Assembly: GCF_026343955.1 (NCBI RefSeq)
Contig: NZ_JAPKNI010000011.1
Coordinates: 62,001 to 126,000, forward strand
DNA from: Kaistia defluvii
GTDB taxonomy: Bacteria > Pseudomonadota > Alphaproteobacteria > Rhizobiales > Kaistiaceae
DNA length: 64,000 nt
Direction of reading: 5' to 3'
Shown here one piece after another: positions 1 to 64,000 of this stretch (position 1 is the stretch's first letter; every line of letters starts with the position of its first letter). Both the position numbers and the translations under genes were made by a program. The notes under the pieces are model-generated. The model worked only from the letters and a program-made list of their open reading frames with translations, ran no database searches and had not been told where the DNA came from.

Positions 1-1284
1 TCGCTGCTGGCCGGGGCGCGCGGCCACCGGGTCGTGCCGAACGTCGAGACAATGATCGATCTCGCCAGCCGCGCCCTCTATGCCCAGGCGCTGCCCGAGC
101 TCGAGGATCAACTGGTCAAGGCGATCTCCGCCTCGGGCGACAAGGACATGCCCGGCCGGTTGCTGGTGATGTTCGGCATCAGCGACGACCATCGCTTCGA
201 TCGCTTTTCACGCCTGCTCTTCGACTGGTTCCGCTGTCCCGTGCTGGAGGTGACGATCGACCAGACGAGCCGGGCCGAAATCCGCAAGCTCGCCCCGGTG
301 CCGATCAACAAGCTGACGTCGCACGAGCTCGCCTTCTTCCATGAGGCGCTGCACGACCACACCCGGCGCGAATGGCGCTCGAAAAAGGCGACGCGCTCGG
401 CGCCGCGCTATTCCTTCGCCGTGCTGCACGATCCGACCGAGGCGATGCCGCCCTCCAACCTCGGTTCGCTGAAGCACTGGGCCCGCACGGTCGAAAAGCT
501 CGGCGTCGAAGTCGAGCCGATCACCAGGAAGGACCTGGCGCGGCTGGCGGAGTTCGACGCGCTGTTCATTCGCGAAACCACCTCGATCGACAACCACACC
601 TATCGTTTCGCCCGGCGCGCCGTCCAGGAAGGCATGCCGGTGATCGACGACCCCGTTTCGATGATCCGCTGCACCAACAAGGTCTACCTGCAGGAACTGA
701 TGACCGGCAACGGCATCGCTGTGCCGCCCACGATCATCCTGGGCGGCAATGGCGATCTCCAGCGCGCCGCAGACGAGCTGGGCTTTCCGCTCGTCATGAA
801 GATCCCGGATTCCTCCTTCTCGCGCGGCGTCAAGAAGGTCGACAACCATCGCCAGATGGACGAGCTGGCGCGGGCCTGGTTCAAGGACACCGACCTGCTG
901 CTGGCGCAGAAATTCATGCCGACGGAATTCGACTGGCGCGTCGGCGTGCTGGGCGGAAAGCCGCTGTTCGTCTGCCAGTACACCATGGCCAAGAAGCACT
1001 GGCAGATCGTCAAGCACCAGCCCAACGGCAAGGCGCTGGAAGGCGGGCTGCGCTCCATGACCATCAGCCAGGCGCCCCCCGAGGTGATCGACATCGGCCT
1101 GCGCGCCGCGCAGCTGATCGGCAACGGGCTCTACGGCGTCGACATCAAGCAGACCGAAGACGGGTTCTTCGTCATCGAGGTGAACGACAATCCCAACATC
1201 GAGCACGGCATCGAGGACGCGGCCGAAAAGGATCAGGTCTGGATCGAGCTGACCCGCTGGTTCGTCGACCGGCTGGAGCGGTGA
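1..1284 (+). CDS. RimK-type ATP-grasp family protein (5' end outside window)
   Basis: This is the C-terminal part of a protein that resembles the RimK family with an N-terminal RLAN domain followed by an ATP-grasp ligase domain. The reading frame is open to base 1 (SLLAGARGHRVV precedes the first GTG at 34), so the true start lies upstream. The ATP-grasp half shows LVMKIPDSSFSRGVKKV (nucleotide-binding lysine and loop) and the late metal-binding segment FFVIEVNDNPNIEHGIED (the E and N residues that bind Mg-ATP). Such enzymes join a carboxylate to an amine through an acyl phosphate. The substrate cannot be read from this sequence. Cytoplasmic; no signal peptide is visible in this part. The next gene is convergent. 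Confidence 0.85.
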   Translation, partial: SLLAGARGHRVVPNVETMIDLASRALYAQALPELEDQLVKAISASGDKDMPGRLLVMFGISDDHRFDRFSRLLFDWFRCPVLEVTIDQTSRAEIRKLAPVPINKLTSHELAFFHEALHDHTRREWRSKKATRSAPRYSFAVLHDPTEAMPPSNLGSLKHWARTVEKLGVEVEPITRKDLARLAEFDALFIRETTSIDNHTYRFARRAVQEGMPVIDDPVSMIRCTNKVYLQELMTGNGIAVPPTIILGGNGDLQRAADELGFPLVMKIPDSSFSRGVKKVDNHRQMDELARAWFKDTDLLLAQKFMPTEFDWRVGVLGGKPLFVCQYTMAKKHWQIVKHQPNGKALEGGLRSMTISQAPPEVIDIGLRAAQLIGNGLYGVDIKQTEDGFFVIEVNDNPNIEHGIEDAAEKDQVWIELTRWFVDRLER

Positions 1285-1299
1285 CGTATTCGGCCGACC

Positions 1300-1653
1300 C
1301 TAGTGATCCCAGGCCTGGATGTTGGTCTGGCGGCGGATCTTGCCGTCGGCGAGTTCCAGCATCGCGCTCATGTAGACCTTGACGCCATCGGGATAGGTGC
1401 AGGTCTCGGCGAAGGCGAGATGGCTGCCGTCCATGAGCCCGTCGTCGAGATGATGCTTCATGGCGCGGCCGCAGACATCGTTGAGCATGGCGCCGATCGC
1501 CTGCTTGCCCTTGAGCACCAGCGGACGGCTCGGCGGATGGTCCTGGTCGATCACGCGGACTTCGGCGTCATCGGCATAGAAAGCCGTCAGGGCCTTGGCA
1601 TCATTGCCTTCCACCGCCCGGCGAAGGCTGGAGAGATTGACCGCGTTCTGCAT
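1300..1653 (-). CDS. SnoaL-like / NTF2-fold protein
   Basis: A 117-residue protein of the nuclear-transport-factor-2 fold (SnoaL-like polyketide cyclase or ketosteroid isomerase-like group). The typical opening is present: LRRAVEGNDAKALTAFYADDAEVRV, then a GKQAIGAML helix and a strand-rich C-terminal half. I chose the ATG at 1653 because AGGAGG stands 5-6 bases upstream; the frame could extend to 1722, but that part has no ribosome site and looks non-coding. Family members include small isomerases, hydrolases and stress-linked proteins, so function is not assignable from fold alone. It stands alone, convergent with the RimK-like gene. Confidence 0.7.
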   Translation of the reverse strand: MQNAVNLSSLRRAVEGNDAKALTAFYADDAEVRVIDQDHPPSRPLVLKGKQAIGAMLNDVCGRAMKHHLDDGLMDGSHLAFAETCTYPDGVKVYMSAMLELADGKIRRQTNIQAWDH

Positions 1654-1839
1654 GGCTTCCTCCTGCGAGAGCGCCGGGAGGCTGGCGGGGCAATGGCTGC
1701 ATTTCTGTTCCGCCTCGTCCAAGACGACAAACCCCGGCGCGAGGGGACAATCTATCCCAATGCGGCCCGGGTGAGGCAGGATCTGGCGGCAAGGCGGATC
1801 ACATTCGAGCGATCCGCGGCCAAAACGGGAGAGAGAGCG

Positions 1840-2214
1840 TCAGCGACGCTCTTCGTCGGTTTCGACGACGCGATATTCGGCGTCGATGATCACCTCGTCC
1901 GTCCGGCCCCGCGGCGGTGCGCGGAACGGATGGGGCTCTTCATACGCGGCCTGGGCGGCGGGATCGGGGCGCGGTCCCGGACCGGCAGCGCCGGGCGGCA
2001 TAGCACGCGCCAGGAAGCTCCGCAGGATGCGTCGCCGGAACAGGTAGACCACGGCCAGCACGGGAATGAGGATCAGCGCGATGGACAACGACAGGACCAG
2101 CGCCGCGAAGACCACGCTGGCGCCAACCACAAGCGCCAGTCCGAGCCGAAGCTTGTCCTTCCAGCTCGTGGTGCCACGGGGGCCTGAAATCGTGAAGGTC
2201 CGGTAGGTCGTCAT
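1840..2214 (-). CDS. Small membrane protein of unknown function
   Basis: A 124-residue protein, not recognised as a named family. After a short polar N-terminus (MTTYRTFTISGPRGTTSWKDK) it has a long hydrophobic stretch, about residues 24-58, rich in Leu, Val and Ile. It ends in an Arg cluster (YLFRRRILRSFLARA), then a Pro/Gly-rich linker and a charged tail (DEVIIDAEYRVVETDEERR). This suggests one or two membrane helices with a cytoplasmic tail. The ATG at 2214 is preferred over an upstream in-frame ATG because GGAG precedes it. It lies downstream of gnd in the same direction, separated by a strong hairpin, so it is probably transcribed on its own or by read-through. Confidence 0.6.
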   Translation of the reverse strand: MTTYRTFTISGPRGTTSWKDKLRLGLALVVGASVVFAALVLSLSIALILIPVLAVVYLFRRRILRSFLARAMPPGAAGPGPRPDPAAQAAYEEPHPFRAPPRGRTDEVIIDAEYRVVETDEERR

Positions 2215-2332
2215 CGTCTCCGCCTGTTTCAATCGCGCACCACATGTGGGTGCGCTGTCCTCCTCGCGCAACGGCTGGGCCGCGGGAAGAAGACGCTGTG
2301 TCAGGATCGATGGCGATTGCGCCGGGAATTTG

Positions 2333-2363
2333 ACCGGCCCGCAAGGAAACTTTGCGGGCCGGT
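2333..2363 (-). terminator. Strong hairpin after gnd
   Basis: Twelve-base-pair perfect stem (2333-2344 with 2352-2363) and a 7-base loop, starting 13 bases after the gnd stop codon. No U-run follows on the minus strand, so it is an atypical intrinsic terminator or an mRNA 3'-end stabiliser. Confidence 0.5.
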
Positions 2364-2376
2364 ATCGTTTTGTGGC

Positions 2377-3807
2377 TCAGGCGTCGATCTCGGAGCCGTC
2401 CTGGCTCCAGCGCGTGTGGAACTTGCCCGGCTTGTCGAGGCGGCCATAGGTGTGGGCGCCGAAATAGTCGCGCAGGCCCTGCAGCAGGTTGGCCGGGCCG
2501 CGCGCGCGGCGCAGGCCGTCGTAATAGGCGATCGACGACGAGAAGGCGGGGACCGGAATGCCCTGCTCGATCGCCAGGCCCACGACCTTGCGCCAGTTCG
2601 GCTCGGCCTTCGAAACCGCGTCGCGGAAGTAATCCTGCAGCAGCAGGTTCGGGCCGGCGACGCCTGCGTCATAGGCATCGCGGATGCGGTTGAGGAAGCG
2701 GGCGCGGATGATGCAGCCGCCGCGCCAGAGCGAGGCGACTTCGCCAAGCTTCAGATCCCAGCCGAACTGCTCGGAGGCAACCGTCAGATGCTCGAAGCCC
2801 TGGGCATAGGCGACGATCTTGGAGGCGTAGAGCGCATCCTTGACGGCGTCGATGTCGGCCTGGGTGATCTGGCGCTTGGCCGGAGCCGCGTGCGGGAACA
2901 GCTTTTCGGCTTCGGCGCGCTGGGCGCGACGGCCCGAAAGCGCACGCGCGAACACGGCCTCGGTGATCGAGGTCAGCGGGACGCCGAGATCGAGCGCCGA
3001 CTGCGCCGTCCAGCGTCCGGTGCCCTTCTGCTCGGCCTCGTCGACGATCGAATCGACCAGCGGCTTGCCCGTGCTGTCGATCTTGCGCAGCACGGCGGAG
3101 GTGATGTCGATCAGGTAGGAATCGAGATCACCCTTCATCCATTCGGCGAAGATGTCGGCGATCGCCGGCGCCTCGAGGCCATAGACCGTCTTGAACAGGT
3201 CGTAGGCTTCGGTGATCAGCTGCATATCGGCATATTCGATGCCGTTATGGACCATCTTGACGTAGTGGCCGGAGCCTTCGGTGCCGATATAGGCGCAGCA
3301 GGGCTCGCCATCGACCTGGGCCGCCATCTTGGTGACGATCGGCTCGATGCGGGCATAGGCCTCGCGCGTGCCGCCCGGCATCATGCTCGGACCTTCGAGC
3401 GCGCCCTCTTCACCGCCGGACACGCCCATGCCGATGAACTTGATGTCGCGCTCCTTCAGATAGTGGAAGCGCCGGTTCGTGTCGGTATAGAGCGAGTTGC
3501 CGCCATCGATGATGATGTCGCCCGTCTCGAGATGCGGCAGCAGCTCCTCGATCACCTGATCGACCGGCTGACCGGCCTTGACCATGATGATGATGGCGCG
3601 CGGCTTGGCGATCGAAGCGACAAAATCCGGAATTGTCTTCGACGGCGTGAAGCGGCCCTCGGAGCCGTGCTCGCCGATCAGTTCGTCGGTGCGGGCCCCA
3701 TTGCGGTTGAACACGGCGACGCCGAATCCCTTTCGGGCCGCGTTGCGGGCGAGGTTCGCGCCCATGACGGCGAGACCAAGCACGCCAATATCAGCGAGTT
3801 GCTGCAA
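2377..3807 (-). CDS. gnd: 6-phosphogluconate dehydrogenase, decarboxylating
   Basis: Oxidises 6-phosphogluconate to ribulose 5-phosphate plus CO2 with reduction of NADP(+), in the oxidative pentose phosphate pathway; cytoplasmic dimer. The 476-residue length matches the long-form family. The N-terminal Rossmann motif ADIGVLGLAVMGANLARN is followed by GNSLYTDTNRR, the substrate loop GMGVSGGEEGALEGPS and the catalytic segment GSGHYVKMVHNGIEY, then the all-alpha C-terminal domain ending in KFHTRWSQDGSEIDA. The start is a TTG: the in-frame codon three positions upstream is a stop, and AGGGA lies about 9 bases before the TTG. It is a single gene with an upstream region shared with a divergent LprI-like gene. 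Confidence 0.96.
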   Translation of the reverse strand: MQQLADIGVLGLAVMGANLARNAARKGFGVAVFNRNGARTDELIGEHGSEGRFTPSKTIPDFVASIAKPRAIIIMVKAGQPVDQVIEELLPHLETGDIIIDGGNSLYTDTNRRFHYLKERDIKFIGMGVSGGEEGALEGPSMMPGGTREAYARIEPIVTKMAAQVDGEPCCAYIGTEGSGHYVKMVHNGIEYADMQLITEAYDLFKTVYGLEAPAIADIFAEWMKGDLDSYLIDITSAVLRKIDSTGKPLVDSIVDEAEQKGTGRWTAQSALDLGVPLTSITEAVFARALSGRRAQRAEAEKLFPHAAPAKRQITQADIDAVKDALYASKIVAYAQGFEHLTVASEQFGWDLKLGEVASLWRGGCIIRARFLNRIRDAYDAGVAGPNLLLQDYFRDAVSKAEPNWRKVVGLAIEQGIPVPAFSSSIAYYDGLRRARGPANLLQGLRDYFGAHTYGRLDKPGKFHTRWSQDGSEIDA

Positions 3808-4046
3808 AGTGTTTCATCCCTGATGCGTGTTAGACTTTTGGACCATCGCGGGGAACTACGTTGGCCTGCGAGTTTGACATCAGCCGAGAGGCTGATCGGA
3901 CGGGTGCACAGACAGACGGTATGGACCGAGGACGGGATCAGGGCAATATGCCGCCCGAAAATTGCTGCGACACCCGAAACATCGACGGCTTGCCGGAAAG
4001 CCGGATTCCGACTCTACTCGGGCTGCACAACCTCCAGGAGAAATCC

Positions 4047-4448
4047 ATGCGCCGTATCATCCTCACCGCCGCGCTGACACTTGCGGGAATCTCGGTCGCG
4101 AACGCGATGGATTGCGACAATGCCCCGGACCAGGCGACGATGCATGTCTGCGCCGACATGGCGCTGAAGGCGACCGACAAGCAGCTCAACATCACCTATC
4201 AGGCGATCACCCGCCGCCTCGCCGACAACCCGGATACGGCGAAGCTTCTCGTCAAGTCGCAGCGCGCTTGGATGGCCTTCCGCGATGCGGAATGCGCGTT
4301 CCGCACTTCCGGCGTCAGCGGCGGCAGCGCCTATCCGACGGTACTGCTCACCTGCATCGACGGCATGACGCGCACCCGTCTGGATACGCTCAAGGAACTC
4401 ATGAATTGCCAGGAAGGCGACATGAGTTGCCCCGTGCCGGCGGAATGA
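4047..4448 (+). CDS. Secreted LprI-like (DUF1311) protein
   Basis: A 133-residue exported protein. It has a clear signal peptide (MRRIILTAALTLAGISVANA, cleavage after ANA) and a mature domain of the DUF1311 / LprI-type lysozyme-inhibitor family. Four spaced cysteines (in MDCDNA, HVCADM, AECAF and LLTCIDG) plus two near the end (NCQEGDMSC) suggest disulfides in the periplasm. The QRAWMAFRDAEC segment is the most typical part of the family. The start is the ATG preceded by CAGGAGAAATCC; the longer frame to 3861 is not supported. Family members have been linked to lysozyme inhibition or envelope stress, but activity here is inferred only. Convergent with gyrB, 24 bases apart. Confidence 0.75.
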   Translation: MRRIILTAALTLAGISVANAMDCDNAPDQATMHVCADMALKATDKQLNITYQAITRRLADNPDTAKLLVKSQRAWMAFRDAECAFRTSGVSGGSAYPTVLLTCIDGMTRTRLDTLKELMNCQEGDMSCPVPAE

Positions 4449-4472
4449 GGCCGCCGGCGGGGAGCGAAACCG

Positions 4473-6902
<2,430 letters not shown>

Positions 6903-6966
6903 TCAGGCTTCCTTGAAAGCGTCGCGCGCCTGCGCGCGCGATACGTCGAATCGAGAGGCTAATATA

Positions 6967-6982
6967 TTGCTTCGACAAGCAA
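6967..6982. repeat. Short perfect inverted repeat upstream of gyrB
   Basis: TTGCTT-CGAC-AAGCAA, a 6-base-pair stem with a 4-base loop in the AT-rich part of the recQ-gyrB gap, next to a TATATT-like sequence on the gyrB strand. It could be an operator or supercoiling-sensitive element at the gyrB promoter, or a weak recQ terminator. Only the symmetry is certain. Confidence 0.35.
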
Positions 6983-7109
6983 ATTGCACGGTTACCCTTA
7001 CACGCAAACGCGGCGCTTCGGTGACAAAAACGGCAGAATCGCTGGCCTTGCCGGGCGCGCGACGATCAGCCGCCGCGCCAGCCTGCCGAAGGTCGCGTCG
7101 TGGCAATCG

Positions 7110-8918
7110 TCAGCGGGCGGAATGCAGCGCCTCGAGGAAGGCCTCGCCATAGAGCGTGAGCTTGCGCTCGCCGACCCCCTGCACGCCGCGCATCTCGTCG
7201 AGCGTGCCGGGCATGGCTTCCGCCATCTCGATCAGCGTACGGTCGGGGAAGACCATATAGGCCGGCACCCCCTCGTCGCGGGCGATCTCGCGCCGCAGCG
7301 CGCGCAGCTGCTCGAACATGGTCGCCGTCGCCTCGTCGAGACCGTCGGCGCGGTCGTCCTTCTCGCTCCGCCTGCCGCGGCCCTTCGCCGGCGCCTCGCG
7401 GATCGAGCGCAGCGCGATCCGCTCGTGCCCGAACAGCACCGCCTCGCCCTCCGGCGTGATGCGGAAGCCGCCATGCTCCTCGCTCGCCTGGGCCAGCGCG
7501 CCGGCGGCGAAAAGCTGGCGCACCAGCGTCCGCCAGACATGGGCGCTGCGGTCGATGCCGACGCCGAATGTCTTGATCTTGTCATGGCCCTGGCGTTGCA
7601 CGGCGTCGGTCGCCTCGCCCCGCAGGACATCGACCAGATGCGCCGCGCCATAGCGCTGGCCGGTGCGCACCACGGCCGAGAGCACCTTCTGCGCGTCGAC
7701 CGTCGCATCGACCAGTTCCGCGCCGCCCTGGCAGAGGTCGCAATGGCCGCAGCGGCCGGTCGGCTCGCCGAAATAGGCGAGCAGAGCCTGCCGCCGGCAG
7801 GTCGCGGACTCCGCGAGATCGGTCATCGCCGCGAGCCGCTTCTGCTCCACCCGGCGCTGCGCCTCGCTGATCGCCTTCTCGTCGATCTGGCGACGGCGGA
7901 AGGCCATGTCGTCGAGCCCGTACAGCGTCAGCGTATCGGCCGGCAGCCCATCCCGGCCGGCGCGGCCGATCTCCTGGTAATAAGCTTCGACACCGGCAGG
8001 CATGTCGGCATGGATGACGAAGCGGACATCCGGCTTGTTGATGCCCATGCCGAAGGCGACGGTGGCGACGACGACCACGCCATCCTCCTGCAGGAAGATG
8101 TCCTGATGCTTGGAGCGGATGCCGGCGTCGAGACCGGCATGATAGGGCACCGAGCGGATGCCCTTGCCGACCAGCCATTCCGACAGCTTCTCGGTCTTGT
8201 CGCGCGACGAGGCATAGATGATGCCGCTGCCGCCCTTGTGGCGGGCGAGGAAGTCGGCGATCTGCGTGCGCGGCCGGTCCTTGGCCTCGAAGCGGAGATG
8301 GATGTTGGGCCGGTCGAAGGAATGGACGACGACGCGCGGCGGCGCCGGGAAGAGCTGGGCCGCGATATCGTTGCGGGTCGCCTGGTCGGCCGTCGCCGTC
8401 AGCGCCACCACCTGCACGCCGCCCAGCGCCTCGCGCACGGAGGCGAGCTGGCGATATTCGGGGCGGAAGTCATGGCCCCATTGCGAGACGCAATGCGCCT
8501 CGTCGATCGCCAGCCGGCGCACGTCGCAGGCGGCCAGCAGCGAGACCAGCCCATCGCCGGCGAGCCGCTCGGGCGAGACGAACAGAAGCGAGATCTCGCC
8601 GGCGCGCAGGCGGCGCAGCGTCTCGCGATTGGCGTCGTCGCCATTGGTCGAGTTCAGCGTCGCCGCCGCCACGCCGACATGCTGCATCTGCTGCACCTGA
8701 TCGCGCATCAGCGCGATCAGCGGCGAGACAACGACCGTCAGGCCGCCGTCGACGATCGCCGGCAGCTGGTAGCACATCGACTTGCCGGAACCGGTCGGCA
8801 TGACCGCGAGCACATGCTCGCCGCTCATCACCGCCGCGATGACCTCGTCCTGGCCGGGGCGGAAATCATCGTAGCCAAAGACAGTTTTAAGCGCTGCGCG
8901 GGCGCGCGATAGCGGCAT
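7110..8918 (-). CDS. recQ: ATP-dependent DNA helicase RecQ
   Basis: A 3'-to-5' superfamily 2 helicase used in recombinational repair and restart of stalled forks. The 602-residue protein has motif I ([14 protein letters not shown]), motif II ([18 protein letters not shown]), motif VI ([10 protein letters not shown]), the RecQ-C-terminal zinc site (C in SATCRRQ plus CGHCDLC), a winged helix, and an HRDC domain near the C-terminus ([22 protein letters not shown]). Full length and intact. The ATG at 8918 begins [23 protein letters not shown], the usual RecQ opening. It sits between lysE-like and gyrB genes on the same strand, with gaps of about 100 and 200 bases. Confidence 0.97.
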
Positions 8919-9024
8919 GGAGCATCCGGGGGAAAGTGATTCGAGTTTCCGGCGATGCTAGCCGCTCGGCAGCCGGCTTACACGCGCGAATGCCGCCCCG
9001 CGTCGATCCGTCTGGCCCGGCGCG

Positions 9025-9648
9025 CTATCGCGTGGCGATCGCGATGGCTGCTCCCGCCATGACCACGCTGCTGCCGCGGTTGACCCGCTGCACCGCTTTC
9101 GCGCTGGTGATCAGGCGGCGTGCGCGCAGGGTCACGCCGACATAAAAGGCGAACACCATGCCGACCACGGACAGCGTCACCATCGAGAGCTCGAGGAAGG
9201 CCAGCCCGTCAATGCGGGTGACGTCGAGGATCGAGGGCAGCAGGGCCAGATAGAACACCATCGTCTTCGGGTTGCCCATGCAGACGGCGAGGCCGGCCAG
9301 GAACAGCCGAAGGCGGCTCTCGCGCAGGGCGACCGGCGCGATGTCAGGGGCGGCGGCCGGGGCCTTCCACATCTTCCAGGCGACATAGAGCAGATAGGCG
9401 GCGCCGGCATATTTGAGCAGCGCGAACACTTCATGGAAGGTCTGCGCCACCATGGCGAGGCCCAGCACGGCCAGCGTCAGCCAGACGATATCGCCGATCG
9501 CCATGCCGGCGGTGAAGGCAAAGGCGCCATGACGGCCACGACCGAGGACGCGGGCGACGATCGCCGCGATGCCGGGGCCCGGCGAAAAAGCGGCGACCGC
9601 GAGGGCGGCGGCGAACAGCGCCAGTCCGGAAATCGAAAGTCCTGTCAT
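9025..9648 (-). CDS. LysE/RhtB family exporter
   Basis: A 207-residue inner-membrane protein of the LysE/RhtB amino-acid and metabolite exporter family, driven by the proton gradient. About six hydrophobic helices are visible. The first is followed by the family signature AAFSPGPGIAAIVARVLGRGR, with a further conserved segment GNPKTMVFYLALLPS in the middle. GAGGGTGGG precedes the ATG at 9648. The substrate (basic amino acid, homoserine lactone or other) cannot be predicted. It lies between recF and recQ but has no visible functional link to them. Confidence 0.85.
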   Translation of the reverse strand: MTGLSISGLALFAAALAVAAFSPGPGIAAIVARVLGRGRHGAFAFTAGMAIGDIVWLTLAVLGLAMVAQTFHEVFALLKYAGAAYLLYVAWKMWKAPAAAPDIAPVALRESRLRLFLAGLAVCMGNPKTMVFYLALLPSILDVTRIDGLAFLELSMVTLSVVGMVFAFYVGVTLRARRLITSAKAVQRVNRGSSVVMAGAAIAIATR

Positions 9649-9685
9649 CCCACCCTCTTCGGCCGTGTCCGAGCAGCCCGGCGCG

Positions 9686-10828
9686 TCACAATGTTTCGAC
9701 GCGTCCCGGCGTCACCGTTAAAATCTGGGCCGAATCCGGCAATTCGGCAAACAGCGCCGGATCGGCCCCCGTCATGAACACCTGTCCGCCCAGCCTGTCC
9801 AGTGCCTCGAACAGGGCCGCGCGGCGGCGCTGGTCGAGATGGGCGGCGATCTCGTCGAGCAGGACGATCGGCGCCAGCCCGCTCATCCGCGCCACCAGCC
9901 TGGCATGCGCCAGCACGATGCCGACGAGAAGCGCCTTCTGCTCGCCGGTCGAGGCGCGGCCGGCGGGTACGTCCTTCGGGCCGTGGCGCACGACGAGGTC
10001 GCTCGCCTGCGGGCCGATCAGCGTACGGCCGGCGGCGCGGTCGCGGGCCCGGCCGTTGCGGAGGGCGGCGCGATAGCGATCCTCGGCCTCGACGGCCGGT
10101 CCCTGACCGATCCAGCCCTCGACATCGCCTTCAAGCGCCAGCACCGCGAAGGGAAAAGGCGAACTGTCGTCGCGCTCCTCGGCGATGAGACCGGCGAGCC
10201 GCTCCGCCGTCTCCTTGCGGGCGGCGGCGACCGCGACGCCGATCTCGGCGATCTCGGCTTCCAAGCCGTCGAGCCAGGCCCGGTCCGGCGACGGATCTTC
10301 GAGCAGCCGGTTGCGGCCCCGCACCGCCTTCTCGAAGGCATTGACCCGCGTGCCATGCTGCGAATCGACCGCCAGGACCAGGCGATCGAGGAAGCGCCGG
10401 CGGTCGCCGGCGGGGCCCGTGAACAGGCCATCCAGCGCCGGCGTCAGCCAGACGATGCGCAGATATTCGGCGAAAGCGGTGGCCGAGGAAACCGCCGCGC
10501 CATCGATGCGGCAGCGGCGCGACGGCGGCGTGCCGTCCAGCGCCGTGCCCAGCCGGACGGGGCCGTTCGCCGTATCGAGATCGACCGCGACGACGAAGCC
10601 GCCGCCCCCGCCAATCCGCGCCATCTCGGCCATGTCGGCGCGGCGCAGGCCGCGGCCGGGCGACAGCAGCGAGATCGCTTCGAGCAGATTGGTCTTGCCG
10701 GCGCCATTCTCGCCGGAAAGGGCGACCAGGCGACCGGAGATGGCGACATCGAGACGGCTATAGGATCGGAAGTCGGCCAGCGTCAACCGCGTGATGCGCG
10801 GCTGGCCGGCCTCGGCCGTGAGGATCAC
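9686..10828 (-). CDS. recF: DNA replication and repair protein RecF
   Basis: SMC-like ATPase that binds gapped DNA and helps RecO/RecR load RecA at single-strand gaps. The 380-residue protein shows Walker A (GENGAGKTNLLEA), the ABC signature (STGEQKALLVGIVLAHA) and Walker B (APIVLLDEIAAHLD). Its start is GTG at 10828 and overlaps the dnaN stop as GTGA, so it is translationally coupled to dnaN. The N-terminus PRITRLTLADFRSYSRLD is typical of RecF. Cytoplasmic. This is the classical dnaA-dnaN-recF order. Confidence 0.96.
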   Translation of the reverse strand: MILTAEAGQPRITRLTLADFRSYSRLDVAISGRLVALSGENGAGKTNLLEAISLLSPGRGLRRADMAEMARIGGGGGFVVAVDLDTANGPVRLGTALDGTPPSRRCRIDGAAVSSATAFAEYLRIVWLTPALDGLFTGPAGDRRRFLDRLVLAVDSQHGTRVNAFEKAVRGRNRLLEDPSPDRAWLDGLEAEIAEIGVAVAAARKETAERLAGLIAEERDDSSPFPFAVLALEGDVEGWIGQGPAVEAEDRYRAALRNGRARDRAAGRTLIGPQASDLVVRHGPKDVPAGRASTGEQKALLVGIVLAHARLVARMSGLAPIVLLDEIAAHLDQRRRAALFEALDRLGGQVFMTGADPALFAELPDSAQILTVTPGRVETL

Positions 10829-11946
10829 ACGCGCATCGGCATCAGGACGTAGAGCGCGTCCTCGTCGCCGTCATCCTGGATCAGCGTCGGCGAGCCGGGA
10901 TCGGCCAGCTTGAACAGCGCCGTGCCGGTCTTGAGCTGGCCGGCGATGTCGAGCAGATAGCGCGAATTGAAGCCGATATCGATCGGATCGGCGGCGTAGT
11001 CGACGTCAAGCTCTTCCGTCGCCGAACCCGAATCCGGATTGTTGACGGTGAGCGCCAGGCGGCCCTCCGACGACAGCGACAGCTTGACGGCACGTCCGCG
11101 CTCGCTGGCGATGGTCGAGACGCGGTCGACGGCGTTGGAGAAGGTGCCGCGATCGACCTTGAGCAGCTTGTCATTGCCCTGCGGGATGACGCGGGCATAG
11201 TCCGGGAAAGTGCCGTCGATCAGCTTCGAGGTCAGGACCACCGCGCCAAAGGAGACGCGGATCTTGGTCTCGGACAATTCGATGGTCGCGACCTCTTCCG
11301 AGCTTTCGAGCAGCTTCTGGATCTCGCCAACCGCCTTGCGCGGCACGATCACGCCCGGCATGCCTTCCGAGCCGATCGGCGCATTGGTCTGCGCCCGGGC
11401 CAGGCGGTGGCCATCGGTCGCAACCGCGCGCAGCACCGTGCGGCCTTCGATCGTCGGCGTGTGCAGGTAGATGCCGTTCAGATAATAGCGGGTTTCTTCC
11501 GTCGAGATCGCGAACTGGGTGCGATCGATCAACGTCTTGAAGGCCGAGGCCGGCATTTCGAAGCGGATCGGGAACTCGCCCGTGGTCAGGTCCGGGAAAT
11601 CGGTCTCCGGCAGCATCTGCAGCGAGAAGTTGGAGCGGCCCGAGCGAACCGTCAGCGTCTGGCCATCGGCCGAGGTCTCCAGCGCCACTTCCGAGCCGTC
11701 CGGCAGCTTGCGCACGATGTCGTAGAGCATATGCGCCGGCACCGTGGTGGCGCCCGGGCGACCGACATCGGCGGCAATGGTTTCCAGGATCTCGAGATCG
11801 AGATCGGTCGCCTTCAGCGTCAGTTCCGAGCCGGAGGCCCGCAGCAGGACGTTGGAGAGGATCGGGATCGTGTTCCGTCGTTCGACCACGCGGTGAACGT
11901 GGTTGAGGGACTTCAGGAGGTTGGATCGCTCGAGGGTCGCTCTCAT
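10825..11946 (-). CDS. dnaN: DNA polymerase III beta subunit (sliding clamp)
   Basis: Ring-shaped processivity clamp for DNA polymerase III; a dimer encircles DNA and binds partners through its hydrophobic cleft. The 373-residue length and three repeated clamp domains fit. The start MRATLERSNLLKSLNHVHRVVERRNTIPIL and the end DALYVLMPMRV are characteristic. It lies 200 bases after dnaA, from which it is separated by an intrinsic terminator, so it probably has its own promoter in that gap. The 3' end overlaps recF by 4 bases. Confidence 0.98.
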   Translation of the reverse strand: MRATLERSNLLKSLNHVHRVVERRNTIPILSNVLLRASGSELTLKATDLDLEILETIAADVGRPGATTVPAHMLYDIVRKLPDGSEVALETSADGQTLTVRSGRSNFSLQMLPETDFPDLTTGEFPIRFEMPASAFKTLIDRTQFAISTEETRYYLNGIYLHTPTIEGRTVLRAVATDGHRLARAQTNAPIGSEGMPGVIVPRKAVGEIQKLLESSEEVATIELSETKIRVSFGAVVLTSKLIDGTFPDYARVIPQGNDKLLKVDRGTFSNAVDRVSTIASERGRAVKLSLSSEGRLALTVNNPDSGSATEELDVDYAADPIDIGFNSRYLLDIAGQLKTGTALFKLADPGSPTLIQDDGDEDALYVLMPMRV

Positions 11947-12106
11947 GAAACGCAGGAACCTTGATAGAAAAGCCGCGCAGATGGCGCGGCATCGACATAA
12001 GGCGGACAGAGCGTCCGGTACGGACCGTGGAAATTGGCTTGTTCGAGGCCGGAACGCAAGGCCCCCTCGACAATCGGCCGGGGGTGGCGCGGAAGGCCCG
12101 AACGAG

Positions 12107-12135
12107 AAAGGGCCGGCGAAGATCCCCGCCGGCCC
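12107..12135 (-). terminator. Intrinsic terminator after dnaA
   Basis: On the minus strand GGGCCGGCG pairs with CGCCGGCCC (9 base pairs, 8-base loop), followed by TTTCT. It begins 13 bases past the dnaA stop, so dnaN expression probably needs its own promoter in 11947-12106. Confidence 0.65.
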
Positions 12136-12147
12136 CGGGCAGACCGA

Positions 12148-13668
12148 CTATTCGTCGATCATGCGCTTCAGCAACTCGATCTCTTCCTTCAGATGCTGGT
12201 CTCCCTGCATCATCTCCTCGACCTTGCGGACCGCATGCAGCACCGTGGTATGGTCGCGGCCGCCGAAACGACGGCCGATTTCCGGCAGCGAGCGGGGGGT
12301 CAGCGTCTTGGACAAATACATAGCGATTTGACGGGGACGCACGATGGTGCGGGTGCGTCGGCTCGACAGCAGGTCGGCCTTCGACACGTTGTAGTGGCGC
12401 GAGACGACCTTCTGGATGTCCTCGATCTTGACCCGGCGCGGCTCGGAGGCGCCGACGAGATCGCGAAGCGTGATCTCGGCCGAATTCATCGTCACCGGCT
12501 GGTTGGTGAACTGCCACTGCGCCACGAGGCGGTTCAACGCGCCTTCCAGGTCGCGGCCGTTCGAGACGACCGACTGGGCGACATATTCGATGACCGTCTC
12601 GGGGACGTCGACGCCGGGATTCTGCGACTGCGCGATCGCATAGCGTGACTTCAGTATATCGCGGCGCAGATCCAGATCCGGCGAGCCGATCTCGAAGGCG
12701 ACGCCGCCGCGAAGGCGCGAGCGGACGCGTTCGTCCAGCGTCTCCAGCTCGGCCGCGGGACGGTCCGCCGCCACCACAACCTGGCGCGCGCCGTCGATCA
12801 GCGCGTTCAGCATGTGGCAGAATTCCTGCTGCACCGACTTGCCCTGCAGGAACTGCAGATCGTCGATCAGCAGCAGATCGATGTCGCGCAGGTTCTCCTT
12901 GAACGCGATCGCCGACTGGTTCTTCAGCGCCGCGACGAAGCGGAACATGAAGTGCTCTGCGGTCAGATAGACCACCTTGCGGTTCGGATCGGCGCGGCGC
13001 GCCGCCTGGGCGACGGCATGCAGCAGATGCGTCTTGCCGCGACCGACACAGGCGTGAAGGTAGAGCGGGTTGTAGGGCGTCGGCCGGCCGGCCGGGGTCT
13101 CGGCGACGGCGCGAGCGGCGGCATAGGCAACGCGGTTGGCGCCGCCCTCGCAGAAGGTCTCGAAGGTGAAGCGCGGATCGACCGGCGAGCCGGCGCCATC
13201 GGCCTCGATGCGGGCGGGGCTCGCCTGCATCAGGACCGGGGCAGCACTGGCCGCGGGAATGAAGGTCGGGGTCGGATTGGCGGCGACGCTTGCCACGGCC
13301 GGCTTGTCGACCTTGGCGGGAGCGCGCGCCCGGACGGCGCCGCGGACGACGAGCTCGACGCGGCGGACGCTGTCGACTTCCGCCGTCCAGAGACCCAGCA
13401 GCTTGTCGAAATAATGCGCCTGGATCCACGATTTCAGAAACCGCGTCGGCACCGAAAGATTGACGGATGCGCCATCGGCGCCTTCGAACTCAACACGCGC
13501 AAACCAGCTTGAGAAGACGTCCTCGCCCAGCTCCGTCCGAAGCCGCGTCTTGACGCGCTCCCACAGCACCGCATCGGCACGCCCGCTCATCGGCTGAACC
13601 TCTTCGACGGCGATAGCCCGCAGGGCCGAAGCCCCCGATCCGAATTCGCCAGTCCTGTCGTCGCGCAT
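12148..13668 (-). CDS. dnaA: Chromosomal replication initiator protein DnaA
   Basis: AAA+ ATPase that binds DnaA boxes at oriC, melts the origin and loads DnaB. With the ATG at 13668 (GAGGGG 6 bases upstream) the protein has 506 residues. Domain I is about 30-110, a Pro/Ala linker about 112-165, the AAA+ domain about 166-390 (Walker A ACVGRGKT at 206-213, Walker [10 protein letters not shown], arginine region RVRSRL), and DNA-binding domain IV about 405-506 with the signature [12 protein letters not shown]. The Walker A loop begins Ala-Cys and has Arg before GKT, whereas GG/SS and Leu are more usual; it still fits the [AG]xxxxGK[ST] rule. An upstream ATG at 13695 has no ribosome site. It directly follows a rhodanese gene on the same strand. 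Confidence 0.98.
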
Positions 13669-13699
13669 CTGAGCCCCTCTCGTAACGATTGGCATCTAA

Positions 13700-14146
13700 T
13701 CATGATTGGACCCAAGGCAGTCCCGCAGCTTTCCAGCCATCCACGGAACCGCGATGTCGGCCCTCGTCCAGCGGCCCTTCAAAGCCGCCGGCAATGTTGA
13801 AGCACCGGTCGAAACCGGCATCGGCCAGGGCGTTCGCTGCCGCGAGGCTGCGCGCGCCGGACCGGCACAGAAAATACAAGGCCGTCTCGCGACCGACGCC
13901 GCGTCGGTCCAGTTCGGCCGCGAGCACCTCGGCGAAGTCGGCATTGACCGCCATCGTCGGGTAGCTCTGCCATTCCACCAGCAGCGTCTCCTTGCCGATG
14001 GCGCTCAGGTCGACAATGCCGACATAAGCCCACTCGGCCCGGGTCCGCACGTCGATCAGCATCGACTGCGGCTCGCTGGAGAGACCTTCCCAAGCCTCAT
14101 CGGCCGAAACGTCGCCGGCGAAGCTGCCGGCAGGCGAACGAGACAT
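13700..14146 (-). CDS. Rhodanese-like domain protein upstream of dnaA
   Basis: A 148-residue single-domain rhodanese homologue. The fold is recognisable from SADEAWEGLSSEPQSMLIDVRTRAEWAYVG at the start and LYFLCRSGARSLAAANALADAGF at the active-site loop (CRSGAR, with the sulfur-carrying Cys). A C-terminal stretch FNIAGGFEGPLDEGRHRG follows. Rhodaneses carry a persulfide on this Cys and pass sulfur to acceptors; the acceptor here is unknown. Cytoplasmic, no signal peptide. It ends 31 bases before the dnaA start and there is no terminator between them, so dnaA may be co-transcribed with it. Confidence 0.8.
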   Translation of the reverse strand: MSRSPAGSFAGDVSADEAWEGLSSEPQSMLIDVRTRAEWAYVGIVDLSAIGKETLLVEWQSYPTMAVNADFAEVLAAELDRRGVGRETALYFLCRSGARSLAAANALADAGFDRCFNIAGGFEGPLDEGRHRGSVDGWKAAGLPWVQS

Positions 14147-14756
14147 ACTGCCCCCTCACGCACATGACCGGCGGGTCACGCACTATGTAAAACGGTCGTT
14201 GATACAGGGTGGTGGAGGTTCTTCCAGAACGCGGAAGCAGTTAAATACGCAAAAACACTACATATAGAGCAAACTTAATGTTCGCGATTTCACTGCCGTT
14301 GCGCCCCTAGACTCTCAGAGGCGAGAAACGCCTGTTTGAATAATTGCCGGATCACCCCTCCGGCGGACGACGACTTTTGCTGTCGTGTCCATGAAGGGGA
14401 AAATACACAGCGGGTTGGTGGCTCGCAACGGCGCAACACCAAGATTCGCCCGCGCCCCGGCGCCGCACCCCCTGGCTCCCACCCCATCCCCCCCTCCAGC
14501 CCGTCCGAATCCCTTACGACTCAAAGGGTTCAGATGGCGGCGGCGGGGGCCGAGAAAAGATCCGAAGCAGGCGAAAAATATTCGACCCGCGGCCCTTGAC
14601 TCGACTGGAATCCCGCCGAGTCGATGGGGGTCATGCCGACCGCCCGATAAGCCATTGATTTTGCTCACTAAATGATGCGAAGCAGTCTGGCTTGCCGCGC
14701 TTCCGCAAGGGCCATAACGGCATTTCTGAGGCAGGGCAGACACTTACCCGCATAAC
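14147..14756. other. Non-coding region upstream of rhodanese-dnaA
   Basis: About 600 bases with no convincing gene. It contains an AT-rich patch at about 14239-14290, a small hairpin (AGGCG-AGAAA-CGCCT near 14319-14333) and six GANTC sites, five of them between 14507 and 14622. It must hold the promoter for the rhodanese-dnaA pair, though I cannot pick a convincing -35/-10 pair. I find no good match to the DnaA box TTATCCACA, so there is no positive support for calling this the replication origin. Confidence 0.5.
14507..14622. promoter_or_regulatory. Cluster of five GANTC (CcrM) methylation sites
   Basis: GANTC occurs at 14507-14511, 14518-14522, 14598-14602, 14608-14612 and 14618-14622, with a sixth at 14310-14314. 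At the GC content of this DNA about one site per 300 bases is expected. CcrM methylates adenine in GANTC in alphaproteobacteria, and promoter methylation is known to affect dnaA transcription in Caulobacter. Function here is inferred from position. Confidence 0.45.
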
Positions 14757-14784
14757 AAAAAAGCCCGGCCGAAGCCGAGCTTTT
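14757..14784 (-). terminator. Intrinsic terminator of rpsT
   Basis: On the minus strand AAAAGCTCGGC, a TTCG tetraloop and GCCGGGCTTTT form an 11-base-pair stem with one G-U pair, running into a U-tract. It starts 24 bases after the rpsT stop. Confidence 0.85.
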
Positions 14785-14808
14785 GTCAATCCCCAGAAAG
14801 TCTGCAGA

Positions 14809-15075
14809 TCAGGCGGAAATCGCCTTCACGCGCGCTGCGAGGCGCGAAACCTTGCGGGAAGCGGTGTTCTTGTGCAGCACGCCCTTCTGGGCAGCGCGCA
14901 TCAGTTCCGGCTGGGCGTTCTTGAGCGCCTCGGCGGCAGCGGCGGCGTTGCCGGACGCGATCGCCTCTTCAACCTTGCGCACATGCGTGCGCATGCGGCT
15001 GCGGCGATTGCGGTTGACCTCGGCACGGCGAGCAATCTTGCGGGTCGCCTTCTTGGCGGACGGCGTATTGGCCAT
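14809..15075 (-). CDS. rpsT: 30S ribosomal protein S20
   Basis: Primary-binding protein of the small ribosomal subunit that contacts 16S rRNA. The 88-residue protein starts [17 protein letters not shown], is rich in Lys, Arg and Ala, and is almost wholly helical, with [10 protein letters not shown]-like helices and the end [18 protein letters not shown] lies about 6 bases before the ATG at 15075; the frame continues upstream to 15120 but that part is leader. It has its own promoter and terminator and a leader of about 100 bases, long enough for translational control as known for S20 in other bacteria. Confidence 0.96.
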
Positions 15076-15185
15076 GAGGGGCCTTCCTGAAAAAGCGGTT
15101 CGTTGGACTTTCCGTGCCACGAACCCATAGGAGTTCAGGCTAAACGGAAGAGGCAGCTTCGCGGCCGCCCCGGGTTCATGGGCGG

Positions 15186-15214
15186 CTTATAATCATCTGC
15201 CCGCGCGCCGTCAA
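15186..15214 (-). promoter_or_regulatory. Sigma-70-type promoter of rpsT
   Basis: Minus strand TTGACG (15209-15214), a 17-base spacer, then TATAAG (15186-15191). This is close to the housekeeping consensus and is placed about 110 bases before the rpsT start codon. Confidence 0.7.
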
Positions 15215-15230
15215 TCGGGAAGCGCAGGAT

Positions 15231-16034
15231 TCAGCGGTTGCGGAACGCCGCTGGCCGCTTGTCGAGGAACGCCGCCATTCCCTCCCGCGCGTCCTCGGTT
15301 GCGAACAGCGAATGGAACAGCCGCCGCTCGGTACGGATGCCGTCGGCGAGCGGGCTTTCGAAGGCGCGGTTGACCGCCTCCTTGGCCATCAGCACGGACG
15401 GTCGCGACAGGCTCGCGATCTTCTGCGCGGCGGCAATCGCCTGGTCGACCAGTTCCGCCGTCGGGACGACGCGCGACACCAGGCCGATACGCTCGGCCTC
15501 CGCCGCGTCGATCATCCGGCCGGTCAGCACCATGTCCATGGTCTTGGCCTTGCCGATCGAACGGGCGAGGCGCTGGGTGCCGCCGGCGCCCGGCATCAGG
15601 CCCAGCGTGATCTCCGGCTGGCCGAACTTCGCGTTGTCAGCCGCGATGACAAGATCGCACATGAGCGCCAGTTCGCAGCCGCCGCCCAGCGCGAAGCCCG
15701 CCACCGCCGCCACGACCGGCTTGCGGACGGCCGCGAGGCGCTCCCAGCGGGCGACGAAATCATCCAGGAAGACGTCGACATAACCGAGCGCCTGCATCTC
15801 CTTGATATCGGCGCCGGCGGCAAAGGCCTTTTCCGAGCCCGTGAGCACGATGGCGCCGATGCCGTCATCCGCCTCGAAACCGTCGAGCGCCGCATTCAGG
15901 TCGGCGATCAGCTGGCGGCTCAGCGCATTCAGCGCCTTCGGCCGGTTCAGCCGGATCAGGCCGACGGCGGAATGGGTCTCGACCAGGACGGTCTCGTAGG
16001 TCGCGTCTTCGGACGGCGTGATCTTCGACGACAT
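15231..16034 (-). CDS. Enoyl-CoA hydratase
   Basis: Crotonase-superfamily enzyme that hydrates 2-trans-enoyl-CoA to 3-hydroxyacyl-CoA in fatty-acid beta-oxidation. The 267-residue protein shows the oxyanion-hole segments [11 protein letters not shown] and [14 protein letters not shown], the glutamate region [22 protein letters not shown] and the C-terminal [26 protein letters not shown] precedes the ATG at 16034 by 6 bases; the longer frame to 16127 is leader. Close relatives are often labelled short-chain enoyl-CoA hydratase. The gene lies between mutM and rpsT on the same strand, a conserved arrangement near dnaA in this order, with no clear functional reason. Confidence 0.9.
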
Positions 16035-16162
16035 GGCGCGCTCCCGCATTCGGCTCGTCGCCCTCCCGCCAATCGGCAAATCAGCAGGGCGACCTTGCCG
16101 CAGGCCTAAAGGAGGCAGGCCCGGCATTCAAGCGGCGCGGCGGGCGGCGGCGCCGTTCCCGC

Positions 16163-17032
16163 TCATTTCTGGCAGACAGGGCAATAGAAGGTCGAGCGGC
16201 CGGACTGCACCTTGCGCGCAATCACGCCGGAACAGCCAGGCGTCGGGCATGGCTCGCCTTCGCGGTCATAGACGCGAAACGAGTGCTGGAAATAGCCAAG
16301 CTCGCCATTGGCCTGGCGGTGATCGCGCAGCGACGAGCCGCCGGCGGCGATGGCGGCGGCCAGAACCTCGCGGATCGAGGTGGCGAGCCGCTCCGCCGAT
16401 TTCGCCGTGAGCGCCCCGGCGCTTTTCTCCGGCGACAGGCCGGACATATGCAGCGCCTCGCAGACATAGATATTGCCGAGGCCGGCGATCAGCCGCTGGT
16501 CGAGCAGCGCCGCCTTCAGCGGCGTCTTCTTGCCCTGGAACAAAGCGTGCAGCGCCTTGCCATCGAAAGCATTGCCGACCGGCTCGATGCCGAGGCCGAC
16601 GAGATGCCGGGCCGCCTCGATCTCCGCGCGGGCCACCAGATCCATGAAGCCGAAGCGGCGCGGGTCATTATAGATGACGCGCTTTCCGTTCGAGAGATGG
16701 AACACGACGTGGTCATGCGCGGCGGCTTTTCCGCGCGGATGATGGAACTCGCCCGGCGTCTCGGCATCGACGCCCGGCCCGTCCTCGATCCGGAACGAAC
16801 CCGACATGCCGAGATGCATGATCAGCACCGCGCCATCGTCGAGATCGGCGAGCAGGTATTTCGCACGCCGGCCGAGCCCCTCGATCCGCCGGCCTGTCAG
16901 CCTTTCGGCAAAGCGCTCGGGAAAGGGAAAGCGAAGGTCGGGCCGGCGCTGCTCCAGGCGTTCGATCACGGCGCCCTCCATGGCGGGGGCAAGGCCCTGG
17001 CGGACGGTTTCTACCTCGGGAAGTTCTGGCAT
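16163..17032 (-). CDS. mutM: Formamidopyrimidine-DNA glycosylase (Fpg)
   Basis: Bifunctional base-excision glycosylase/AP lyase that removes 8-oxoguanine and formamidopyrimidines. The 289-residue protein starts [14 protein letters not shown], giving the catalytic N-terminal Pro and Glu after Met removal. It carries the helix-two-turn-helix region ([20 protein letters not shown]) and ends in a CX4CX16-type zinc finger (CPTPGCSGV ... YCPVCQK). All key residues are present. It is divergent from ubiE, with about 160 bases between the start codons for both promoters. Confidence 0.97.
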
Positions 17033-17196
17033 TTAGGCTGCGTCAACTCTGCGGGTATGGGGGCCGTGGCGCGCTGGATGCGCATCAGCTATCAAGGACT
17101 TCGATTTTTCCCAGATCGGGCGGTGGTCGCCGCATTCGCGGGCTTTCCCGCACCGCGATCGCTGGCTCACATGCGTAATATAAGGAGTGGGACGCC

Positions 17197-17976
17197 ATGG
17201 CGACCGAATCTCGCAGCGAGACGCCCGAAAAGGGCCGTGCCTCCTTCGGATTCCGCGATGTCGACGTCGATGCCAAGCAGGGCATGGTCAACGACGTCTT
17301 CCACAAGGTGGCCTCGCGCTACGATCTGATGAACGATCTGATGTCGGCCGGCCTGCACCGCATCTGGAAGGATGCGATGGTGTCGTGGCTGACGCCGCCG
17401 CGCAACCGGCCATTCGAGGTGCTGGATGTCGCCGGCGGCACCGGCGACGTGTCGTTCCGCATCGTCGAGCGCTCGCAGAAATCGGCGACCGCGACGGTCT
17501 GCGACATCAACGCCTCGATGCTGGAAGTCGGCCGCGAGCGCGCGGAAAAGCGCGGCCTCGCCGACCATGTCAGCTTCGTCGAGGGCAATGCCGAGGAGCT
17601 CCCCTTCGAGGATGGCCGTTTCGACGCCTATACGATCGCCTTCGGCATCCGCAACGTGCCGCGCATCGACCAGGCACTGAAGGAGGCCTATCGGGTACTG
17701 AAGCCCGGCGGCCGCTTCCTCTGCCTGGAATTTTCCGACGTCGACGTTCCCGGCCTCGACAAGGTCTACAATTTCTATTCGTTCAACGTCATTCCGGCGA
17801 TGGGCAAGGCGGTCGCCGGTGACAGCGAGAGCTATCGCTATCTGGTCGAATCGATCCGCCGCTTCCCGCATCAGGAGCGCTTTGCCGAGATGATCCGCCA
17901 GGCCGGCTTCGCCAAGGTCTCCTATCGCAATCTGACGGGCGGCATCGCCGCCATTCACTCGGGCTGGAAAATCTGA
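17197..17976 (+). CDS. ubiE: Ubiquinone/menaquinone biosynthesis C-methyltransferase
   Basis: SAM-dependent C-methylation of 2-polyprenyl-6-methoxy-1,4-benzoquinol in ubiquinone synthesis (and of demethylmenaquinol where present). The 259-residue protein has the SAM-binding motif [16 protein letters not shown], the family signature [18 protein letters not shown], and the second signature [13 protein letters not shown] near residue 170. Its end IHSGWKI is typical. AAGGAGTGG precedes the ATG. ubiB starts 5 bases after the stop, so the two are co-transcribed. Confidence 0.96.
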
Positions 17977-17980
17977 CGCG

Positions 17981-19555
17981 ATGGCGCTCGGCATAGCCGC
18001 CCTTTTCCGCCTCGCCGCGGCCGGTTTCGTTCTGGCGCGTGAAGGCGCGTTCAGCCTCGTCGATATCGATGACCTGCCCTCCGGCGCGCGCCTCGGCGTC
18101 CGGCTCGGCCGCCTGGTCGAGCGCCGCTCGGCGCTGGTCGCCGATCGCGGCGAGCGGATCACCGCCGCCCTCAACAGGCTCGGCCCTTCCTATGTGAAGC
18201 TCGGCCAGTTCATGGCGACCCGGCCCGACTTCGTCGGCGAGGATGTCGCCGATGCGCTGGGGAGGCTGCGCGACGAGATCGAGCCCTTCGGCGAGCCGGC
18301 GGCCCGTGTCGTCATCGAGAAGAATTTCGGCAAGCCGGTCGAGGCGATCTTCGCCAATTTCTCGCCGCCGATCGCCGCCGCCTCCATCGCCCAGGTGCAC
18401 AAGGCCGACGTGATCGAGGCCGACGGCACCTTGCGCGCCGTGGCCGTCAAGGTACTGCGCCCGGGCGTGCGCAGCCGCTTTCGCCGCGATCTCGAGACCT
18501 TCTATGCCGGCGCGCATCTGGTCGAGCGGCTCGATCCCGCCATGCAGCGGCTGAAGCCGCTCGCCGTGGTCGACACGCTGGCGCGCTCCGTCTCGATGGA
18601 GATGGATCTGCGCCTCGAGGCGGCGGCGCTTTCCGAAATGGCCGAGCGCACCCAGGGCGACCCCGGCTTCCGCGTGCCCAAGGTCGACTGGGCCCGCACG
18701 GCGCGCGACGTGCTGACGCTGGAATGGATCGACGGCGTCAAGCTTTCCGATCCCGCCGGCATCGAGGCGGCCGGCCATGACCGCAAGGCGGTCGCGCGAC
18801 GGCTGATGCAGGCCTTCCTGCGCCACGCCATGCGCGACGGCTTCTTCCATGCCGACATGCACCAGGGCAACCTGTTCGTCGACGCGGCCGGCGATGTCGT
18901 GGCCGTCGATTTCGGCATCATGGGACGGCTCGGCCAGGCCGAGCGGCGCTTCCTCGCCGAAATCCTCTACGGTTTCATCAAGCGTGACTATCTGCGCATC
19001 GCCGAAGTGCATATGGAGGCCGGCTACGTCCCCGCCCGCCACGCGCCGGAGGATTTCGCCCAGGCGCTGCGCGCCATTGGCGAGCCGATCCACGGCCAGC
19101 CGGCCAGCGACATCTCGATGGCCAAGCTGCTGACGCTGCTGTTCGAAGTCACCGAACTTTTCGACATGCAGACGCGGCCGGAGCTTCTGATGCTGCAGAA
19201 GACGATGGTCGTCGTCGAAGGCGTCGCCCGCTCGCTCGATCCCACCTTCGACATGTGGGACGCCTCCGAGCCGGTGGTGCGCGAATGGATCGAGCGCAAT
19301 CTCGGCCCCCTCGGCAAGCTGCAGGAGGCCGGCTCCGGCATCGCCGATCTCGGCCGCGCCGTCACCAGCCTGCCCACCATGCTGCAGCATGGCGCCCGGA
19401 TCGCCGCGCAGTTGAGCGACGCGACCCGCGACGGCATCACCCTGTCGCCGGAAACTGTCGAGGCGATCGGCCGCGCCGAGGGCCGCGGCAATCGCTGGCT
19501 GACGGTCGGCGTCTGGGTGGCGGTTGTGCTGCTCGCCTGGAATATGTTCACGTAG
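17981..19555 (+). CDS. ubiB: UbiB, atypical kinase-like ubiquinone biosynthesis protein
   Basis: ABC1/ADCK family protein needed for ubiquinone synthesis; it has an atypical kinase fold with ATPase rather than protein-kinase activity. The 524-residue protein shows the KxGQ segment (LGPSYVKLGQFMATRPDF), the Ala-rich nucleotide loop (PIAAASIAQVHKAD), the catalytic-loop equivalent GFFHADMHQGNLFV and the metal-binding AVDFGIMGRLGQ. A single C-terminal membrane helix (WLTVGVWVAVVLLAWNMF) anchors it. It is tightly coupled to ubiE and followed after 45 bases by coaBC. Confidence 0.94.
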   Translation: MALGIAALFRLAAAGFVLAREGAFSLVDIDDLPSGARLGVRLGRLVERRSALVADRGERITAALNRLGPSYVKLGQFMATRPDFVGEDVADALGRLRDEIEPFGEPAARVVIEKNFGKPVEAIFANFSPPIAAASIAQVHKADVIEADGTLRAVAVKVLRPGVRSRFRRDLETFYAGAHLVERLDPAMQRLKPLAVVDTLARSVSMEMDLRLEAAALSEMAERTQGDPGFRVPKVDWARTARDVLTLEWIDGVKLSDPAGIEAAGHDRKAVARRLMQAFLRHAMRDGFFHADMHQGNLFVDAAGDVVAVDFGIMGRLGQAERRFLAEILYGFIKRDYLRIAEVHMEAGYVPARHAPEDFAQALRAIGEPIHGQPASDISMAKLLTLLFEVTELFDMQTRPELLMLQKTMVVVEGVARSLDPTFDMWDASEPVVREWIERNLGPLGKLQEAGSGIADLGRAVTSLPTMLQHGARIAAQLSDATRDGITLSPETVEAIGRAEGRGNRWLTVGVWVAVVLLAWNMFT

Positions 19556-19600
19556 CTCTGGCCCTCGCGCACCGCGCGGAGACGACAGCGGGGAAGCATC

Positions 19601-20863
19601 ATGGCGCATTCGGACGCGACGCTTCAGGACAAGCGCATCCTGCTCGTCATCGCCGGCGGCATAGCCGCCTATAAGGGCCTCGACCTGATCCGCCGCCTCA
19701 AGGAGCGCGGCGCGACGGTTCGAGTCGTCATGACCAAGGGCGCGACGGAATTCATCACCCCGCTCGCAGCCGGCGCGCTCGCCGGCGGCACGGTCTATAC
19801 CGAGCTGTTCGACCGGGAAGCCGAGCAGGATGTCGGCCATATCCGGCTGGCCCGCGAGGCCGATCTGATCGTTGTTGCCCCCGCCACCGCCGACCTGATG
19901 GCAAAAATGGCGGGCGGCCATGCCGACGACCTCGCCAGCGCGATCCTGCTCGCGACCCGACTGCCCGTCCTCGTCGCGCCGGCGATGAACCCGGCCATGT
20001 GGGTGCATCCGGCGACCCAGCGCAATATCGCGACCCTGCTCGCCGACGGCATCCGGCTCGCCGGTCCCGAACGCGGCGAGATGGCCGAGAGCGGCGAGGC
20101 CGGAACCGGGCGGATGTCCGAGCCGCTCGCTATCGTCGCCGCCGTCGAGGCGCTTCTTGCGGCAGGCAAAGCTGATTCATCCGACAACGTCGCCGATGCC
20201 AAGCCTTTGTTGGGCAAGCATGTTCTTGTGACAGCCGGACCGACGCACGAGCCGATCGATCCCGTCCGCTACATTGCCAACCGCTCCTCCGGCAAGCAGG
20301 GCTTTGCCATCGCGGCCGCGGCCGCCGCCGCCGGCGCCCGCGTGACGCTGGTCGCCGGGCCGGTCGGCTTGGCGGATCCGGACGGCGTCTCGGTGCGCCG
20401 GGTCGAGACGGCGCGCGACATGCTCGCCGCCGTCGAGATCGCGCTTCCCGCCGACATCGCGATCTTCGCCGCCGCTGTCGCCGACTGGCGGCCGGCGCAT
20501 GAGGCGGGCTCGAAGCTGAAGAAGGACGGCAGCGGTATCGTGCCGCCCCTGCACGTGACCGAGAATCCCGACATCCTCGCGACCATCGCGCATCGCCGGG
20601 ATGGCCGCCCCGGCCTCGTCGTCGGCTTTGCCGCCGAGACGGACGATGTACTTGAAAACGCGGAGAAAAAGCTGGGTCGCAAGGGCGCCGACATCATCGT
20701 CGCCAACGATGTTTCGCCGGCGAACAATGTCATGGGCGGCGCCGCCAACACCGTGCATCTGGTGACGCCGGAGGGGATCGAAAGCTGGCCGCAGCTGCCG
20801 AAAGACGAGGTGGCGCGCCGCCTGGTGCACTGGATCGCCGGCCGCCTGAAGCCGACCGCCTGA
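19601..20863 (+). CDS. coaBC: Bifunctional phosphopantothenoylcysteine decarboxylase/synthetase
   Basis: Makes 4'-phosphopantetheine for coenzyme A: the C-terminal CoaB domain joins cysteine to 4'-phosphopantothenate and the N-terminal FMN-dependent CoaC domain decarboxylates the product. The 420-residue protein has the flavoprotein motif (IAGGIAAYKGLDLIRR), His80, the substrate motif APAMNPAMW, and CoaB motifs AGPTHEPIDPVRYIANRSSGKQG and DIIVANDV. At the CoaC substrate flap the sequence is ESGEAGTGRM, so Ser164 stands where many family members have the catalytic Cys of ACGxxGxGRM. Likely co-transcribed with ubiE-ubiB. Confidence 0.95.
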   Translation: MAHSDATLQDKRILLVIAGGIAAYKGLDLIRRLKERGATVRVVMTKGATEFITPLAAGALAGGTVYTELFDREAEQDVGHIRLAREADLIVVAPATADLMAKMAGGHADDLASAILLATRLPVLVAPAMNPAMWVHPATQRNIATLLADGIRLAGPERGEMAESGEAGTGRMSEPLAIVAAVEALLAAGKADSSDNVADAKPLLGKHVLVTAGPTHEPIDPVRYIANRSSGKQGFAIAAAAAAAGARVTLVAGPVGLADPDGVSVRRVETARDMLAAVEIALPADIAIFAAAVADWRPAHEAGSKLKKDGSGIVPPLHVTENPDILATIAHRRDGRPGLVVGFAAETDDVLENAEKKLGRKGADIIVANDVSPANNVMGGAANTVHLVTPEGIESWPQLPKDEVARRLVHWIAGRLKPTA

Positions 20864-20927
20864 ACGAGGCCCCATCATCCGCGCCCTCCTGACCCTCCTC
20901 CGCTGGATCGGACGACTGCTCCTCTGG

Positions 20928-21887
20928 TTGCTGATCGCGCTCACGGCCGCGCTGGTCGGCATGGCCTTCTGGTACCAGCTGCCGCTGCCGCCAACGGCCG
21001 TGAAGATCGCCATCGGCATCTGGGGCGCGTTCGCGCTCGGGGTTCTTTTCCTTGAAATGACAAGACGTTCGTGGATCGTTCGCGGCGTCTATGCGCTGGC
21101 GCTGATCGCGGCGCTGCTGTGGTGGACGAGCATAAAGCCGAGCTTCGATCACGAATGGGCGCCGGATGTCGAACACATCGTCACCGGCACCCGTGACGGC
21201 GACATCGTCACGCTGCAAAACGTCCGCAACTTCGACTGGCAGACCGAGACCGCGTTCACGCCGCGCTGGGAAACGCGGTCCTACGACCTGTCGAAGATCG
21301 AATCGGTCGACCTGTTCCTGTCCTATTGGGCGGGACCGGCGATTGCCCACACGCTTGTCTCCTTCGGTTTCGAAGACGGACAACATGTTGTTTTCTCGGC
21401 GGAAATCCGCAAGGAGCAGGGCGAGAGCTTCTCCTCGATCGGCGGTTTCTTCAAGGAATTCGACCTGGCGCTGATCGCCGCCGACGAGCGCGACATCATC
21501 CGCCTTCGCACCAACATCCGGGGAGAGGACGTCTATCTCTATCCCGTCCACATGCCCAAGGCCGGGATGCGGGCACTGTTCCTGTCCTATCTGGAGACCG
21601 GCAACCATCTGGCGGAGGTGCCGACCTTCTACAACACGGTCACCACCAATTGTACGACGGTGGTTTTCCAGCTGCTGCGCGCGCTCGACCCGGCGCTGCC
21701 CTTCGATTACCGCATCCTGCTATCCGGCTATCTGCCGAGCTATATCTACCAGAATCAAGGCTTTAGCACCGGCCTGTCCGAGGCCGAATTCCGCCGCCGC
21801 GCGGCGATCAGCGCGCTCGGCATCGCCGCCGGCGACAGCCCCGACTTTTCCCGCGCCATCCGGGTTAACAGCCTACTCTCGCGTTAA
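20928..21887 (+). CDS. DUF4105 membrane-anchored periplasmic protein
   Basis: Protein of the DUF4105 family (Lnb N-terminal periplasmic-type domain), about 319 residues from the TTG at 20928. Two or three hydrophobic helices lead the sequence, then a soluble part with YDLSKIESVDLFLSYW and the family's Cys segment TVTTNCTTVVFQLLRAL, which may be an active-site Cys of a papain-like fold. The start is unclear: the frame stays open upstream and an ATC pair at 20874-20879, about 7-10 bases after ACGAGG, would give a complete first helix (IIRALLTLLRWIGRLLLWLL). Some family members are linked to lipoprotein processing; a role here is not established. It follows coaBC closely, probably in the same operon. 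Confidence 0.75.
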   Translation: MLIALTAALVGMAFWYQLPLPPTAVKIAIGIWGAFALGVLFLEMTRRSWIVRGVYALALIAALLWWTSIKPSFDHEWAPDVEHIVTGTRDGDIVTLQNVRNFDWQTETAFTPRWETRSYDLSKIESVDLFLSYWAGPAIAHTLVSFGFEDGQHVVFSAEIRKEQGESFSSIGGFFKEFDLALIAADERDIIRLRTNIRGEDVYLYPVHMPKAGMRALFLSYLETGNHLAEVPTFYNTVTTNCTTVVFQLLRALDPALPFDYRILLSGYLPSYIYQNQGFSTGLSEAEFRRRAAISALGIAAGDSPDFSRAIRVNSLLSR

Positions 21888-21910
21888 CCCCTCGTTAGCC
21901 TTCCGTTACC
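21884..21910 (+). promoter_or_regulatory. Phased TTAA/TTAG/TTAC half-sites before dut (CtrA-like)
   Basis: TTAA at 21884, TTAG at 21895 and TTAC at 21906 are each separated by exactly 7 bases, i.e. 11-base phasing. The CtrA box in alphaproteobacteria is TTAA-N7-TTAA. Only the first half-site is exact; a further GTTAAC lies at 21864. It ends 15 bases before the dut start codon. Confidence 0.35.
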
Positions 21911-21925
21911 GTTGAGGACCTTGCC

Positions 21926-22402
21926 GTGCCGAACCAGCCGACCATCGAACTGAAGGTGCTCGACCCGCGCCTCGAGGCCTGGGGCATGCCCGCCTATCAG
22001 AGCGACATGGCGGCGGCGATCGACCTGCGCGCCGCGATCGACGCCCCGCTCTCGATCGAGGCCGGCTCGCCGGCCGTGCTGATCCCGAGCGGGCTGTCGC
22101 TGTTCATCCGCGACCCGTTCGTTGCCGCGATGATCCTGCCCCGCTCCGGCCTCGGCCATAAGACGGGCCTGGTGCTCGGCAATTCGACCGGGCTGATCGA
22201 CGCCGACTATCTCGGGCCGATCCTGGTCAGCGTCTGGAACCGCAACGCGTCCGGCACGCCGCCGATCACCATCCAGCCGGGCGACCGCATCGCCCAGATG
22301 ATGTTCGTGCCGGTGGTGCGGCCGCGCTTCAAGGTGGTCAGCGAGTTCTCGGCCGAAACGACGCGCGGCGCCGGCGGCTTCGGCTCGACCGGCGGGAAAT
22401 AG
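21926..22402 (+). CDS. dut: Deoxyuridine 5'-triphosphate nucleotidohydrolase (dUTPase)
   Basis: Hydrolyses dUTP to dUMP and pyrophosphate, keeping uracil out of DNA and feeding dTMP synthesis. The 158-residue trimeric-type protein has the five motifs: SDMAAAIDLRA, PRSGLGHKTG, GNSTGLIDADYLG, RIAQMMFVP and the C-terminal RGAGGFGSTGGK. Motif 3 reads NSTGLID rather than the common NAPGTID. The start is GTG with TTGAGGACC upstream. It is close to coaBC, as in many bacteria, with a DUF4105 gene inserted between. Confidence 0.96.
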   Translation: MPNQPTIELKVLDPRLEAWGMPAYQSDMAAAIDLRAAIDAPLSIEAGSPAVLIPSGLSLFIRDPFVAAMILPRSGLGHKTGLVLGNSTGLIDADYLGPILVSVWNRNASGTPPITIQPGDRIAQMMFVPVVRPRFKVVSEFSAETTRGAGGFGSTGGK

Positions 22403-22473
22403 CGAGGCTCGACCCGGCCGGCCGGCTGGACTAGGATTTCGCCCACAAGAGCAACGGGTTGAGGAGACGACCA

Positions 22474-23439
22474 ATGGCGGACGACAAGAAGCGCGGGCGC
22501 GGCAAGATCTATGCGTCGATCACCGACACGATCGGCGACACGCCGATCGTCCGGCTCGATCGCCTCGCCGCCCAGAAGGGCGTGAAGGCCCATCTGCTGG
22601 CCAAGCTCGAATTCTTCAACCCGATCGCTTCCGTCAAGGACCGCATCGGCGTCGCCATGGTCGACGCGATGGAGGCCGCCGGCACGATCACGCCCGGCAA
22701 GACCACGCTGATCGAGCCGACCTCCGGCAATACCGGCATCGCCCTCGCCTTCGTGGCGGCGGCGCGCGGCTACCGGCTGATCCTCGTCATGCCGGAGACG
22801 ATGTCGATCGAGCGGCGCAAGATGCTGAAGCTGCTCGGCGCCGAACTGGTCCTGACCGAGGGGCCGAAGGGCATGAAGGGCGCGATCGCCCGCGCCGAGG
22901 AACTGAAGGCGGAGATCGGCGACGCCGTCATCCCGCAGCAGTTCCAGAACCCGGCCAATCCGCAGATCCACCGCGAAACCACGGCGGAGGAGATCTGGAA
23001 CGATACCGATGGCGGCATCGACATCCTGATCTCCGGCATCGGCACCGGCGGCACGATCACCGGCGTCGGCCAGACGCTGAAGCCGCGCAAGCCGTCGCTG
23101 AAGGTGATCGCGGTCGAGCCGGCCGAAAGCCCGGTCCTCTCGGGCGGCGCGCCCGGCCCACACAAGATCCAGGGCATCGGCGCCGGCTTCATTCCCGGCG
23201 TGCTCGACACGACGATCTATGACGAGGTGGTGCAGATCGCCAGCGCCGAGGCGCTGGAAACGGCGCGCGAAGTGGCGCGGGTCGAAGGCATCCCGGTCGG
23301 TATCTCGTCGGGCGCCGCGGTCGCCGCAGCCCTGAAGGTCGGCGCGCGCCCAGAAAATGCCGGCAAGAACATCGTCATCATCATCCCCTCCTTCGCCGAG
23401 CGCTATCTGTCGACGGCGCTGTTCGAAGGGCTGGAATAG
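22474..23439 (+). CDS. cysK: Cysteine synthase A (O-acetylserine sulfhydrylase)
   Basis: PLP enzyme that makes L-cysteine from O-acetyl-L-serine and sulfide. The 321-residue protein has the PLP-binding lysine in [12 protein letters not shown], the substrate loop [13 protein letters not shown], the phosphate-binding loop [14 protein letters not shown] and the C-terminal [12 protein letters not shown]. Length is normal. The ATG at 22474 follows GAGGAGACGACC; an upstream in-frame ATG at 22459 precedes the ribosome site. Single gene with its own start after dut; the repeat-rich region follows. Confidence 0.93.
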
Positions 23440-23510
23440 GCCTCGGCCTGCCCCGCTCTTCGCACGCGGCGAACGGGGGGCTGGATTTGCCCTTCACGAT
23501 TGTGGGAGGA

Positions 23511-23856
23511 TTTTCCCTCAGCCTGCAAGCAAGCCCCTCACCCAACCCTCTCCCGCGCGCGGGCGAGGGCTTTTCGGACGGCGTGTTTGGATCGGGTGTG
23601 TGGTCTGAACGGAGATCGGTGCAGAAGGAGCGAGGCTCGACCTGCGCCCTCTCCCGTCCACGGGAGAGGGCTGGGGTGAGGGTTTTTCCCTCAGCCTGCA
23701 AGCAAGCCCCTCACCCAGCCCTCTCCCGCGCGCGGGAGAGGGCTTTTCGGACGGCGCGTTTGGATCGGGTGTGTGGTCTGAACGGAGATCGGTGCGGAAG
23801 GAGCGAGGCTCGACCTGCGCCCTCTCCCGCGCGCGGAAGAGGGCTGGGGTGAGGGT
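23511..23856. repeat. Two tandem 173-bp units, each a REPIN-like doublet
   Basis: The unit starting TTTTCCCTCAGCCTGCAAGC at 23511 recurs at 23684 with few differences; the next copy would start at 23857 but only its first bases match. Each unit has an outer CCTCACCC arm, a CCCTCTCCCGC hairpin, a spacer, then the mirrored GGGAGAGGGC ... GGGTGAGGG arm. That is two REP-like hairpins in inverted orientation. The same element family recurs at 31329, 34782 and 42628. Confidence 0.8.
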
Positions 23857-23929
23857 TTTTCCCTCAAACCCTGCGCCAAACGCCTCATCTCTCGCCTGGC
23901 AGGGAGCAAAACGGCGCCGTATCCGACTC

Positions 23930-24016
23930 CGGCGGCATCCCGCGAAGGCGGGATCCATGCAGCTTCCCTGGGCCGTCGGCTGCATGGATCCCGGGTCAAG
24001 CCCGGGATGACGGCGA
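23930..24016. repeat. Second palindromic repeat family (GGATCCATGCAGC type)
   Basis: CATCCCGCGAAGGCGGGATCC, then CATGCAGC ... GCTGCATGG and ATCCCGGGTCAAGCCCGGGAT, ending in GACGG. Nested inverted repeats. A related copy sits at 39630-39745 after glk. This is a dispersed intergenic element. Confidence 0.65.
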
Positions 24017-24056
24017 GGGTGAGTGTCGCGGATAGGTCCTTCCCCATCAAAGGCAT

Positions 24057-24086
24057 AAAAAAGGCCGGCGCGAACGCCGGCCTTTT
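24057..24086 (-). terminator. Intrinsic terminator of the SDR gene
   Basis: On the minus strand AAAAGGCCGGCG, a 4-base loop and CGCCGGCCTTTT form a 12-base-pair stem running into six U's, about 20 bases after the SDR stop codon. Confidence 0.85.
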
Positions 24087-24106
24087 CCTGGTGAAGCAGA
24101 AAAGTC

Positions 24107-24868
24107 TCAGACCCAGCCGCCGTCGACGACATAGCTCTGATTGGTGCAGCCCGAGGCCTCGTCCGAGGCGAAGAACAGCACCGGCTTGGCGATGTCGTCC
24201 GGGTAGAGCTTGCGCTTCAGGCACTGCTTGGCCATCAGGTCGGCTTCGGCTTCCGGCGTCAGCCACAGATCGATCTGGCGCTGGGTCATGATCCAGCCCG
24301 GGACGACGCAGCAGACGCGGATGTTGAACGGTCCGAGATCACGCGCCAGGCCGCGGGTCAGGCCCTGCACGGCGGACTTCGCCGAGGTGTAGGCCGGCAT
24401 GCCGCCCTGGCCGATCATCCAGGACGTCGAGCCCATATTGATGATCGCGCCGCCGCCGGCTGCCTTCATGTCCTCGGCCACGGCCTGGGCGGCGAAGAAC
24501 TGGTGGCGGATGTTGACCTGATAGCGCTCGTCCCAATATTCGGGCGTCACGTCTTCCAGCTTGTGACGCTGGTCGTGGGCGGCGTTGTTGACCAGGATGG
24601 TGATCGGGCCGAGCTTCTGGCGCACGTTCTCGATCGACTGGCGCAGCGCCGCGATGTCGCGCAGGTCGCACTTCTCGAAATGCACGGTGCCGGTGGCGGA
24701 AAGCTCCTTCACCAGCGCCTCGGAAGCCTCGGCGTTGATGTCGAGGAAGCCGACTTTCGAGCCCTGCGCGACGAAGTGGCGAACGATGGCTTCGCCGATT
24801 CCGCTGCCGCCGCCGGTGATGAGCACGGTCCGGCCCTTGAGGCTCGGATAGATGGCGCCGCTGGTCAT
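24107..24868 (-). CDS. SDR family NAD(P)-dependent oxidoreductase
   Basis: Classical short-chain dehydrogenase/reductase of 253 residues. It shows the cofactor motif TGGGSGIGEAIVRHF, the NNAA motif (LVNNAAHDQRHK), and the catalytic Ser-Tyr-Lys set (GSTSWMIGQGG, AYTSAKSAVQGLTR), ending CTNQSYVVDGGWV. Asp in FLDINAEAS after strand 2 suggests NAD(H) preference. Sequence features such as the HDQRH segment and the Trp-rich active-site loop resemble sugar 1-dehydrogenases (arabinose, galactose or xylose type), but the substrate is not proven. It stands alone between the repeats and the persulfide locus, with its own terminator. Confidence 0.85.
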   Translation of the reverse strand: MTSGAIYPSLKGRTVLITGGGSGIGEAIVRHFVAQGSKVGFLDINAEASEALVKELSATGTVHFEKCDLRDIAALRQSIENVRQKLGPITILVNNAAHDQRHKLEDVTPEYWDERYQVNIRHQFFAAQAVAEDMKAAGGGAIINMGSTSWMIGQGGMPAYTSAKSAVQGLTRGLARDLGPFNIRVCCVVPGWIMTQRQIDLWLTPEAEADLMAKQCLKRKLYPDDIAKPVLFFASDEASGCTNQSYVVDGGWV

Positions 24869-24961
24869 GAGGTTTTCCGTCCCTGAAACGATCCGTCTTT
24901 GCCGGCTGCGCCGGCCCGCGCCTTTTCTAGGCCAAAGCTGGAAAGAGAGAAATCGAAATTT

Positions 24962-24989
24962 GAGGGGCGCACGTCAGAAAACGCCCCTC
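24962..24989 (-). terminator. Hairpin after the MBL-fold gene
   Basis: On the minus strand GAGGGGCG pairs with CGCCCCTC across a 12-base loop, followed by AAATTT. It lies 18 bases after the stop of the sulfur-dioxygenase-like gene; a weak intrinsic terminator. Confidence 0.5.
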
Positions 24990-25007
24990 TGCCGGTGACG
25001 CTTCCGA

Positions 25008-25901
25008 TCACAGGAGTGCCGTGTCGGGAGCGGCCTTCACCGGAATCTTCAGATATCGCACGCCGTTGCTTTCGGCGGCGGGCATCCGCCCGGCGCGGAT
25101 GTTGACCTGGATCGAGGGCAGCAGCAGCGTCGGGGCCGACAGGGTCGCGTCGCGGCTCTCGCGCATCGCGACGAACTCGGCCTCGCTGGTGCCCGCGCCG
25201 ACATGCACGTTGCCGTCGCGCTGCGCCTGCACGGTGGTCTCCCAAGCGTAGCGGTCGCGGCCCGGCGCCTTGTAGTCATGGCACATGAACAGCCGCGTCT
25301 CGCCCGGCAGGTCCAGCAGGCGCTGGATCGAGCGATACAGCGTGCGGGCGTCGCCGCCGGGAAAATCCGCCCGCGCCGTTCCATAGTCCGGCATGAACAG
25401 CGTGTCGCCGACAAAGGCGGCATCGCCGACCCGATAGACGATGTCGGCCGGCGTATGGCCGGGCGTGTGCAGCACCGAGGCCTCAAGCTCGCCGATGCGG
25501 AAGCGCTCGCCATCCTTGAACAGATGATCGAAATCGCTGCCATCGGTCTTCAGGTCGGTCGCGTTGAAGACCGGCCGGAAGATGCGCTGCACGTCCTTGA
25601 TGTGCTCGCCGATGCCGATCGTGGCGCCGGTCTCGGCCTTGATATAGGGAGCGCCCGACAGGTGATCGGCATGGGCGTGCGTCTCGAGCGCCCAGACGAT
25701 ATCCCATCCCGCCTCGCGCGCGGCGGCGAGGATGGCACGGACCGAGCGCAGATCGACCGTTCCGGAACGCGGGTCATAGTCGAGCACCGGATCGATGACG
25801 GCGGCCTTCCGGGTGACCGGATCGGCGACGAGATAGCTGATCGTATGGGTGGGTTCATCGAAGAAGGCCCGGATGACGGGCGCGCTTGGGGACGACGACA
25901 T
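25008..25901 (-). CDS. MBL-fold persulfide dioxygenase-like protein (Blh/ETHE1 type)
   Basis: A 297-residue metallo-beta-lactamase-fold protein of the ETHE1/Blh type, expected to oxidise glutathione persulfide to sulfite with O2 and a mononuclear iron. The metal motif is ETHAHADHLSGAPYI, further ligands come from LHTPGHTPADIVY, FVGDTLFMPDYG and FMCHDYKAPG. The N-terminus VIRAFFDEPTHTISYLVAD is typical. AAGGAG lies 6 bases before the ATG. It is divergent from a BigR-type repressor gene, sharing an 83-base intergenic operator, which is the arrangement of the BigR regulon. It would be the first step in sulfide removal, with rhodanese and TauE products acting on sulfite and persulfide. Confidence 0.88.
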   Translation of the reverse strand: MSSSPSAPVIRAFFDEPTHTISYLVADPVTRKAAVIDPVLDYDPRSGTVDLRSVRAILAAAREAGWDIVWALETHAHADHLSGAPYIKAETGATIGIGEHIKDVQRIFRPVFNATDLKTDGSDFDHLFKDGERFRIGELEASVLHTPGHTPADIVYRVGDAAFVGDTLFMPDYGTARADFPGGDARTLYRSIQRLLDLPGETRLFMCHDYKAPGRDRYAWETTVQAQRDGNVHVGAGTSEAEFVAMRESRDATLSAPTLLLPSIQVNIRAGRMPAAESNGVRYLKIPVKAAPDTALL

Positions 25902-25926
25902 GAATGTCTCCTTTCTCGGTTAGTTC

Positions 25927-25960
25927 TTGACATATATATTAGAGATCACTAATTTAGCAA
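25927..25960. promoter_or_regulatory. Divergent promoter and BigR-type operator
   Basis: On the plus strand TTGACA (25927-25932) is followed after 17 bases by TAATTT. The palindrome ATTAG-AGATCA-CTAAT (25938-25953) lies between the two boxes, and the minus-strand promoter (TTGCTA with a TATATA-like -10) overlaps the same DNA. A single repressor dimer here could silence both directions. An extra CTAATAG half-site follows near 25964. Confidence 0.6.
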
Positions 25961-25984
25961 CACCTAATAGAAAGGAAAGCTCTC

Positions 25985-26323
25985 ATGCCGCACGACCTCG
26001 CCGCCCTGGATCTGGCCGCCTTCGAAGCCAATGCGATGGAAGTCGCCGATCTGCTGCGGGCGCTGGGCAATGAGAGGCGGCTGATGGTGCTCTGCAGGCT
26101 CGTCGAGAATGGCGAAATGACCGTCGGTGCCCTCGCGGAAACGGTGGGCCTCAGCCAGTCGGCGCTGTCGCAGCACCTCGCCAAGATGCGCGAGAGCGGC
26201 ATCGTCACCTCCCGGCGCGACAGCCAGACGATCTGGTATCGCCTCGACGACCCTCGCATCGGCGAACTGATCGCCGTGCTGCACCGACTCTATTGCCGTA
26301 CGGCAACCACACCCCAGACCTGA
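25985..26323 (+). CDS. bigR: ArsR-family persulfide-sensing repressor (BigR/SqrR-like)
   Basis: A 112-residue winged-helix repressor. The recognition region is VGALAETVGLSQSALSQHLAKMRESGIV, followed by the wing (TSRRDSQTIWYRLDD). Two cysteines, C37 (LMVLCRLV) and C104 (HRLYCRTA), match the positions of the redox pair of BigR and SqrR, which forms a disulfide or tetrasulfide with persulfide and releases DNA. Most metal-sensing ArsR motifs are absent. AAGGAAAGC precedes the ATG. First gene of an operon with a rhodanese-DUF2892 protein and a TauE permease, divergent from the sulfur-dioxygenase-like gene. Autoregulation is expected from the shared operator. Confidence 0.88.
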   Translation: MPHDLAALDLAAFEANAMEVADLLRALGNERRLMVLCRLVENGEMTVGALAETVGLSQSALSQHLAKMRESGIVTSRRDSQTIWYRLDDPRIGELIAVLHRLYCRTATTPQT

Positions 26324-26340
26324 CACAAAGGAACGAAACC

Positions 26341-26868
26341 ATGACCCTGAAGGCAATTCCGGCAGACCGGGCGAAGGAACTGATCGAGAGCGGCGCGCTG
26401 CTGGTCGATGTCCGTGAAGCGGACGAATTCCGCCGCGAACACATTGCAGGCGCCAGGCCCCGGCCGCTTTCGACGCTGCAGGCGCTCGATACGGAGCCCG
26501 GCCGGACCGTCATCTTCACCTGCCGCTCCGGCGCCCGCACGACGGCGCATGCCGACCGGCTGGCCGCCGCCGCGCCCAGCGAGGCCTATCGGCTGGAAGG
26601 CGGACTCGACGCCTGGAAGAAGGCCGGCCATGCCGTCGTCGCCGACCGGCGGCAGCCGATCGAGATGATGCGCCAGGTGCAGATCGTGGCCGGCAGCCTG
26701 GTCGTCATCGGCGCGCTGCTCGGCACGCTGGTACATCCGGCCTTCTACTGGCTGTCCGGCTTCGTCGGCGCGGGCCTGGTCTTCGCGGGCGTCTCGGGCA
26801 CCTGCGCCATGGCGCGGATCCTGCGGCTGGCGCCATGGAACCGCACGCCGTCGACGATGGCGGGCTGA
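26341..26868 (+). CDS. Rhodanese-DUF2892 membrane fusion protein
   Basis: A 175-residue protein with a cytoplasmic rhodanese domain, residues about 1-105 (ALLVDVREADEFRREHIAGA, active-site loop TCRSGART), and a C-terminal DUF2892 module with two membrane helices (VQIVAGSLVVIGALLGTL and YWLSGFVGAGLVFAGVSG). The rhodanese Cys would carry or transfer persulfide sulfur close to the membrane. It starts 17 bases after bigR and is followed by a TauE permease 10 bases downstream, so the three form an operon. Such fusions are common in BigR regulons. Confidence 0.88.
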   Translation: MTLKAIPADRAKELIESGALLVDVREADEFRREHIAGARPRPLSTLQALDTEPGRTVIFTCRSGARTTAHADRLAAAAPSEAYRLEGGLDAWKKAGHAVVADRRQPIEMMRQVQIVAGSLVVIGALLGTLVHPAFYWLSGFVGAGLVFAGVSGTCAMARILRLAPWNRTPSTMAG

Positions 26869-26878
26869 GGTTCAGGGG

Positions 26879-27673
26879 ATGATCATGCCAAGCCTCTTCA
26901 CAGACCTGCTCGGCGCCTTCTTCGGCTCGATCGTCGGCTTCGTGCTGGCGCTGGTCGGCGGCGGCGGCTCGATCCTCGCGGTTCCGTTCCTGGTCTATGG
27001 CGTCGGCGTCGCGTCGCCGCATGTCGCGATCGGAACCGCGACGGTGGCGGTGGCGGCCAGCGCCTTCGCCAATCTCATGCCGCATTGGCGGGCGGGCCGG
27101 GTGAAGTGGCGCTGCGGCGCGGTCTTCGCGGCGGCGGGCGTGATCGGCGCGCTCGCCGGCGCGGAACTGGCCAAGGCCATTGACGGCCACAAGCTGCTGA
27201 TGCTGTTCGGCGCGCTGATGATCGTCGTCGGGCTGATCATGCTGCGCCGGCGCGGCACGGCCGGCAAGGAGGAGGTCCGCCTGACGGCGGAAACCGCCCG
27301 CCATCTGCTGCCGCGCCTGATCGCGACCGGCTTCGCCGTGGGCGGCCTCTCCGGCTTCTTCGGCATTGGCGGCGGCTTTCTCATCGTCCCCGGCCTGATG
27401 CTGGCGACCGGCATGCCGCTGACCTTCGCCATCGGCACGTCGCTGGTGGCCGTCAGCGCCTTCGGCGCGGCGACGGCGTCGAGCTATGCCGCCAGCGGCC
27501 TGGTCGACTGGCCGCTGGCCTTCGTCTTCGTGCTGGGCGGCGTGGCCGGCGGCCTTGTCGGCGCGGCGGCCGGCCGGCACCTGTCCAGCCGCAAGGCCTG
27601 GCTCGGCCCGATCTTCGCCGGCGTGGTGATATCGGTCGGCAGCTACGTGCTGCTGCGCGGCCTGCTTGCGTGA
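26879..27673 (+). CDS. TauE/SafE family sulfite/organosulfonate exporter
   Basis: A 264-residue inner-membrane protein of the TauE/SafE (DUF81) family with about eight hydrophobic helices in two repeats: GSIVGFVLALVGGGGSILAVP and, in the second half, GFAVGGLSGFFGIGGGFLIVPGL. Both repeats carry the Gly-rich motif. Family members export sulfite, sulfoacetate or related anions. Its position after the rhodanese and beside a persulfide dioxygenase, which makes sulfite, supports a role in sulfite removal from the cell. GGTTCAGGGG precedes the ATG. Last gene of the bigR operon. Confidence 0.87.
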   Translation: MIMPSLFTDLLGAFFGSIVGFVLALVGGGGSILAVPFLVYGVGVASPHVAIGTATVAVAASAFANLMPHWRAGRVKWRCGAVFAAAGVIGALAGAELAKAIDGHKLLMLFGALMIVVGLIMLRRRGTAGKEEVRLTAETARHLLPRLIATGFAVGGLSGFFGIGGGFLIVPGLMLATGMPLTFAIGTSLVAVSAFGAATASSYAASGLVDWPLAFVFVLGGVAGGLVGAAAGRHLSSRKAWLGPIFAGVVISVGSYVLLRGLLA

Positions 27674-27757
27674 AAGCGGGCGTGCATCCCAGCGTCCGTC
27701 TCGCTAAGGTCCGCGCCGCCGCCGGCGGCCGGCCGACGCGACGCCAGGGAGAAACGA

Positions 27758-28684
27758 TTGCTCACCGAACAGACCATCCTCCGCGCGTCGATCGCGATCA
27801 CCTTTGTCGTCGCGGCGTTCGGCATCAGCTTTGGCCTGCTTTCGGGGTCGTTTTCCATCGCCTTTGACGGCGTCTATGCGCTGGCCGACGCCGCCATGAC
27901 CACGGTGGCGCTCGGCGTGTCGCACCTGATCGTGCAATCCGCCCAGCGCGACGCAATTTCGGGAAAACTGCGCAACCGCTTCAGCATGGGCTTCTGGCAT
28001 CTCGAGCCGATCGTGCTGGGCCTCAACGGCACCATCCTGATCATCGTCGCCATCTATGCGCTGATCAACGCCATCCTCTCGATCCAGGGCGGCGGGCGCG
28101 AGCTGGAATTCGGCTATGCCATCATCTATGCCGCGGCGACGCTGGTCGTCTGCATCGTGATGACGGTGGTCGACTGGCGCGCCAACCGCAGGATCCAGTC
28201 GGATTTTCTCAAGCTCGACATCCATTCCTGGGTGATGTCGGGCGCGATCAGCGGCGCGCTGCTCATCGCCTTCGCCATCGGCTATGCCGTCGAGGGCACG
28301 GCGCATGAATGGATCTCGCCCTATATCGATCCCGTCGCGCTCGCCGTGATCAGCGCCGCCATCATCCCGATCCCGATCGGCACGGTGCGGCAGGCGGTCT
28401 CGGAGATGCTGCTGCTGGCGCCGGCCGATCTGAAGGAGCATGTCGACCAGGTGGCGACGGATACGGTCCGGCGGCATGGCTTTCTCGCCTATCGCGCCTA
28501 TGTCGCCAAGGTGGGACGCGCCAAGCAGATCGAGATCTATTTCATCGTCGCCAAGAACGAACCGGCGCGGCGGCTGGAGGCATGGGACCGGATCCGCGAC
28601 GAGATCGGCGAGGCGATCGGCGACGAGAGCTATAATCGTTGGCTCACCATCGCCTTCACCACCGACAGCGAATGGGCCGAATAG
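27758..28684 (+). CDS. Cation diffusion facilitator family transporter
   Basis: A 308-residue inner-membrane divalent-cation/proton antiporter of the CDF family. Metal-site motifs are in helix 2 (FDGVYALADAAMTT) and helix 5 (KLDIHSWVMSG); six hydrophobic helices are followed by a cytoplasmic C-terminal domain (MLLLAPADLKEHVDQVATD). The usual HxxxD/DxxxD pair is present only partly, so the metal (Zn, Fe, Mn or other) is not predictable. The start is TTG at 27758, with AGGGAGAAACG upstream. Its own small intergenic region separates it from tauE, although read-through is possible. Confidence 0.83.
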   Translation: MLTEQTILRASIAITFVVAAFGISFGLLSGSFSIAFDGVYALADAAMTTVALGVSHLIVQSAQRDAISGKLRNRFSMGFWHLEPIVLGLNGTILIIVAIYALINAILSIQGGGRELEFGYAIIYAAATLVVCIVMTVVDWRANRRIQSDFLKLDIHSWVMSGAISGALLIAFAIGYAVEGTAHEWISPYIDPVALAVISAAIIPIPIGTVRQAVSEMLLLAPADLKEHVDQVATDTVRRHGFLAYRAYVAKVGRAKQIEIYFIVAKNEPARRLEAWDRIRDEIGEAIGDESYNRWLTIAFTTDSEWAE

Positions 28685-28800
28685 GGCGTCGGCGACACTT
28701 TTTTGCCCGGACCTGTCGATTTCTCCCACGCTCGCTCGTTGAGGGGATGAGGCGCCGTCGTTCCGGCGGCGCCCGCGCATGGCGGCAAAGGGAGGAAGTG

Positions 28801-29514
28801 ATGCCTCATGACCAGATCGTCCCGCCGGAGACGCTCGTCCCGGCCCGGGAAATGGCGGCCCGCAACACCGGCCGCGTGCCGAACGAGAGCGAGGCCTATC
28901 GCCAGGCGCGGCAGGCGCTGCTGGCGGAGGAAATCGAGCTTCGCCGCCATATCGAGCGGGTGGCGGCGCAGCGCCGCGCCCTGCCGCCGGGCGCCATCGT
29001 CGAGAAGGACTACCGCTTCGAGAGCGAGGTGGGGCCGGTCGATCTTGCCGGCCTGTTCGGCGAGCACACGACGCTGGTCGTCTACAACTACATGTATGGG
29101 CCGCAGCGCAAGCGCCCCTGCCCGATGTGCACGGCGCTGCTGAGCGCCTGGGACGGCGAGGCGCGGGATATCGAGCAGCGCGTCGCCTTCGCCATGGTCG
29201 CCCGCTCGCCGATCGAGCGGCTCCAGGCGTTCAAGCAGGAGCGCGGCTGGAAGGCGCTGAAACTCTATTCGGACATGAGCGGCGATTACACGCGGGATTT
29301 TGCCAGTCGCGAGGATGCCGACATCCCGGCGCTCAACGTGTTTACACGCAAGGATGGCGTCATCCGCCATTTCTGGCGCGACGAGATGGGCGAGACGGCC
29401 GACCCCGGCCAGGATCCGCGCGGCGCCCCCGACGTGATGCCGATCTGGACCGTGCTCGACCTGACGCCGGAAGGCCGCGGCACCGACTGGTATCCGGAGC
29501 TGGAATACCGATAG
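28801..29514 (+). CDS. DUF899 family thioredoxin-like protein
   Basis: A 237-residue protein of the DUF899 family, which has a thioredoxin-like fold. Recognisable parts are EIELRRHIERVAAQRRALPPG near the N-terminus, the segment YNYMYGPQRKRPCPMCTALL with a CPMC pair in the place of a thioredoxin active site, and the C-terminal GTDWYPELEYR. No signal peptide or membrane helix. The biochemical function of the family is unknown; the CxxC suggests a thiol redox role. GGGAGGAAGTG precedes the ATG at 28801. The next gene, a YCII-domain protein, starts 41 bases later. Confidence 0.75.
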   Translation: MPHDQIVPPETLVPAREMAARNTGRVPNESEAYRQARQALLAEEIELRRHIERVAAQRRALPPGAIVEKDYRFESEVGPVDLAGLFGEHTTLVVYNYMYGPQRKRPCPMCTALLSAWDGEARDIEQRVAFAMVARSPIERLQAFKQERGWKALKLYSDMSGDYTRDFASREDADIPALNVFTRKDGVIRHFWRDEMGETADPGQDPRGAPDVMPIWTVLDLTPEGRGTDWYPELEYR

Positions 29515-29555
29515 AGGCCAAGCCCGCGCTCGCCCCCCGATCGAAGGAGCTTCCG

Positions 29556-29996
29556 ATGCAGTTTGCCTGCCTGGTCTATATCGACGGCGACGCGATGGCG
29601 GCGTTGTCGAACGAAGAGCAAGCCCGGCTCACCGACGAGACGATCGAACAGGATTGGGCCCTGCGCCGGGCGGGGCAGCTGATCCTGGCGCGGCCACTGC
29701 AACCGCCCGAGACCGCCGCCGTGGTGCGCGTCCGGGCGGGGCAGGCCAACGTCACCGACGGCCCCTTCACCGAGGCCAAGGAGATGCTGGGCGGCTTCCT
29801 GATCATCGAGGCGGAAGACCGGGACGCGGCGATCGCGATCGCCAGGGCCTCGCCCATGGCGCGGATGGGCAGCATCGAGGTCCGGCCGATCCTCGACCAC
29901 ACCCACAGCCTGACGGGCGAAGCAAGGCCGCCCGCGCTGGCGCCGGCCGACGAACAAGAGATCAGCCCTCGACCCGCTCATACACCGTCGCGGTGA
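29556..29996 (+). CDS. YCII-related (dimeric alpha-beta barrel) protein
   Basis: A 146-residue protein of the YCII-related / DGPF family (small ferredoxin-like barrels). The family stretch [30 protein letters not shown] is clear, and [22 protein letters not shown] opens it. AAGGAGCTTCCG precedes the ATG. Members are often found beside ECF sigma factors or redox genes; no such sigma gene is here, but a DUF899 gene precedes it. Its 3' end overlaps the convergent deoA gene by 35 bases, so the last residues, rich in Pro and Arg, may be a recent extension. Confidence 0.75.
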
Positions 29997-31272
29997 CTTC
30001 CGGGCGCGGGCCGAGGCGGTAGGCGGCGCGCAGCAGCGCCGAGGCGCGGTCGGCGTCGGATTCCGATTTCGCGTGCACCCGGCCGAGCGGCGTCTGCGCG
30101 TCCACCGGCGCGCCGATGCCGGCCAGATCGGAAAAGCCGACGGAGAGGTCGATCGGGTCGCTCGCCATGCGGCGGCCGCCGCCAAGCTCGATCACCGCTA
30201 TGCCGACGGCACGGGTGTCGATGGCGCTGACATGACCCTCCTCCCCGGCCAGCACGTCGCGGACGATCTCGGCGCGGGGCAGGTAGTCGTCGACGCGCTC
30301 GACGAAATCGGCCGGCCCGCCGAGCCCCGCCACCATGCGTCCAAAGATTTCCGCCGCGCGGCCGGAGGCGAGCGCCGTCTCGATGCGCTCGCGCGCGGCG
30401 CTGACGCCCTCGGCGCGGCCGGCGGTGATCAGCATCTCGGCGCCGAGCGCCACGGTGACCTCGTGCAGCCGCGCGTCGCGGGCCGCGCCTGTCAGGTAGT
30501 GCACCGCATTGCGCATCTCGAGCGCGTTGCCGGCGGCCGGCGCCAGCGGCTCGTTCATGTCGGTGATCAGCGCGGTGGTGGGGACCCCGGCGCCGTTCGC
30601 CACCTCGACCAGGCTTCTTGCCAGCGCGCGGGCGTCGGCATGGCTCGCCATGAAGGCGCCGGTGCCGGTCTTGACGTCGAGGACGAGCCCCTGCAGCCCG
30701 GCGGCGAGCTTCTTCGACAGGATCGAGGCTGTGATCAGCGGGATCGATTCGACCGTCGCGGTGACGTCGCGGATGGCGTAGAGGCGCTTGTCGGCCGGCG
30801 CGAGATCGGCCGTCTGGCCGATGACGGCGGTGCCGCAATCCTTCACCACCTGGCGAAACAGGGCGAGGTCCGGCTGGCTCCTGTAGCCGGGGATCGAATC
30901 GAACTTGTCGAGCGTGCCGCCGGTATGGCCGAGGCCACGGCCGGAGATCATCGGCACATAGACGCCGCAGGCAGCCACCATCGGAGCCAGCATCAGCGAG
31001 ACATTGTCGCCGACGCCGCCGGTCGAATGCTTGTCGACGACGGGGCCATCGAGATGCGACCAATCGAGCACCGAGCCGGAATCGCGCATGGCGAGCGTCA
31101 GCGCCACCGCCTCGTCGCGGGTCATGCCACGGAAGAAGATCGCCATGGCGAAGGCGGCGACCTGGCCTTCCGATACGGCGCCGGAGGTCAGGCCCTCGAC
31201 CATGAAGCGGATCGCCTCGGGGGCAAGCGCCTCGCCCTCGCGCTTGGCGCGGATGATTTCCTGCGGCAGCAT
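29962..31272 (-). CDS. deoA: Thymidine phosphorylase
   Basis: Splits thymidine (and deoxyuridine) with phosphate into the base and 2-deoxyribose 1-phosphate. The 436-residue protein has the family motif [20 protein letters not shown], the phosphate-binding [13 protein letters not shown] and the active-site [11 protein letters not shown]. Length fits the E. coli type enzyme. Last gene of the nucleoside uptake operon, following a purine nucleoside phosphorylase after about 100 bases that contain a palindromic repeat. Cytoplasmic. Confidence 0.95.
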
Positions 31273-31328
31273 CTTCTTGGCACGCCTCCCAAACCGATAC
31301 GCGTCCAGCCATGGTCACGGATCGCACT

Positions 31329-31370
31329 ATACCTCACCTCTCCCCATGGGAGAGGTGGCGGGCCCCCTTC
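31329..31370. repeat. REP-like palindrome between pnp and deoA
   Basis: CCTCACCTCTCCC-CATG-GGAGAGGTGGCGGG, a member of the CCTCACCC/CCTCTCCC repeat family found also after cysK, inside this operon at 34782-34910 and upstream of hrpB. Confidence 0.55.
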
Positions 31371-31371
31371 G

Positions 31372-32190
31372 TCAGTCCTCCAGATCCCGCAGGAACCGGC
31401 GGATGATCTTTTCGAGCTTCTTCGCGCCTAAGGGAGCCATTTCCTTGGTCTCCTCATGCGACAGCTCGCCCGCCGCCATGCCGGCGCCGAGATTGGTGAT
31501 GTTGGAGATGGCGGCGACCTTCAGCCCGAAGAACCGCGCCAGAATGGTTTCCGGCACGGTCGACATGCCCACGGCGTCGGCGCCGAGGATGCGCGCCATG
31601 CGGATTTCGGCCGGCGTCTCGAAGGACGGGCCGGAGAACCACATATAGACGCCGCTTTCGAGATCGACGCCCTCGCGCTTGGCCGCGCGCTCCAGTCCCG
31701 CGCGCCAGACCAGGTCATAGGCGACCGAAAGCCCGACGAAGCGCGCATCGGTCTCTTCGCCGATCAGCGGATTGCGGCCGGAGAGATTGATGTGGTCTTC
31801 CAGCATCATCAGCGAGCCCGGCCCCATTTCGGGGCGGAGCGAACCGGCCGCGTTGGTGAGGATCGCGCCCTCGCAGCCGAGCGCCTTCAGCATGCCGATG
31901 GCGTTGCGCATCACCGAGGCATCGCCGGATTCGTAGAAGTGCGAGCGGCCGGAGAAAACGAGGACCTCGACGCCTTCCAGCCGCCCCGCCACCAGCGACC
32001 CGGCATGCGCCGAGACCTTCGAAACGGGCATGCCCGGCAGCTCGGCATAGGGGATGCGGACAGCGTCAGTCACCGCTTCGGCCAGCGGACCGAGGCCGGA
32101 GCCGAGCACGATACCGATGCGGTAGGGCGCGTCGCGCCGGTCGCGCAGCACGGCGGCCGCGGCGCGGCCGTCGTCCCGAAGCGCGGACAT
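31372..32190 (-). CDS. punA: Purine-nucleoside phosphorylase (trimeric type)
   Basis: Cleaves purine (deoxy)nucleosides with phosphate into free base and (deoxy)ribose 1-phosphate. The 272-residue protein has the phosphate-site GIVLGSGLGPLAE, the SGRSHFYESGD loop, ILTNAAGSL, and the substrate region GPSFETPAEIRMARILGADAVGMSTVPE, all typical of the trimeric PNP family. The start ATG overlaps the cdd stop codon as ATGA, so the two are translationally coupled. Probable specificity for inosine and guanosine is from the family, not shown here. Confidence 0.92.
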   Translation of the reverse strand: MSALRDDGRAAAAVLRDRRDAPYRIGIVLGSGLGPLAEAVTDAVRIPYAELPGMPVSKVSAHAGSLVAGRLEGVEVLVFSGRSHFYESGDASVMRNAIGMLKALGCEGAILTNAAGSLRPEMGPGSLMMLEDHINLSGRNPLIGEETDARFVGLSVAYDLVWRAGLERAAKREGVDLESGVYMWFSGPSFETPAEIRMARILGADAVGMSTVPETILARFFGLKVAAISNITNLGAGMAAGELSHEETKEMAPLGAKKLEKIIRRFLRDLED

Positions 32191-32615
32191 CAGAACCGCT
32201 CGTCCATCGAGAAGCCGGCCGGCAGCAGCTGCGCCATGGTGAAATCCTGGCCGTCGCCGGTCGGATCCGAGCAATGGATCAGCGTGCTGGGATGCGAGAA
32301 TTCCTTCAGCCTCTGGCGGCAGCCGCCGCAGGGCGTGCAGACGATGCCGCCATCGACCCGGTCGGCCACGACCACCACGGCGGCGATGCGGCGGCCCTCG
32401 CCGGGGATGCCGGCGGCGATCATCTGACCGATCGCCGAGGTCTCGGCGCACCAGCCCTCGGGATAGGCGGCGTTCTCGACATTGGCGCCGACATAGACCT
32501 CGCCATCCTCGGTCAGCACCGCGGCGCCGACCCGGAACTTCGAATAGGGCGCGTGGGCGTTGAGGCGGACTTCCTGCGCCCGCTGCAGCAGTTCCGCCTT
32601 GAGGTGGTCGTCCAT
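32190..32615 (-). CDS. cdd: Cytidine deaminase
   Basis: Zinc enzyme converting cytidine and deoxycytidine to uridine and deoxyuridine. The 141-residue homotetrameric-type protein has the zinc motif NAAYPEGWCAETSAIGQM (Cys and Glu) and PCGGCRQRLKEF (second Cys pair). HAPYSKFRVGAAVL is the usual N-terminal segment. It starts right after the ABC permease gene and overlaps the next gene, so it belongs to the same operon. Confidence 0.96.
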   Translation of the reverse strand: MDDHLKAELLQRAQEVRLNAHAPYSKFRVGAAVLTEDGEVYVGANVENAAYPEGWCAETSAIGQMIAAGIPGEGRRIAAVVVVADRVDGGIVCTPCGGCRQRLKEFSHPSTLIHCSDPTGDGQDFTMAQLLPAGFSMDERF

Positions 32616-32616
32616 C

Positions 32617-33585
32617 TTAGCGTTCCTTCACATAGGGCACGCCGCCAGCCTTGGGCGGGATCGCCTTGCCGATGAAGCCGGCAAGCAGGATCACGGTCAG
32701 GATGTAGGGCAGTGCCTGGATCAATTGCACGGGAACCTCGCCGATGCCGGGCAGGATGATGCCCTGCAGGCGGATCGAGGCGGCGTCGAGGAAGCCGAAC
32801 AGCAGGCAGGTCAGAAGCACGTTGAGCGGCTTCCATTTGGCGAAGACCAGCGCCGCCAGCGCGATATAGCCCTTGCCGGCCGACATCTCGCGGATGAAGC
32901 CGGCGGACTGGGCGATCGACAGATAGGTGCCGGCAAAGCCGGCAAGGATGCCGCAGCAGATCAGCGCGCGGTAACGCAGCCAGGCGACCGAAATGCCGGC
33001 CGTATCCACGGCGCCGGGGTTTTCGCCCACCGCGCGGACGCGCAGCCCGAAGCGCGTGCGATAGAGCGCCCACCAGGTGAACGGCACGGCGAGGAAGGCG
33101 AGGTAGACCAGGATGTTCTGGCCGGAGACCAGCCCCGAATAGAGCGGGCCGAGGAAGGGGATCGGCGCGATATCGGCGGCGAAGGGCAGCGTGATCTCGG
33201 TGAAGCGCGCCGTATTCGGCAGTTGCGGCGTGCGGCCGCCCTGGCCGAACCAGGCGTTGCCGAGCAGGATCGTCAGGCCGGAGGCGATGAAGTTGATCGC
33301 CACGCCCGAGATGATCTGGTTGCCGCGCTGGGTGATCGAGGCGAAGCCGTGCAGCAGGCTGAGCAGAACGCCGGTCAGGATGCCGGCGAACAGGCCGAGC
33401 CAGGGCGAACCGGTGACGGTGGCGACCGAGGCGGCGGAGAAGGCCGAGAACAGCATCTTGCCTTCCAGGCCGATGTCGAAGATGCCCGACCGTTCGGCAT
33501 AGAGGCCCGCAAGCGCGGTGAAGATCAGCGGCACGGAGAGGCGAACCGTGGCGGCGAGGATCTGGATCAGATCGGCGAAGTCCAT
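32617..33585 (-). CDS. Nucleoside ABC transporter permease (second)
   Basis: A 322-residue inner-membrane permease of the BPD_transp_2 (branched-chain/sugar-type) class, about eight to nine hydrophobic helices. The start FADLIQILAATVRLSVPLIFTALAGLYAERSGIFDIGLEGK and the EGKMLFSAF motif are typical of the YufQ/NupQ-like permease of nucleoside (BMP-type) transporters. It lies 9 bases after the other permease and 1 base before cdd, in the uptake operon. Confidence 0.9.
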   Translation of the reverse strand: MDFADLIQILAATVRLSVPLIFTALAGLYAERSGIFDIGLEGKMLFSAFSAASVATVTGSPWLGLFAGILTGVLLSLLHGFASITQRGNQIISGVAINFIASGLTILLGNAWFGQGGRTPQLPNTARFTEITLPFAADIAPIPFLGPLYSGLVSGQNILVYLAFLAVPFTWWALYRTRFGLRVRAVGENPGAVDTAGISVAWLRYRALICCGILAGFAGTYLSIAQSAGFIREMSAGKGYIALAALVFAKWKPLNVLLTCLLFGFLDAASIRLQGIILPGIGEVPVQLIQALPYILTVILLAGFIGKAIPPKAGGVPYVKER

Positions 33586-33594
33586 GATCGCTCC

Positions 33595-34725
33595 TCAGGC
33601 CGCGCCGGCGGACGAAGCCGCGACGGATTTGGGTTTCGGGGCGAACAGCACGATCAGCGCCGGGCGGAACATGTGCTCGAGCGCGCCGGCGAACAGGATG
33701 ACCAGGCCCTGGATCAGGATGATCACCTCGCGCGAGATGTTGGGCATGTCGAAGGCGAGCGCCGCGCCGCCCTGATAGAGCACGCCGAACAGGATCGAGG
33801 CGATGATGATGCCGACCGGATGCGAGCGGCCCATCAGCGCGACGGCGATGCCGACGAAGCCGGCGCCGGCGGGAAAATCGATCTGCAGCTTGCCGGCGTC
33901 GCCCATCACCGGGTTCAGCGCCATCATGCCGGAGAGGCCGCCCGAGATCAGCATGGTGATGACGACGGTCTTCACATAGGGAATGCCGGCATAGACGGCC
34001 GCCGTCGCATTGGTCCCCATGGTGCGGATCTCGTAGCCGAAGCGGGTGCGCCAGATCAGCAGCCAGACGGCCAGGGCCGCGACCAGCGCGATCAGGAACG
34101 AGACGTTGAAGGGCGCGGCGCCGATATCGAGGCCGAACACCTGCATCAGCCAGCCGAGCTTCGGCAGCTGGCCGCCTTCCTCGAACAGGCGGGTCTGCGG
34201 CGACATGTTGCCGGGCTGCTTGATGACGTTGACCAGCAGATAGACCATCAGCGCCGCGGCGATGAAGTTGAACATGATCGTCGTGATGACGATGTGGCTG
34301 CCGCGCTTGGCCTGCAGCCAGGCGGGGATGAACGCCCAGGCCGCGCCGAAAGCGAAGGCCGCCGCCGTGGCGAACACGGCCGTCACGTACCAGGGCATGT
34401 AGCGGTCGAGCGTCAGCGCCGCGAAGGCGACGCCGAGTCCGCCGAGATAGACCTGGCCCTCGCCGCCGATGTTGAACAGGCCGCCATGGAAGGCGACCGC
34501 CACCGCGAGGCCGGTGAAGATGAAATTGGTGGCGTAATAGAGGGTGAAGGCGATGCCCTCGCCATCGCCGAGCGCGCCGGCGACGAGGTATTTCACCGCC
34601 TCGATCGGGTTCTCGCCGATGAACAGCACGACGAGGCCGGAAAGCGCGAAGGCCACGGCGACATTGATCAGCGGCAGCAGGCCGAAATTGACCCAGCGCG
34701 GCAGGGTTCCGAGTGGGACGCTCAT
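33595..34725 (-). CDS. Nucleoside ABC transporter permease (first)
   Basis: A 376-residue inner-membrane permease of the YufP/NupP-like class with about nine to ten hydrophobic helices. The family motif FNIGGEGQVYLGGLGVAFAAL and a long extracytoplasmic loop (VIKQPGNMSPQTRLFEEGG) are visible. The ATG at 34725 begins MSVPLGTLPRWVNFGLLPL; the frame extends to 34779 but only into linker DNA. It pairs with the adjacent smaller permease to form the channel. REP-like palindromes separate it from the ATPase gene upstream. Confidence 0.9.
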   Translation of the reverse strand: MSVPLGTLPRWVNFGLLPLINVAVAFALSGLVVLFIGENPIEAVKYLVAGALGDGEGIAFTLYYATNFIFTGLAVAVAFHGGLFNIGGEGQVYLGGLGVAFAALTLDRYMPWYVTAVFATAAAFAFGAAWAFIPAWLQAKRGSHIVITTIMFNFIAAALMVYLLVNVIKQPGNMSPQTRLFEEGGQLPKLGWLMQVFGLDIGAAPFNVSFLIALVAALAVWLLIWRTRFGYEIRTMGTNATAAVYAGIPYVKTVVITMLISGGLSGMMALNPVMGDAGKLQIDFPAGAGFVGIAVALMGRSHPVGIIIASILFGVLYQGGAALAFDMPNISREVIILIQGLVILFAGALEHMFRPALIVLFAPKPKSVAASSAGAA

Positions 34726-34781
34726 GGCTGTGCTTCCGGGTGGGGGACCGTGGTGGTGGCGTTCGGGGTGGCCTGCCAAAA

Positions 34782-34910
34782 GCCCCTCACCCCAACCCTC
34801 TCCCGCAAGCGGTAGAGGGGGCGCGCCGGACCTAGGCTCGCCGTCGACGCCGAACTGGCCGAAAAGCCCTCGCCCGCTCGCGGGAGAGGGTTGGGTGAGG
34901 GTTTTGCTTG
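34782..34910. repeat. REPIN-like doublet between ATPase and permease genes
   Basis: CCCCTCACCCCAACCCTCTCCCGC at one end (about 34784-34807) and the mirrored GCGGGAGAGGGTTGGGTGAGG at the other (about 34879-34899), about 75 bases apart. Transcribed within the operon, it would fold into a long double hairpin in the mRNA. Confidence 0.7.
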
Positions 34911-34921
34911 GGCGTCGATCA

Positions 34922-36469
<1,548 letters not shown>

Positions 36470-36619
36470 GCAGGGGCCCCGAAACGGCTGCACCTTCGCG
36501 AGGAGGGCGGCCGGACTATTCATCGCCATGACCGGGAAAGGGGCCGGACCTCCGAACCCGTCGCGAAGCGCTCGCTCCGCCGGGATGCCCCTTCGCCGGC
36601 GCCGCCGGCCGCATCGGAT

Positions 36620-36655
36620 CCGTCGCGATGCCGGACGGATCCGGCATCGCGACGG
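36620..36655 (-). other. 14-bp mRNA stem-loop after the binding-protein gene
   Basis: CCGTCGCGATGCCG (36620-36633) pairs perfectly with CGGCATCGCGACGG (36642-36655), loop of 8 bases. No U-run follows. It lies 20 bases past the binding-protein stop codon; such stems often protect the upstream message and lower the level of downstream genes. Confidence 0.6.
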
Positions 36656-36674
36656 TTTCAGAAACGGACCGCGA

Positions 36675-37667
36675 TCAGCTCGGGCACTTCTCGTCGGTCA
36701 TGTAGTCATGAACCTTGACGGCGCCGGAGATGATGTCGGCCTTGGCCTTTTCGACGGCAGCCTTCATCTCGTCGGTGACGAGCGGCTTGTTGTTGTCGTC
36801 GAGCGCCCAGTCCACGCCGCCTTCCTTGAGGCCGAGCGCCTGGGTGCCGGCGGTGAACTTGCCGTCCTTGACGTCGGCATAGGCATTGTGCACGGCGACG
36901 TCGACGCGCTTGACCATCGAGGTCAGGATCTTGCCGGGATGCAGGTGGTTCTGGTTGGAATCGACGCCGATGCCGAGCTTGCCGGCGTCGACGGCGGTCT
37001 GCAGCACGCCGAGGCCGGTGGCGCCGGCCGCCGCGTAGATCACGTCCGCGCCCTGGTCGATCTGCGACTTGGCGAGCTCACCGCCGCGAACCGGATCGTT
37101 CCAGGCCGCGCCGGTGGTGCCGGTCATGTTCTGGAAGACTTCCGTCGCGCCGGCCGCCTTGGCGCCCTGGACGTAGCCGCAGCCGAACTTGCGGATCAGC
37201 GGGATGTCCATGCCGCCGACAAAGCCGACCTTCTTGGTTTCCGACTTCAGGCCGGCGAGCACGCCGACGAGATAGGAGCCCTCGTCCTCGGCGAAGACGA
37301 CCGAACGGACGTTCGGAGCGTCGACGACGGAATCAACCAGCACGAACTGCGTCTCGGGGAATTCCTTCGAAACCTTGGCGACCGCATCGGTCCAGGCGAA
37401 GGAGAGCGCGACGACGGGGTTGAACCCGCGCTTGGCGAAATTGCGGATGGCCTGCTCGCCCTGCGTGTCGTTCTGCGGCTCGAAATCCTTGTAGTCGATG
37501 CCGGTCTCCGCCTTGAACTTCTCCGAGCCGTTGAAGCCGGCCTCGTTGAAGGATTTGTCGAACTTGCCGCCGGTGCCATAGACGATGGCCGGCTTGACGT
37601 CGGCAGCCCAGGCCGAACCCGTGGCCATAAGCGCCACGAAGGCTACCCCGATAAACTTGCGGATCAT
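36675..37667 (-). CDS. BMP-family nucleoside ABC transporter substrate-binding protein
   Basis: A 330-residue periplasmic binding protein of the BMP (basic membrane protein/PnrA) family, which binds purine and pyrimidine nucleosides. It has a Sec signal peptide (MIRKFIGVAFVALMATGSAWA) without a lipobox, then the family opening PAIVYGTGGKFDKSFNEAGFNG and DTQGEQAIRNFAKRGFNPVVAL. GGAGAG precedes the ATG at 37667; the longer frame is leader. First gene of the uptake and salvage operon (binding protein, ATPase, two permeases, cdd, pnp, deoA), so the transported nucleosides can be processed immediately. Confidence 0.92.
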   Translation of the reverse strand: MIRKFIGVAFVALMATGSAWAADVKPAIVYGTGGKFDKSFNEAGFNGSEKFKAETGIDYKDFEPQNDTQGEQAIRNFAKRGFNPVVALSFAWTDAVAKVSKEFPETQFVLVDSVVDAPNVRSVVFAEDEGSYLVGVLAGLKSETKKVGFVGGMDIPLIRKFGCGYVQGAKAAGATEVFQNMTGTTGAAWNDPVRGGELAKSQIDQGADVIYAAAGATGLGVLQTAVDAGKLGIGVDSNQNHLHPGKILTSMVKRVDVAVHNAYADVKDGKFTAGTQALGLKEGGVDWALDDNNKPLVTDEMKAAVEKAKADIISGAVKVHDYMTDEKCPS

Positions 37668-38013
37668 GATGGTGACTCTCTCCTCTTGAAGGCGTTTTCG
37701 TCGGGCGTTGATCGCCAGACCGAAAGTTCCCCTGACGTTACCGGCGAGCGGCCGTTCTTTTCCATTTTGCATGGAGCCCGGCAAATTTCATGCGCTTTCT
37801 TTATTCAAGCTCCCGCGCAACCCTGCCCTTCACAAGCAAGGCGGATCGTGGCCGTCAGATTATGCGGCGGCATTTTTTTATACAACTGATCAAAGAAACG
37901 CCGTCGCGGGGGCGCCATCAAATTGTCGTCCCGCCTCACTTTCGGCTTTTCCTCGGACCCCGATTTTTCTATCACTGGCGAGCCGGTCCGGGAGACCGCT
38001 TGGAGAACAGACA
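37668..38013. other. Divergent promoter region between the binding protein and mgsA
   Basis: 346 bases, no credible gene. It contains an AT-rich stretch with seven T's leading into TATACA (37879-37884), a plausible -10 box for mgsA, without a good -35. The upstream signals for the nucleoside operon on the minus strand are not clear. Confidence 0.5.
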
Positions 38014-38469
38014 ATGACGATCGACCCGGCCCTGCTGCACCCGGCCAACCCTCGTCCTGCCACGCCCCGTCCGGCCATGCCCCGTCCGGCCCTGGCCCTG
38101 GTTGCCCATGACAAGAAGAAGGACGACCTCGTCGCCTTCGCCGTGTCGCACCAGACCAAGCTCGGGGATTTCGACCTCTATGCCACCGGCACCACCGGCA
38201 GCCGCATCCTCGCCGCCGTGCCGACCCTGCCGGTGACGCGGCTGAAGAGCGGGCCGCTCGGCGGCGACCAGCAGATCGGCGCGCTGATCGCCGAAGGCCG
38301 GATCAAGGGCCTGATCTTTTTCGTCGACCCGCTGACGCCGATGCCGCATGACGTGGACGTCAAGGCGCTGATGCGGCTTGCCGCCCTCTACGACATTCCG
38401 ATGGCGCTGAACCAGGCGACCGCCAATCTCCTGATCGCCCATCCCGACGCCTTCCTGCAGACATCGTGA
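38014..38469 (+). CDS. mgsA: Methylglyoxal synthase
   Basis: Converts dihydroxyacetone phosphate to methylglyoxal and phosphate, a bypass of lower glycolysis when phosphate is short or sugar phosphates build up. The 151-residue protein shows [18 protein letters not shown], the catalytic Asp in [15 protein letters not shown] and [21 protein letters not shown]. Before the conserved core is a tail of three 5-residue repeats ([15 protein letters not shown]). The ATG at 38014 follows GGAGAACAGAC; a later in-frame ATG at 38077, inside the repeats, is an alternative start. glk follows after 53 bases. Confidence 0.93.
38047..38091 (+). repeat. Three 15-bp tandem repeats inside mgsA
   Basis: Units at 38047-38061, 38062-38076 and 38077-38091, the last two identical in 14 of 15 bases (ACGCCCCGTCCGGCC / ATGCCCCGTCCGGCC). 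They encode [15 protein letters not shown] at the N-terminus of methylglyoxal synthase. Confidence 0.8.
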
Positions 38470-38522
38470 CGCGCTCCGGACCGCCCGGCTTGCCAACGCC
38501 CGCTCAGCCAAACCAAGGCACC

Positions 38523-39560
38523 ATGACCCCCACCACCCCGCCTCGCGCCTTCGTCCCGTTCCCGACGCTGATCGGCGATATCGGCGGCACCAATGCCCGC
38601 TTCGCGCTGGTGCCGGACGAGACCGGCCGGGTCATCCGCTTCCCGACCGTGCTGACGGCCGATTTCGACACCATCGACGACGCGATCGCCGCCGTTCTGC
38701 CGGAGGGCGCCGTGCCGCATTCGGCCGTGCTGGCGCTGGCAGGGCCGATCCAGGGCGACCAGGTACCGCTCACCAATTGCCATTGGGTGGTCGAGCCCAA
38801 GCGGATGATCGCGCGCTTCGGGCTGGACGAGGTGATCCTGCTCAACGATTTCGAGGCGCTGTCACTGTCACTGCCCGCGCTGGCCGGCGAGGACCTTGTG
38901 ACCATCGGCAGCGGCACGCCGCTCGCCAATGCGGCGCAGGTGGTGGTCGGCCCCGGCACGGGCCTGGGCGCCGCGGCGCTGATCCACGCCAACGGAACCT
39001 GGCTGCCGGTGCCCGGCGAGGGCGGCCATATCGACCTCGCGCCGGTGAGCGCGCGCGATTTCGAGATCTGGCCGCATATCGAGCGGCCGCACCAGCAGAC
39101 CGACCCGTTTGCCCGCATCGAGGGCGAAACGCTGCTCTGCGGCAGCGGCCTGCTGCGGCTCTACCGGGCGGTCGCCAGCGCCCGGGGCGAGACGGCGCGC
39201 TTCGACAACCCGTCCGAGATCACCGCCGCGGCGATGGATCGCTCCGACGCGGCGGCGGAAGAAGCGCTCGAACTGTTCTGCGTGCATCTCGGCCGGCTCG
39301 CCGGCAATCTGGCGCTGATCTTCATGGCCAATGGCGGCGTATTCCTCGCCGGCGGCATCGCCGCCAAGATCGCGCCCTTCCTGAAGGAAAGCGGTTTTCG
39401 CGCCGCCTTCATCGACAAGGTGCCGCATGGCGCGATGATGGACCGGATGCCGACCTCGGTCGTCGTCCACCCCGAACCGGCGCTGGCCGGCATCACCGCC
39501 TATGCCCGCCACCCCGACCTGTTCGGCATCGCCACCGAGGGCCGCCGCTGGCATAAGTGA
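38523..39560 (+). CDS. glk: Glucokinase
   Basis: Phosphorylates glucose with ATP to glucose 6-phosphate. The 345-residue protein belongs to the bacterial Glk (ASKHA) family: phosphate-1 motif IGDIGGTNARFALVPDE, sugar-binding LLNDFEAL, PGTGLGAAALI and EGGHIDLAPVSARDFEIW. The ATG at 38523 follows CAAGGCACC; a GTG at 38466 overlapping the mgsA stop is possible but would add an unneeded Pro-rich tail. Together with mgsA this suggests a small unit at the entry and overflow points of glycolysis. Confidence 0.92.
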   Translation: MTPTTPPRAFVPFPTLIGDIGGTNARFALVPDETGRVIRFPTVLTADFDTIDDAIAAVLPEGAVPHSAVLALAGPIQGDQVPLTNCHWVVEPKRMIARFGLDEVILLNDFEALSLSLPALAGEDLVTIGSGTPLANAAQVVVGPGTGLGAAALIHANGTWLPVPGEGGHIDLAPVSARDFEIWPHIERPHQQTDPFARIEGETLLCGSGLLRLYRAVASARGETARFDNPSEITAAAMDRSDAAAEEALELFCVHLGRLAGNLALIFMANGGVFLAGGIAAKIAPFLKESGFRAAFIDKVPHGAMMDRMPTSVVVHPEPALAGITAYARHPDLFGIATEGRRWHK

Positions 39561-39629
39561 GGGCGATCCCTTTCTTCGCCTCTCCCTCAGGGCGAGGTGA
39601 AGGTGCGCCGACGCAAACATCCAAAACGC

Positions 39630-39745
39630 CGTCATCCTCGCGAAAGCGAGGATCCATGCAGCGGAGGCGTGGGCAGCTGAATCTCCGGCTTTGCGTCGAA
39701 AAAACCGGATGAAGAAGTCCCCGCCTGCGCGGGGATGACGGCGAG
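39630..39745. repeat. Palindromic repeat of the GGATCCATGCAG family after glk
   Basis: CCGTCATCCTCGCGAAAGCGAGGATCCATGCAG, a spacer, then TCCCCGCCTGCGCGGGGATGACGG. The outer CCGTCATCC/GGATGACGG arms are inverted. It resembles the 23930-24016 element. Confidence 0.6.
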
Positions 39746-39785
39746 CGTGTGGCGGCCTCCTGCCACCATCCGGCATGGCCGAACG

Positions 39786-40013
39786 TCAGCTCGTGCGCAG
39801 CAGTGTGGCGATCTCGATGTCCTCGCCGAGGTCGGGCCAGTGGATGGCCTCGCCGCGGCCGGTCAGCCGCCAGTTCTCGCGCTCGGCGCGGGTGGCGCCG
39901 AGAAGGCGCGGAAACCAGTCGATCGGGGTCGCGAGTTCGCGGCCATCGGCGAGGCTGACCAGAAGCGCCTCCTTGGTCACGGCCGCATCGATGGCGACGG
40001 GATCAATCTTCAT
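39786..40013 (-). CDS. DUF2442 domain protein
   Basis: A 75-residue protein of the DUF2442 family. Typical features are DGRELATPIDWFPRLLGATRAERENWRLTGRGEAIHWPDLGEDI, in particular the Trp-Phe-Pro-Arg-Leu and IHWPDLDEDI-like ends. AAAGGAACGACC precedes the ATG. Members are short and often found beside DUF4160 partners in toxin-antitoxin-like pairs; no DUF4160 gene is next to it here, so it seems to stand alone. Function unknown. Confidence 0.75.
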   Translation of the reverse strand: MKIDPVAIDAAVTKEALLVSLADGRELATPIDWFPRLLGATRAERENWRLTGRGEAIHWPDLGEDIEIATLLRTS

Positions 40014-40099
40014 GGTCGTTCCTTTCCGCGACGGCCGGATGATTCGATTCTTCCAGAATGCCCACAGCAGGATGGCAATTCCGAGTCCCGCTCCCGCCT

Positions 40100-42553
40100 T
40101 TACGTCCCGCGCGGTTTGGCCCGGGCCGTCGCCTGGGCGGCGAGCGGATCGTCGGGCCAGACATGCTTGGGATAGCGCCCGCGCATGTCGGAGCGCACAT
40201 CCTTCCAGGAACCACGCCAGAAGCCGGGCAGGTCCCGGGTGATCTGGATCGGCCGATGGCCGGGCGACAGCAGCGTCACCGTGACCGGCACCGCGCCGTC
40301 CGCCACCGCCGGGTGGCGGTCGAGCCCGAACAGTTCCTGGACGCGGATTTCCAGCACCGGGCCGTTCTCGTTCGAATAATCGATCGGCACGCGCGAGCCG
40401 GACGGCGCATCGAAATGGGTCGGCGCAAGCCGGTCGAGGGTGCCGCGCTTGTCCCAGGGAACGAGGCTTGCCAACCCCTCATGCAGCACGCCCGGCGTCA
40501 CCGCATCGAGCCGGCGCTTGCCATTCAGGAACGGCCCGAGCCAATCCTCCAACGTCTCCGCCAGCGCTTCATCCGAGACCTCGGGCCAGTCATCACTGAG
40601 CCGGGCATGCAGAAAGGCGATGCGGGCGCGAAACTGCTCCGCCGATTTTTCCCACGGCAGTTCGGCCACGCCGCGCCGACGGATTTCCGCGAGCAGGGCC
40701 GCCTGCACGGCTCCATCCGAGACCTTGGCAATCGCCCGGTCGCCCAGGACCAGGCGGCCGAGCCGGCGCACGGCGCGGCCGCGCACCGAGCCGGTCTGCG
40801 GATCGAAGGCGACGCTTTCCTCGTCCGTGATCGAGCCGCCGAAATGGGCCTCGATCTCGGCCAGTGTGATCGGCGCCGCCGTCAGGATGCGGGCCTTTTC
40901 GGCCGCGCCCTGCAGGCTGGCGATGGCGAGATACGGCTCGCGCGACAGCGCATCGGACGCATCGAGCACGCCGCCCCGGCCATTCGCCATGACGAAGGCG
41001 CCGGGCGCGCCGCGCGCCATGGCGATGCGATCGGGGAAGGCGAAGGCGGTGAGCAGGCCCGCCTCCTCCGGCGCCTGCCGCCCGTCATCCGGCCGCGCCC
41101 CGACATCGCGGGCCCAGCGGGCGGCGAGACCGAGCGAATCGCGGGATCTGGGATCGCGGGCGGCAAAGAGCCGGCGCACGCGCTCGCGCAGATCGGTGTC
41201 GCTGCCGCCGAGGCCGATCTCGGAAAGCACGGCGGCGACCGCGCCGGCGAGACCGCCAAGACCGAGTTCCGCGCCCTTGCGCAGCATGTGGCCGAGGCGC
41301 GGGCTGAGCGGCAGGCGGGCGAGCGCCGCGCCTTCTTTCGTCAGGCGGCGATCGGCATCGAGCGCGTCGAGCCGGGTCAGCAGCGCGACGGCTTCCTCCC
41401 AGGCCGGCCTGGGTGGCGGATCGAGGAAGGCGAGCTGGCCCGGATCGGCGACGCCCCAATTGGCGAGATCGAGCACCAAAGGCGCGAGATCAGCTTCCAG
41501 AATTTCCGACCGGTCGAAAGGCGCGAGCGCCGCCGTCTGGCCCTCTTCCCAGAGCCGGTAGCAGATGCCGGGTTCGGTACGGCCGGCGCGGCCGCGACGC
41601 TGATCGGCCGCCGCGCGCGAGACGCGGCGCGTCTCCAGCCGGGTCAACCCGGTCGCCGGCTCGTAGATCGGCGCGCGCGCCAGACCGGAATCGATGACGA
41701 CGCGCACGCCCTCGATGGTCAGCGAGGTTTCGGCGATCGAGGTCGCCAGCACCACCTTGCGCCTGCCGGGTGCGGCCGGGCGGATGGCGCGGTCCTGCAC
41801 GGCGAAATCAAGCGCGCCATAGAGCGGGGCGATCTCGACCTCGGGCCCGACGCGCCCCTCCAGCCGCTCGGCGACGCGGCGGATTTCCGCCTGTCCCGGC
41901 AGGAAGACGAGCAGGCTGCCGCTATCGGCGGCGAGCGAGCGCCGCACGGCGTCGGCCACATCGTCCTCCATGCGGCGGGCGGGGTCGCGGCCGCCATGCC
42001 GGGTCTCGATGGAAAACATCCGACCGAGGCTCTCGACCACCGGGGCCTCGCCGAGCAGCCGGGCGACGCGGGCGCCATCAATGGTGGCCGACATGACGAG
42101 GATGCGCAGATCGTCCCGCAGCGCGCCTTGCGCATCGAGGGCCAGCGCGAGGCCGAGATCGCCATCGAGGCTGCGCTCGTGGAACTCGTCGAAGATCACC
42201 GCCGCGACGCCATCGAGCGAGGGATCGTCGAGGATCATGCGGGTGAAGACGCCCTCGGTGACGATCTCGATGCGGGTCCTCGCCGAGACCTTCTTTTCGA
42301 GCCGGACGCGGTAGCCGACGGTCTGGCCGACCGCCTCGCCGAGCGTCTCGGCCATGCGCCGGGCGGCGGCGCGGGCGGCGAGCCGTCGCGGCTCCAGCAT
42401 CAGGATGCGGCGATCGCCCCGCCAGGGCGCGTCCAGCAGCGCCAGGGGCACGCGCGTGGTCTTGCCGGCGCCGGGCGGCGCCACCAGCACGGCGCTCGTG
42501 CCGCGTTCGAGCACGGATTTCAGCTTTGGGAGGACGTCATCGACGGGCAGCAT
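40100..42553 (-). CDS. hrpB: ATP-dependent helicase HrpB
   Basis: DEAH/RHA-type superfamily 2 helicase of the HrpB group, 817 residues. Motif I VAPPGAGKTTRVPLALLD, motif II IFDEFHERSLDGDLGLA (DEFH, typical of HrpB), motif III MSATIDGARV, motif VI QRRGRAGRTEPGICYRLW, a helicase-associated domain and the HrpB C-terminal domain. The ATG at 42553 starts MLPVDDVLPKLKSVLERG; further upstream the frame enters a REPIN-like repeat. Its cellular role is poorly known (RNA or DNA remodelling). A single gene, co-directional with fabI but with a terminator between them. Confidence 0.93.
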   Translation of the reverse strand: MLPVDDVLPKLKSVLERGTSAVLVAPPGAGKTTRVPLALLDAPWRGDRRILMLEPRRLAARAAARRMAETLGEAVGQTVGYRVRLEKKVSARTRIEIVTEGVFTRMILDDPSLDGVAAVIFDEFHERSLDGDLGLALALDAQGALRDDLRILVMSATIDGARVARLLGEAPVVESLGRMFSIETRHGGRDPARRMEDDVADAVRRSLAADSGSLLVFLPGQAEIRRVAERLEGRVGPEVEIAPLYGALDFAVQDRAIRPAAPGRRKVVLATSIAETSLTIEGVRVVIDSGLARAPIYEPATGLTRLETRRVSRAAADQRRGRAGRTEPGICYRLWEEGQTAALAPFDRSEILEADLAPLVLDLANWGVADPGQLAFLDPPPRPAWEEAVALLTRLDALDADRRLTKEGAALARLPLSPRLGHMLRKGAELGLGGLAGAVAAVLSEIGLGGSDTDLRERVRRLFAARDPRSRDSLGLAARWARDVGARPDDGRQAPEEAGLLTAFAFPDRIAMARGAPGAFVMANGRGGVLDASDALSREPYLAIASLQGAAEKARILTAAPITLAEIEAHFGGSITDEESVAFDPQTGSVRGRAVRRLGRLVLGDRAIAKVSDGAVQAALLAEIRRRGVAELPWEKSAEQFRARIAFLHARLSDDWPEVSDEALAETLEDWLGPFLNGKRRLDAVTPGVLHEGLASLVPWDKRGTLDRLAPTHFDAPSGSRVPIDYSNENGPVLEIRVQELFGLDRHPAVADGAVPVTVTLLSPGHRPIQITRDLPGFWRGSWKDVRSDMRGRYPKHVWPDDPLAAQATARAKPRGT

Positions 42554-42627
42554 GCCGCCGTCATAGAGGGCGACGGGCCTTCGTGCCAGTGGGGGAGCGT
42601 TGCGCCTCACGGAGGCGAGGCTAGCAA

Positions 42628-42766
42628 AACCCTCACCCCGCCCTCTCCCGCAAGCGGGCGAGGGCTTTCGGGTGGCGGGCTGCATCGGCGGGGGCGCCAT
42701 CGCGCAACAAGAGTCGGCGAGCCCCCTCTCCCGCGCGCGGGAGAGGGTCGGGGTGAGGGGCTACCC
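42628..42766. repeat. REPIN-like doublet upstream of hrpB
   Basis: CCCTCACCCCGCCCTCTCCCGCAAGCGGGCGAGGGC at about 42631-42666 and CCCTCTCCCGCGCGCGGGAGAGGGTCGGGGTGAGGGG at about 42725-42761. Two hairpins of the same family in inverted orientation. They lie in the 5' region of hrpB. Confidence 0.75.
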
Positions 42767-42780
42767 AGCCCCAAAACAAA

Positions 42781-42803
42781 AAGGGCGCCACCTGGGCGCC
42801 CTT
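42781..42803 (-). terminator. Intrinsic terminator of the fabA-fabB-fabI cluster
   Basis: On the minus strand AAGGGCGCC pairs with GGCGCCCTT across a 5-base loop, followed by TTTGTTTT. It begins 25 bases after the fabI stop. Confidence 0.85.
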
Positions 42804-42827
42804 CGAAACTCTAAACCCAAAAAAGAA

Positions 42828-43673
42828 TCAATCCGCCTGCGGGTTGATCGCCTCGGCGTGGGCCTCGTGGACCTTCAGCTCTTCCAGGCGCGGCATCGAG
42901 ACGATGTTGTAGCCGGAATCGACGAAATGCACGTCGCCGGTGACGCCGGCGCCCAGTTCCGACAGCAGATAGAGCGCCGAGCCGCCGATCTCGTCGAGCG
43001 AGACGGTGCGGCGGAGCGGGGCGTTCTTCTTCTGGTAATTGTACATGATGCGCGCATCGGCGACGCCGGAGCCGGCCAGCGTGCGGACGGGGCCGGCCGA
43101 GATCGCGTTGACGCGGATGTTGTCGCCGCCGAAATCCATGGCGAGATAGCGCACCGAGGATTCCAGCGCCGCCTTGGCCACGCCCATGACGTTGTAGTTC
43201 GGCATGACGCGGGTCGAGCCGCCATAGGTCAGCGTCAGGATCGAGCCGCCATCGGGCATCAGCGCCGCGGCGCGCTTGGCGATCTCCGTGAAGGAGAAGC
43301 AGGAGATCACCATCGTCTTCACGAAATTGTCGCGCGTCGTGTCGGCGTAGCGGCCCTTCAGCTCGTTCTTGTCGGAGAAGCCGATGGCGTGAACGATGAA
43401 ATCGATCTTGCCCCACTCGGCCTTGAGCGCCGCGAAGACGCTGTCGACGGACGCGACATCCTCGACGTCGCAGGGCAGCAGCAGCTTGGCGCCGATGCTG
43501 TCGGCCAGCGGCTTCACGCGGCGGCCGAAGGCATCGCCCTGATAGGTGAAGGCGAGCTCGGCGCCATGCGCCACCAGCGTGCGGGCGATGCCCCAGGCGA
43601 TCGAATGATCGTTGGCGACACCCATGATGAGCCCGCGCTTGCCGCTCATCAGGTTGCTGATTGGTGCCGTCAT
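42828..43673 (-). CDS. fabI: Enoyl-[acyl-carrier-protein] reductase (NADH)
   Basis: Catalyses the last reduction in each fatty-acid elongation cycle; target of triclosan in related enzymes. The 281-residue FabI-type SDR has the loop GKRGLIMGVANDHSIAWGIA, HAIGFSDKNELKG and the active-site Tyr-x6-Lys segment (YNVMGVAKAALESS), with the substrate-flipping region DARIMYNYQKKNAPLRR. AAGGAC precedes the ATG at 43673. It is the third gene after fabA and fabB and is followed by a terminator. Cytoplasmic. Confidence 0.96.
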   Translation of the reverse strand: MTAPISNLMSGKRGLIMGVANDHSIAWGIARTLVAHGAELAFTYQGDAFGRRVKPLADSIGAKLLLPCDVEDVASVDSVFAALKAEWGKIDFIVHAIGFSDKNELKGRYADTTRDNFVKTMVISCFSFTEIAKRAAALMPDGGSILTLTYGGSTRVMPNYNVMGVAKAALESSVRYLAMDFGGDNIRVNAISAGPVRTLAGSGVADARIMYNYQKKNAPLRRTVSLDEIGGSALYLLSELGAGVTGDVHFVDSGYNIVSMPRLEELKVHEAHAEAINPQAD

Positions 43674-43699
43674 TCGATCGTCCTTGTTTTTGTTATGTC

Positions 43700-44923
43700 T
43701 CAGGCGACGTAGCGCTGGAAGACCAGCGAGGCGTTGGTGCCGCCGAAGCCGAAGCTGTTGGAGAGTACGGTGTCGATCTTCGCGTCGTCGATGCGCTTGC
43801 GCACGATCGGCATGTCGGCGAAGGCCGGATCCAGTTCTTCGATATTGGCCGATTCCGCGATGAAGCGGTTGTTCATCATGAGCAGGCTGTAGATCGCTTC
43901 CTGCACGCCGGTCGCGCCCAGCGAATGGCCGGTCAGCGCCTTGGTCGCCGAGATCGGCGGGCACTTGTCGCCCGAGCCGAACACGGTCCGGATCGCCTCG
44001 ATTTCCGGCGCGTCGCCGGCCGGGGTCGAGGTGGCGTGCGGGTTGATGTAGTCGATTCCGCCCTTCACGGTCGAGATCGCCTGCCGCATGCAGCGGATGG
44101 CGCCCTCGCCCGACGGCGCGACCATGTCGTAGCCGTCCGAAGTGGCGCCATAGCCGACGACCTCGCCATAGATGCGCGCGCCGCGCGCCTTGGCATGCTC
44201 GAGCTCTTCGAGAACCAGTACGCCGGCGCCGCCGGCGATCACGAAGCCGTCGCGGTTCTTGTCATAGGGGCGCGAGGCGACGGCCGGGCGGTCATTATAC
44301 TTGGACGACATGGCGCCCATGGCGTCGAACAGGACGGAAAGCGTCCAGTCCAGCTCCTCGCAGCCGCCGGCGAACATCACGTCCTGCTTGCCGTACTGGA
44401 TCATTTCATAGGCGTTGCCGATGCAATGATTGGACGTCGCGCAGGCCGACGAGATCGAATAGTTGACGCCCTTGATCTTGAACCAGGTGGCGAGCGTCGC
44501 GGAAGCGGTCGACGACATCGCCTTCGGCACCGCGAACGGGCCGACGCGCTTGGGCCCCTTGGAACGGGTGATGTCGGCGGCCTCGACGATGGCGCGGGTG
44601 GACGGACCGCCCGAGCCCATGATGATGCCGGTGCGCTCGTTGGAAACCTCGTTTTCCTCGAGGCCCGAATCGCGGATCGCCTGCTCCATGGCGACATGGT
44701 TCCAGGCGGTGCCGCCGCCGTGGAAGCGCATGGCGCGACGGTCGACGACCTCGGCCGGGTCGAGCGTCGGCATGCCCTGAACCTGGCAGCGGAAGCCGAG
44801 CTCGGCGAAGGACTGGGCGGAGGTGATTCCGCTCTTCGCTTCATGCAGGCTCGCCAGGACTTCCTGGGTATTGTTGCCGATGGAGGAGACGATACCCGTC
44901 CCGGTCACTACGACCCGCTTCAT
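43700..44923 (-). CDS. fabB: Beta-ketoacyl-ACP synthase I
   Basis: Condenses malonyl-ACP with acyl-ACP and is essential for the unsaturated branch of fatty-acid synthesis. The 407-residue KAS I/II enzyme has the nucleophile Cys in [12 protein letters not shown], the two catalytic His in [11 protein letters not shown] and [14 protein letters not shown], and the starting [16 protein letters not shown]. The position beside fabA, which makes cis-3-decenoyl-ACP, supports KAS I rather than KAS II. Same operon as fabA and fabI. Confidence 0.95.
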
Positions 44924-44990
44924 CGCTCAGTCCTTCCTGAATTCTATCGTTCGGCCCTGACCGACCGGCCCAAACAGGCCAGCCCCGCCA

Positions 44991-45518
44991 TCAACCGACG
45001 GCAGGTGTCGCTTCGCCCTGGAACAGGCCGACGCGAAGGTCCTTGGCCCGGTAGATGGTGACGCCATCGGCCTTCAACCACCCGTCGCCGATGCCGAGCA
45101 CCAGCTTCGAGCGCAGGACGCGCTTCAGGTCGACGCCATATTCGACGTGCTTGACGCTGGGAACGACCATGCCGGAGAACTTGATCTCGCCGGTCGACAG
45201 CGCACGGCCGCGACCCGGCGACCCGCTCCAGCCGAGGAAGAAGCCCAGCATCTGCCACATGGCATCGAGGCCGAGGCAGCCCGGCATCACCGGATCGCCC
45301 TTGAAGTGGCACTGGAAGAACCAGAGATCCGGATTGACGTCGAGCTCGGCGCGGATATGGCCCTTGCCGAATTCACCGCCCTCTTCGCTGATCGACGTAA
45401 TGCGGTCGAACATCAACATGGGCGGCAGCGGCAATTGCGCGTTGCCCTCGCCAAACAATTCCCCTCGCCCGCAGGCGAGCAGAGCCTCATAGTCGAAGCT
45501 CGACGGGCGATCTGCCAT
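44991..45518 (-). CDS. fabA: 3-hydroxydecanoyl-ACP dehydratase/isomerase
   Basis: Dehydrates 3-hydroxydecanoyl-ACP and isomerises the product to cis-3-decenoyl-ACP, the entry to unsaturated fatty acids. The 175-residue protein carries the catalytic His in [20 protein letters not shown] and the Asp of GLDAMWQ. Length matches FabA (about 172) rather than FabZ. It is the first gene of fabA-fabB-fabI; in other rhizobia irr precedes fabA, but here a small secreted-protein gene is divergent instead. A CCTCGA-AAA-TCGAGG hairpin lies about 31-45 bases upstream of the start. Confidence 0.96.
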
Positions 45519-45737
45519 GCCGTCAATCTACCTCTGTTTGGCGAGCCCCCTCGAAAATCGAGGCGCGCGCACTATCCTGTCGCATGGGGATATTCGCCCC
45601 CCAGCGTTGATCGTGTGCTTCCTAACATAGCCGCCCAGCGTTCGAAAGCCCGCCGGGATCCATGCGATCGTCGAGCGATGCCGGGGCTGATAGCATGGCC
45701 GGACCGTGGCGCCCCTGCGCTGCATGGAGAGATTTTG

Positions 45738-46076
45738 ATGCAGAGATCGCTCGGCCGGCGCCTGGCCTTCAGCGCAGCGGCGCTGTTCTGGAGCCTTGCG
45801 CCGCTGCCTGCCCTGGCCGGCAGCGGCATCGACACGCCCGGCCTTTTCCAGCAGCCCAACCTTTTTGCCCAGCCGAAGCTGTTCACGGCGCCGCAGCCCC
45901 GCGTGCGCACGCCGGCCGCGCCGAAGATCCGGCCCATGGCCGGCAGCGAATGCCGCACCCTGCTCGGCACCTGCACGCTGGGCCGGCTGGAGCAGGTGGG
46001 CGACCGCTGCTTCTGCCGCACGCCCAAGGGCGCGGTGCAGCAGGGCACGACGGAAATCCGCCGCCAGGGACGATAG
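45738..46076 (+). CDS. Small secreted protein with C-terminal cysteine cluster
   Basis: A 112-residue protein not assigned to a family. It has a signal peptide with an Arg-rich start (MQRSLGRRLAFSAAALFWSLAPLPALAGS; cleavage likely after ALA), a Pro/Gln/Phe-rich middle with short FAQPKLF-like repeats (LFQQPNLFAQPKLFTAPQP), and a C-terminal part with four cysteines (SECRTLLGTCTLG, CFC). It may be a periplasmic protein with two disulfides. A GAGA stretch is the only ribosome-site-like sequence before the ATG. Divergent from fabA. Confidence 0.6.
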   Translation: MQRSLGRRLAFSAAALFWSLAPLPALAGSGIDTPGLFQQPNLFAQPKLFTAPQPRVRTPAAPKIRPMAGSECRTLLGTCTLGRLEQVGDRCFCRTPKGAVQQGTTEIRRQGR

Positions 46077-46105
46077 ACGCGCATCTGCAGCGTTCGCGAC
46101 ATGCA

Positions 46106-46127
46106 AACGGGCGCCTCGGCGCCCGTT
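46106..46127. terminator. Bidirectional hairpin between convergent genes
   Basis: AACGGGCGCC (46106-46115) pairs with GGCGCCCGTT (46118-46127). It sits between the small secreted gene and regA, which converge. U-runs are short on both sides. Confidence 0.5.
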
Positions 46128-46151
46128 ATCGTTCCGCGAGGCTGGCTCGCC

Positions 46152-46709
46152 TCAGCGCGGCGCGCGCTTTGCCAGGATGCGCTGCAAGGTGCGCCGATGC
46201 ATGTTGAGGCGGCGGGCCGTCTCCGAGACATTGCGCTCGCACAGTTCATACACGCGCTGGATATGCTCCCAGCGGACGCGATCGGCCGACATCGGATTGT
46301 CCGGCGGCAGGGCGCGTTCGGTCGGATCGCGGGTCAGCGCCGAAAAAACCTCGTCGGCATCGGCGGGCTTGGCCAGGTAGTCGACGGCGCCCAGCTTCAC
46401 GGCGGTCACGGCGGTGGCGATGTTGCCATAGCCGGTCAGGACGACGGTGCGCGATTCCGGCCGGCGCTTGCGGATCAGCTCGATCACGTCGAGGCCGTTG
46501 CCATCTTCCAGGCGCATGTCGACGACGGCATAGGCCGGCGGCTTCTGGTCGACCTTGCGCATGCCTTCCGCCACCGAATCGGCCGTGTCGACGAGAAAGC
46601 CGCGTGCTTCCATCGCCCGGGCAAGTCGCTGCAGGAAGGCCTTGTCGTCATCCACGATGATGAGCGAGGTGTCCGTGCCGGCGAGACCGGCCGATTCCAG
46701 ATCTGTCAT
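46152..46709 (-). CDS. regA: RegA/ActR/PrrA-type response regulator
   Basis: Response regulator partner of the redox-sensing kinase RegB. It has 185 residues: a receiver domain with DDD at 20-22 and phosphoryl-acceptor Asp64 (AVVDMRLEDGNGLDVI), Thr (VVLTGYGNIA) and Lys (YLAKPADADEV), and a C-terminal Fis-type helix-turn-helix (SETARRLNMHRRTLQRILAKRAPR). The family controls respiration, carbon and nitrogen fixation and pH tolerance in alphaproteobacteria. The kinase gene is 134 bases upstream on the same strand. No senC gene is between them, unlike Rhodobacter. Confidence 0.93.
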   Translation of the reverse strand: MTDLESAGLAGTDTSLIIVDDDKAFLQRLARAMEARGFLVDTADSVAEGMRKVDQKPPAYAVVDMRLEDGNGLDVIELIRKRRPESRTVVLTGYGNIATAVTAVKLGAVDYLAKPADADEVFSALTRDPTERALPPDNPMSADRVRWEHIQRVYELCERNVSETARRLNMHRRTLQRILAKRAPR

Positions 46710-46843
46710 AGACGTTTAACTCCGCGCCTCCCCGAATTTTCTTTTCCTTCCAGAAGGGGTTATAGGCACCCGAAGTCCCCTCGCCAAGGCCACCATGCAA
46801 CCGGAAGGGCCGAAACAGGGCCCGGCGGACGCTATGCTCGGCA

Positions 46844-48211
46844 TCAACTGTGCGCCGAAAGGCCGTCATGGCCCTCGCTGAAATCCGATTTGCCGGAAAT
46901 GCCGAGCCGATCCATCGCCTCGCGCGACCAGACGATGCGCACAATCGCGCCATGCGCCGGCGCCTCGCGATTGGAGAGATCGAGCCGGGCGCCGGTACGT
47001 TCCAGCAGCGTCTTGGCGATGAAGAAGCCGAGGCCGAGCCCACCGGCCTCGTGATCCTCGACACCCTCGATCGTGCGGGAGCGGGTCGTGACATAGGGCT
47101 CGCCGATATGGTCGATCACCTCGGAAGCGAAGCCCGGGCCGTCATCGGCGATGGTCAGCGACACATTGTCCGCATTCCACTGCGCCGCGATCTCGACCGT
47201 TGTTTCGGCGAAGTCGACGGCGTTCTCGACCAGATTGCCGATGCCATACAGGATCGACGGGTTGCGGCGGCCGACCGGCTCGCTGCCGGCTTCGCCGCTG
47301 AACTTGACCTGGATGTCGATGCCGGTATCGGCATGCGGCTCGACGACCTCGGCCAGCATGTGGCTGAGCGGCAGGCGATCGACATGCTGGCCCGGATCCG
47401 TCGACAGCGAGGTCAGCTTGCCCAGGATGTCGCGGCAGCGCTGCGACTGGCTGCGCAGCAAGGCGATGTCATCGGCATAGGGGCTGCCCGGCGGCAGCTC
47501 GCGCTCCAGTTCCTTGGTCACCAGCGCGATGGTGGCCAGCGGCGTGCCGAGCTCGTGCGCGGCGGCGGCGGCAAGCCCGTCCAGCGCCCAGAGATGCTGC
47601 TCGCGCGCCAGCACCAGTTCCGTCGCGGTCAGCGCGTCGGCAAGCTGGCGCGCCTCCTCGGCGACGCGGAAGGCGTAGACGCCCATGAAGAACACCGCCG
47701 AGACCAGCGCCACCCAGACGCCCAGCACATAGAGATAAGGCATGGTCAACGCCTCGCCCTCGGGCCAGGGCAACGGCATGTGCCAGAGGCCGAGCGCCGT
47801 CACGGCGACGATCACCAGCCCGCCCAGCATCACGGTCAGGCGCGGCGCCAGCGTGGTGGCGGAAACAATGACCGGCACGATGATCAGGATGGCAAAGGGA
47901 TTTTGCAAACCGCCGGTCAGCGACAGCAGCGCCGACAGCTGCAGCACGTCATAGGCGAGCAGCAGCGCGGCGGTGCGGCCCTGCAGGCGCAGGCTGGAAG
48001 GATAGCGGATCTTGATGAACAGGTTGAGCCAGGCCGAAAGCGCGATCGCCGCCAGGCAGAGCCCGATCGGCATCGGGTATTCCAGCCAGAACCGGACGAA
48101 GACGACGGTGGCCGTCTGGCCGATGACCGCGAGCCAGCGCAGCCGGACCAGCGTGTCGAGCTTCAGCCGCCGCGCGCCGAAATCGTGCGAGGGGGGAGCT
48201 TGCTCGGGCAT
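46844..48211 (-). CDS. regB: RegB/ActS/PrrB-type redox sensor histidine kinase
   Basis: A 455-residue inner-membrane kinase that senses the redox state of the quinone pool. Six hydrophobic helices lie in residues about 25-180, with the ubiquinone-binding motif GGLQNPF at 100-106. The H box AAAAAHELGTPLA has His219, and the redox-active cysteine is at Cys259 (SQSQRCRDILGKL). The ATPase domain shows NLVENAVDFAE, ADDGPGFAS and GLGLGFFIAKTLLE. It signals through the RegA homologue downstream. Complete and normal in length. Confidence 0.93.
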   Translation of the reverse strand: MPEQAPPSHDFGARRLKLDTLVRLRWLAVIGQTATVVFVRFWLEYPMPIGLCLAAIALSAWLNLFIKIRYPSSLRLQGRTAALLLAYDVLQLSALLSLTGGLQNPFAILIIVPVIVSATTLAPRLTVMLGGLVIVAVTALGLWHMPLPWPEGEALTMPYLYVLGVWVALVSAVFFMGVYAFRVAEEARQLADALTATELVLAREQHLWALDGLAAAAAHELGTPLATIALVTKELERELPPGSPYADDIALLRSQSQRCRDILGKLTSLSTDPGQHVDRLPLSHMLAEVVEPHADTGIDIQVKFSGEAGSEPVGRRNPSILYGIGNLVENAVDFAETTVEIAAQWNADNVSLTIADDGPGFASEVIDHIGEPYVTTRSRTIEGVEDHEAGGLGLGFFIAKTLLERTGARLDLSNREAPAHGAIVRIVWSREAMDRLGISGKSDFSEGHDGLSAHS

Positions 48212-48341
48212 GACGCGTCACCTGACGTTGAAAGTTGCGCAATAGCGCCGGCTTATAGCACGTGCCGAACGATCTCAGGCGACTGCGAAGGCGCCCGCTT
48301 CCGCATGGCCCTTGCATCAAGGCAAAAATCGTCCTTACATA

Positions 48342-48352
48342 TTGCAATGCAC
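48342..48352 (+). promoter_or_regulatory. PhaR-like operator upstream of PHA depolymerase
   Basis: TTGCAATGCAC fits the PhaR core TGC-RNY-GCA. It is placed just after a weak TTGCAT-N17-TTACAT promoter (48312-48340) and about 80 bases before the start codon, so a bound PhaR would block the promoter. PhaR releases DNA when it binds PHA in other bacteria. Confidence 0.4.
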
Positions 48353-48429
48353 AAGGCTGGCCGCCGCCCTTACTGCCCGACGGAATACTCGGCCGGTCCG
48401 ATCCCTTCGCGGAGCGGCAGGTGGACGGC

Positions 48430-50097
48430 ATGATGGGTCCCTTATCCTACTATCAGCTCTACGAGCTGAACCATGCGGCGCTGTCGCCGATGCGGGCGGC
48501 CGCCGACATGTTCGGCCTGCTTCTGAAGAATCCGCTGAACCCGATGAGCCAGACGCCGCTCGGCCGCAACTGGCAGGCCGGCCTGGAGCTGTTCGAACGG
48601 ACGACCCGACGCTACGCCAAGCCCAGCTTCGACCTGCCGACGACGCTGGTCGGCGGCATGCGCGTGCCGGTCACCGAACAGATCGTTTGGCAGAAGCCCT
48701 TCTGCGACCTCATTCATTTCGAGCGCGAGCTGGAGCGGCCGCGCCGCGATCCCAAGCTTTTGATCGTCGCGCCGATGTCGGGCCACTACGCCACGCTGCT
48801 GCGCGGCACGGTCGAGGCGATGATGCCGCGCCATGACGTCTACATCACCGACTGGATCGACGCCCGCATGGTGCCGCTTGCCGAGGGCGGTTTCGATCTG
48901 GACGACTACATCGACTATCTGGTCGAGATCCTGCATTTCCTCGGCGACGACGTGCATGTGGTCGCCGTCTGCCAGCCGGCCGTGCCGGTGCTGGCCGCCG
49001 TGGCGCTGATGGAAGCGGCGGGCGACCGATTCGCGCCGCGCTCGATGACGCTGATGGGCGGCCCGATCGACACCCGAATCAATCCGACCGCCGTCAACGA
49101 GATGGCGCAGGGCAAGAGCCTCGACTGGTTCGCCGAGAATGTCGTGATGAAGGTGCCGTTCCCGCATGCCGGCTGCATGCGCGACGTCTATCCCGGGTTC
49201 CTGCAGCTTTCGGGCTTCATGAGCATGAATCTGGACCGCCACGTCACGGCGCATAAGGACCTGTTCAAGCATCTGGTCGAGGGGGACGGCGACAGCGCCA
49301 CCAAGCACCGCGACTTCTATGACGAATATCTCGCCGTCATGGACCTGACGGCGGAATTCTACCTGCAGACGGTCGAGACGGTGTTCATCACCCACGCCCT
49401 GCCGAAGGGCGAGATGACCCATCGCGGCGTTCCCGTCGACCTGACCGCCGTCCGCAATGTCGCGCTGCTCACCGTCGAGGGCGAGAATGACGACATTTCC
49501 GGCGTCGGCCAGACCGAGGCGGCGCAGCATCTCTGCATCAACATCCCCGACGACATGCGGGCGCATTACATGCAGCCCAAGGTCGGCCATTACGGCGTGT
49601 TCAACGGCTCGCGCTTCCGCGCCGAGATCGCGCCGCGCATCAGCGATTTCGTGCTGACGCACGATCGCGACCGCGCCGCCAATGGTGCGAGCGCCAAGGC
49701 CCCGGCTGCCAAGGCCCCTGCCGCCAAGGCGGAGCCCGAGGCCAAATCGGCGGTCACGCCCGCCGCGCGCAAGCCCGCCGCGGCGCGGCCTGCCAAGGTC
49801 AAGCCAGCCGCCCCGGCCAAGGCGACCGCCGCCAAGCCGGCCGAACCGGCCGATGATCTCAAGCGCATCGCCGGCATCGGCCCCAAGCTGGAGGCGAGCC
49901 TCAACGCGGCCGGATTCACGCGTTTCGCCCAGATCGCCCGGCTGACGGTGAAGCAGCAGACCGCGCTCGACGCAAAGCTCGGGCTCCGCGGCCGCGTGGC
50001 ACGAGAAAAATGGATCGAGCAGGCCAAGGGACTGATGCAGGAACCGACGGCCCAGCTACAGGCCAGCCTGGAACCTGCCCCCGTTTCCGCCGACTAG
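48430..50097 (+). CDS. phaZ: Intracellular PHA depolymerase fused to a C-terminal HHH domain
   Basis: Breaks down intracellular polyhydroxyalkanoate granules. Residues 1-415 match the PhaZ family with a Cys nucleophile: Cys181 (VVAVCQPAVP), Asp355 in VEGENDDIS and His387 in VGHYGVF. Residues 416-474 are an Ala/Pro/Lys-rich linker (KAPAAKAP repeats). Residues about 475-537 form a helix-hairpin-helix domain (DLKRIAGIGPKLEASLNAAGF, then QTALDAKLGLRGRVAREKW). Most PhaZ proteins end at about 410-420. HHH modules usually bind DNA or RNA, and granule-associated DNA-binding proteins are known (PhaM, PhaF). The ATG at 48430 is preferred; the frame is open further upstream. Confidence 0.9.
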   Translation: MMGPLSYYQLYELNHAALSPMRAAADMFGLLLKNPLNPMSQTPLGRNWQAGLELFERTTRRYAKPSFDLPTTLVGGMRVPVTEQIVWQKPFCDLIHFERELERPRRDPKLLIVAPMSGHYATLLRGTVEAMMPRHDVYITDWIDARMVPLAEGGFDLDDYIDYLVEILHFLGDDVHVVAVCQPAVPVLAAVALMEAAGDRFAPRSMTLMGGPIDTRINPTAVNEMAQGKSLDWFAENVVMKVPFPHAGCMRDVYPGFLQLSGFMSMNLDRHVTAHKDLFKHLVEGDGDSATKHRDFYDEYLAVMDLTAEFYLQTVETVFITHALPKGEMTHRGVPVDLTAVRNVALLTVEGENDDISGVGQTEAAQHLCINIPDDMRAHYMQPKVGHYGVFNGSRFRAEIAPRISDFVLTHDRDRAANGASAKAPAAKAPAAKAEPEAKSAVTPAARKPAAARPAKVKPAAPAKATAAKPAEPADDLKRIAGIGPKLEASLNAAGFTRFAQIARLTVKQQTALDAKLGLRGRVAREKWIEQAKGLMQEPTAQLQASLEPAPVSAD

Positions 50098-50164
50098 ATT
50101 CTTCTTGAATCGCGTTCTGCCTCTTCCCACTTCCGATGCTGGGGGTGCGAGAGAGGAAGGTTCA

Positions 50165-50638
50165 ATGTCTCATACTCAGGCCTTGCGTCCGGGATGGACG
50201 CCGCTCACCATCGCGTTGATGGTCCTCGGCTTCTTCGTGTTCTGGCCGCTCGGCCTCGCCATGCTCGCCTACATCATCTGGGGCAACCGGCTACCCGAGT
50301 TCCGCCGCAACGCCGAGGGAATGCGCAACGACTTCAAGCGCTCCTTCTCCGGCTGCGGCTGGCAGAGCCGGCGTGAGACGTCATGGGGCGCCTATCGCAG
50401 CGAGAGCGGAAATTCCGCCTTCGACGCCTATCGCGCAGCCGAACTGAAGCGGCTCGACGAAGAGCGTCGCAAGCTCGATGAAGAACGCGCCGAATTCGAG
50501 ACCTTCGTCCAGAACCTGCGTCGCGCCCGCGACCAGGAAGAGTTCGATCGCTTCGCCGCCGAGCGCGCCGCCGCTCGCCGCAACCAGACCCCGCCCGCGA
50601 CGGGCGACAAGGGTCCCGGCCCGGTGATCGATCTCTGA
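50165..50638 (+). CDS. DUF2852 membrane protein
   Basis: A 157-residue protein of the DUF2852 family, common in Hyphomicrobiales. One hydrophobic helix (LTIALMVLGFFVFWPLGLAMLAYIIWG) is followed by the conserved FRRNAEGMRNDFKRSF and a helical, charged stretch (FDAYRAAELKRLDEERRKLDEERAEFETFVQNLRRA), probably a coiled coil in the cytoplasm. GAAGG lies about 5 bases before the ATG at 50165. Function unknown. It ends in a good terminator. Confidence 0.8.
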   Translation: MSHTQALRPGWTPLTIALMVLGFFVFWPLGLAMLAYIIWGNRLPEFRRNAEGMRNDFKRSFSGCGWQSRRETSWGAYRSESGNSAFDAYRAAELKRLDEERRKLDEERAEFETFVQNLRRARDQEEFDRFAAERAAARRNQTPPATGDKGPGPVIDL

Positions 50639-50660
50639 TCGACGGCGAATACTGACGGGA

Positions 50661-50690
50661 AGGGCCGTGCCGCAGGGCGCGGCCCTTTTT
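50661..50690 (+). terminator. Intrinsic terminator after the DUF2852 gene
   Basis: AGGGCCGTGCC (50661-50671) pairs with GGCGCGGCCCT (50676-50686) with one G-U pair and a 4-base loop, followed by TTTT. Confidence 0.85.
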
Positions 50691-50788
50691 CATTGCGGCC
50701 TCGTCGGCCCCGCCGCCGCGCCGGCGGAACCGTCTCGTCCCTCCGGGACTTGATGCTTCAGGTCCATCGAAAACGGGAGATGCGAAGC

Positions 50789-51289
50789 ATGAGCCGACTC
50801 AGCTTGATTCTGAACAAGATCTTCAAGGGCGGCGAAGCCCAGGCGTCGGAGCGCGCGCCGCAAACGAGCGCGCCGGCGTCACAGCCCTCCCCCGCCGCGC
50901 CGGTCCCCGGCGGCACAAGCCCCGCGCCGGCCGGCACGACCACCACGGCCAGCCCAGCGCCATCGACGCCGCCAGGCGTCAACCCGGCGCCCGCAGCCGG
51001 CGCTGGTGCGCACACTTCCACGCCGCAGGCCACGGTCGACGTGGCCGCCGTGCTGTCCGCGCTGGCCGCCAAGTCGCCGGGCAAGCTCGACTGGAAGAAG
51101 TCGATCGTCGACCTGCTCAAGCTGCTCGATCTCGACAGCAGCATCACCGCCCGCAAGGAACTCGCCAAGGAGCTGCACTATACGGGCGACCCCAACGATT
51201 CCGCCGCCATGAACATGTGGCTGCACAAGGCCGTGATGCAGAAGCTGGCGGAGAATGGCGGCAAGGTGCCGGCCGATCTCAAGGACTGA
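50789..51289 (+). CDS. DUF3597 family protein
   Basis: A 166-residue protein. The first 13 residues (MSRLSLILNKIFK) and the C-terminal 95 (VDVAAVLSALAAKSPGKLDWKKSIVDLLKLLDLDSS...NMWLHKAVMQKLAENGG) match DUF3597, and an Ala/Pro/Thr-rich linker of about 55 residues joins them. No signal peptide; the linker suggests a flexible spacer. The family has no known function; related C-terminal domains look like small helical peptidoglycan- or protein-binding modules. CGGGAG lies about 7 bases before the ATG, and a terminator follows. Confidence 0.75.
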   Translation: MSRLSLILNKIFKGGEAQASERAPQTSAPASQPSPAAPVPGGTSPAPAGTTTTASPAPSTPPGVNPAPAAGAGAHTSTPQATVDVAAVLSALAAKSPGKLDWKKSIVDLLKLLDLDSSITARKELAKELHYTGDPNDSAAMNMWLHKAVMQKLAENGGKVPADLKD

Positions 51290-51310
51290 CCGACCGTCCG
51301 AACGTTTGAG

Positions 51311-51336
51311 GAGGCCGCGCCCCGCGCGGCCTCTTT
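51311..51336 (+). terminator. Intrinsic terminator after the DUF3597 gene
   Basis: GAGGCCGCGC pairs with GCGCGGCCTC around a 3-base loop and runs into TTT, 21 bases after the stop codon. Confidence 0.75.
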
Positions 51337-51410
51337 GCGTGACGCCGCCTTTCCGGGCGGCGCCGGTTTCGTGCCATCATAATGCCGACGAATCATCCGA
51401 CAGACACGCC

Positions 51411-52172
51411 ATGGGATTTTTCCAGCGCCTTACCGGCACACCTGCACCCGCCGGCGTCGCCAAGCCGGACCATTGCCATGTCGAAATCGACGGCGAGAAG
51501 GTCCGCGTGACGCTGCTGTGGAACGAGCGCGCCCGCCGCTACACCCTGCGCCTGCGCGGATCCGTGCGCGAGCCGGTGGTGACGATTCCGGCGCGCGGCC
51601 GGCTTTCGGAGGCGCGAGCCTTTCTCGACCGCAATCGCGGCTGGCTGCAGGCCCGTCTTGCCGCCCTGCCGGCCGCGACCCCGCTTGCCGACGGCGTCCT
51701 GATCCCGCTGCGCGGGGTGCCGGTGCGCATCCTGCACCGGCCGGGACGCGGCGTCGTGCGGCTGGAGGAGGGCGACGGCGAGACGCGGCTTCTGGTGCCG
51801 GGCGAGATCGACCACCTGCCTCGCCGCGTCACCGATTTCCTGAAGCGCGAAGCGCGGCGCGATCTCGAGGCGGCGACGGCGCGGCATGCCGCCTCGCTCG
51901 GCGTCACGGTCAAGACCATCCGGCTCGGCGACCCGACCAGCCGCTGGGGCTCGTGCTCGTCCTCGGGGACGATCGCCTATTCCTGGCGGATGATCCTGGC
52001 GCCGCCCGCCGTGCTCGATTATCTCGCCGCGCACGAAGTGGCGCATATGCGCGAGATGAACCATTCGGCGCGCTTCTGGCGCCATGTCGCCGCGATCTGC
52101 CCCGGCATGGACGAGGCGAAGGCCTGGCTGGTCCGCCATGGTGCATCGCTGCACGCGGTCGGCGCGGAATGA
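51411..52172 (+). CDS. YgjP-like (M48-related, DUF45) metallopeptidase
   Basis: A 253-residue protein of the DUF45/YgjP-like metal-dependent hydrolase family. The zinc motif is in YLAAHEVAHMREMNHSARFW (HExxH plus a downstream His), preceded by the family segment RWGSCSSSGTIAYSWRM. The N-terminal half is a beta-rich domain. No signal peptide is visible, so it is probably cytoplasmic. The start ATG at 51411 (MGFFQRLTGTPAPAG) has no strong ribosome site upstream. Targets are unknown. Confidence 0.85.
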   Translation: MGFFQRLTGTPAPAGVAKPDHCHVEIDGEKVRVTLLWNERARRYTLRLRGSVREPVVTIPARGRLSEARAFLDRNRGWLQARLAALPAATPLADGVLIPLRGVPVRILHRPGRGVVRLEEGDGETRLLVPGEIDHLPRRVTDFLKREARRDLEAATARHAASLGVTVKTIRLGDPTSRWGSCSSSGTIAYSWRMILAPPAVLDYLAAHEVAHMREMNHSARFWRHVAAICPGMDEAKAWLVRHGASLHAVGAE

Positions 52173-52265
52173 CACGCCAGGCCTGCTAGACGGGACGCCC
52201 GGTCATTCCCGGAGCTGCCGCCACCCGCTATGATCAAAGCGAAGAATTGGGACGGAGAGAGCGTG

Positions 52266-53120
52266 ATGTCTGCCGAAAAGTCACCGGCGCTGGCAGTGTC
52301 CAGCTGGAGCCTGCACCGGGCGCTGGGCCTCACCTACCCGAACCGGCCCGATCACGACGTGCCGCTGGCGCCCGAGCCGACCTTCGGCCCGGGGCACCTC
52401 GCCCTGCTCGACCTGCCGGCCGCCGTCGCCGCGCTCGACATCCACCGCATCGAGCTGTGCTCTTTCCACCTTCCCAGCCGCGACGCCGACTACGCGGCCG
52501 CATTCCGGGCGGCGCTCGAAAAGGCCGGCGTCGTGCTGCAGACCCTGCTGATCGAATATGGCGACATCACCCATCCCGTGACCCGCGAGCGCGATCTCGC
52601 CTGGATCGAAAGCTGGATCGACACGGCGGCGCGGTTCGGCGCCGAGCAGGCCCGCGTCATCGCCGGCCGGGCCGAGCCCACGCGCGACGCGCTCGATCTC
52701 AGCGTCGCCGGGCTGACCCGTCTCGGCCATTATGGCGAGGCTCGCGGCGTGCGGATCGTCACGGAAAACTGGTACGAACTGCTGCCCGGGCCGCGCGAAC
52801 TGCGCTACCTGTTCGACCGGCTCGACGAGACGGTTACGCTCAACGGCGATTTCGGCAACTGGTCCGGCCCGACCAAATATGCCGATCTCGAGGCGATCTT
52901 CGATCTCGCCACCTGCTGCCACGCCAAGGCGGATTTCAGCAATGGCGTCCTGCATGCCGAGGATTTCCGGCGCTGCCTGGCCGCCGCCGACGCGGCCGGT
53001 TTCCGCGGACCCTACACCCTGATCTATGACGGCCCGGACGAGGACGAGTTCGCCAATCTCAGGGTCGAGCGCGATTTCATCCGCCGCCATTACGAAGAGG
53101 TACGCGCGAGCGTCGGCTGA
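52266..53120 (+). CDS. Sugar phosphate isomerase/epimerase-like TIM-barrel protein
   Basis: A 284-residue protein of the AP-endonuclease-2-like / xylose-isomerase-like TIM-barrel superfamily. Features are IELCSFHLPSRDADYAAAF, LLIEYGDIT, VRIVTENWYELLPG and FNGDFGNWSGPTK-type loops (here LNGDFGNW), ending GPYTLIYDGPDEDEF. Conserved acidic and His residues for a metal are partly present. The substrate is not known; family members act on sugars, inositols or hydroxypyruvate. GGAGAGAGCGTG stands before the ATG at 52266; an upstream in-frame ATG at 52230 has no such site. Confidence 0.8.
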   Translation: MSAEKSPALAVSSWSLHRALGLTYPNRPDHDVPLAPEPTFGPGHLALLDLPAAVAALDIHRIELCSFHLPSRDADYAAAFRAALEKAGVVLQTLLIEYGDITHPVTRERDLAWIESWIDTAARFGAEQARVIAGRAEPTRDALDLSVAGLTRLGHYGEARGVRIVTENWYELLPGPRELRYLFDRLDETVTLNGDFGNWSGPTKYADLEAIFDLATCCHAKADFSNGVLHAEDFRRCLAAADAAGFRGPYTLIYDGPDEDEFANLRVERDFIRRHYEEVRASVG

Positions 53121-53166
53121 GAGGCCATTGGGGACGCGGCTCTTCCTCGGGACGACGCCCTGCCCT

Positions 53167-53910
53167 TTATCGAACCAGGTTCAGCGTCCTGGGCTTGGCG
53201 GCGCCGGGCTTGGGCGGTTCGGGGCGGGCGGCGGCTTCCGCGTGCTTGACCGGCTCGGCCGGCTTCGCGGCTTCGGCGGGCCTGGCGACCGGCGCCGGTC
53301 GGGCGGGTTCGGCCGGCTTTTCGGCCTTGGGCGGCGCCGGCGGCTCGAAATCGAAGGAATAGTCGGCGAGCAGCTCGATCGCCTTGGCGAAGATCGTCTC
53401 CTCCCGTCGGGTCTTTTCCGCCTGCTCGCGCGTGTCGGCGGCGCGGCGCTCCAGCACCTTGCGGATGATGTTGTCACCCTCGCGCTTGCGGAAACGGGCG
53501 GCCATCGCCTCGGCGCGCTTCGCCTGGCGCTCGAGCTTGCGGATGCCGACGCCGATATCGGCCTTCTGCTTGGTCAGCGTGTCGCGGATCGGCGCGATCA
53601 GGTCGACCGCCTCGAAGGGAATGTCGCTTTCGAGCACCGAGGCGACCAGCGCGTGGATGCGCTCCATCGCCCGGCCGACAATGTCGTCGACGGCCAGTTC
53701 GCCCTCATAGCCGGTCTCGTCATACGCCTTGCGGCGGTCGGGATCGGAGAGAATCGCATAGGCATGGCTGAGGGTGTGAAACGCTTCGGCGGTGCCGCCG
53801 GCATCCGGATGCGCGGCGCGGGCGCGCTGGCGATAGGCCTTGTCGATCTCGGCGGGCGTGGCGTCCGGTTCAACGGCCAGCTCGCGGTACAGTTTGCGCT
53901 TGTCGGCCAT
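53167..53910 (-). CDS. J-domain protein with a Pro/Ala/Lys-rich tail
   Basis: A 247-residue protein with an N-terminal J domain (residues about 5-68: LYRELAVEPDATPAEIDKAYRQ, the HPD motif in AAHPDAGG, and AYAILSDPDRRKAYDETGY). The middle (about 75-170) is helical and charged, and the last 70 residues are a low-complexity tail (EKPAEPARPAPVARPAEAAKP). There is no zinc-finger or C-terminal client domain, so it is a class C (type III) co-chaperone expected to stimulate a DnaK ATPase. Its client is unknown. The ATG at 53910 follows AGGGAG; convergent with the TIM-barrel gene. Confidence 0.85.
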   Translation of the reverse strand: MADKRKLYRELAVEPDATPAEIDKAYRQRARAAHPDAGGTAEAFHTLSHAYAILSDPDRRKAYDETGYEGELAVDDIVGRAMERIHALVASVLESDIPFEAVDLIAPIRDTLTKQKADIGVGIRKLERQAKRAEAMAARFRKREGDNIIRKVLERRAADTREQAEKTRREETIFAKAIELLADYSFDFEPPAPPKAEKPAEPARPAPVARPAEAAKPAEPVKHAEAAARPEPPKPGAAKPRTLNLVR

Positions 53911-54064
53911 GGCCGGCGAACTCCCTGGGCAGGGTGCCCGGCCTCTCCCATGGAGAGCGGCGAGCCTTGAAACGAAGCACGCCCGAACGGGCGCGTCGCC
54001 ACTATCCACGCCTGACCGGCAAAGTCCACCGCCGCCATGGACGGCGCGGGCACGATCCTAGGGA

Positions 54065-56854
54065 TCAGCCGCCGAACAGGCGGTCGAGCAGATTGCGGCG
54101 ATGCGGGCGCGCCTGGTAGACGCCGGCCTGGCCATCCTCGCCGACACCGGCCGGCGGAACCGGCCCGCCGCGCTCGACGCCATAGGACGGATCGCCATCG
54201 CGGTAGATGCGGGCGCCGGGTGGCGGCGCCTGATAATCGCCGCCATCGTTCCAACCGCCATCGGGCGATTCCGGGTCGCTATAGCCGCCATAATCGGGCT
54301 GGCTCGCCTGTTGGTCGCGATATTGCGGCGCCGGCTGACCATTGGCCGGACCGCGCTGCGGCGGCGGTCCGCTGCCCACGACCTGGCCGTATTCATCGAC
54401 CAGGCCGCCCTGTTCGGGACCGACATACTGGCCGTTCTGGTAAAGTTCCTGCGCCGTCTCGGCCGGGTCGCGATAGGCGTAGTTGCCGGGCAGCGCCGCG
54501 ACGGCGACGCCCTTGTGCGCCTCGGTCATGAAGCGGTTCCAGATCTGCGCCGGCAGGCTGCCACCGGTCATCCGCTTGGTCGGCTTGGAATCATCGTTTC
54601 CGAGCCAGACGCCGGTGGTGAGATTGGCCGTATAGCCGACGAACCACGCATCCTTGGAATCATTGGTGGTGCCGGTCTTGCCCGCCGCCTGCCAGCCGGC
54701 GATCGCCGCCTTGCGGCCGGTGCCGCGCGCCAGCGTGTCGGTCATCATGCTGTTCATCATGCCCACATAGAGCGGATCGATGATCTGCGTCGCCTTGACC
54801 GAGGGGTGCTCGTACAGCGTCTTGCCGGCGACGTTCTTCACCCGCGTGATGACATACGGCTTGGCGCTGTAGCCGCCATTGGCAAACGGCACATAGGCGT
54901 CGGTCAGCTCCAGCAGGCTCACTTCCGAGGTGCCGAGCGCGATGGACGGATTGGGCTGCAGCGGCGAGGTGATGCCGAGCCGCTCCGCGGTCTTGATGAC
55001 GCGGTCGGGTCCCACTTCATTGGCAAGCTGCACGGCGACCGTATTGATCGAGAGCGCCAGGGCGGTCTGCAGCGAGACGGGGCCCTTGTACATCTTCTCG
55101 TAGTTCTTCGGCTCCCAATTGCCGATCCGGGTCGGCTCGTCGACGCGGATGGTTTCCGGCACCATGCCGTATTCGAGCGCCGCGAGGTAGACAAAGGGCT
55201 TGAAGGCAGAGCCGGGCTGGCGCTTGGCGTCGACGGCCCGGTTGAACTGGCTCTGCTTGTAGTCGCGCCCGCCAACCATGGCGCGCACCGCGCCGGTGCC
55301 GTCCACCGCGACCAGCGCGCCCTGCGACACGCCGAAGGACTTGCCGCTCTTGTCGAGCGCCTCGGTCAGCGCCTTGCCGGCCATCTCCTCCAGATGCGGA
55401 TCGATCGTCGTCTCGACGATCACGTCCTGGTCGAGCGCGCCGACCACTTCCGGCACCAGATCGGCAACCCAGTCGGCCACGTAGCGGCCGGCCCCGCCCT
55501 CGCCCTCCGACTGTGCCTTGATGGTGATCGAAGCGGCCTGCTTGGCCTGCTCGGCCGTGATGAAGCCGGCTTCTCGCATGGCGCCCAGCACCACGTTGGC
55601 GCGCGCATTGGCGGCGGCCGGGTCGGAGGTCGGGGCATAGGTCGACGGCGCCTTGAGCAGGCCGGCGAGCATCGCGGCCTCCTTCAGCGAGATGTCGCGC
55701 GCCGACTTGCCGAAATAGCGCCGCGACGCCGCGTCGACGCCATAGGCGCCGGCGCCCAGATAGACGCGGTTCAGGTAGGATTCCATGATCTGGGCCTTGG
55801 AGTATTTCGTCTCCAGCCAGATCGCCATGATCGCCTCCTGGATCTTGCGATCCATGGTGCGTTCGGGCTTCAGGAACAGGTTCTTGGCCAGCTGCTGGGT
55901 AACGGTCGAGCCGCCCTGCACGACATAGCCGGACCGGAAATTGACATAGGCCGCGCGCAGCAGGCCGAGCGGATCGACGCCGAAATGGCTCTGGAAGCGC
56001 CGGTCCTCGATCGCCATCACCGCCTGGCTCAGATAGGGCGGCAATTCCTCGATGCGCACCGACTCTCCGCCAGTATCGCCGCGATTGGCGATCAGCGTGC
56101 CGTCATTGGCCAGCACCTTGATGTTGGGCGGGCGCTTGGGGACCGACCAGTTGGCGGTCGAGGGCAGTTGCGTCGCATACCAGGCGATGCCGCCGGCCAG
56201 CGCGATCGTGCCCCAGAACATCAGGATCACGGTCCACTTGATGCCGCGGCGGATCCACTTGCCGATGCCGGAACCGCCGGAAGAGCGCTTGCGGCCGCCG
56301 GAACGCGCCTTCTTGCGGGCAGGCGCCTTGCTGCGGCGCGATTTGGAGCGTCGGGAATCGGCCATGGGGTCATCTTCACCGAGATCGATGAATTCCGCAT
56401 CCTCTATGTCTTCTTCGAAGGGCTCGACCTCGGGCGGGCGCCCGCGCCGGTCGGCGGCGCCGAGTTCCGGCTCCCGCCGTTCGCGCCCGGGGCGCGGCGC
56501 GGCTTCCGGTTCCGGCTCGGGCGCTTCGCGCCGGCGGCCGGAGCGCTCCAGCGCCAGGCCCGGCTCGCGCCGTTCGGTGGCACCGGCTTTGCGAGAGCCC
56601 GGTTCGCTGCGGGCGGGGCCAAAACCGGGCTCCTGTCGTTCCGCGCCAAATTCCGGCTCGCCGCGAACGGCGCCGAAGCCCGGCTCGCTGCGCGTCTCGG
56701 CGTCGCGTTCGCCCCGCTCCCGCGGCGAACGGGGCGTGAAGCCCCCGGCCGGACGGTCGTCGGCGCCCAGGCGAATGTCGAATTCGCCTTCATCCGGGTC
56801 CTGCGGCTTGTCGAGCACCGGTTCGATCCGTTCGCTCCGCGGCGGTCTCGCCAT
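54065..56854 (-). CDS. Penicillin-binding protein 1A (bifunctional)
   Basis: Class A PBP, peptidoglycan glycosyltransferase plus transpeptidase. With the ATG at 56854 it has 929 residues. Residues 1-200 are a charged cytoplasmic tail containing three 9-residue repeats of xEPxFGxxR type (56-82); one membrane helix follows at about 207-228. The glycosyltransferase domain shows Glu283 in IEDRRFQSHFGVD and GGSTVTQQLAKNLFL. The transpeptidase has Ser549 (GSAFK), SIN at 602-604 and KTGT at 726-729. The C-terminus is Pro/Gln/Tyr-rich and ends RRNLLDRLFGG. The start could also be at 56905. Single gene. Confidence 0.93.
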   Translation of the reverse strand: MARPPRSERIEPVLDKPQDPDEGEFDIRLGADDRPAGGFTPRSPRERGERDAETRSEPGFGAVRGEPEFGAERQEPGFGPARSEPGSRKAGATERREPGLALERSGRRREAPEPEPEAAPRPGRERREPELGAADRRGRPPEVEPFEEDIEDAEFIDLGEDDPMADSRRSKSRRSKAPARKKARSGGRKRSSGGSGIGKWIRRGIKWTVILMFWGTIALAGGIAWYATQLPSTANWSVPKRPPNIKVLANDGTLIANRGDTGGESVRIEELPPYLSQAVMAIEDRRFQSHFGVDPLGLLRAAYVNFRSGYVVQGGSTVTQQLAKNLFLKPERTMDRKIQEAIMAIWLETKYSKAQIMESYLNRVYLGAGAYGVDAASRRYFGKSARDISLKEAAMLAGLLKAPSTYAPTSDPAAANARANVVLGAMREAGFITAEQAKQAASITIKAQSEGEGGAGRYVADWVADLVPEVVGALDQDVIVETTIDPHLEEMAGKALTEALDKSGKSFGVSQGALVAVDGTGAVRAMVGGRDYKQSQFNRAVDAKRQPGSAFKPFVYLAALEYGMVPETIRVDEPTRIGNWEPKNYEKMYKGPVSLQTALALSINTVAVQLANEVGPDRVIKTAERLGITSPLQPNPSIALGTSEVSLLELTDAYVPFANGGYSAKPYVITRVKNVAGKTLYEHPSVKATQIIDPLYVGMMNSMMTDTLARGTGRKAAIAGWQAAGKTGTTNDSKDAWFVGYTANLTTGVWLGNDDSKPTKRMTGGSLPAQIWNRFMTEAHKGVAVAALPGNYAYRDPAETAQELYQNGQYVGPEQGGLVDEYGQVVGSGPPPQRGPANGQPAPQYRDQQASQPDYGGYSDPESPDGGWNDGGDYQAPPPGARIYRDGDPSYGVERGGPVPPAGVGEDGQAGVYQARPHRRNLLDRLFGG
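56609..56689 (-). repeat. 27-bp tandem repeats in the PBP1A cytoplasmic tail
   Basis: Three 27-bp units encode SEPGFGAVR, GEPEFGAER and QEPGFGPAR, with a partial fourth (SEPGSRKAG). They are degenerate at the DNA level. Confidence 0.65.
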
Positions 56855-57091
56855 GCCTGTTTCGTCTTCCGATCCAAAGGGTCGATAGGGTGCGCGGGGG
56901 CGCATGTTTAGCGGCCCGAATGCTCCATGAATACGGCGATTTCAGGGGAATCGGCAGTTGCCAACCGCTGATCGTCGCCGCGGAGCGGCCGGCCGGTCCC
57001 GCCGCGGCCGGCCTGTGACCCCCGTAACAGCGCCGGGAACGAAGATGGATAATGCTTCGTTAAGCAACGGGGTCGGTCGAAGGAGACGGCA

Positions 57092-57628
57092 ATGGCACGG
57101 TTGGCAAGACAGACGGAACAGCAGGCGACGATGCAGATCGCCGCGACTCTGGCCGCCTCCACGACGCTCGTGCTCTTCCTCGGCAGCAGGACGCCTCTGG
57201 AGCCGTCGGCGACGCTGGCGGCGCTGACGCCGATCGCGCTGTGCGCCCTGCTCTACCTGTCCGGCGCGCTCGCCGCCACCAGCGTCACCAGTCTGTCGCG
57301 CCGCCCCATCCTTGGCGTCGCCGCGCTGACCGGCTTCGCGCCGTTCGGCCCGCTGCTGCCGCCCTCCGAGGACTGGGCGCTGTACGCCGCCTTTGCCATT
57401 TTCGGCCTGCTCACCGCCGGCAGCCTGCGCGCCGTCGTCGCCGCCTTCGCCCGCGAGCGGCTCGGGAGCCTGTGCGGCGCATGCGGGCTCGGCCTGATCG
57501 CCGCCATCGCGGCGACCGCCGGCATGGCCGACGGCCCGCTGATGCAGATGGTCCTCGCGCTGACCGGCATCACGGCCTTGCTCGCCGTCGCCACCGTCGT
57601 CGCCACCAGCCCGGCCAAGGTCCGCTGA
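57092..57628 (+). CDS. Hypothetical membrane protein
   Basis: A 178-residue protein that I do not recognise. About five hydrophobic helices (for example LSGALAATSVTSLSRRPILGVAALTGFAPFG and LTGITALLAVATVVATS) alternate with short loops; Ala, Leu and Gly make up most of the sequence. The short polar N-terminus (MARLARQTEQQATMQ) is probably cytoplasmic. GAAGGAGACGGCA precedes the ATG, which supports a real gene. It lies between the PBP1A gene (divergent) and polA. Confidence 0.6.
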   Translation: MARLARQTEQQATMQIAATLAASTTLVLFLGSRTPLEPSATLAALTPIALCALLYLSGALAATSVTSLSRRPILGVAALTGFAPFGPLLPPSEDWALYAAFAIFGLLTAGSLRAVVAAFARERLGSLCGACGLGLIAAIAATAGMADGPLMQMVLALTGITALLAVATVVATSPAKVR

Positions 57629-57721
57629 CCCCGTTGCCGCCGACAGTCCGATGGCAACAGAAGCGTTGTCATCGTGTCGCCGGCTGTAGCCAAACCGGAT
57701 GCTCGCGGGCATAGTCCGCGC

Positions 57722-60676
57722 ATGTCAGACACGCTCGCTTCCGCCATCGTTTCCCGCCCCGTCCAGAAGGGCGATCACGTCTTTCTGGTCGATGGATCGT
57801 CCTATATTTTCCGCGCCTACCATGCGCTGCCGCCCTTGACGCGCAAATCCGACGGCCTGCCCGTCGGCGCCGTCGCCGGCTTCTGCAACATGCTGTGGCG
57901 GCTGCTCAAGGAAGCGAACGAGGCCGGCGTCAAGCCGACCCATCTGGCGGTCATCTTCGACCATTCCGCCACCACCTTCCGCAATGCGCTCTACGACAAG
58001 TACAAGGCGCAGCGCCCCGAGCCGCCCGAAGACCTGCGGCCGCAGTTCGGGCTGATCCGCCAGGCGGTCGGCGCCTTCAACGTTCCGTCGATCGAGATGG
58101 AGGGTTTCGAGGCCGACGATCTCATCGCCACCTACACCAGGCAGGCGGTGGCCGCCGGCGCCGACGTCACCATCGTCGCCTCCGACAAGGACCTGATGCA
58201 GCTGATCGAGCCGGGCGTGATCATGCTCGACACGATGAAGGGCAAGACGATCGGCCGCGACGAGGTGATCGAGAAATTCGGCGTGCCCCCCGAGAAGGTC
58301 GTCGACGTGCAGGCGCTGGCCGGCGATTCCGTCGACAACATTCCCGGCGTCCCCGGCATCGGCGTCAAGACGGCGGCGCAGCTGATCGAGACCTATGGCG
58401 ATCTGGAAACGCTTCTGCAGCGGGCCGAGGAGATCAAGCAGCCGAAGCGCCGCGAGGCGCTGATCGCCCATGCCGAGATGGCGCGGATCTCGATGCAGCT
58501 GGTGACGCTGGACCGCGACGTACCGCTCAACGAGCCGATCGACCGGCTCGGCGTGCGGCCGATCATCGGCGAGCAGCTGATCGCCTTCCTCAAGGCGATG
58601 GAATTCACGACGCTGACCGGCCGCGTCGCCGCTGCCACCGGCGTCGAATCCGGCGCCGTCGAAGCGGATGGCACACTGACGGCCAGGGCCCGCGAGGCGG
58701 GCCGCGCCGCGACCGCCGCCTCGCTGTTCGGGGCCCAGGCCGCGCCGCAGCCGGGCCTCGAGGACATTGGCGGGCTGACGCCCTCCAGCCTCTCGGCCAC
58801 CCGGGCCAGCGCCATCAAGGCGATCCCCTTCTCGCATTCCGGCTATGAGACGGTGCGCACGGAGGACAGCCTCCGGGCCTGGATCGCCCGCGCCACCGAA
58901 CTCGGCGTCGTCGCCGTCGACACAGAGACCACCTCGCTCGACCCGATGCAGGCCGAGCTGGTGGGCATATCGCTCGCCGTGGCGCCGAACGAGGCCTGCT
59001 ATATCCCGCTCGCGCATCGCGGCGAGGGCGACGGCCTGTTCACGGAAGGGCTCCTGCCCGACCAGCTCGATATCCGCGTGGCGATTGCGCTGCTGAAGCC
59101 GATGCTGGAAGACCGCGCCGTGCTCAAGGTGGCGCAGAATCTCAAATATGACTGGCTGATGCTCGCCCGCCACGGCATCGAGACGGCGCCTTTCGACGAC
59201 ACCATGCTGATCTCCTATGTGCTCGACGCCGGTCGCGGCACGCATGGCATGGATCCGCTGTCGGAGAAGTGGCTTGGCCACAAGCCGATCTCGTTCGACG
59301 ACGTCACCGGCAAGGGCAAGGCGCGCATCACCTTCGACCGCGTGCCGATCGAGCGCGCCAGCGAATACGCCGCCGAGGATGCCGACGTCACGCTGCGGCT
59401 CTGGCAGGTGCTGAAGCCGCGCCTCGCCGCCGAGGGCATGTCGACCGTCTACGAGACGCTGGAGCGGCCGATGATTCCGGTGCTGGCCTCGATGGAGCGG
59501 CGCGGCATCTCGATCGACCGCGCCATCCTCTCCCGGCTCTCCGGCGAATTCGCCCAGAGGGCGGGCGCGCTGGAAGCCGAGATCCAGGAAATCGCCGGCC
59601 AGCCCTTCAATGTCGGCTCGCCGAAGCAACTCGGCGACATCCTGTTCGGCGTGATGGGCATGCCCGGCGGCACCCGCACCGCGACCGGCGCCTGGGCGAC
59701 AGGCGCCAGCATCCTGGAGGACCTTGCGGAACAGGGCTTTGAGTTGCCGCAGAAGATCCTCGACTGGCGCCAGCTCTCGAAACTGCGCTCGACCTATACC
59801 GACGCGCTGCCGGGCTATGTCCATCCCGAGACCCGGCGGGTCCACACCTCCTACGCGCTCGCCGCCACGACGACGGGCCGCCTGTCCTCGTCCGAGCCGA
59901 ACCTGCAGAACATCCCGGTCCGCACCGAGGCGGGGCGCAAGATCCGCGCCGCCTTCATCGCCGATCCCGGTTTCAAGCTGGTCTCGGCCGACTATTCGCA
60001 GATCGAGCTGCGGCTGCTCGCCGAGATCGCCGACATCCCGCAGCTGAAGACGGCCTTCTCGGAAGGCATCGACATTCACGCGCTCACCGCGTCGGAGATG
60101 TTCGGCGTGCCGGTCGAAGGCATGCCTTCGGAAGTGCGTCGCCGCGCCAAGGCGATCAATTTCGGCATCATCTACGGCATTTCGGCCTTCGGCCTCGCCA
60201 ACCAGCTGTCGATCGCCCGCGAGGAGGCCGGCGCCTATATCAAGCGCTATTTCGAGCGCTTCCCGGGCATCCGCGACTACATGGAAGAGACCAAGCGGAT
60301 CTGCCGCGACCTCGGCTATGTCACGACGCTGTTCGGCCGCCGCTGCCACTATCCCGAGATCGCCTCGAAGAACGCCTCGATCCGTGCCTTCAACGAACGC
60401 GCCGCCATCAACGCCCGCTTGCAGGGCACGGCGGCCGACATCATCCGCCGCGCCATGGTCCGCGTCGAGCCGGCGCTGGAGGAAGCGGGCCTCAACGCGC
60501 GCATGCTGCTGCAGGTGCATGACGAACTGATCTTCGAGGTGCCGGAGGCGGAGGTGGAGCCGACACTGGCGCTGGTCACCCGCGTCATGGAGAACGCGCC
60601 CACGCCGGCCGTGGCGCTCAGCGTGCCGCTCAATGTCGACGCGCGCGCCGCCGACAACTGGGACGAGGCGCACTGA
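57722..60676 (+). CDS. polA: DNA polymerase I
   Basis: Repair and Okazaki-fragment polymerase. The 984-residue protein has three intact domains: 5'-3' exonuclease (residues about 15-310: VDGSSYIFRAYHALPP, FEADDLIATYT, GDSVDNIPGVPGIGVKTA), 3'-5' proofreading exonuclease (about 395-560, with VVAVDTETTSLDP holding the Asp-x-Glu pair) and the polymerase domain (FKLVSADYSQIELRLLAEI, RRRAKAINFGIIYGIS, and the motif C QVHDELIFEVPEAE). The retained Asp-x-Glu pair shows that the proofreading site is not lost as it is in some PolA proteins. The ATG at 57722 begins MSDTLASAIVSRP. Convergent with the haem locus, with a hairpin between. Confidence 0.97.
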   Translation: MSDTLASAIVSRPVQKGDHVFLVDGSSYIFRAYHALPPLTRKSDGLPVGAVAGFCNMLWRLLKEANEAGVKPTHLAVIFDHSATTFRNALYDKYKAQRPEPPEDLRPQFGLIRQAVGAFNVPSIEMEGFEADDLIATYTRQAVAAGADVTIVASDKDLMQLIEPGVIMLDTMKGKTIGRDEVIEKFGVPPEKVVDVQALAGDSVDNIPGVPGIGVKTAAQLIETYGDLETLLQRAEEIKQPKRREALIAHAEMARISMQLVTLDRDVPLNEPIDRLGVRPIIGEQLIAFLKAMEFTTLTGRVAAATGVESGAVEADGTLTARAREAGRAATAASLFGAQAAPQPGLEDIGGLTPSSLSATRASAIKAIPFSHSGYETVRTEDSLRAWIARATELGVVAVDTETTSLDPMQAELVGISLAVAPNEACYIPLAHRGEGDGLFTEGLLPDQLDIRVAIALLKPMLEDRAVLKVAQNLKYDWLMLARHGIETAPFDDTMLISYVLDAGRGTHGMDPLSEKWLGHKPISFDDVTGKGKARITFDRVPIERASEYAAEDADVTLRLWQVLKPRLAAEGMSTVYETLERPMIPVLASMERRGISIDRAILSRLSGEFAQRAGALEAEIQEIAGQPFNVGSPKQLGDILFGVMGMPGGTRTATGAWATGASILEDLAEQGFELPQKILDWRQLSKLRSTYTDALPGYVHPETRRVHTSYALAATTTGRLSSSEPNLQNIPVRTEAGRKIRAAFIADPGFKLVSADYSQIELRLLAEIADIPQLKTAFSEGIDIHALTASEMFGVPVEGMPSEVRRRAKAINFGIIYGISAFGLANQLSIAREEAGAYIKRYFERFPGIRDYMEETKRICRDLGYVTTLFGRRCHYPEIASKNASIRAFNERAAINARLQGTAADIIRRAMVRVEPALEEAGLNARMLLQVHDELIFEVPEAEVEPTLALVTRVMENAPTPAVALSVPLNVDARAADNWDEAH

Positions 60677-60706
60677 GCAGCGTCCGCGCCGATCCTGAAA
60701 CAAGGA

Positions 60707-60731
60707 GGGCGCGGCCTGACCGGCCGCGCCC
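60707..60731. terminator. Hairpin between polA and the hmu genes
   Basis: GGGCGCGGCC (60707-60716) pairs with GGCCGCGCCC (60722-60731), 10 base pairs, 5-base loop. On the minus strand it is followed by TCCTTGTTT. Probably a shared terminator. Confidence 0.65.
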
Positions 60732-60760
60732 CAAGATCCTGCCTCGCCGGCAGCGTCGGA

Positions 60761-61072
60761 TCAGATGACGCCTTCGACCGACTGGAAGCCTTCGAAATTC
60801 GGGTGGCCGAGGAACATCGGCTTGCGGTCGCCGGCGCCCTTGTGGGAATCGCGGAACTGCTGCGACTTGGTCCAGGCGACGAAATGCTCTTCGCTCTGCC
60901 AGACCGTGTGCGACGAATAGAGGGTGTGATCCTCGGCGGTCGCGCCCTTCAGCAGGTTGAAGGAGATGTAGCCTTCGAGCTCGTGCAGGTTGCGCGGGCG
61001 CGTGCGCCAGACTTCCTCGAACTCGGCTTCCATGCCCTTGATGACTTTGAAGCGGTTCATGGCGATGTACAT
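60761..61072 (-). CDS. IsdG-like haem-degrading monooxygenase (HmuD/HmuQ type)
   Basis: A 103-residue ABM-fold protein that opens the haem ring to release iron, as in HmuD and HmuQ of Bradyrhizobium. The active-site residues of IsdG-type enzymes (Asn, Trp, His) correspond to Asn6 (MYIAMNRF), Trp67 (FVAWTK) and His77 (RDSHKG), with the same spacing. Other landmarks are GYISFNLLKG and TVWQSEEHF. The ATG at 61072 fits this start. It lies downstream of the haem receptor gene on the same strand, with a hairpin in the gap. Confidence 0.88.
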   Translation of the reverse strand: MYIAMNRFKVIKGMEAEFEEVWRTRPRNLHELEGYISFNLLKGATAEDHTLYSSHTVWQSEEHFVAWTKSQQFRDSHKGAGDRKPMFLGHPNFEGFQSVEGVI

Positions 61073-61174
61073 GATCGTTCTTCCGTTTGCGTGCCGATGA
61101 GGTGCGTGTAGGGGTGATTCTTCAAGATAGGCAAAAAATGAGGAGGGACGACCGTTTCCGGCCTTCCCCCCTCG

Positions 61175-61209
61175 CGCCTGCCCGTCGTCACCACACCGCC
61201 GGGCAGGCG
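61175..61209 (-). other. Inverted repeat between hmuR and the haem monooxygenase gene
   Basis: CGCCTGCCCG (61175-61184) and CGGGCAGGCG (61200-61209) are perfect inverted repeats across a 15-base loop, 15 bases past the receptor stop. No U-run follows, so it is a stabiliser or partial terminator. Confidence 0.45.
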
Positions 61210-61223
61210 GTCTCAAAGCCGGC

Positions 61224-63359
61224 TCAGAACTGCATCTTCGCCGTCAGGAGGAAGGTGCGACCGCGACCCGTGTCCATTGCCGGAGCGCTGGCGATGTTGG
61301 ACAGGGCGGGCGTGTAGGCCTTGTCGAACAGATTCGTGATATTGGCCGAGAGGTCGAGGCCGTTGTCGAACTTGTAGTTGGCGAAGGCATCGACCAGCGT
61401 ATAGGCGGCCCAGTCGGCCTGCGGACCGAACAGGGCTTCGCCGCCCTGCGTCTCGCCGACATAGTTGACTCGCCCGCCGATCGTCAGGCGCTGCTCGAGG
61501 AAGCGCGCGCCGCCGGTCAGCGTGAAGACGTTGTCGGGCATGTAGCTGGAGGCGCCGAGCCCGTTGGTCTGCGAGGGCAAGTCGGTATTCGTGTAGGTGT
61601 AGGCGATGCTGCCGAACGCGAAACCCGCATCATAGGCGGTCTCCAGTTCGAAGCCCTGGACCGTCGACGTCCCTGGATTGTTGACGAACATCACTGAACC
61701 GCCCTGGCCAAGTCCGGCGGTGATGTAGTTTTCGATGTTCTGGTAGAAGTAGTTGGCCTTGATGCGGAAGATGTCGCCCTCGGTCAGCAGCCCGTTCTTG
61801 CGGATATTGGCGCCGACTTCCCAGCCCTTCAGGATCTCGGGATCCAGGAACGGGTTGGGGCCCATGCCGATGCCGCCACCGGGATGCGAGCCACCCAGCA
61901 TCGTCTCGTTGATGGTCGGGGCGCGGAACGTCTCGGCATAGGTCACATAGGGCTGGAGCCACTCATAAGGATTGAGGGCCACGGTGAGGCGCGGATTGAC
62001 GCGACCTTCCGACTGGTCGAGCTCGTTATTGCCCGCCGGCAGTCCGGCGCCATTGCCAGGCTGCGCCACAAAGGCGCCGTCGAGCGTGTAGAAATCGTAG
62101 CGCAGGCCTGCGATTACATCGACGATGTTGTAGCTGAACGTCGTTTCCGAGAAGACGCCGCCAATTCCGCTCTTGCCGCTCGGATTGACGCCACCCCCGA
62201 TGGTGGGGTTGACCGTGTTGTAGGTGTCGACCGTGTCGTGGAAATACTCGAAGCCGTAAATCGCGCTGGCGCGAACGGCGCCGAGGTCAAAATTCGACGT
62301 GTTGGAGATGTCGAACCCGATGCCTTGATCATCGATGTGACGGCCGGCATAGGAGCCCGTCGTGATCGGGCTGTCATAGTCCATCTTGACGTCGCTGTAG
62401 TACAGGTGCGCCCGGACGTTGACGAGTTCGCTATCGGGATCCCAGTTGACGCCTGCCGAGTAGGTGTTCGACTTGACGTTCTGATTGTAGCTGTTGGCCG
62501 AAAAATCATTGTCGTAGAGGACGGCGCCGAGATTGACCGTCAGGTCGTCGGTCGGCTTGAACTCGCCCTTGACCAGGCCGGAAAGCAGGTTCTGACCGGT
62601 ATAGGGCACCGTGATGCCGTCGCCATTCTGGTAGTCGCCGGGATTGCTGTAGCTGATCGCACCGGCGATGGCCGCGCCGCCGCCGGTCGAGCGCAGCGCG
62701 CCGGCCGCCATTTCGGAGAAGCCGACGTCGTTGCTGCCCCAGGTGAGCGTCGCCAGCGCACCCCAGTTCTTGCCGTCCTTCAGGATATCGTCGATGCCGA
62801 TGGTGCGCATATTGGCGGTACCGGCCAGCGCGCCAGCGCCGCCCGCGGTCGACACCGCGCCGCGCTGCACGTCAACACCGGCGACCAGCGCCGGGTCGAC
62901 ATAGACGAAGCCCTGCGCCTCGTGGCCGGTGAAGCGGAAGTTCTGCCGGACACCGTCGATCATGGCGTTGACGCGGCCCGACCCTTCGAAGCCCCGGATG
63001 TTCACCGACAGGCCGGGGTTCTGGATGCTGTCGCGCGAGAACGTGCCGGGCATGGCGCGGAGCACATTGCCGATATTGCGCTGGCCGAACAGCTGGATCT
63101 CGTCCTCGCCGGCCGTGCTGATCGGCGCCGGGGTCGTGAACGGGTTCTTCCAGCCGTCCCGGTCGCTCGTCACGACGATCGGCGCCAGGAAGGCGGTCTC
63201 GCCCTTGGCGGCCTTCTTCTTCAGCTCCTCGTCGGTTTCCGTGCGATCGGCGGCCGGCGCCGGGGCGGTCTGCGCCCTGGCGGCGGTGGCCGCGAATGTA
63301 GCGAGGAGGGCTGCGGCCGTACCAGCCATCAGCCAAGTCTTGTGTCGAGCAACACGCAT
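61224..63359 (-). CDS. hmuR: TonB-dependent haem/haemoglobin receptor
   Basis: A 711-residue outer-membrane receptor of the haem/haemoglobin family. It has a signal peptide (MRVARHKTWLMAGTAAALLATFAATAARA), a TonB-box-like stretch (FLAPIVVTSDRDG), the plug domain (RNIGNVLRAMPGTFSRDS, VNIRGFEGSGRVNAMIDGVRQN), the haem-receptor FRAP motif in YAETFRAPTINETMLGG, an NPFLDPEILKGWEVG segment, and the final strand GRTFLLTAKMQF with terminal Phe. GGGG lies 6 bases before the ATG at 63359. Divergent from hemP-hmuT; the shared region has Irr- and Fur-like sites. The haem oxygenase gene is downstream. Confidence 0.93.
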   Translation of the reverse strand: MRVARHKTWLMAGTAAALLATFAATAARAQTAPAPAADRTETDEELKKKAAKGETAFLAPIVVTSDRDGWKNPFTTPAPISTAGEDEIQLFGQRNIGNVLRAMPGTFSRDSIQNPGLSVNIRGFEGSGRVNAMIDGVRQNFRFTGHEAQGFVYVDPALVAGVDVQRGAVSTAGGAGALAGTANMRTIGIDDILKDGKNWGALATLTWGSNDVGFSEMAAGALRSTGGGAAIAGAISYSNPGDYQNGDGITVPYTGQNLLSGLVKGEFKPTDDLTVNLGAVLYDNDFSANSYNQNVKSNTYSAGVNWDPDSELVNVRAHLYYSDVKMDYDSPITTGSYAGRHIDDQGIGFDISNTSNFDLGAVRASAIYGFEYFHDTVDTYNTVNPTIGGGVNPSGKSGIGGVFSETTFSYNIVDVIAGLRYDFYTLDGAFVAQPGNGAGLPAGNNELDQSEGRVNPRLTVALNPYEWLQPYVTYAETFRAPTINETMLGGSHPGGGIGMGPNPFLDPEILKGWEVGANIRKNGLLTEGDIFRIKANYFYQNIENYITAGLGQGGSVMFVNNPGTSTVQGFELETAYDAGFAFGSIAYTYTNTDLPSQTNGLGASSYMPDNVFTLTGGARFLEQRLTIGGRVNYVGETQGGEALFGPQADWAAYTLVDAFANYKFDNGLDLSANITNLFDKAYTPALSNIASAPAMDTGRGRTFLLTAKMQF

Positions 63360-63541
63360 GCGAGCCCCATAGGCATTGGTTTGAATGGGCCTGGCTGGCT
63401 GTCCGGGCGCGCATGGCGGCGGCACTGGCGTGCTTGGCAATCTGCCGTTCTCCGTGGCTCCCCCGAGCGCATCGAAACCGGCATCGACGATCTTTCACTT
63501 GCGGAGATACGAAAAGGTGAGTACGTCAGTCAACTAAATTG

Positions 63542-63558
63542 TTGCGAATTATTCGCAA
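63542..63558. promoter_or_regulatory. 8-1-8 palindrome in the hmuR-hemP intergenic region
   Basis: TTGCGAAT-T-ATTCGCAA, perfect over 17 bases. Its layout TGxxAAT-N-ATTxxCA is like the Fur 7-1-7 box (TGATAAT-N-ATTATCA) but with GCG instead of ATA. It ends 2 bases before the Irr-like site. Confidence 0.55.
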
Positions 63559-63559
63559 G

Positions 63560-63576
63560 TTTAGAACAACTCAAAA
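63560..63576. promoter_or_regulatory. Irr-type iron control element (ICE)
   Basis: TTTAGAA-CAA-CTCAAAA, compared with the ICE consensus TTTAGAA-N3-TTCTAAA: 7/7 in the left arm and 5/7 in the right. Placed 34 bases before hemP and 200 bases before hmuR. Irr activates or represses haem and iron genes through this element in Hyphomicrobiales. Confidence 0.5.
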
Positions 63577-63609
63577 TTGCCGCCACCCAGGCAATCCGGT
63601 GGAGCTGAC

Positions 63610-63786
63610 ATGCACGAGACACGACTGGCCGGGGATGCCCCGGAGACCCCTGTACCGGGTTCGGGACCGCGCGTGATTTCCAGCGACGAACTCCTCAACG
63701 GAACGCGCGAAATCATCATTCGCCATGTCGGCGAAGACTACAGGCTGCGCCTCACCCGGGCCGGCAAGCTCATATTGAACAAGTAG
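63610..63786 (+). CDS. hemP: Hemin uptake protein HemP/HmuP
   Basis: A 58-residue protein of the HemP family. The conserved core is RVISSDELLNGTREIIIRHVGEDYRLRLTRAGKLILNK (C-terminal 38 residues). In Bradyrhizobium HmuP acts with Irr as a co-activator of the receptor gene hmuR. GGAGCTGAC precedes the ATG at 63610. It is the first gene of the plus-strand haem-uptake unit, followed after 8 bases by the start of a haem ABC-transporter binding protein. Confidence 0.88.
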   Translation: MHETRLAGDAPETPVPGSGPRVISSDELLNGTREIIIRHVGEDYRLRLTRAGKLILNK

Positions 63787-63794
63787 ACGGGATC

Positions 63795-64000
63795 ATGATG
63801 AGGCTCTCGCATTCTCCTTCGCCATTCGGCGCCCTCCGCTCGGTCGAGCGCCTGTCGGGCCGCCGCTTCCCGTTCCTGTTCGGGCTCGCCTTCGCCATCG
63901 TCATCACCTGCGGCGCGATCGTGCAGTCGGTCGCGGCCGAGCGGGTGATCGAGGATGCGACCGGCCGCAAGGTCACGATCGGCTCGACCGACCGCATCGT
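63795..64000 (+). CDS. hmuT: Haem ABC transporter substrate-binding protein HmuT (3' end outside window)
   Basis: The first 68 residues of a periplasmic binding protein. An Arg-rich start (MMRLSHSPSPFGALRSVERLSGRRFPF) leads into a hydrophobic signal sequence (LFGLAFAIVITCGAIVQSVAA), then ERVIEDATGRKVTIGSTDRIV, the usual beginning of HmuT-type proteins. The reading frame runs off the window with no stop. Position after hemP supports hmuT, with hmuU and hmuV expected next. Confidence 0.75.
   Translation, partial: MMRLSHSPSPFGALRSVERLSGRRFPFLFGLAFAIVITCGAIVQSVAAERVIEDATGRKVTIGSTDRI

Follow-up and report, generated by a model that had tools for sequence, protein, structure and literature searches.

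The closest described system is PhaH of Caulobacter crescentus, a PHB-granule protein studied by Salinas et al. 2023 and known here through PMC13052382 and PMC12028471. In the accessible part of PMC13052382, the N-terminus of PhaH is reported to bind the granule and its helix-hairpin-helix (HHH) domain to bind DNA nonspecifically, and deletion of phaH leads to disorganised PHB granules. The accessible part of PMC12028471 words the contact between PhaH and the nucleoid as a proposal. The granule tethers named in the part of the review that is accessible (PMC13052382) are PhaM, PhaF, and PhaH, and none of these is a depolymerase. HHH or basic C-terminal tails have also been reported, from sequence or models only, for PhaC of Haloferax mediterranei and for PhaC2 of Halomonas sp. 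O-1 and Cobetia.

Here, a PHA depolymerase (PhaZ) of Kaistia defluvii with a tail of the PhaH type is described. The parts are known. The pairing of a PhaH-type tail with a depolymerase is new as far as the open-licence literature search goes; no report of it was found among the matches listed. This work establishes the fusion, the predicted folding of the tail, its persistence in Kaistia, its kinship with the PhaH tail, and the lack of such a tail on the phasins of the same genome.

The phaZ Gene and Its Product

The window is the whole stretch of 64,000 nucleotides analysed (contig NZ_JAPKNI010000011.1, positions 62,001–126,000). It contains an open frame at 48262–50097 on the plus strand. 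The gene is read from ATG 48430; GTG 48262, upstream and in frame, is also possible as a start. The features of the gene, in positions of the window, are as follows.

48430..50097, plus strand: PhaZ-HHH gene, ATG 48430, 555 amino acids and stop codon
48430..49674, plus strand: PHA depolymerase catalytic region, residues 1–415 (TIGR01849, 643 bits; PF06850, 334 bits)
48970–48972, plus strand: codon of Cys181, invariant in 18/18 tailed PhaZ
49675..49851, plus strand: Ala/Pro/Lys linker, residues 416–474 (59 residues, net charge +8, one AAKP)
49852..50046, plus strand: HHH tail domain, residues 475–539, five predicted helices (PhaH C-terminus, 68.2 bits; alignments; AlphaFold2)
49873..49887, plus strand: HhH hairpin GIGPK, residues 482–486 (K/R after GxGP in 30/31 distinct PhaZ tails)
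49990..50025, plus strand: conserved patch GRVAREKWIEQA, residues 521–532 (G, R, R, W, Q, and A invariant)
50047..50094, plus strand: C-terminal 16 residues, variable among relatives (pLDDT block means 52–57)

The PhaZ family profile TIGR01849, whose cut-off is 300.75 bits, matches with 643.3 bits (protein residues 8–408, profile positions 2–403 of 406), and residues 210–410 match PF06850 with 333.8 bits. Judged by this curated-family match, the gene product is a complete intracellular PHA depolymerase. Cys181 lies in the motif VCQP (VCQPAVP), in place of the Ser of the lipase box, and is invariant in the 18 aligned tailed PhaZ, the window protein counted. We take this residue to be the catalytic nucleophile. 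By sequence search, the catalytic region has no match in the PDB. The segment 49675–50094 consists of the linker, the HHH tail, and the 16 terminal residues. The sequence-only reading of a complete Cys-type PhaZ joined through an Ala/Pro/Lys linker to an HHH domain is borne out by the TIGR01849 score and by tail matches far above chance.

Head-to-head with phaZ are genes for a histidine kinase and a response regulator (46844–48211 and 46152–46709, minus strand, assigned by Pfam), which we presume to be a RegB/RegA-like pair. The kinase motif HELGTPL occurs on the opposite strand upstream of phaZ in 24 of the 30 loci L003–L032, and in 0 of the 23 loci L231–L253. Because the motif is kept in 24/30 loci, redox control of phaZ is conceivable. 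On the 3' side, phaZ is followed by genes for DUF2852 and DUF3597 proteins (50165–50635 and 50693–51286, plus strand), and many of the loci L003–L032 likewise have a DUF2852-like motif after phaZ.

Sequence and Predicted Fold of the Tail

With the 65-residue domain as the sole query, the best curated match is the C-terminus of PhaH (68.2 bits, 1.1e-18; domain residues 1–62 to positions 171–232 of 234). C-termini of L21 (65.2 and 57.7 bits), NuoE (65.2 bits), and S2 (53.3 bits) are also matched. When the linker is added to the query, NuoE (82.4 bits) scores slightly higher than PhaH (76.8 bits); as the order flips, the ranking of the hosts is close. By profile score of the domain alone, the nearest curated family of the tail is the PhaH C-terminus. 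The linker as the sole query matches no curated family, and the domain finds no match in PHROGs. The match to Pfam HHH_5 (PF14520) stays below the gathering cut-off of 27, with 18 bits in the protein and 19.8 in the fragment, while L089, a relative with another host protein, exceeds it with 27.6 bits.

AlphaFold2 predicts five helices for the domain, based on 64 tails (mean pLDDT 77.8, pTM 0.57). A full-length model from 18 sequences has a low overall confidence of 65.8. In this model the tail is folded, with block means of 65–88 over residues 471–540, and linker residues 418–473 are all below pLDDT 50. The last DSSP helix continues to residue 547, inside the low-confidence C-terminal end.

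None of the 165 Foldseek matches in the PDB reaches E <= 0.001, and the best is RadA with E 0.26. VIA-align places the domain on RadA (3ntu, Z 8.2, rmsd 3.9 over 69), polymerase theta (8.2), NusA AR2 (Z 7.4, rmsd 2.1 over 61 residues), and Hel308 (6.8). At such Z scores, the matches may share no more than a common arrangement. SAM domains are also present among the weak fold matches. An (HhH)2-type fold similar to those of RadA and the NusA AR domain may lie behind these weak matches. RadA and Hel308 act on DNA, and NusA AR2 is bound to the protein SuhB in a solved complex. The fold thus cannot choose between DNA and protein as the ligand.

Other Proteins with the Same Domain

The best 80 of 488 loci with the tail comprise 35 nuo-operon proteins, 19 PhaZ, 10 NuoE, 4 L21, and 12 membrane-anchored or unassigned proteins; this best-scoring sample is skewed to tails resembling that of the window. 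Among the matches listed in a separate search of relatives, tails were read from another 80 stretches, 18 tail places, and 2 PhaZ stretches. Host classes are assigned by short sequence patterns, and the class 'other' is mixed and largely membrane-anchored. The domain has PDB counterparts in a chain labelled as a complex I subunit and in protein-O, which belongs to the RC-LH1 complex of D. shibae. The paper on the D. shibae reaction centre calls the function of the domain obscure. Among plasmids, 8 records match the tail, and the annotation of one of them is NADH:ubiquinone oxidoreductase.

In the 35 loci of Rhizobiaceae and Mesorhizobium (L043:2389-3201, L054, L084, L101, and others), the product encoded just 3' of nuoF is a small tailed protein whose N-terminal part contains a hydrophobic stretch. 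These proteins were once considered phasins. This assignment is rejected, as a NuoF motif lies 1.6–1.8 kb upstream of the tail in 35/35 loci, which makes them nuo-operon proteins. For six of the set, the match to PhaH begins no earlier than profile position 68, 78, 95, 103, 119, or 129, and so covers just the linker and tail part. The idea that one granule protein per genome, either phasin or PhaZ, carries the tail was withdrawn with this reassignment. In 23 of 23 further genomes (21 of the 35 with the nuo-operon protein, and those of L089 and L102), PhaZ is without a tail.

Tailed ribosomal proteins S2, L19, and L21 are seen in many related genomes (L147–L226, e.g., L169, L186, L195, L208 for L19, and L147, L154 for S2). 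In S2 and L21 tails, the hairpin Lys is replaced, mostly by Val. The linkers of L19 are strongly basic, with a median of +17 over the 50 residues before the domain. A membrane-anchored protein of 549 residues (L209:411-2057, plus strand) has two copies of the HHH tail domain, and paired in-frame copies are also present in genomes G035, G038, and G028.

The tail profile has five matches in the genome of the window: PhaZ (112 bits), L21 (98), a protein that is membrane-anchored by hydrophobicity (36), a DNA polymerase IV-like protein (21 bits), and one weak match (15.7 bits). PhaZ is the sole recognisable granule protein among them. In the same genome, the tail is found on 0 of the 4 Phasin_2 proteins, and no PhaH match reaches the cut-off.

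Conservation and Charge

The hairpin and charge counts by host class, like the tail tree below, leave out rows below 60 bits; this removed one PhaZ tail (L292), which was read separately. In 64 tails of mixed hosts, L292 not among them, every lettered position of GR..R..W..QA is invariant, as is each hairpin glycine. The patch is outside the hairpin, and its conservation across hosts hints at a second, shared binding surface. The residue after GxGP is K/R in 30 of 31 distinct PhaZ tails. It is Lys in 31/31 nuo-operon tails of the matching pattern and K/R in 52/62 NuoE tails, whereas none of 27 S2 and 29 L21 tails has either residue. A further comparison of host classes, in which ribosomal and non-ribosomal tails also differ at the hairpin, omits 'other' rows, and just 2 of 8 L19 tails fitted its pattern. 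In other HhH proteins, the hairpin Lys contacts phosphate.

Across host classes, the domain has a median net charge of 0 for PhaZ, −1 for NuoE, −2 for S2, −2.5 for L21, and −4.5 for L19. In the window protein, the net charge is +6 for the domain and +8 for the linker. Against the PhaZ median of 0, the window protein is among the most basic members of a family that, taken as a whole, is not basic. Eight close relatives (L010–L017) keep the HHH domain, with a net charge of only −2 to +2 over linker and tail; for L010, L012, and L014 it is −2 to 0.

Between the window protein and its six nearest relatives (L004–L009), dN/dS is about 0.05–0.33 for the tail (dN 0.02–0.24, dS 0.37–0.92) and about 0.1–0.8 for the linker (dN 0.02–0.78, dS 0.20–1.42). 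Against seven more distant Kaistia relatives (L010–L013 and L015–L017, making 13 comparisons in all), the ratios are about 0.2–0.75 for the tail, 0.4–0.7 for the linker, and near 0.13–0.27 for the catalytic region. From these ratios, the tail is clearly constrained just among the nearest species; it has diverged between two Kaistia groups, with the motif positions kept. The linker sequence appears to be under little constraint.

Distribution of the Tail on PhaZ

The sequence-only reading proposed a survey of the fusion in related PhaZ proteins, and it was run here. A PhaZ-length match is found in 52 of the 61 genomes searched, the genome of the window counted; the tail is present in 26 of these 52 and absent in 26. 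In Kaistia, it is present in 14/14 genomes searched. The tailed PhaZ are the sum of 22 and those of G034, G054, G060, and G050, in the last of which the tail falls at the start of another contig. The untailed PhaZ are the sum of 7 and 19; the 19 are without a tail-profile match, and four of them are outside the PhaZ pattern used. Among the best 80 of 488 loci, tailed PhaZ are also seen in Prosthecomicrobium, Bauldia, Roseibium, Methylopila, and Chthonobacter; there, the nearest named records are Kaistia, with K. terrae at 86% over the tail. Judging from its absence in 26/52 and in the 23/23 further PhaZ, the tail is dispensable for depolymerase function.

One PhaZ tail (L292:273-1913, minus strand, in G054) is degenerate: it scores 44.5 bits, contains Ala at the position of the hairpin Lys, and has no GR..R. 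The net charge after its catalytic domain is −11.

Seven untailed PhaZ of the same family or order (L020, L023, L025, L026, L031, L032, and L315) have a basic extension of +7 to +11. The C-terminal extensions of L020, L025, L026, L031, and L315 have a net charge of +9 to +11. Other untailed PhaZ, e.g., L318 and L329, have no such basic extension. The basic extension would agree with a looser tether as well as with none.

The PhaZ tree (80 rows) cannot be explained by fewer than 6 changes of tail state, and well-supported branches force 2 of these. The tail tree of 62 columns is poorly resolved and compatible with one origin; in it, L192 is labelled PhaZ by a loose pattern, and nuo-operon rows such as L059, L076, and L092 are placed under 'other'. 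Both are quick trees under a simple model without bootstrap. With at least 6 changes in the PhaZ tree, the tail may have been gained or lost on PhaZ.

Possible Functions of the Tail

The reading favoured here is that the tail is a nucleoid tether. The catalytic domain would act at the surface of the PHB granule and carry, on a flexible string of about 59 residues, the PhaH-type HHH domain. This domain would bind nucleic acid, most likely duplex DNA, without sequence preference, and could thereby hold PhaZ, and perhaps the granule too, against the nucleoid. By homology to PhaH, a depolymerase held on the nucleoid is plausible, and we give the tether about an even chance of being right. DNA binding, tethering, and an effect of the tether on granule position or turnover are what we infer.

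The tether is favoured because binding of DNA by PhaH is the only function found reported for the subfamily, and PhaZ has the same domain with the hairpin Lys kept. The presence of K/R at the hairpin in 30/31 PhaZ tails, against none of the S2 and L21 tails, points the same way. So do the basic domain and linker of the window protein, the constraint on the tail against the six nearest relatives, the HHH or basic tails reported on other granule enzymes (PhaC and PhaC2), and the basic extension kept by seven untailed PhaZ. The genome of the window also agrees, since its four phasins are untailed, no PhaH reaches the cut-off, and PhaZ is the sole recognisable granule protein with the tail. Several facts weaken the tether. 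The same domain is on S2, L19, L21, NuoE, nuo-operon, and membrane-anchored proteins, and the hairpin K/R, being frequent in NuoE and nuo-operon tails, does not set granule proteins apart. The universally conserved patch is outside the hairpin. Linkers within Kaistia are not uniformly basic, and with a median charge of 0 the PhaZ tail domain is not generally basic. Against the seven distant relatives, dN/dS of the tail is no lower than that of the linker, the tail of L292 is degenerate at both motifs, the fold also matches protein-bound NusA AR2, and half of the 52 PhaZ and all of the 23 further ones are untailed. As the domain is also on ribosomal, NuoE, and membrane-anchored proteins, its general role may be another than nucleoid tethering, which does not explain a spread over hosts of ribosomal, respiratory, and membrane kinds.

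The strongest rival to the tether is a protein partner common to the tailed hosts. The tail would then be a general docking module, similar to the NusA AR domain in its fold and in making protein contacts, and one alphaproteobacterial partner would recognise the GR..R..W..QA face, linking PhaZ, NuoE, protein-O, L21, L19, and S2. The diversity of the hosts, the alignment with NusA AR2, and the invariance of this face in the 64 mixed-host tails, unlike the hairpin Lys, are consistent with such docking. The PhaH tail is, however, reported to bind DNA in the accessible part of PMC13052382, and the difference at the hairpin between ribosomal and non-ribosomal tails indicates that the ligands may differ. 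Docking is possible, and clearly less probable than the tether. It is also rather unlikely, though conceivable, that this one mobile C-terminal domain is a common addressing tag in Alphaproteobacteria, bringing PhaZ, a phasin, complex I, a reaction-centre subunit, and S2, L19, and L21 to the same scaffold, be it the nucleoid or a partner. If so, the tails of PhaZ and PhaH would be two separate recruitments to the storage granule.

The sequence-only reading suggested that the fusion places the depolymerase on DNA, or that the Lys-rich linker binds DNA electrostatically. Binding of the latter kind is said of the histone-like tails of PhaF and PhaM. The first part is strengthened by the membership of the tail in the PhaH HHH subfamily (68.2 bits), with PhaH reported to bind DNA. 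The linker part is not supported. The linker of the window protein has a charge of +8 and one AAKP, and seven untailed PhaZ have extensions of +7 to +11, as binding by the linker would have it. Its sequence is little constrained, though, and L010–L017 keep the HHH domain at near-neutral charge, with L010, L012, and L014 reaching no positive value over linker and tail. As the linker is not consistently basic within Kaistia, electrostatics alone is unlikely, and we consider binding by the linker improbable. Equally doubtful is a role inside the depolymerase, such as oligomerisation, autoinhibition, or stability, with no external ligand. SAM domains can self-associate, and their presence among the weak fold matches would agree with this role. 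A disordered linker separates the tail from the enzyme in the model, the domain is common to unrelated hosts, and 26 of the 52 related PhaZ are without it, all of which argues against an intramolecular function.

If the tether is true, breakdown as well as storage would be brought to the nucleoid. What the domain does on complex I and on reaction centres is treated as open in the literature, and a small soluble PhaZ with a removable tail is an easy test case.

Comparison with Known Systems

The C-terminal domain of protein-O in the RC-LH1 complex of D. shibae (8YY9, chain O) belongs to the same subfamily (phmmer 5.5e-11; profile 1.6e-22). Protein-O differs in being a membrane protein of a photosynthetic complex, and its tail is unresolved in the map. 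According to the reaction-centre paper, it is encoded between nuoE and nuoF in Dinoroseobacter; it is comparable to the tailed nuo-operon proteins of Rhizobiaceae and Mesorhizobium. Tailed NuoE, L21, S2, and L19 of Alphaproteobacteria (NF009040, NF008915/6, NF008966) share the same C-terminal domain on a linker. Their hosts are other proteins, and the S2 and L21 tails examined are without the hairpin Lys.

PhaF and PhaM are granule proteins reported, in the accessible part of PMC13052382, to bind DNA through the C-terminus; they have histone-like tails instead of HHH and are not depolymerases. The tailed PHA synthases (PhaC of Haloferax, PhaC2 of Halomonas and Cobetia) are granule enzymes with an HHH or basic tail, for which DNA binding was proposed without experiment. 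They are synthases and not depolymerases, and they are likened here by the described type of tail, not by subfamily.

Besides the Caulobacter vibrioides control, true PhaH is found in 0 of 385 genomes of the class (E 1e-30) and in none of 60 genomes from the family to which G476 belongs (1e-25). Compared by the curated profile alone (NF045508), the window protein and PhaH are both PHB-granule proteins with a C-terminal HHH domain of the same subfamily. The whole window protein scores 74.8 bits against the cut-off of 250 of this profile, and the N-terminal half is a phasin in PhaH and a depolymerase in the window protein. With the linker included, the match starts at PhaH position 120, which suggests that the two proteins have similar linkers.
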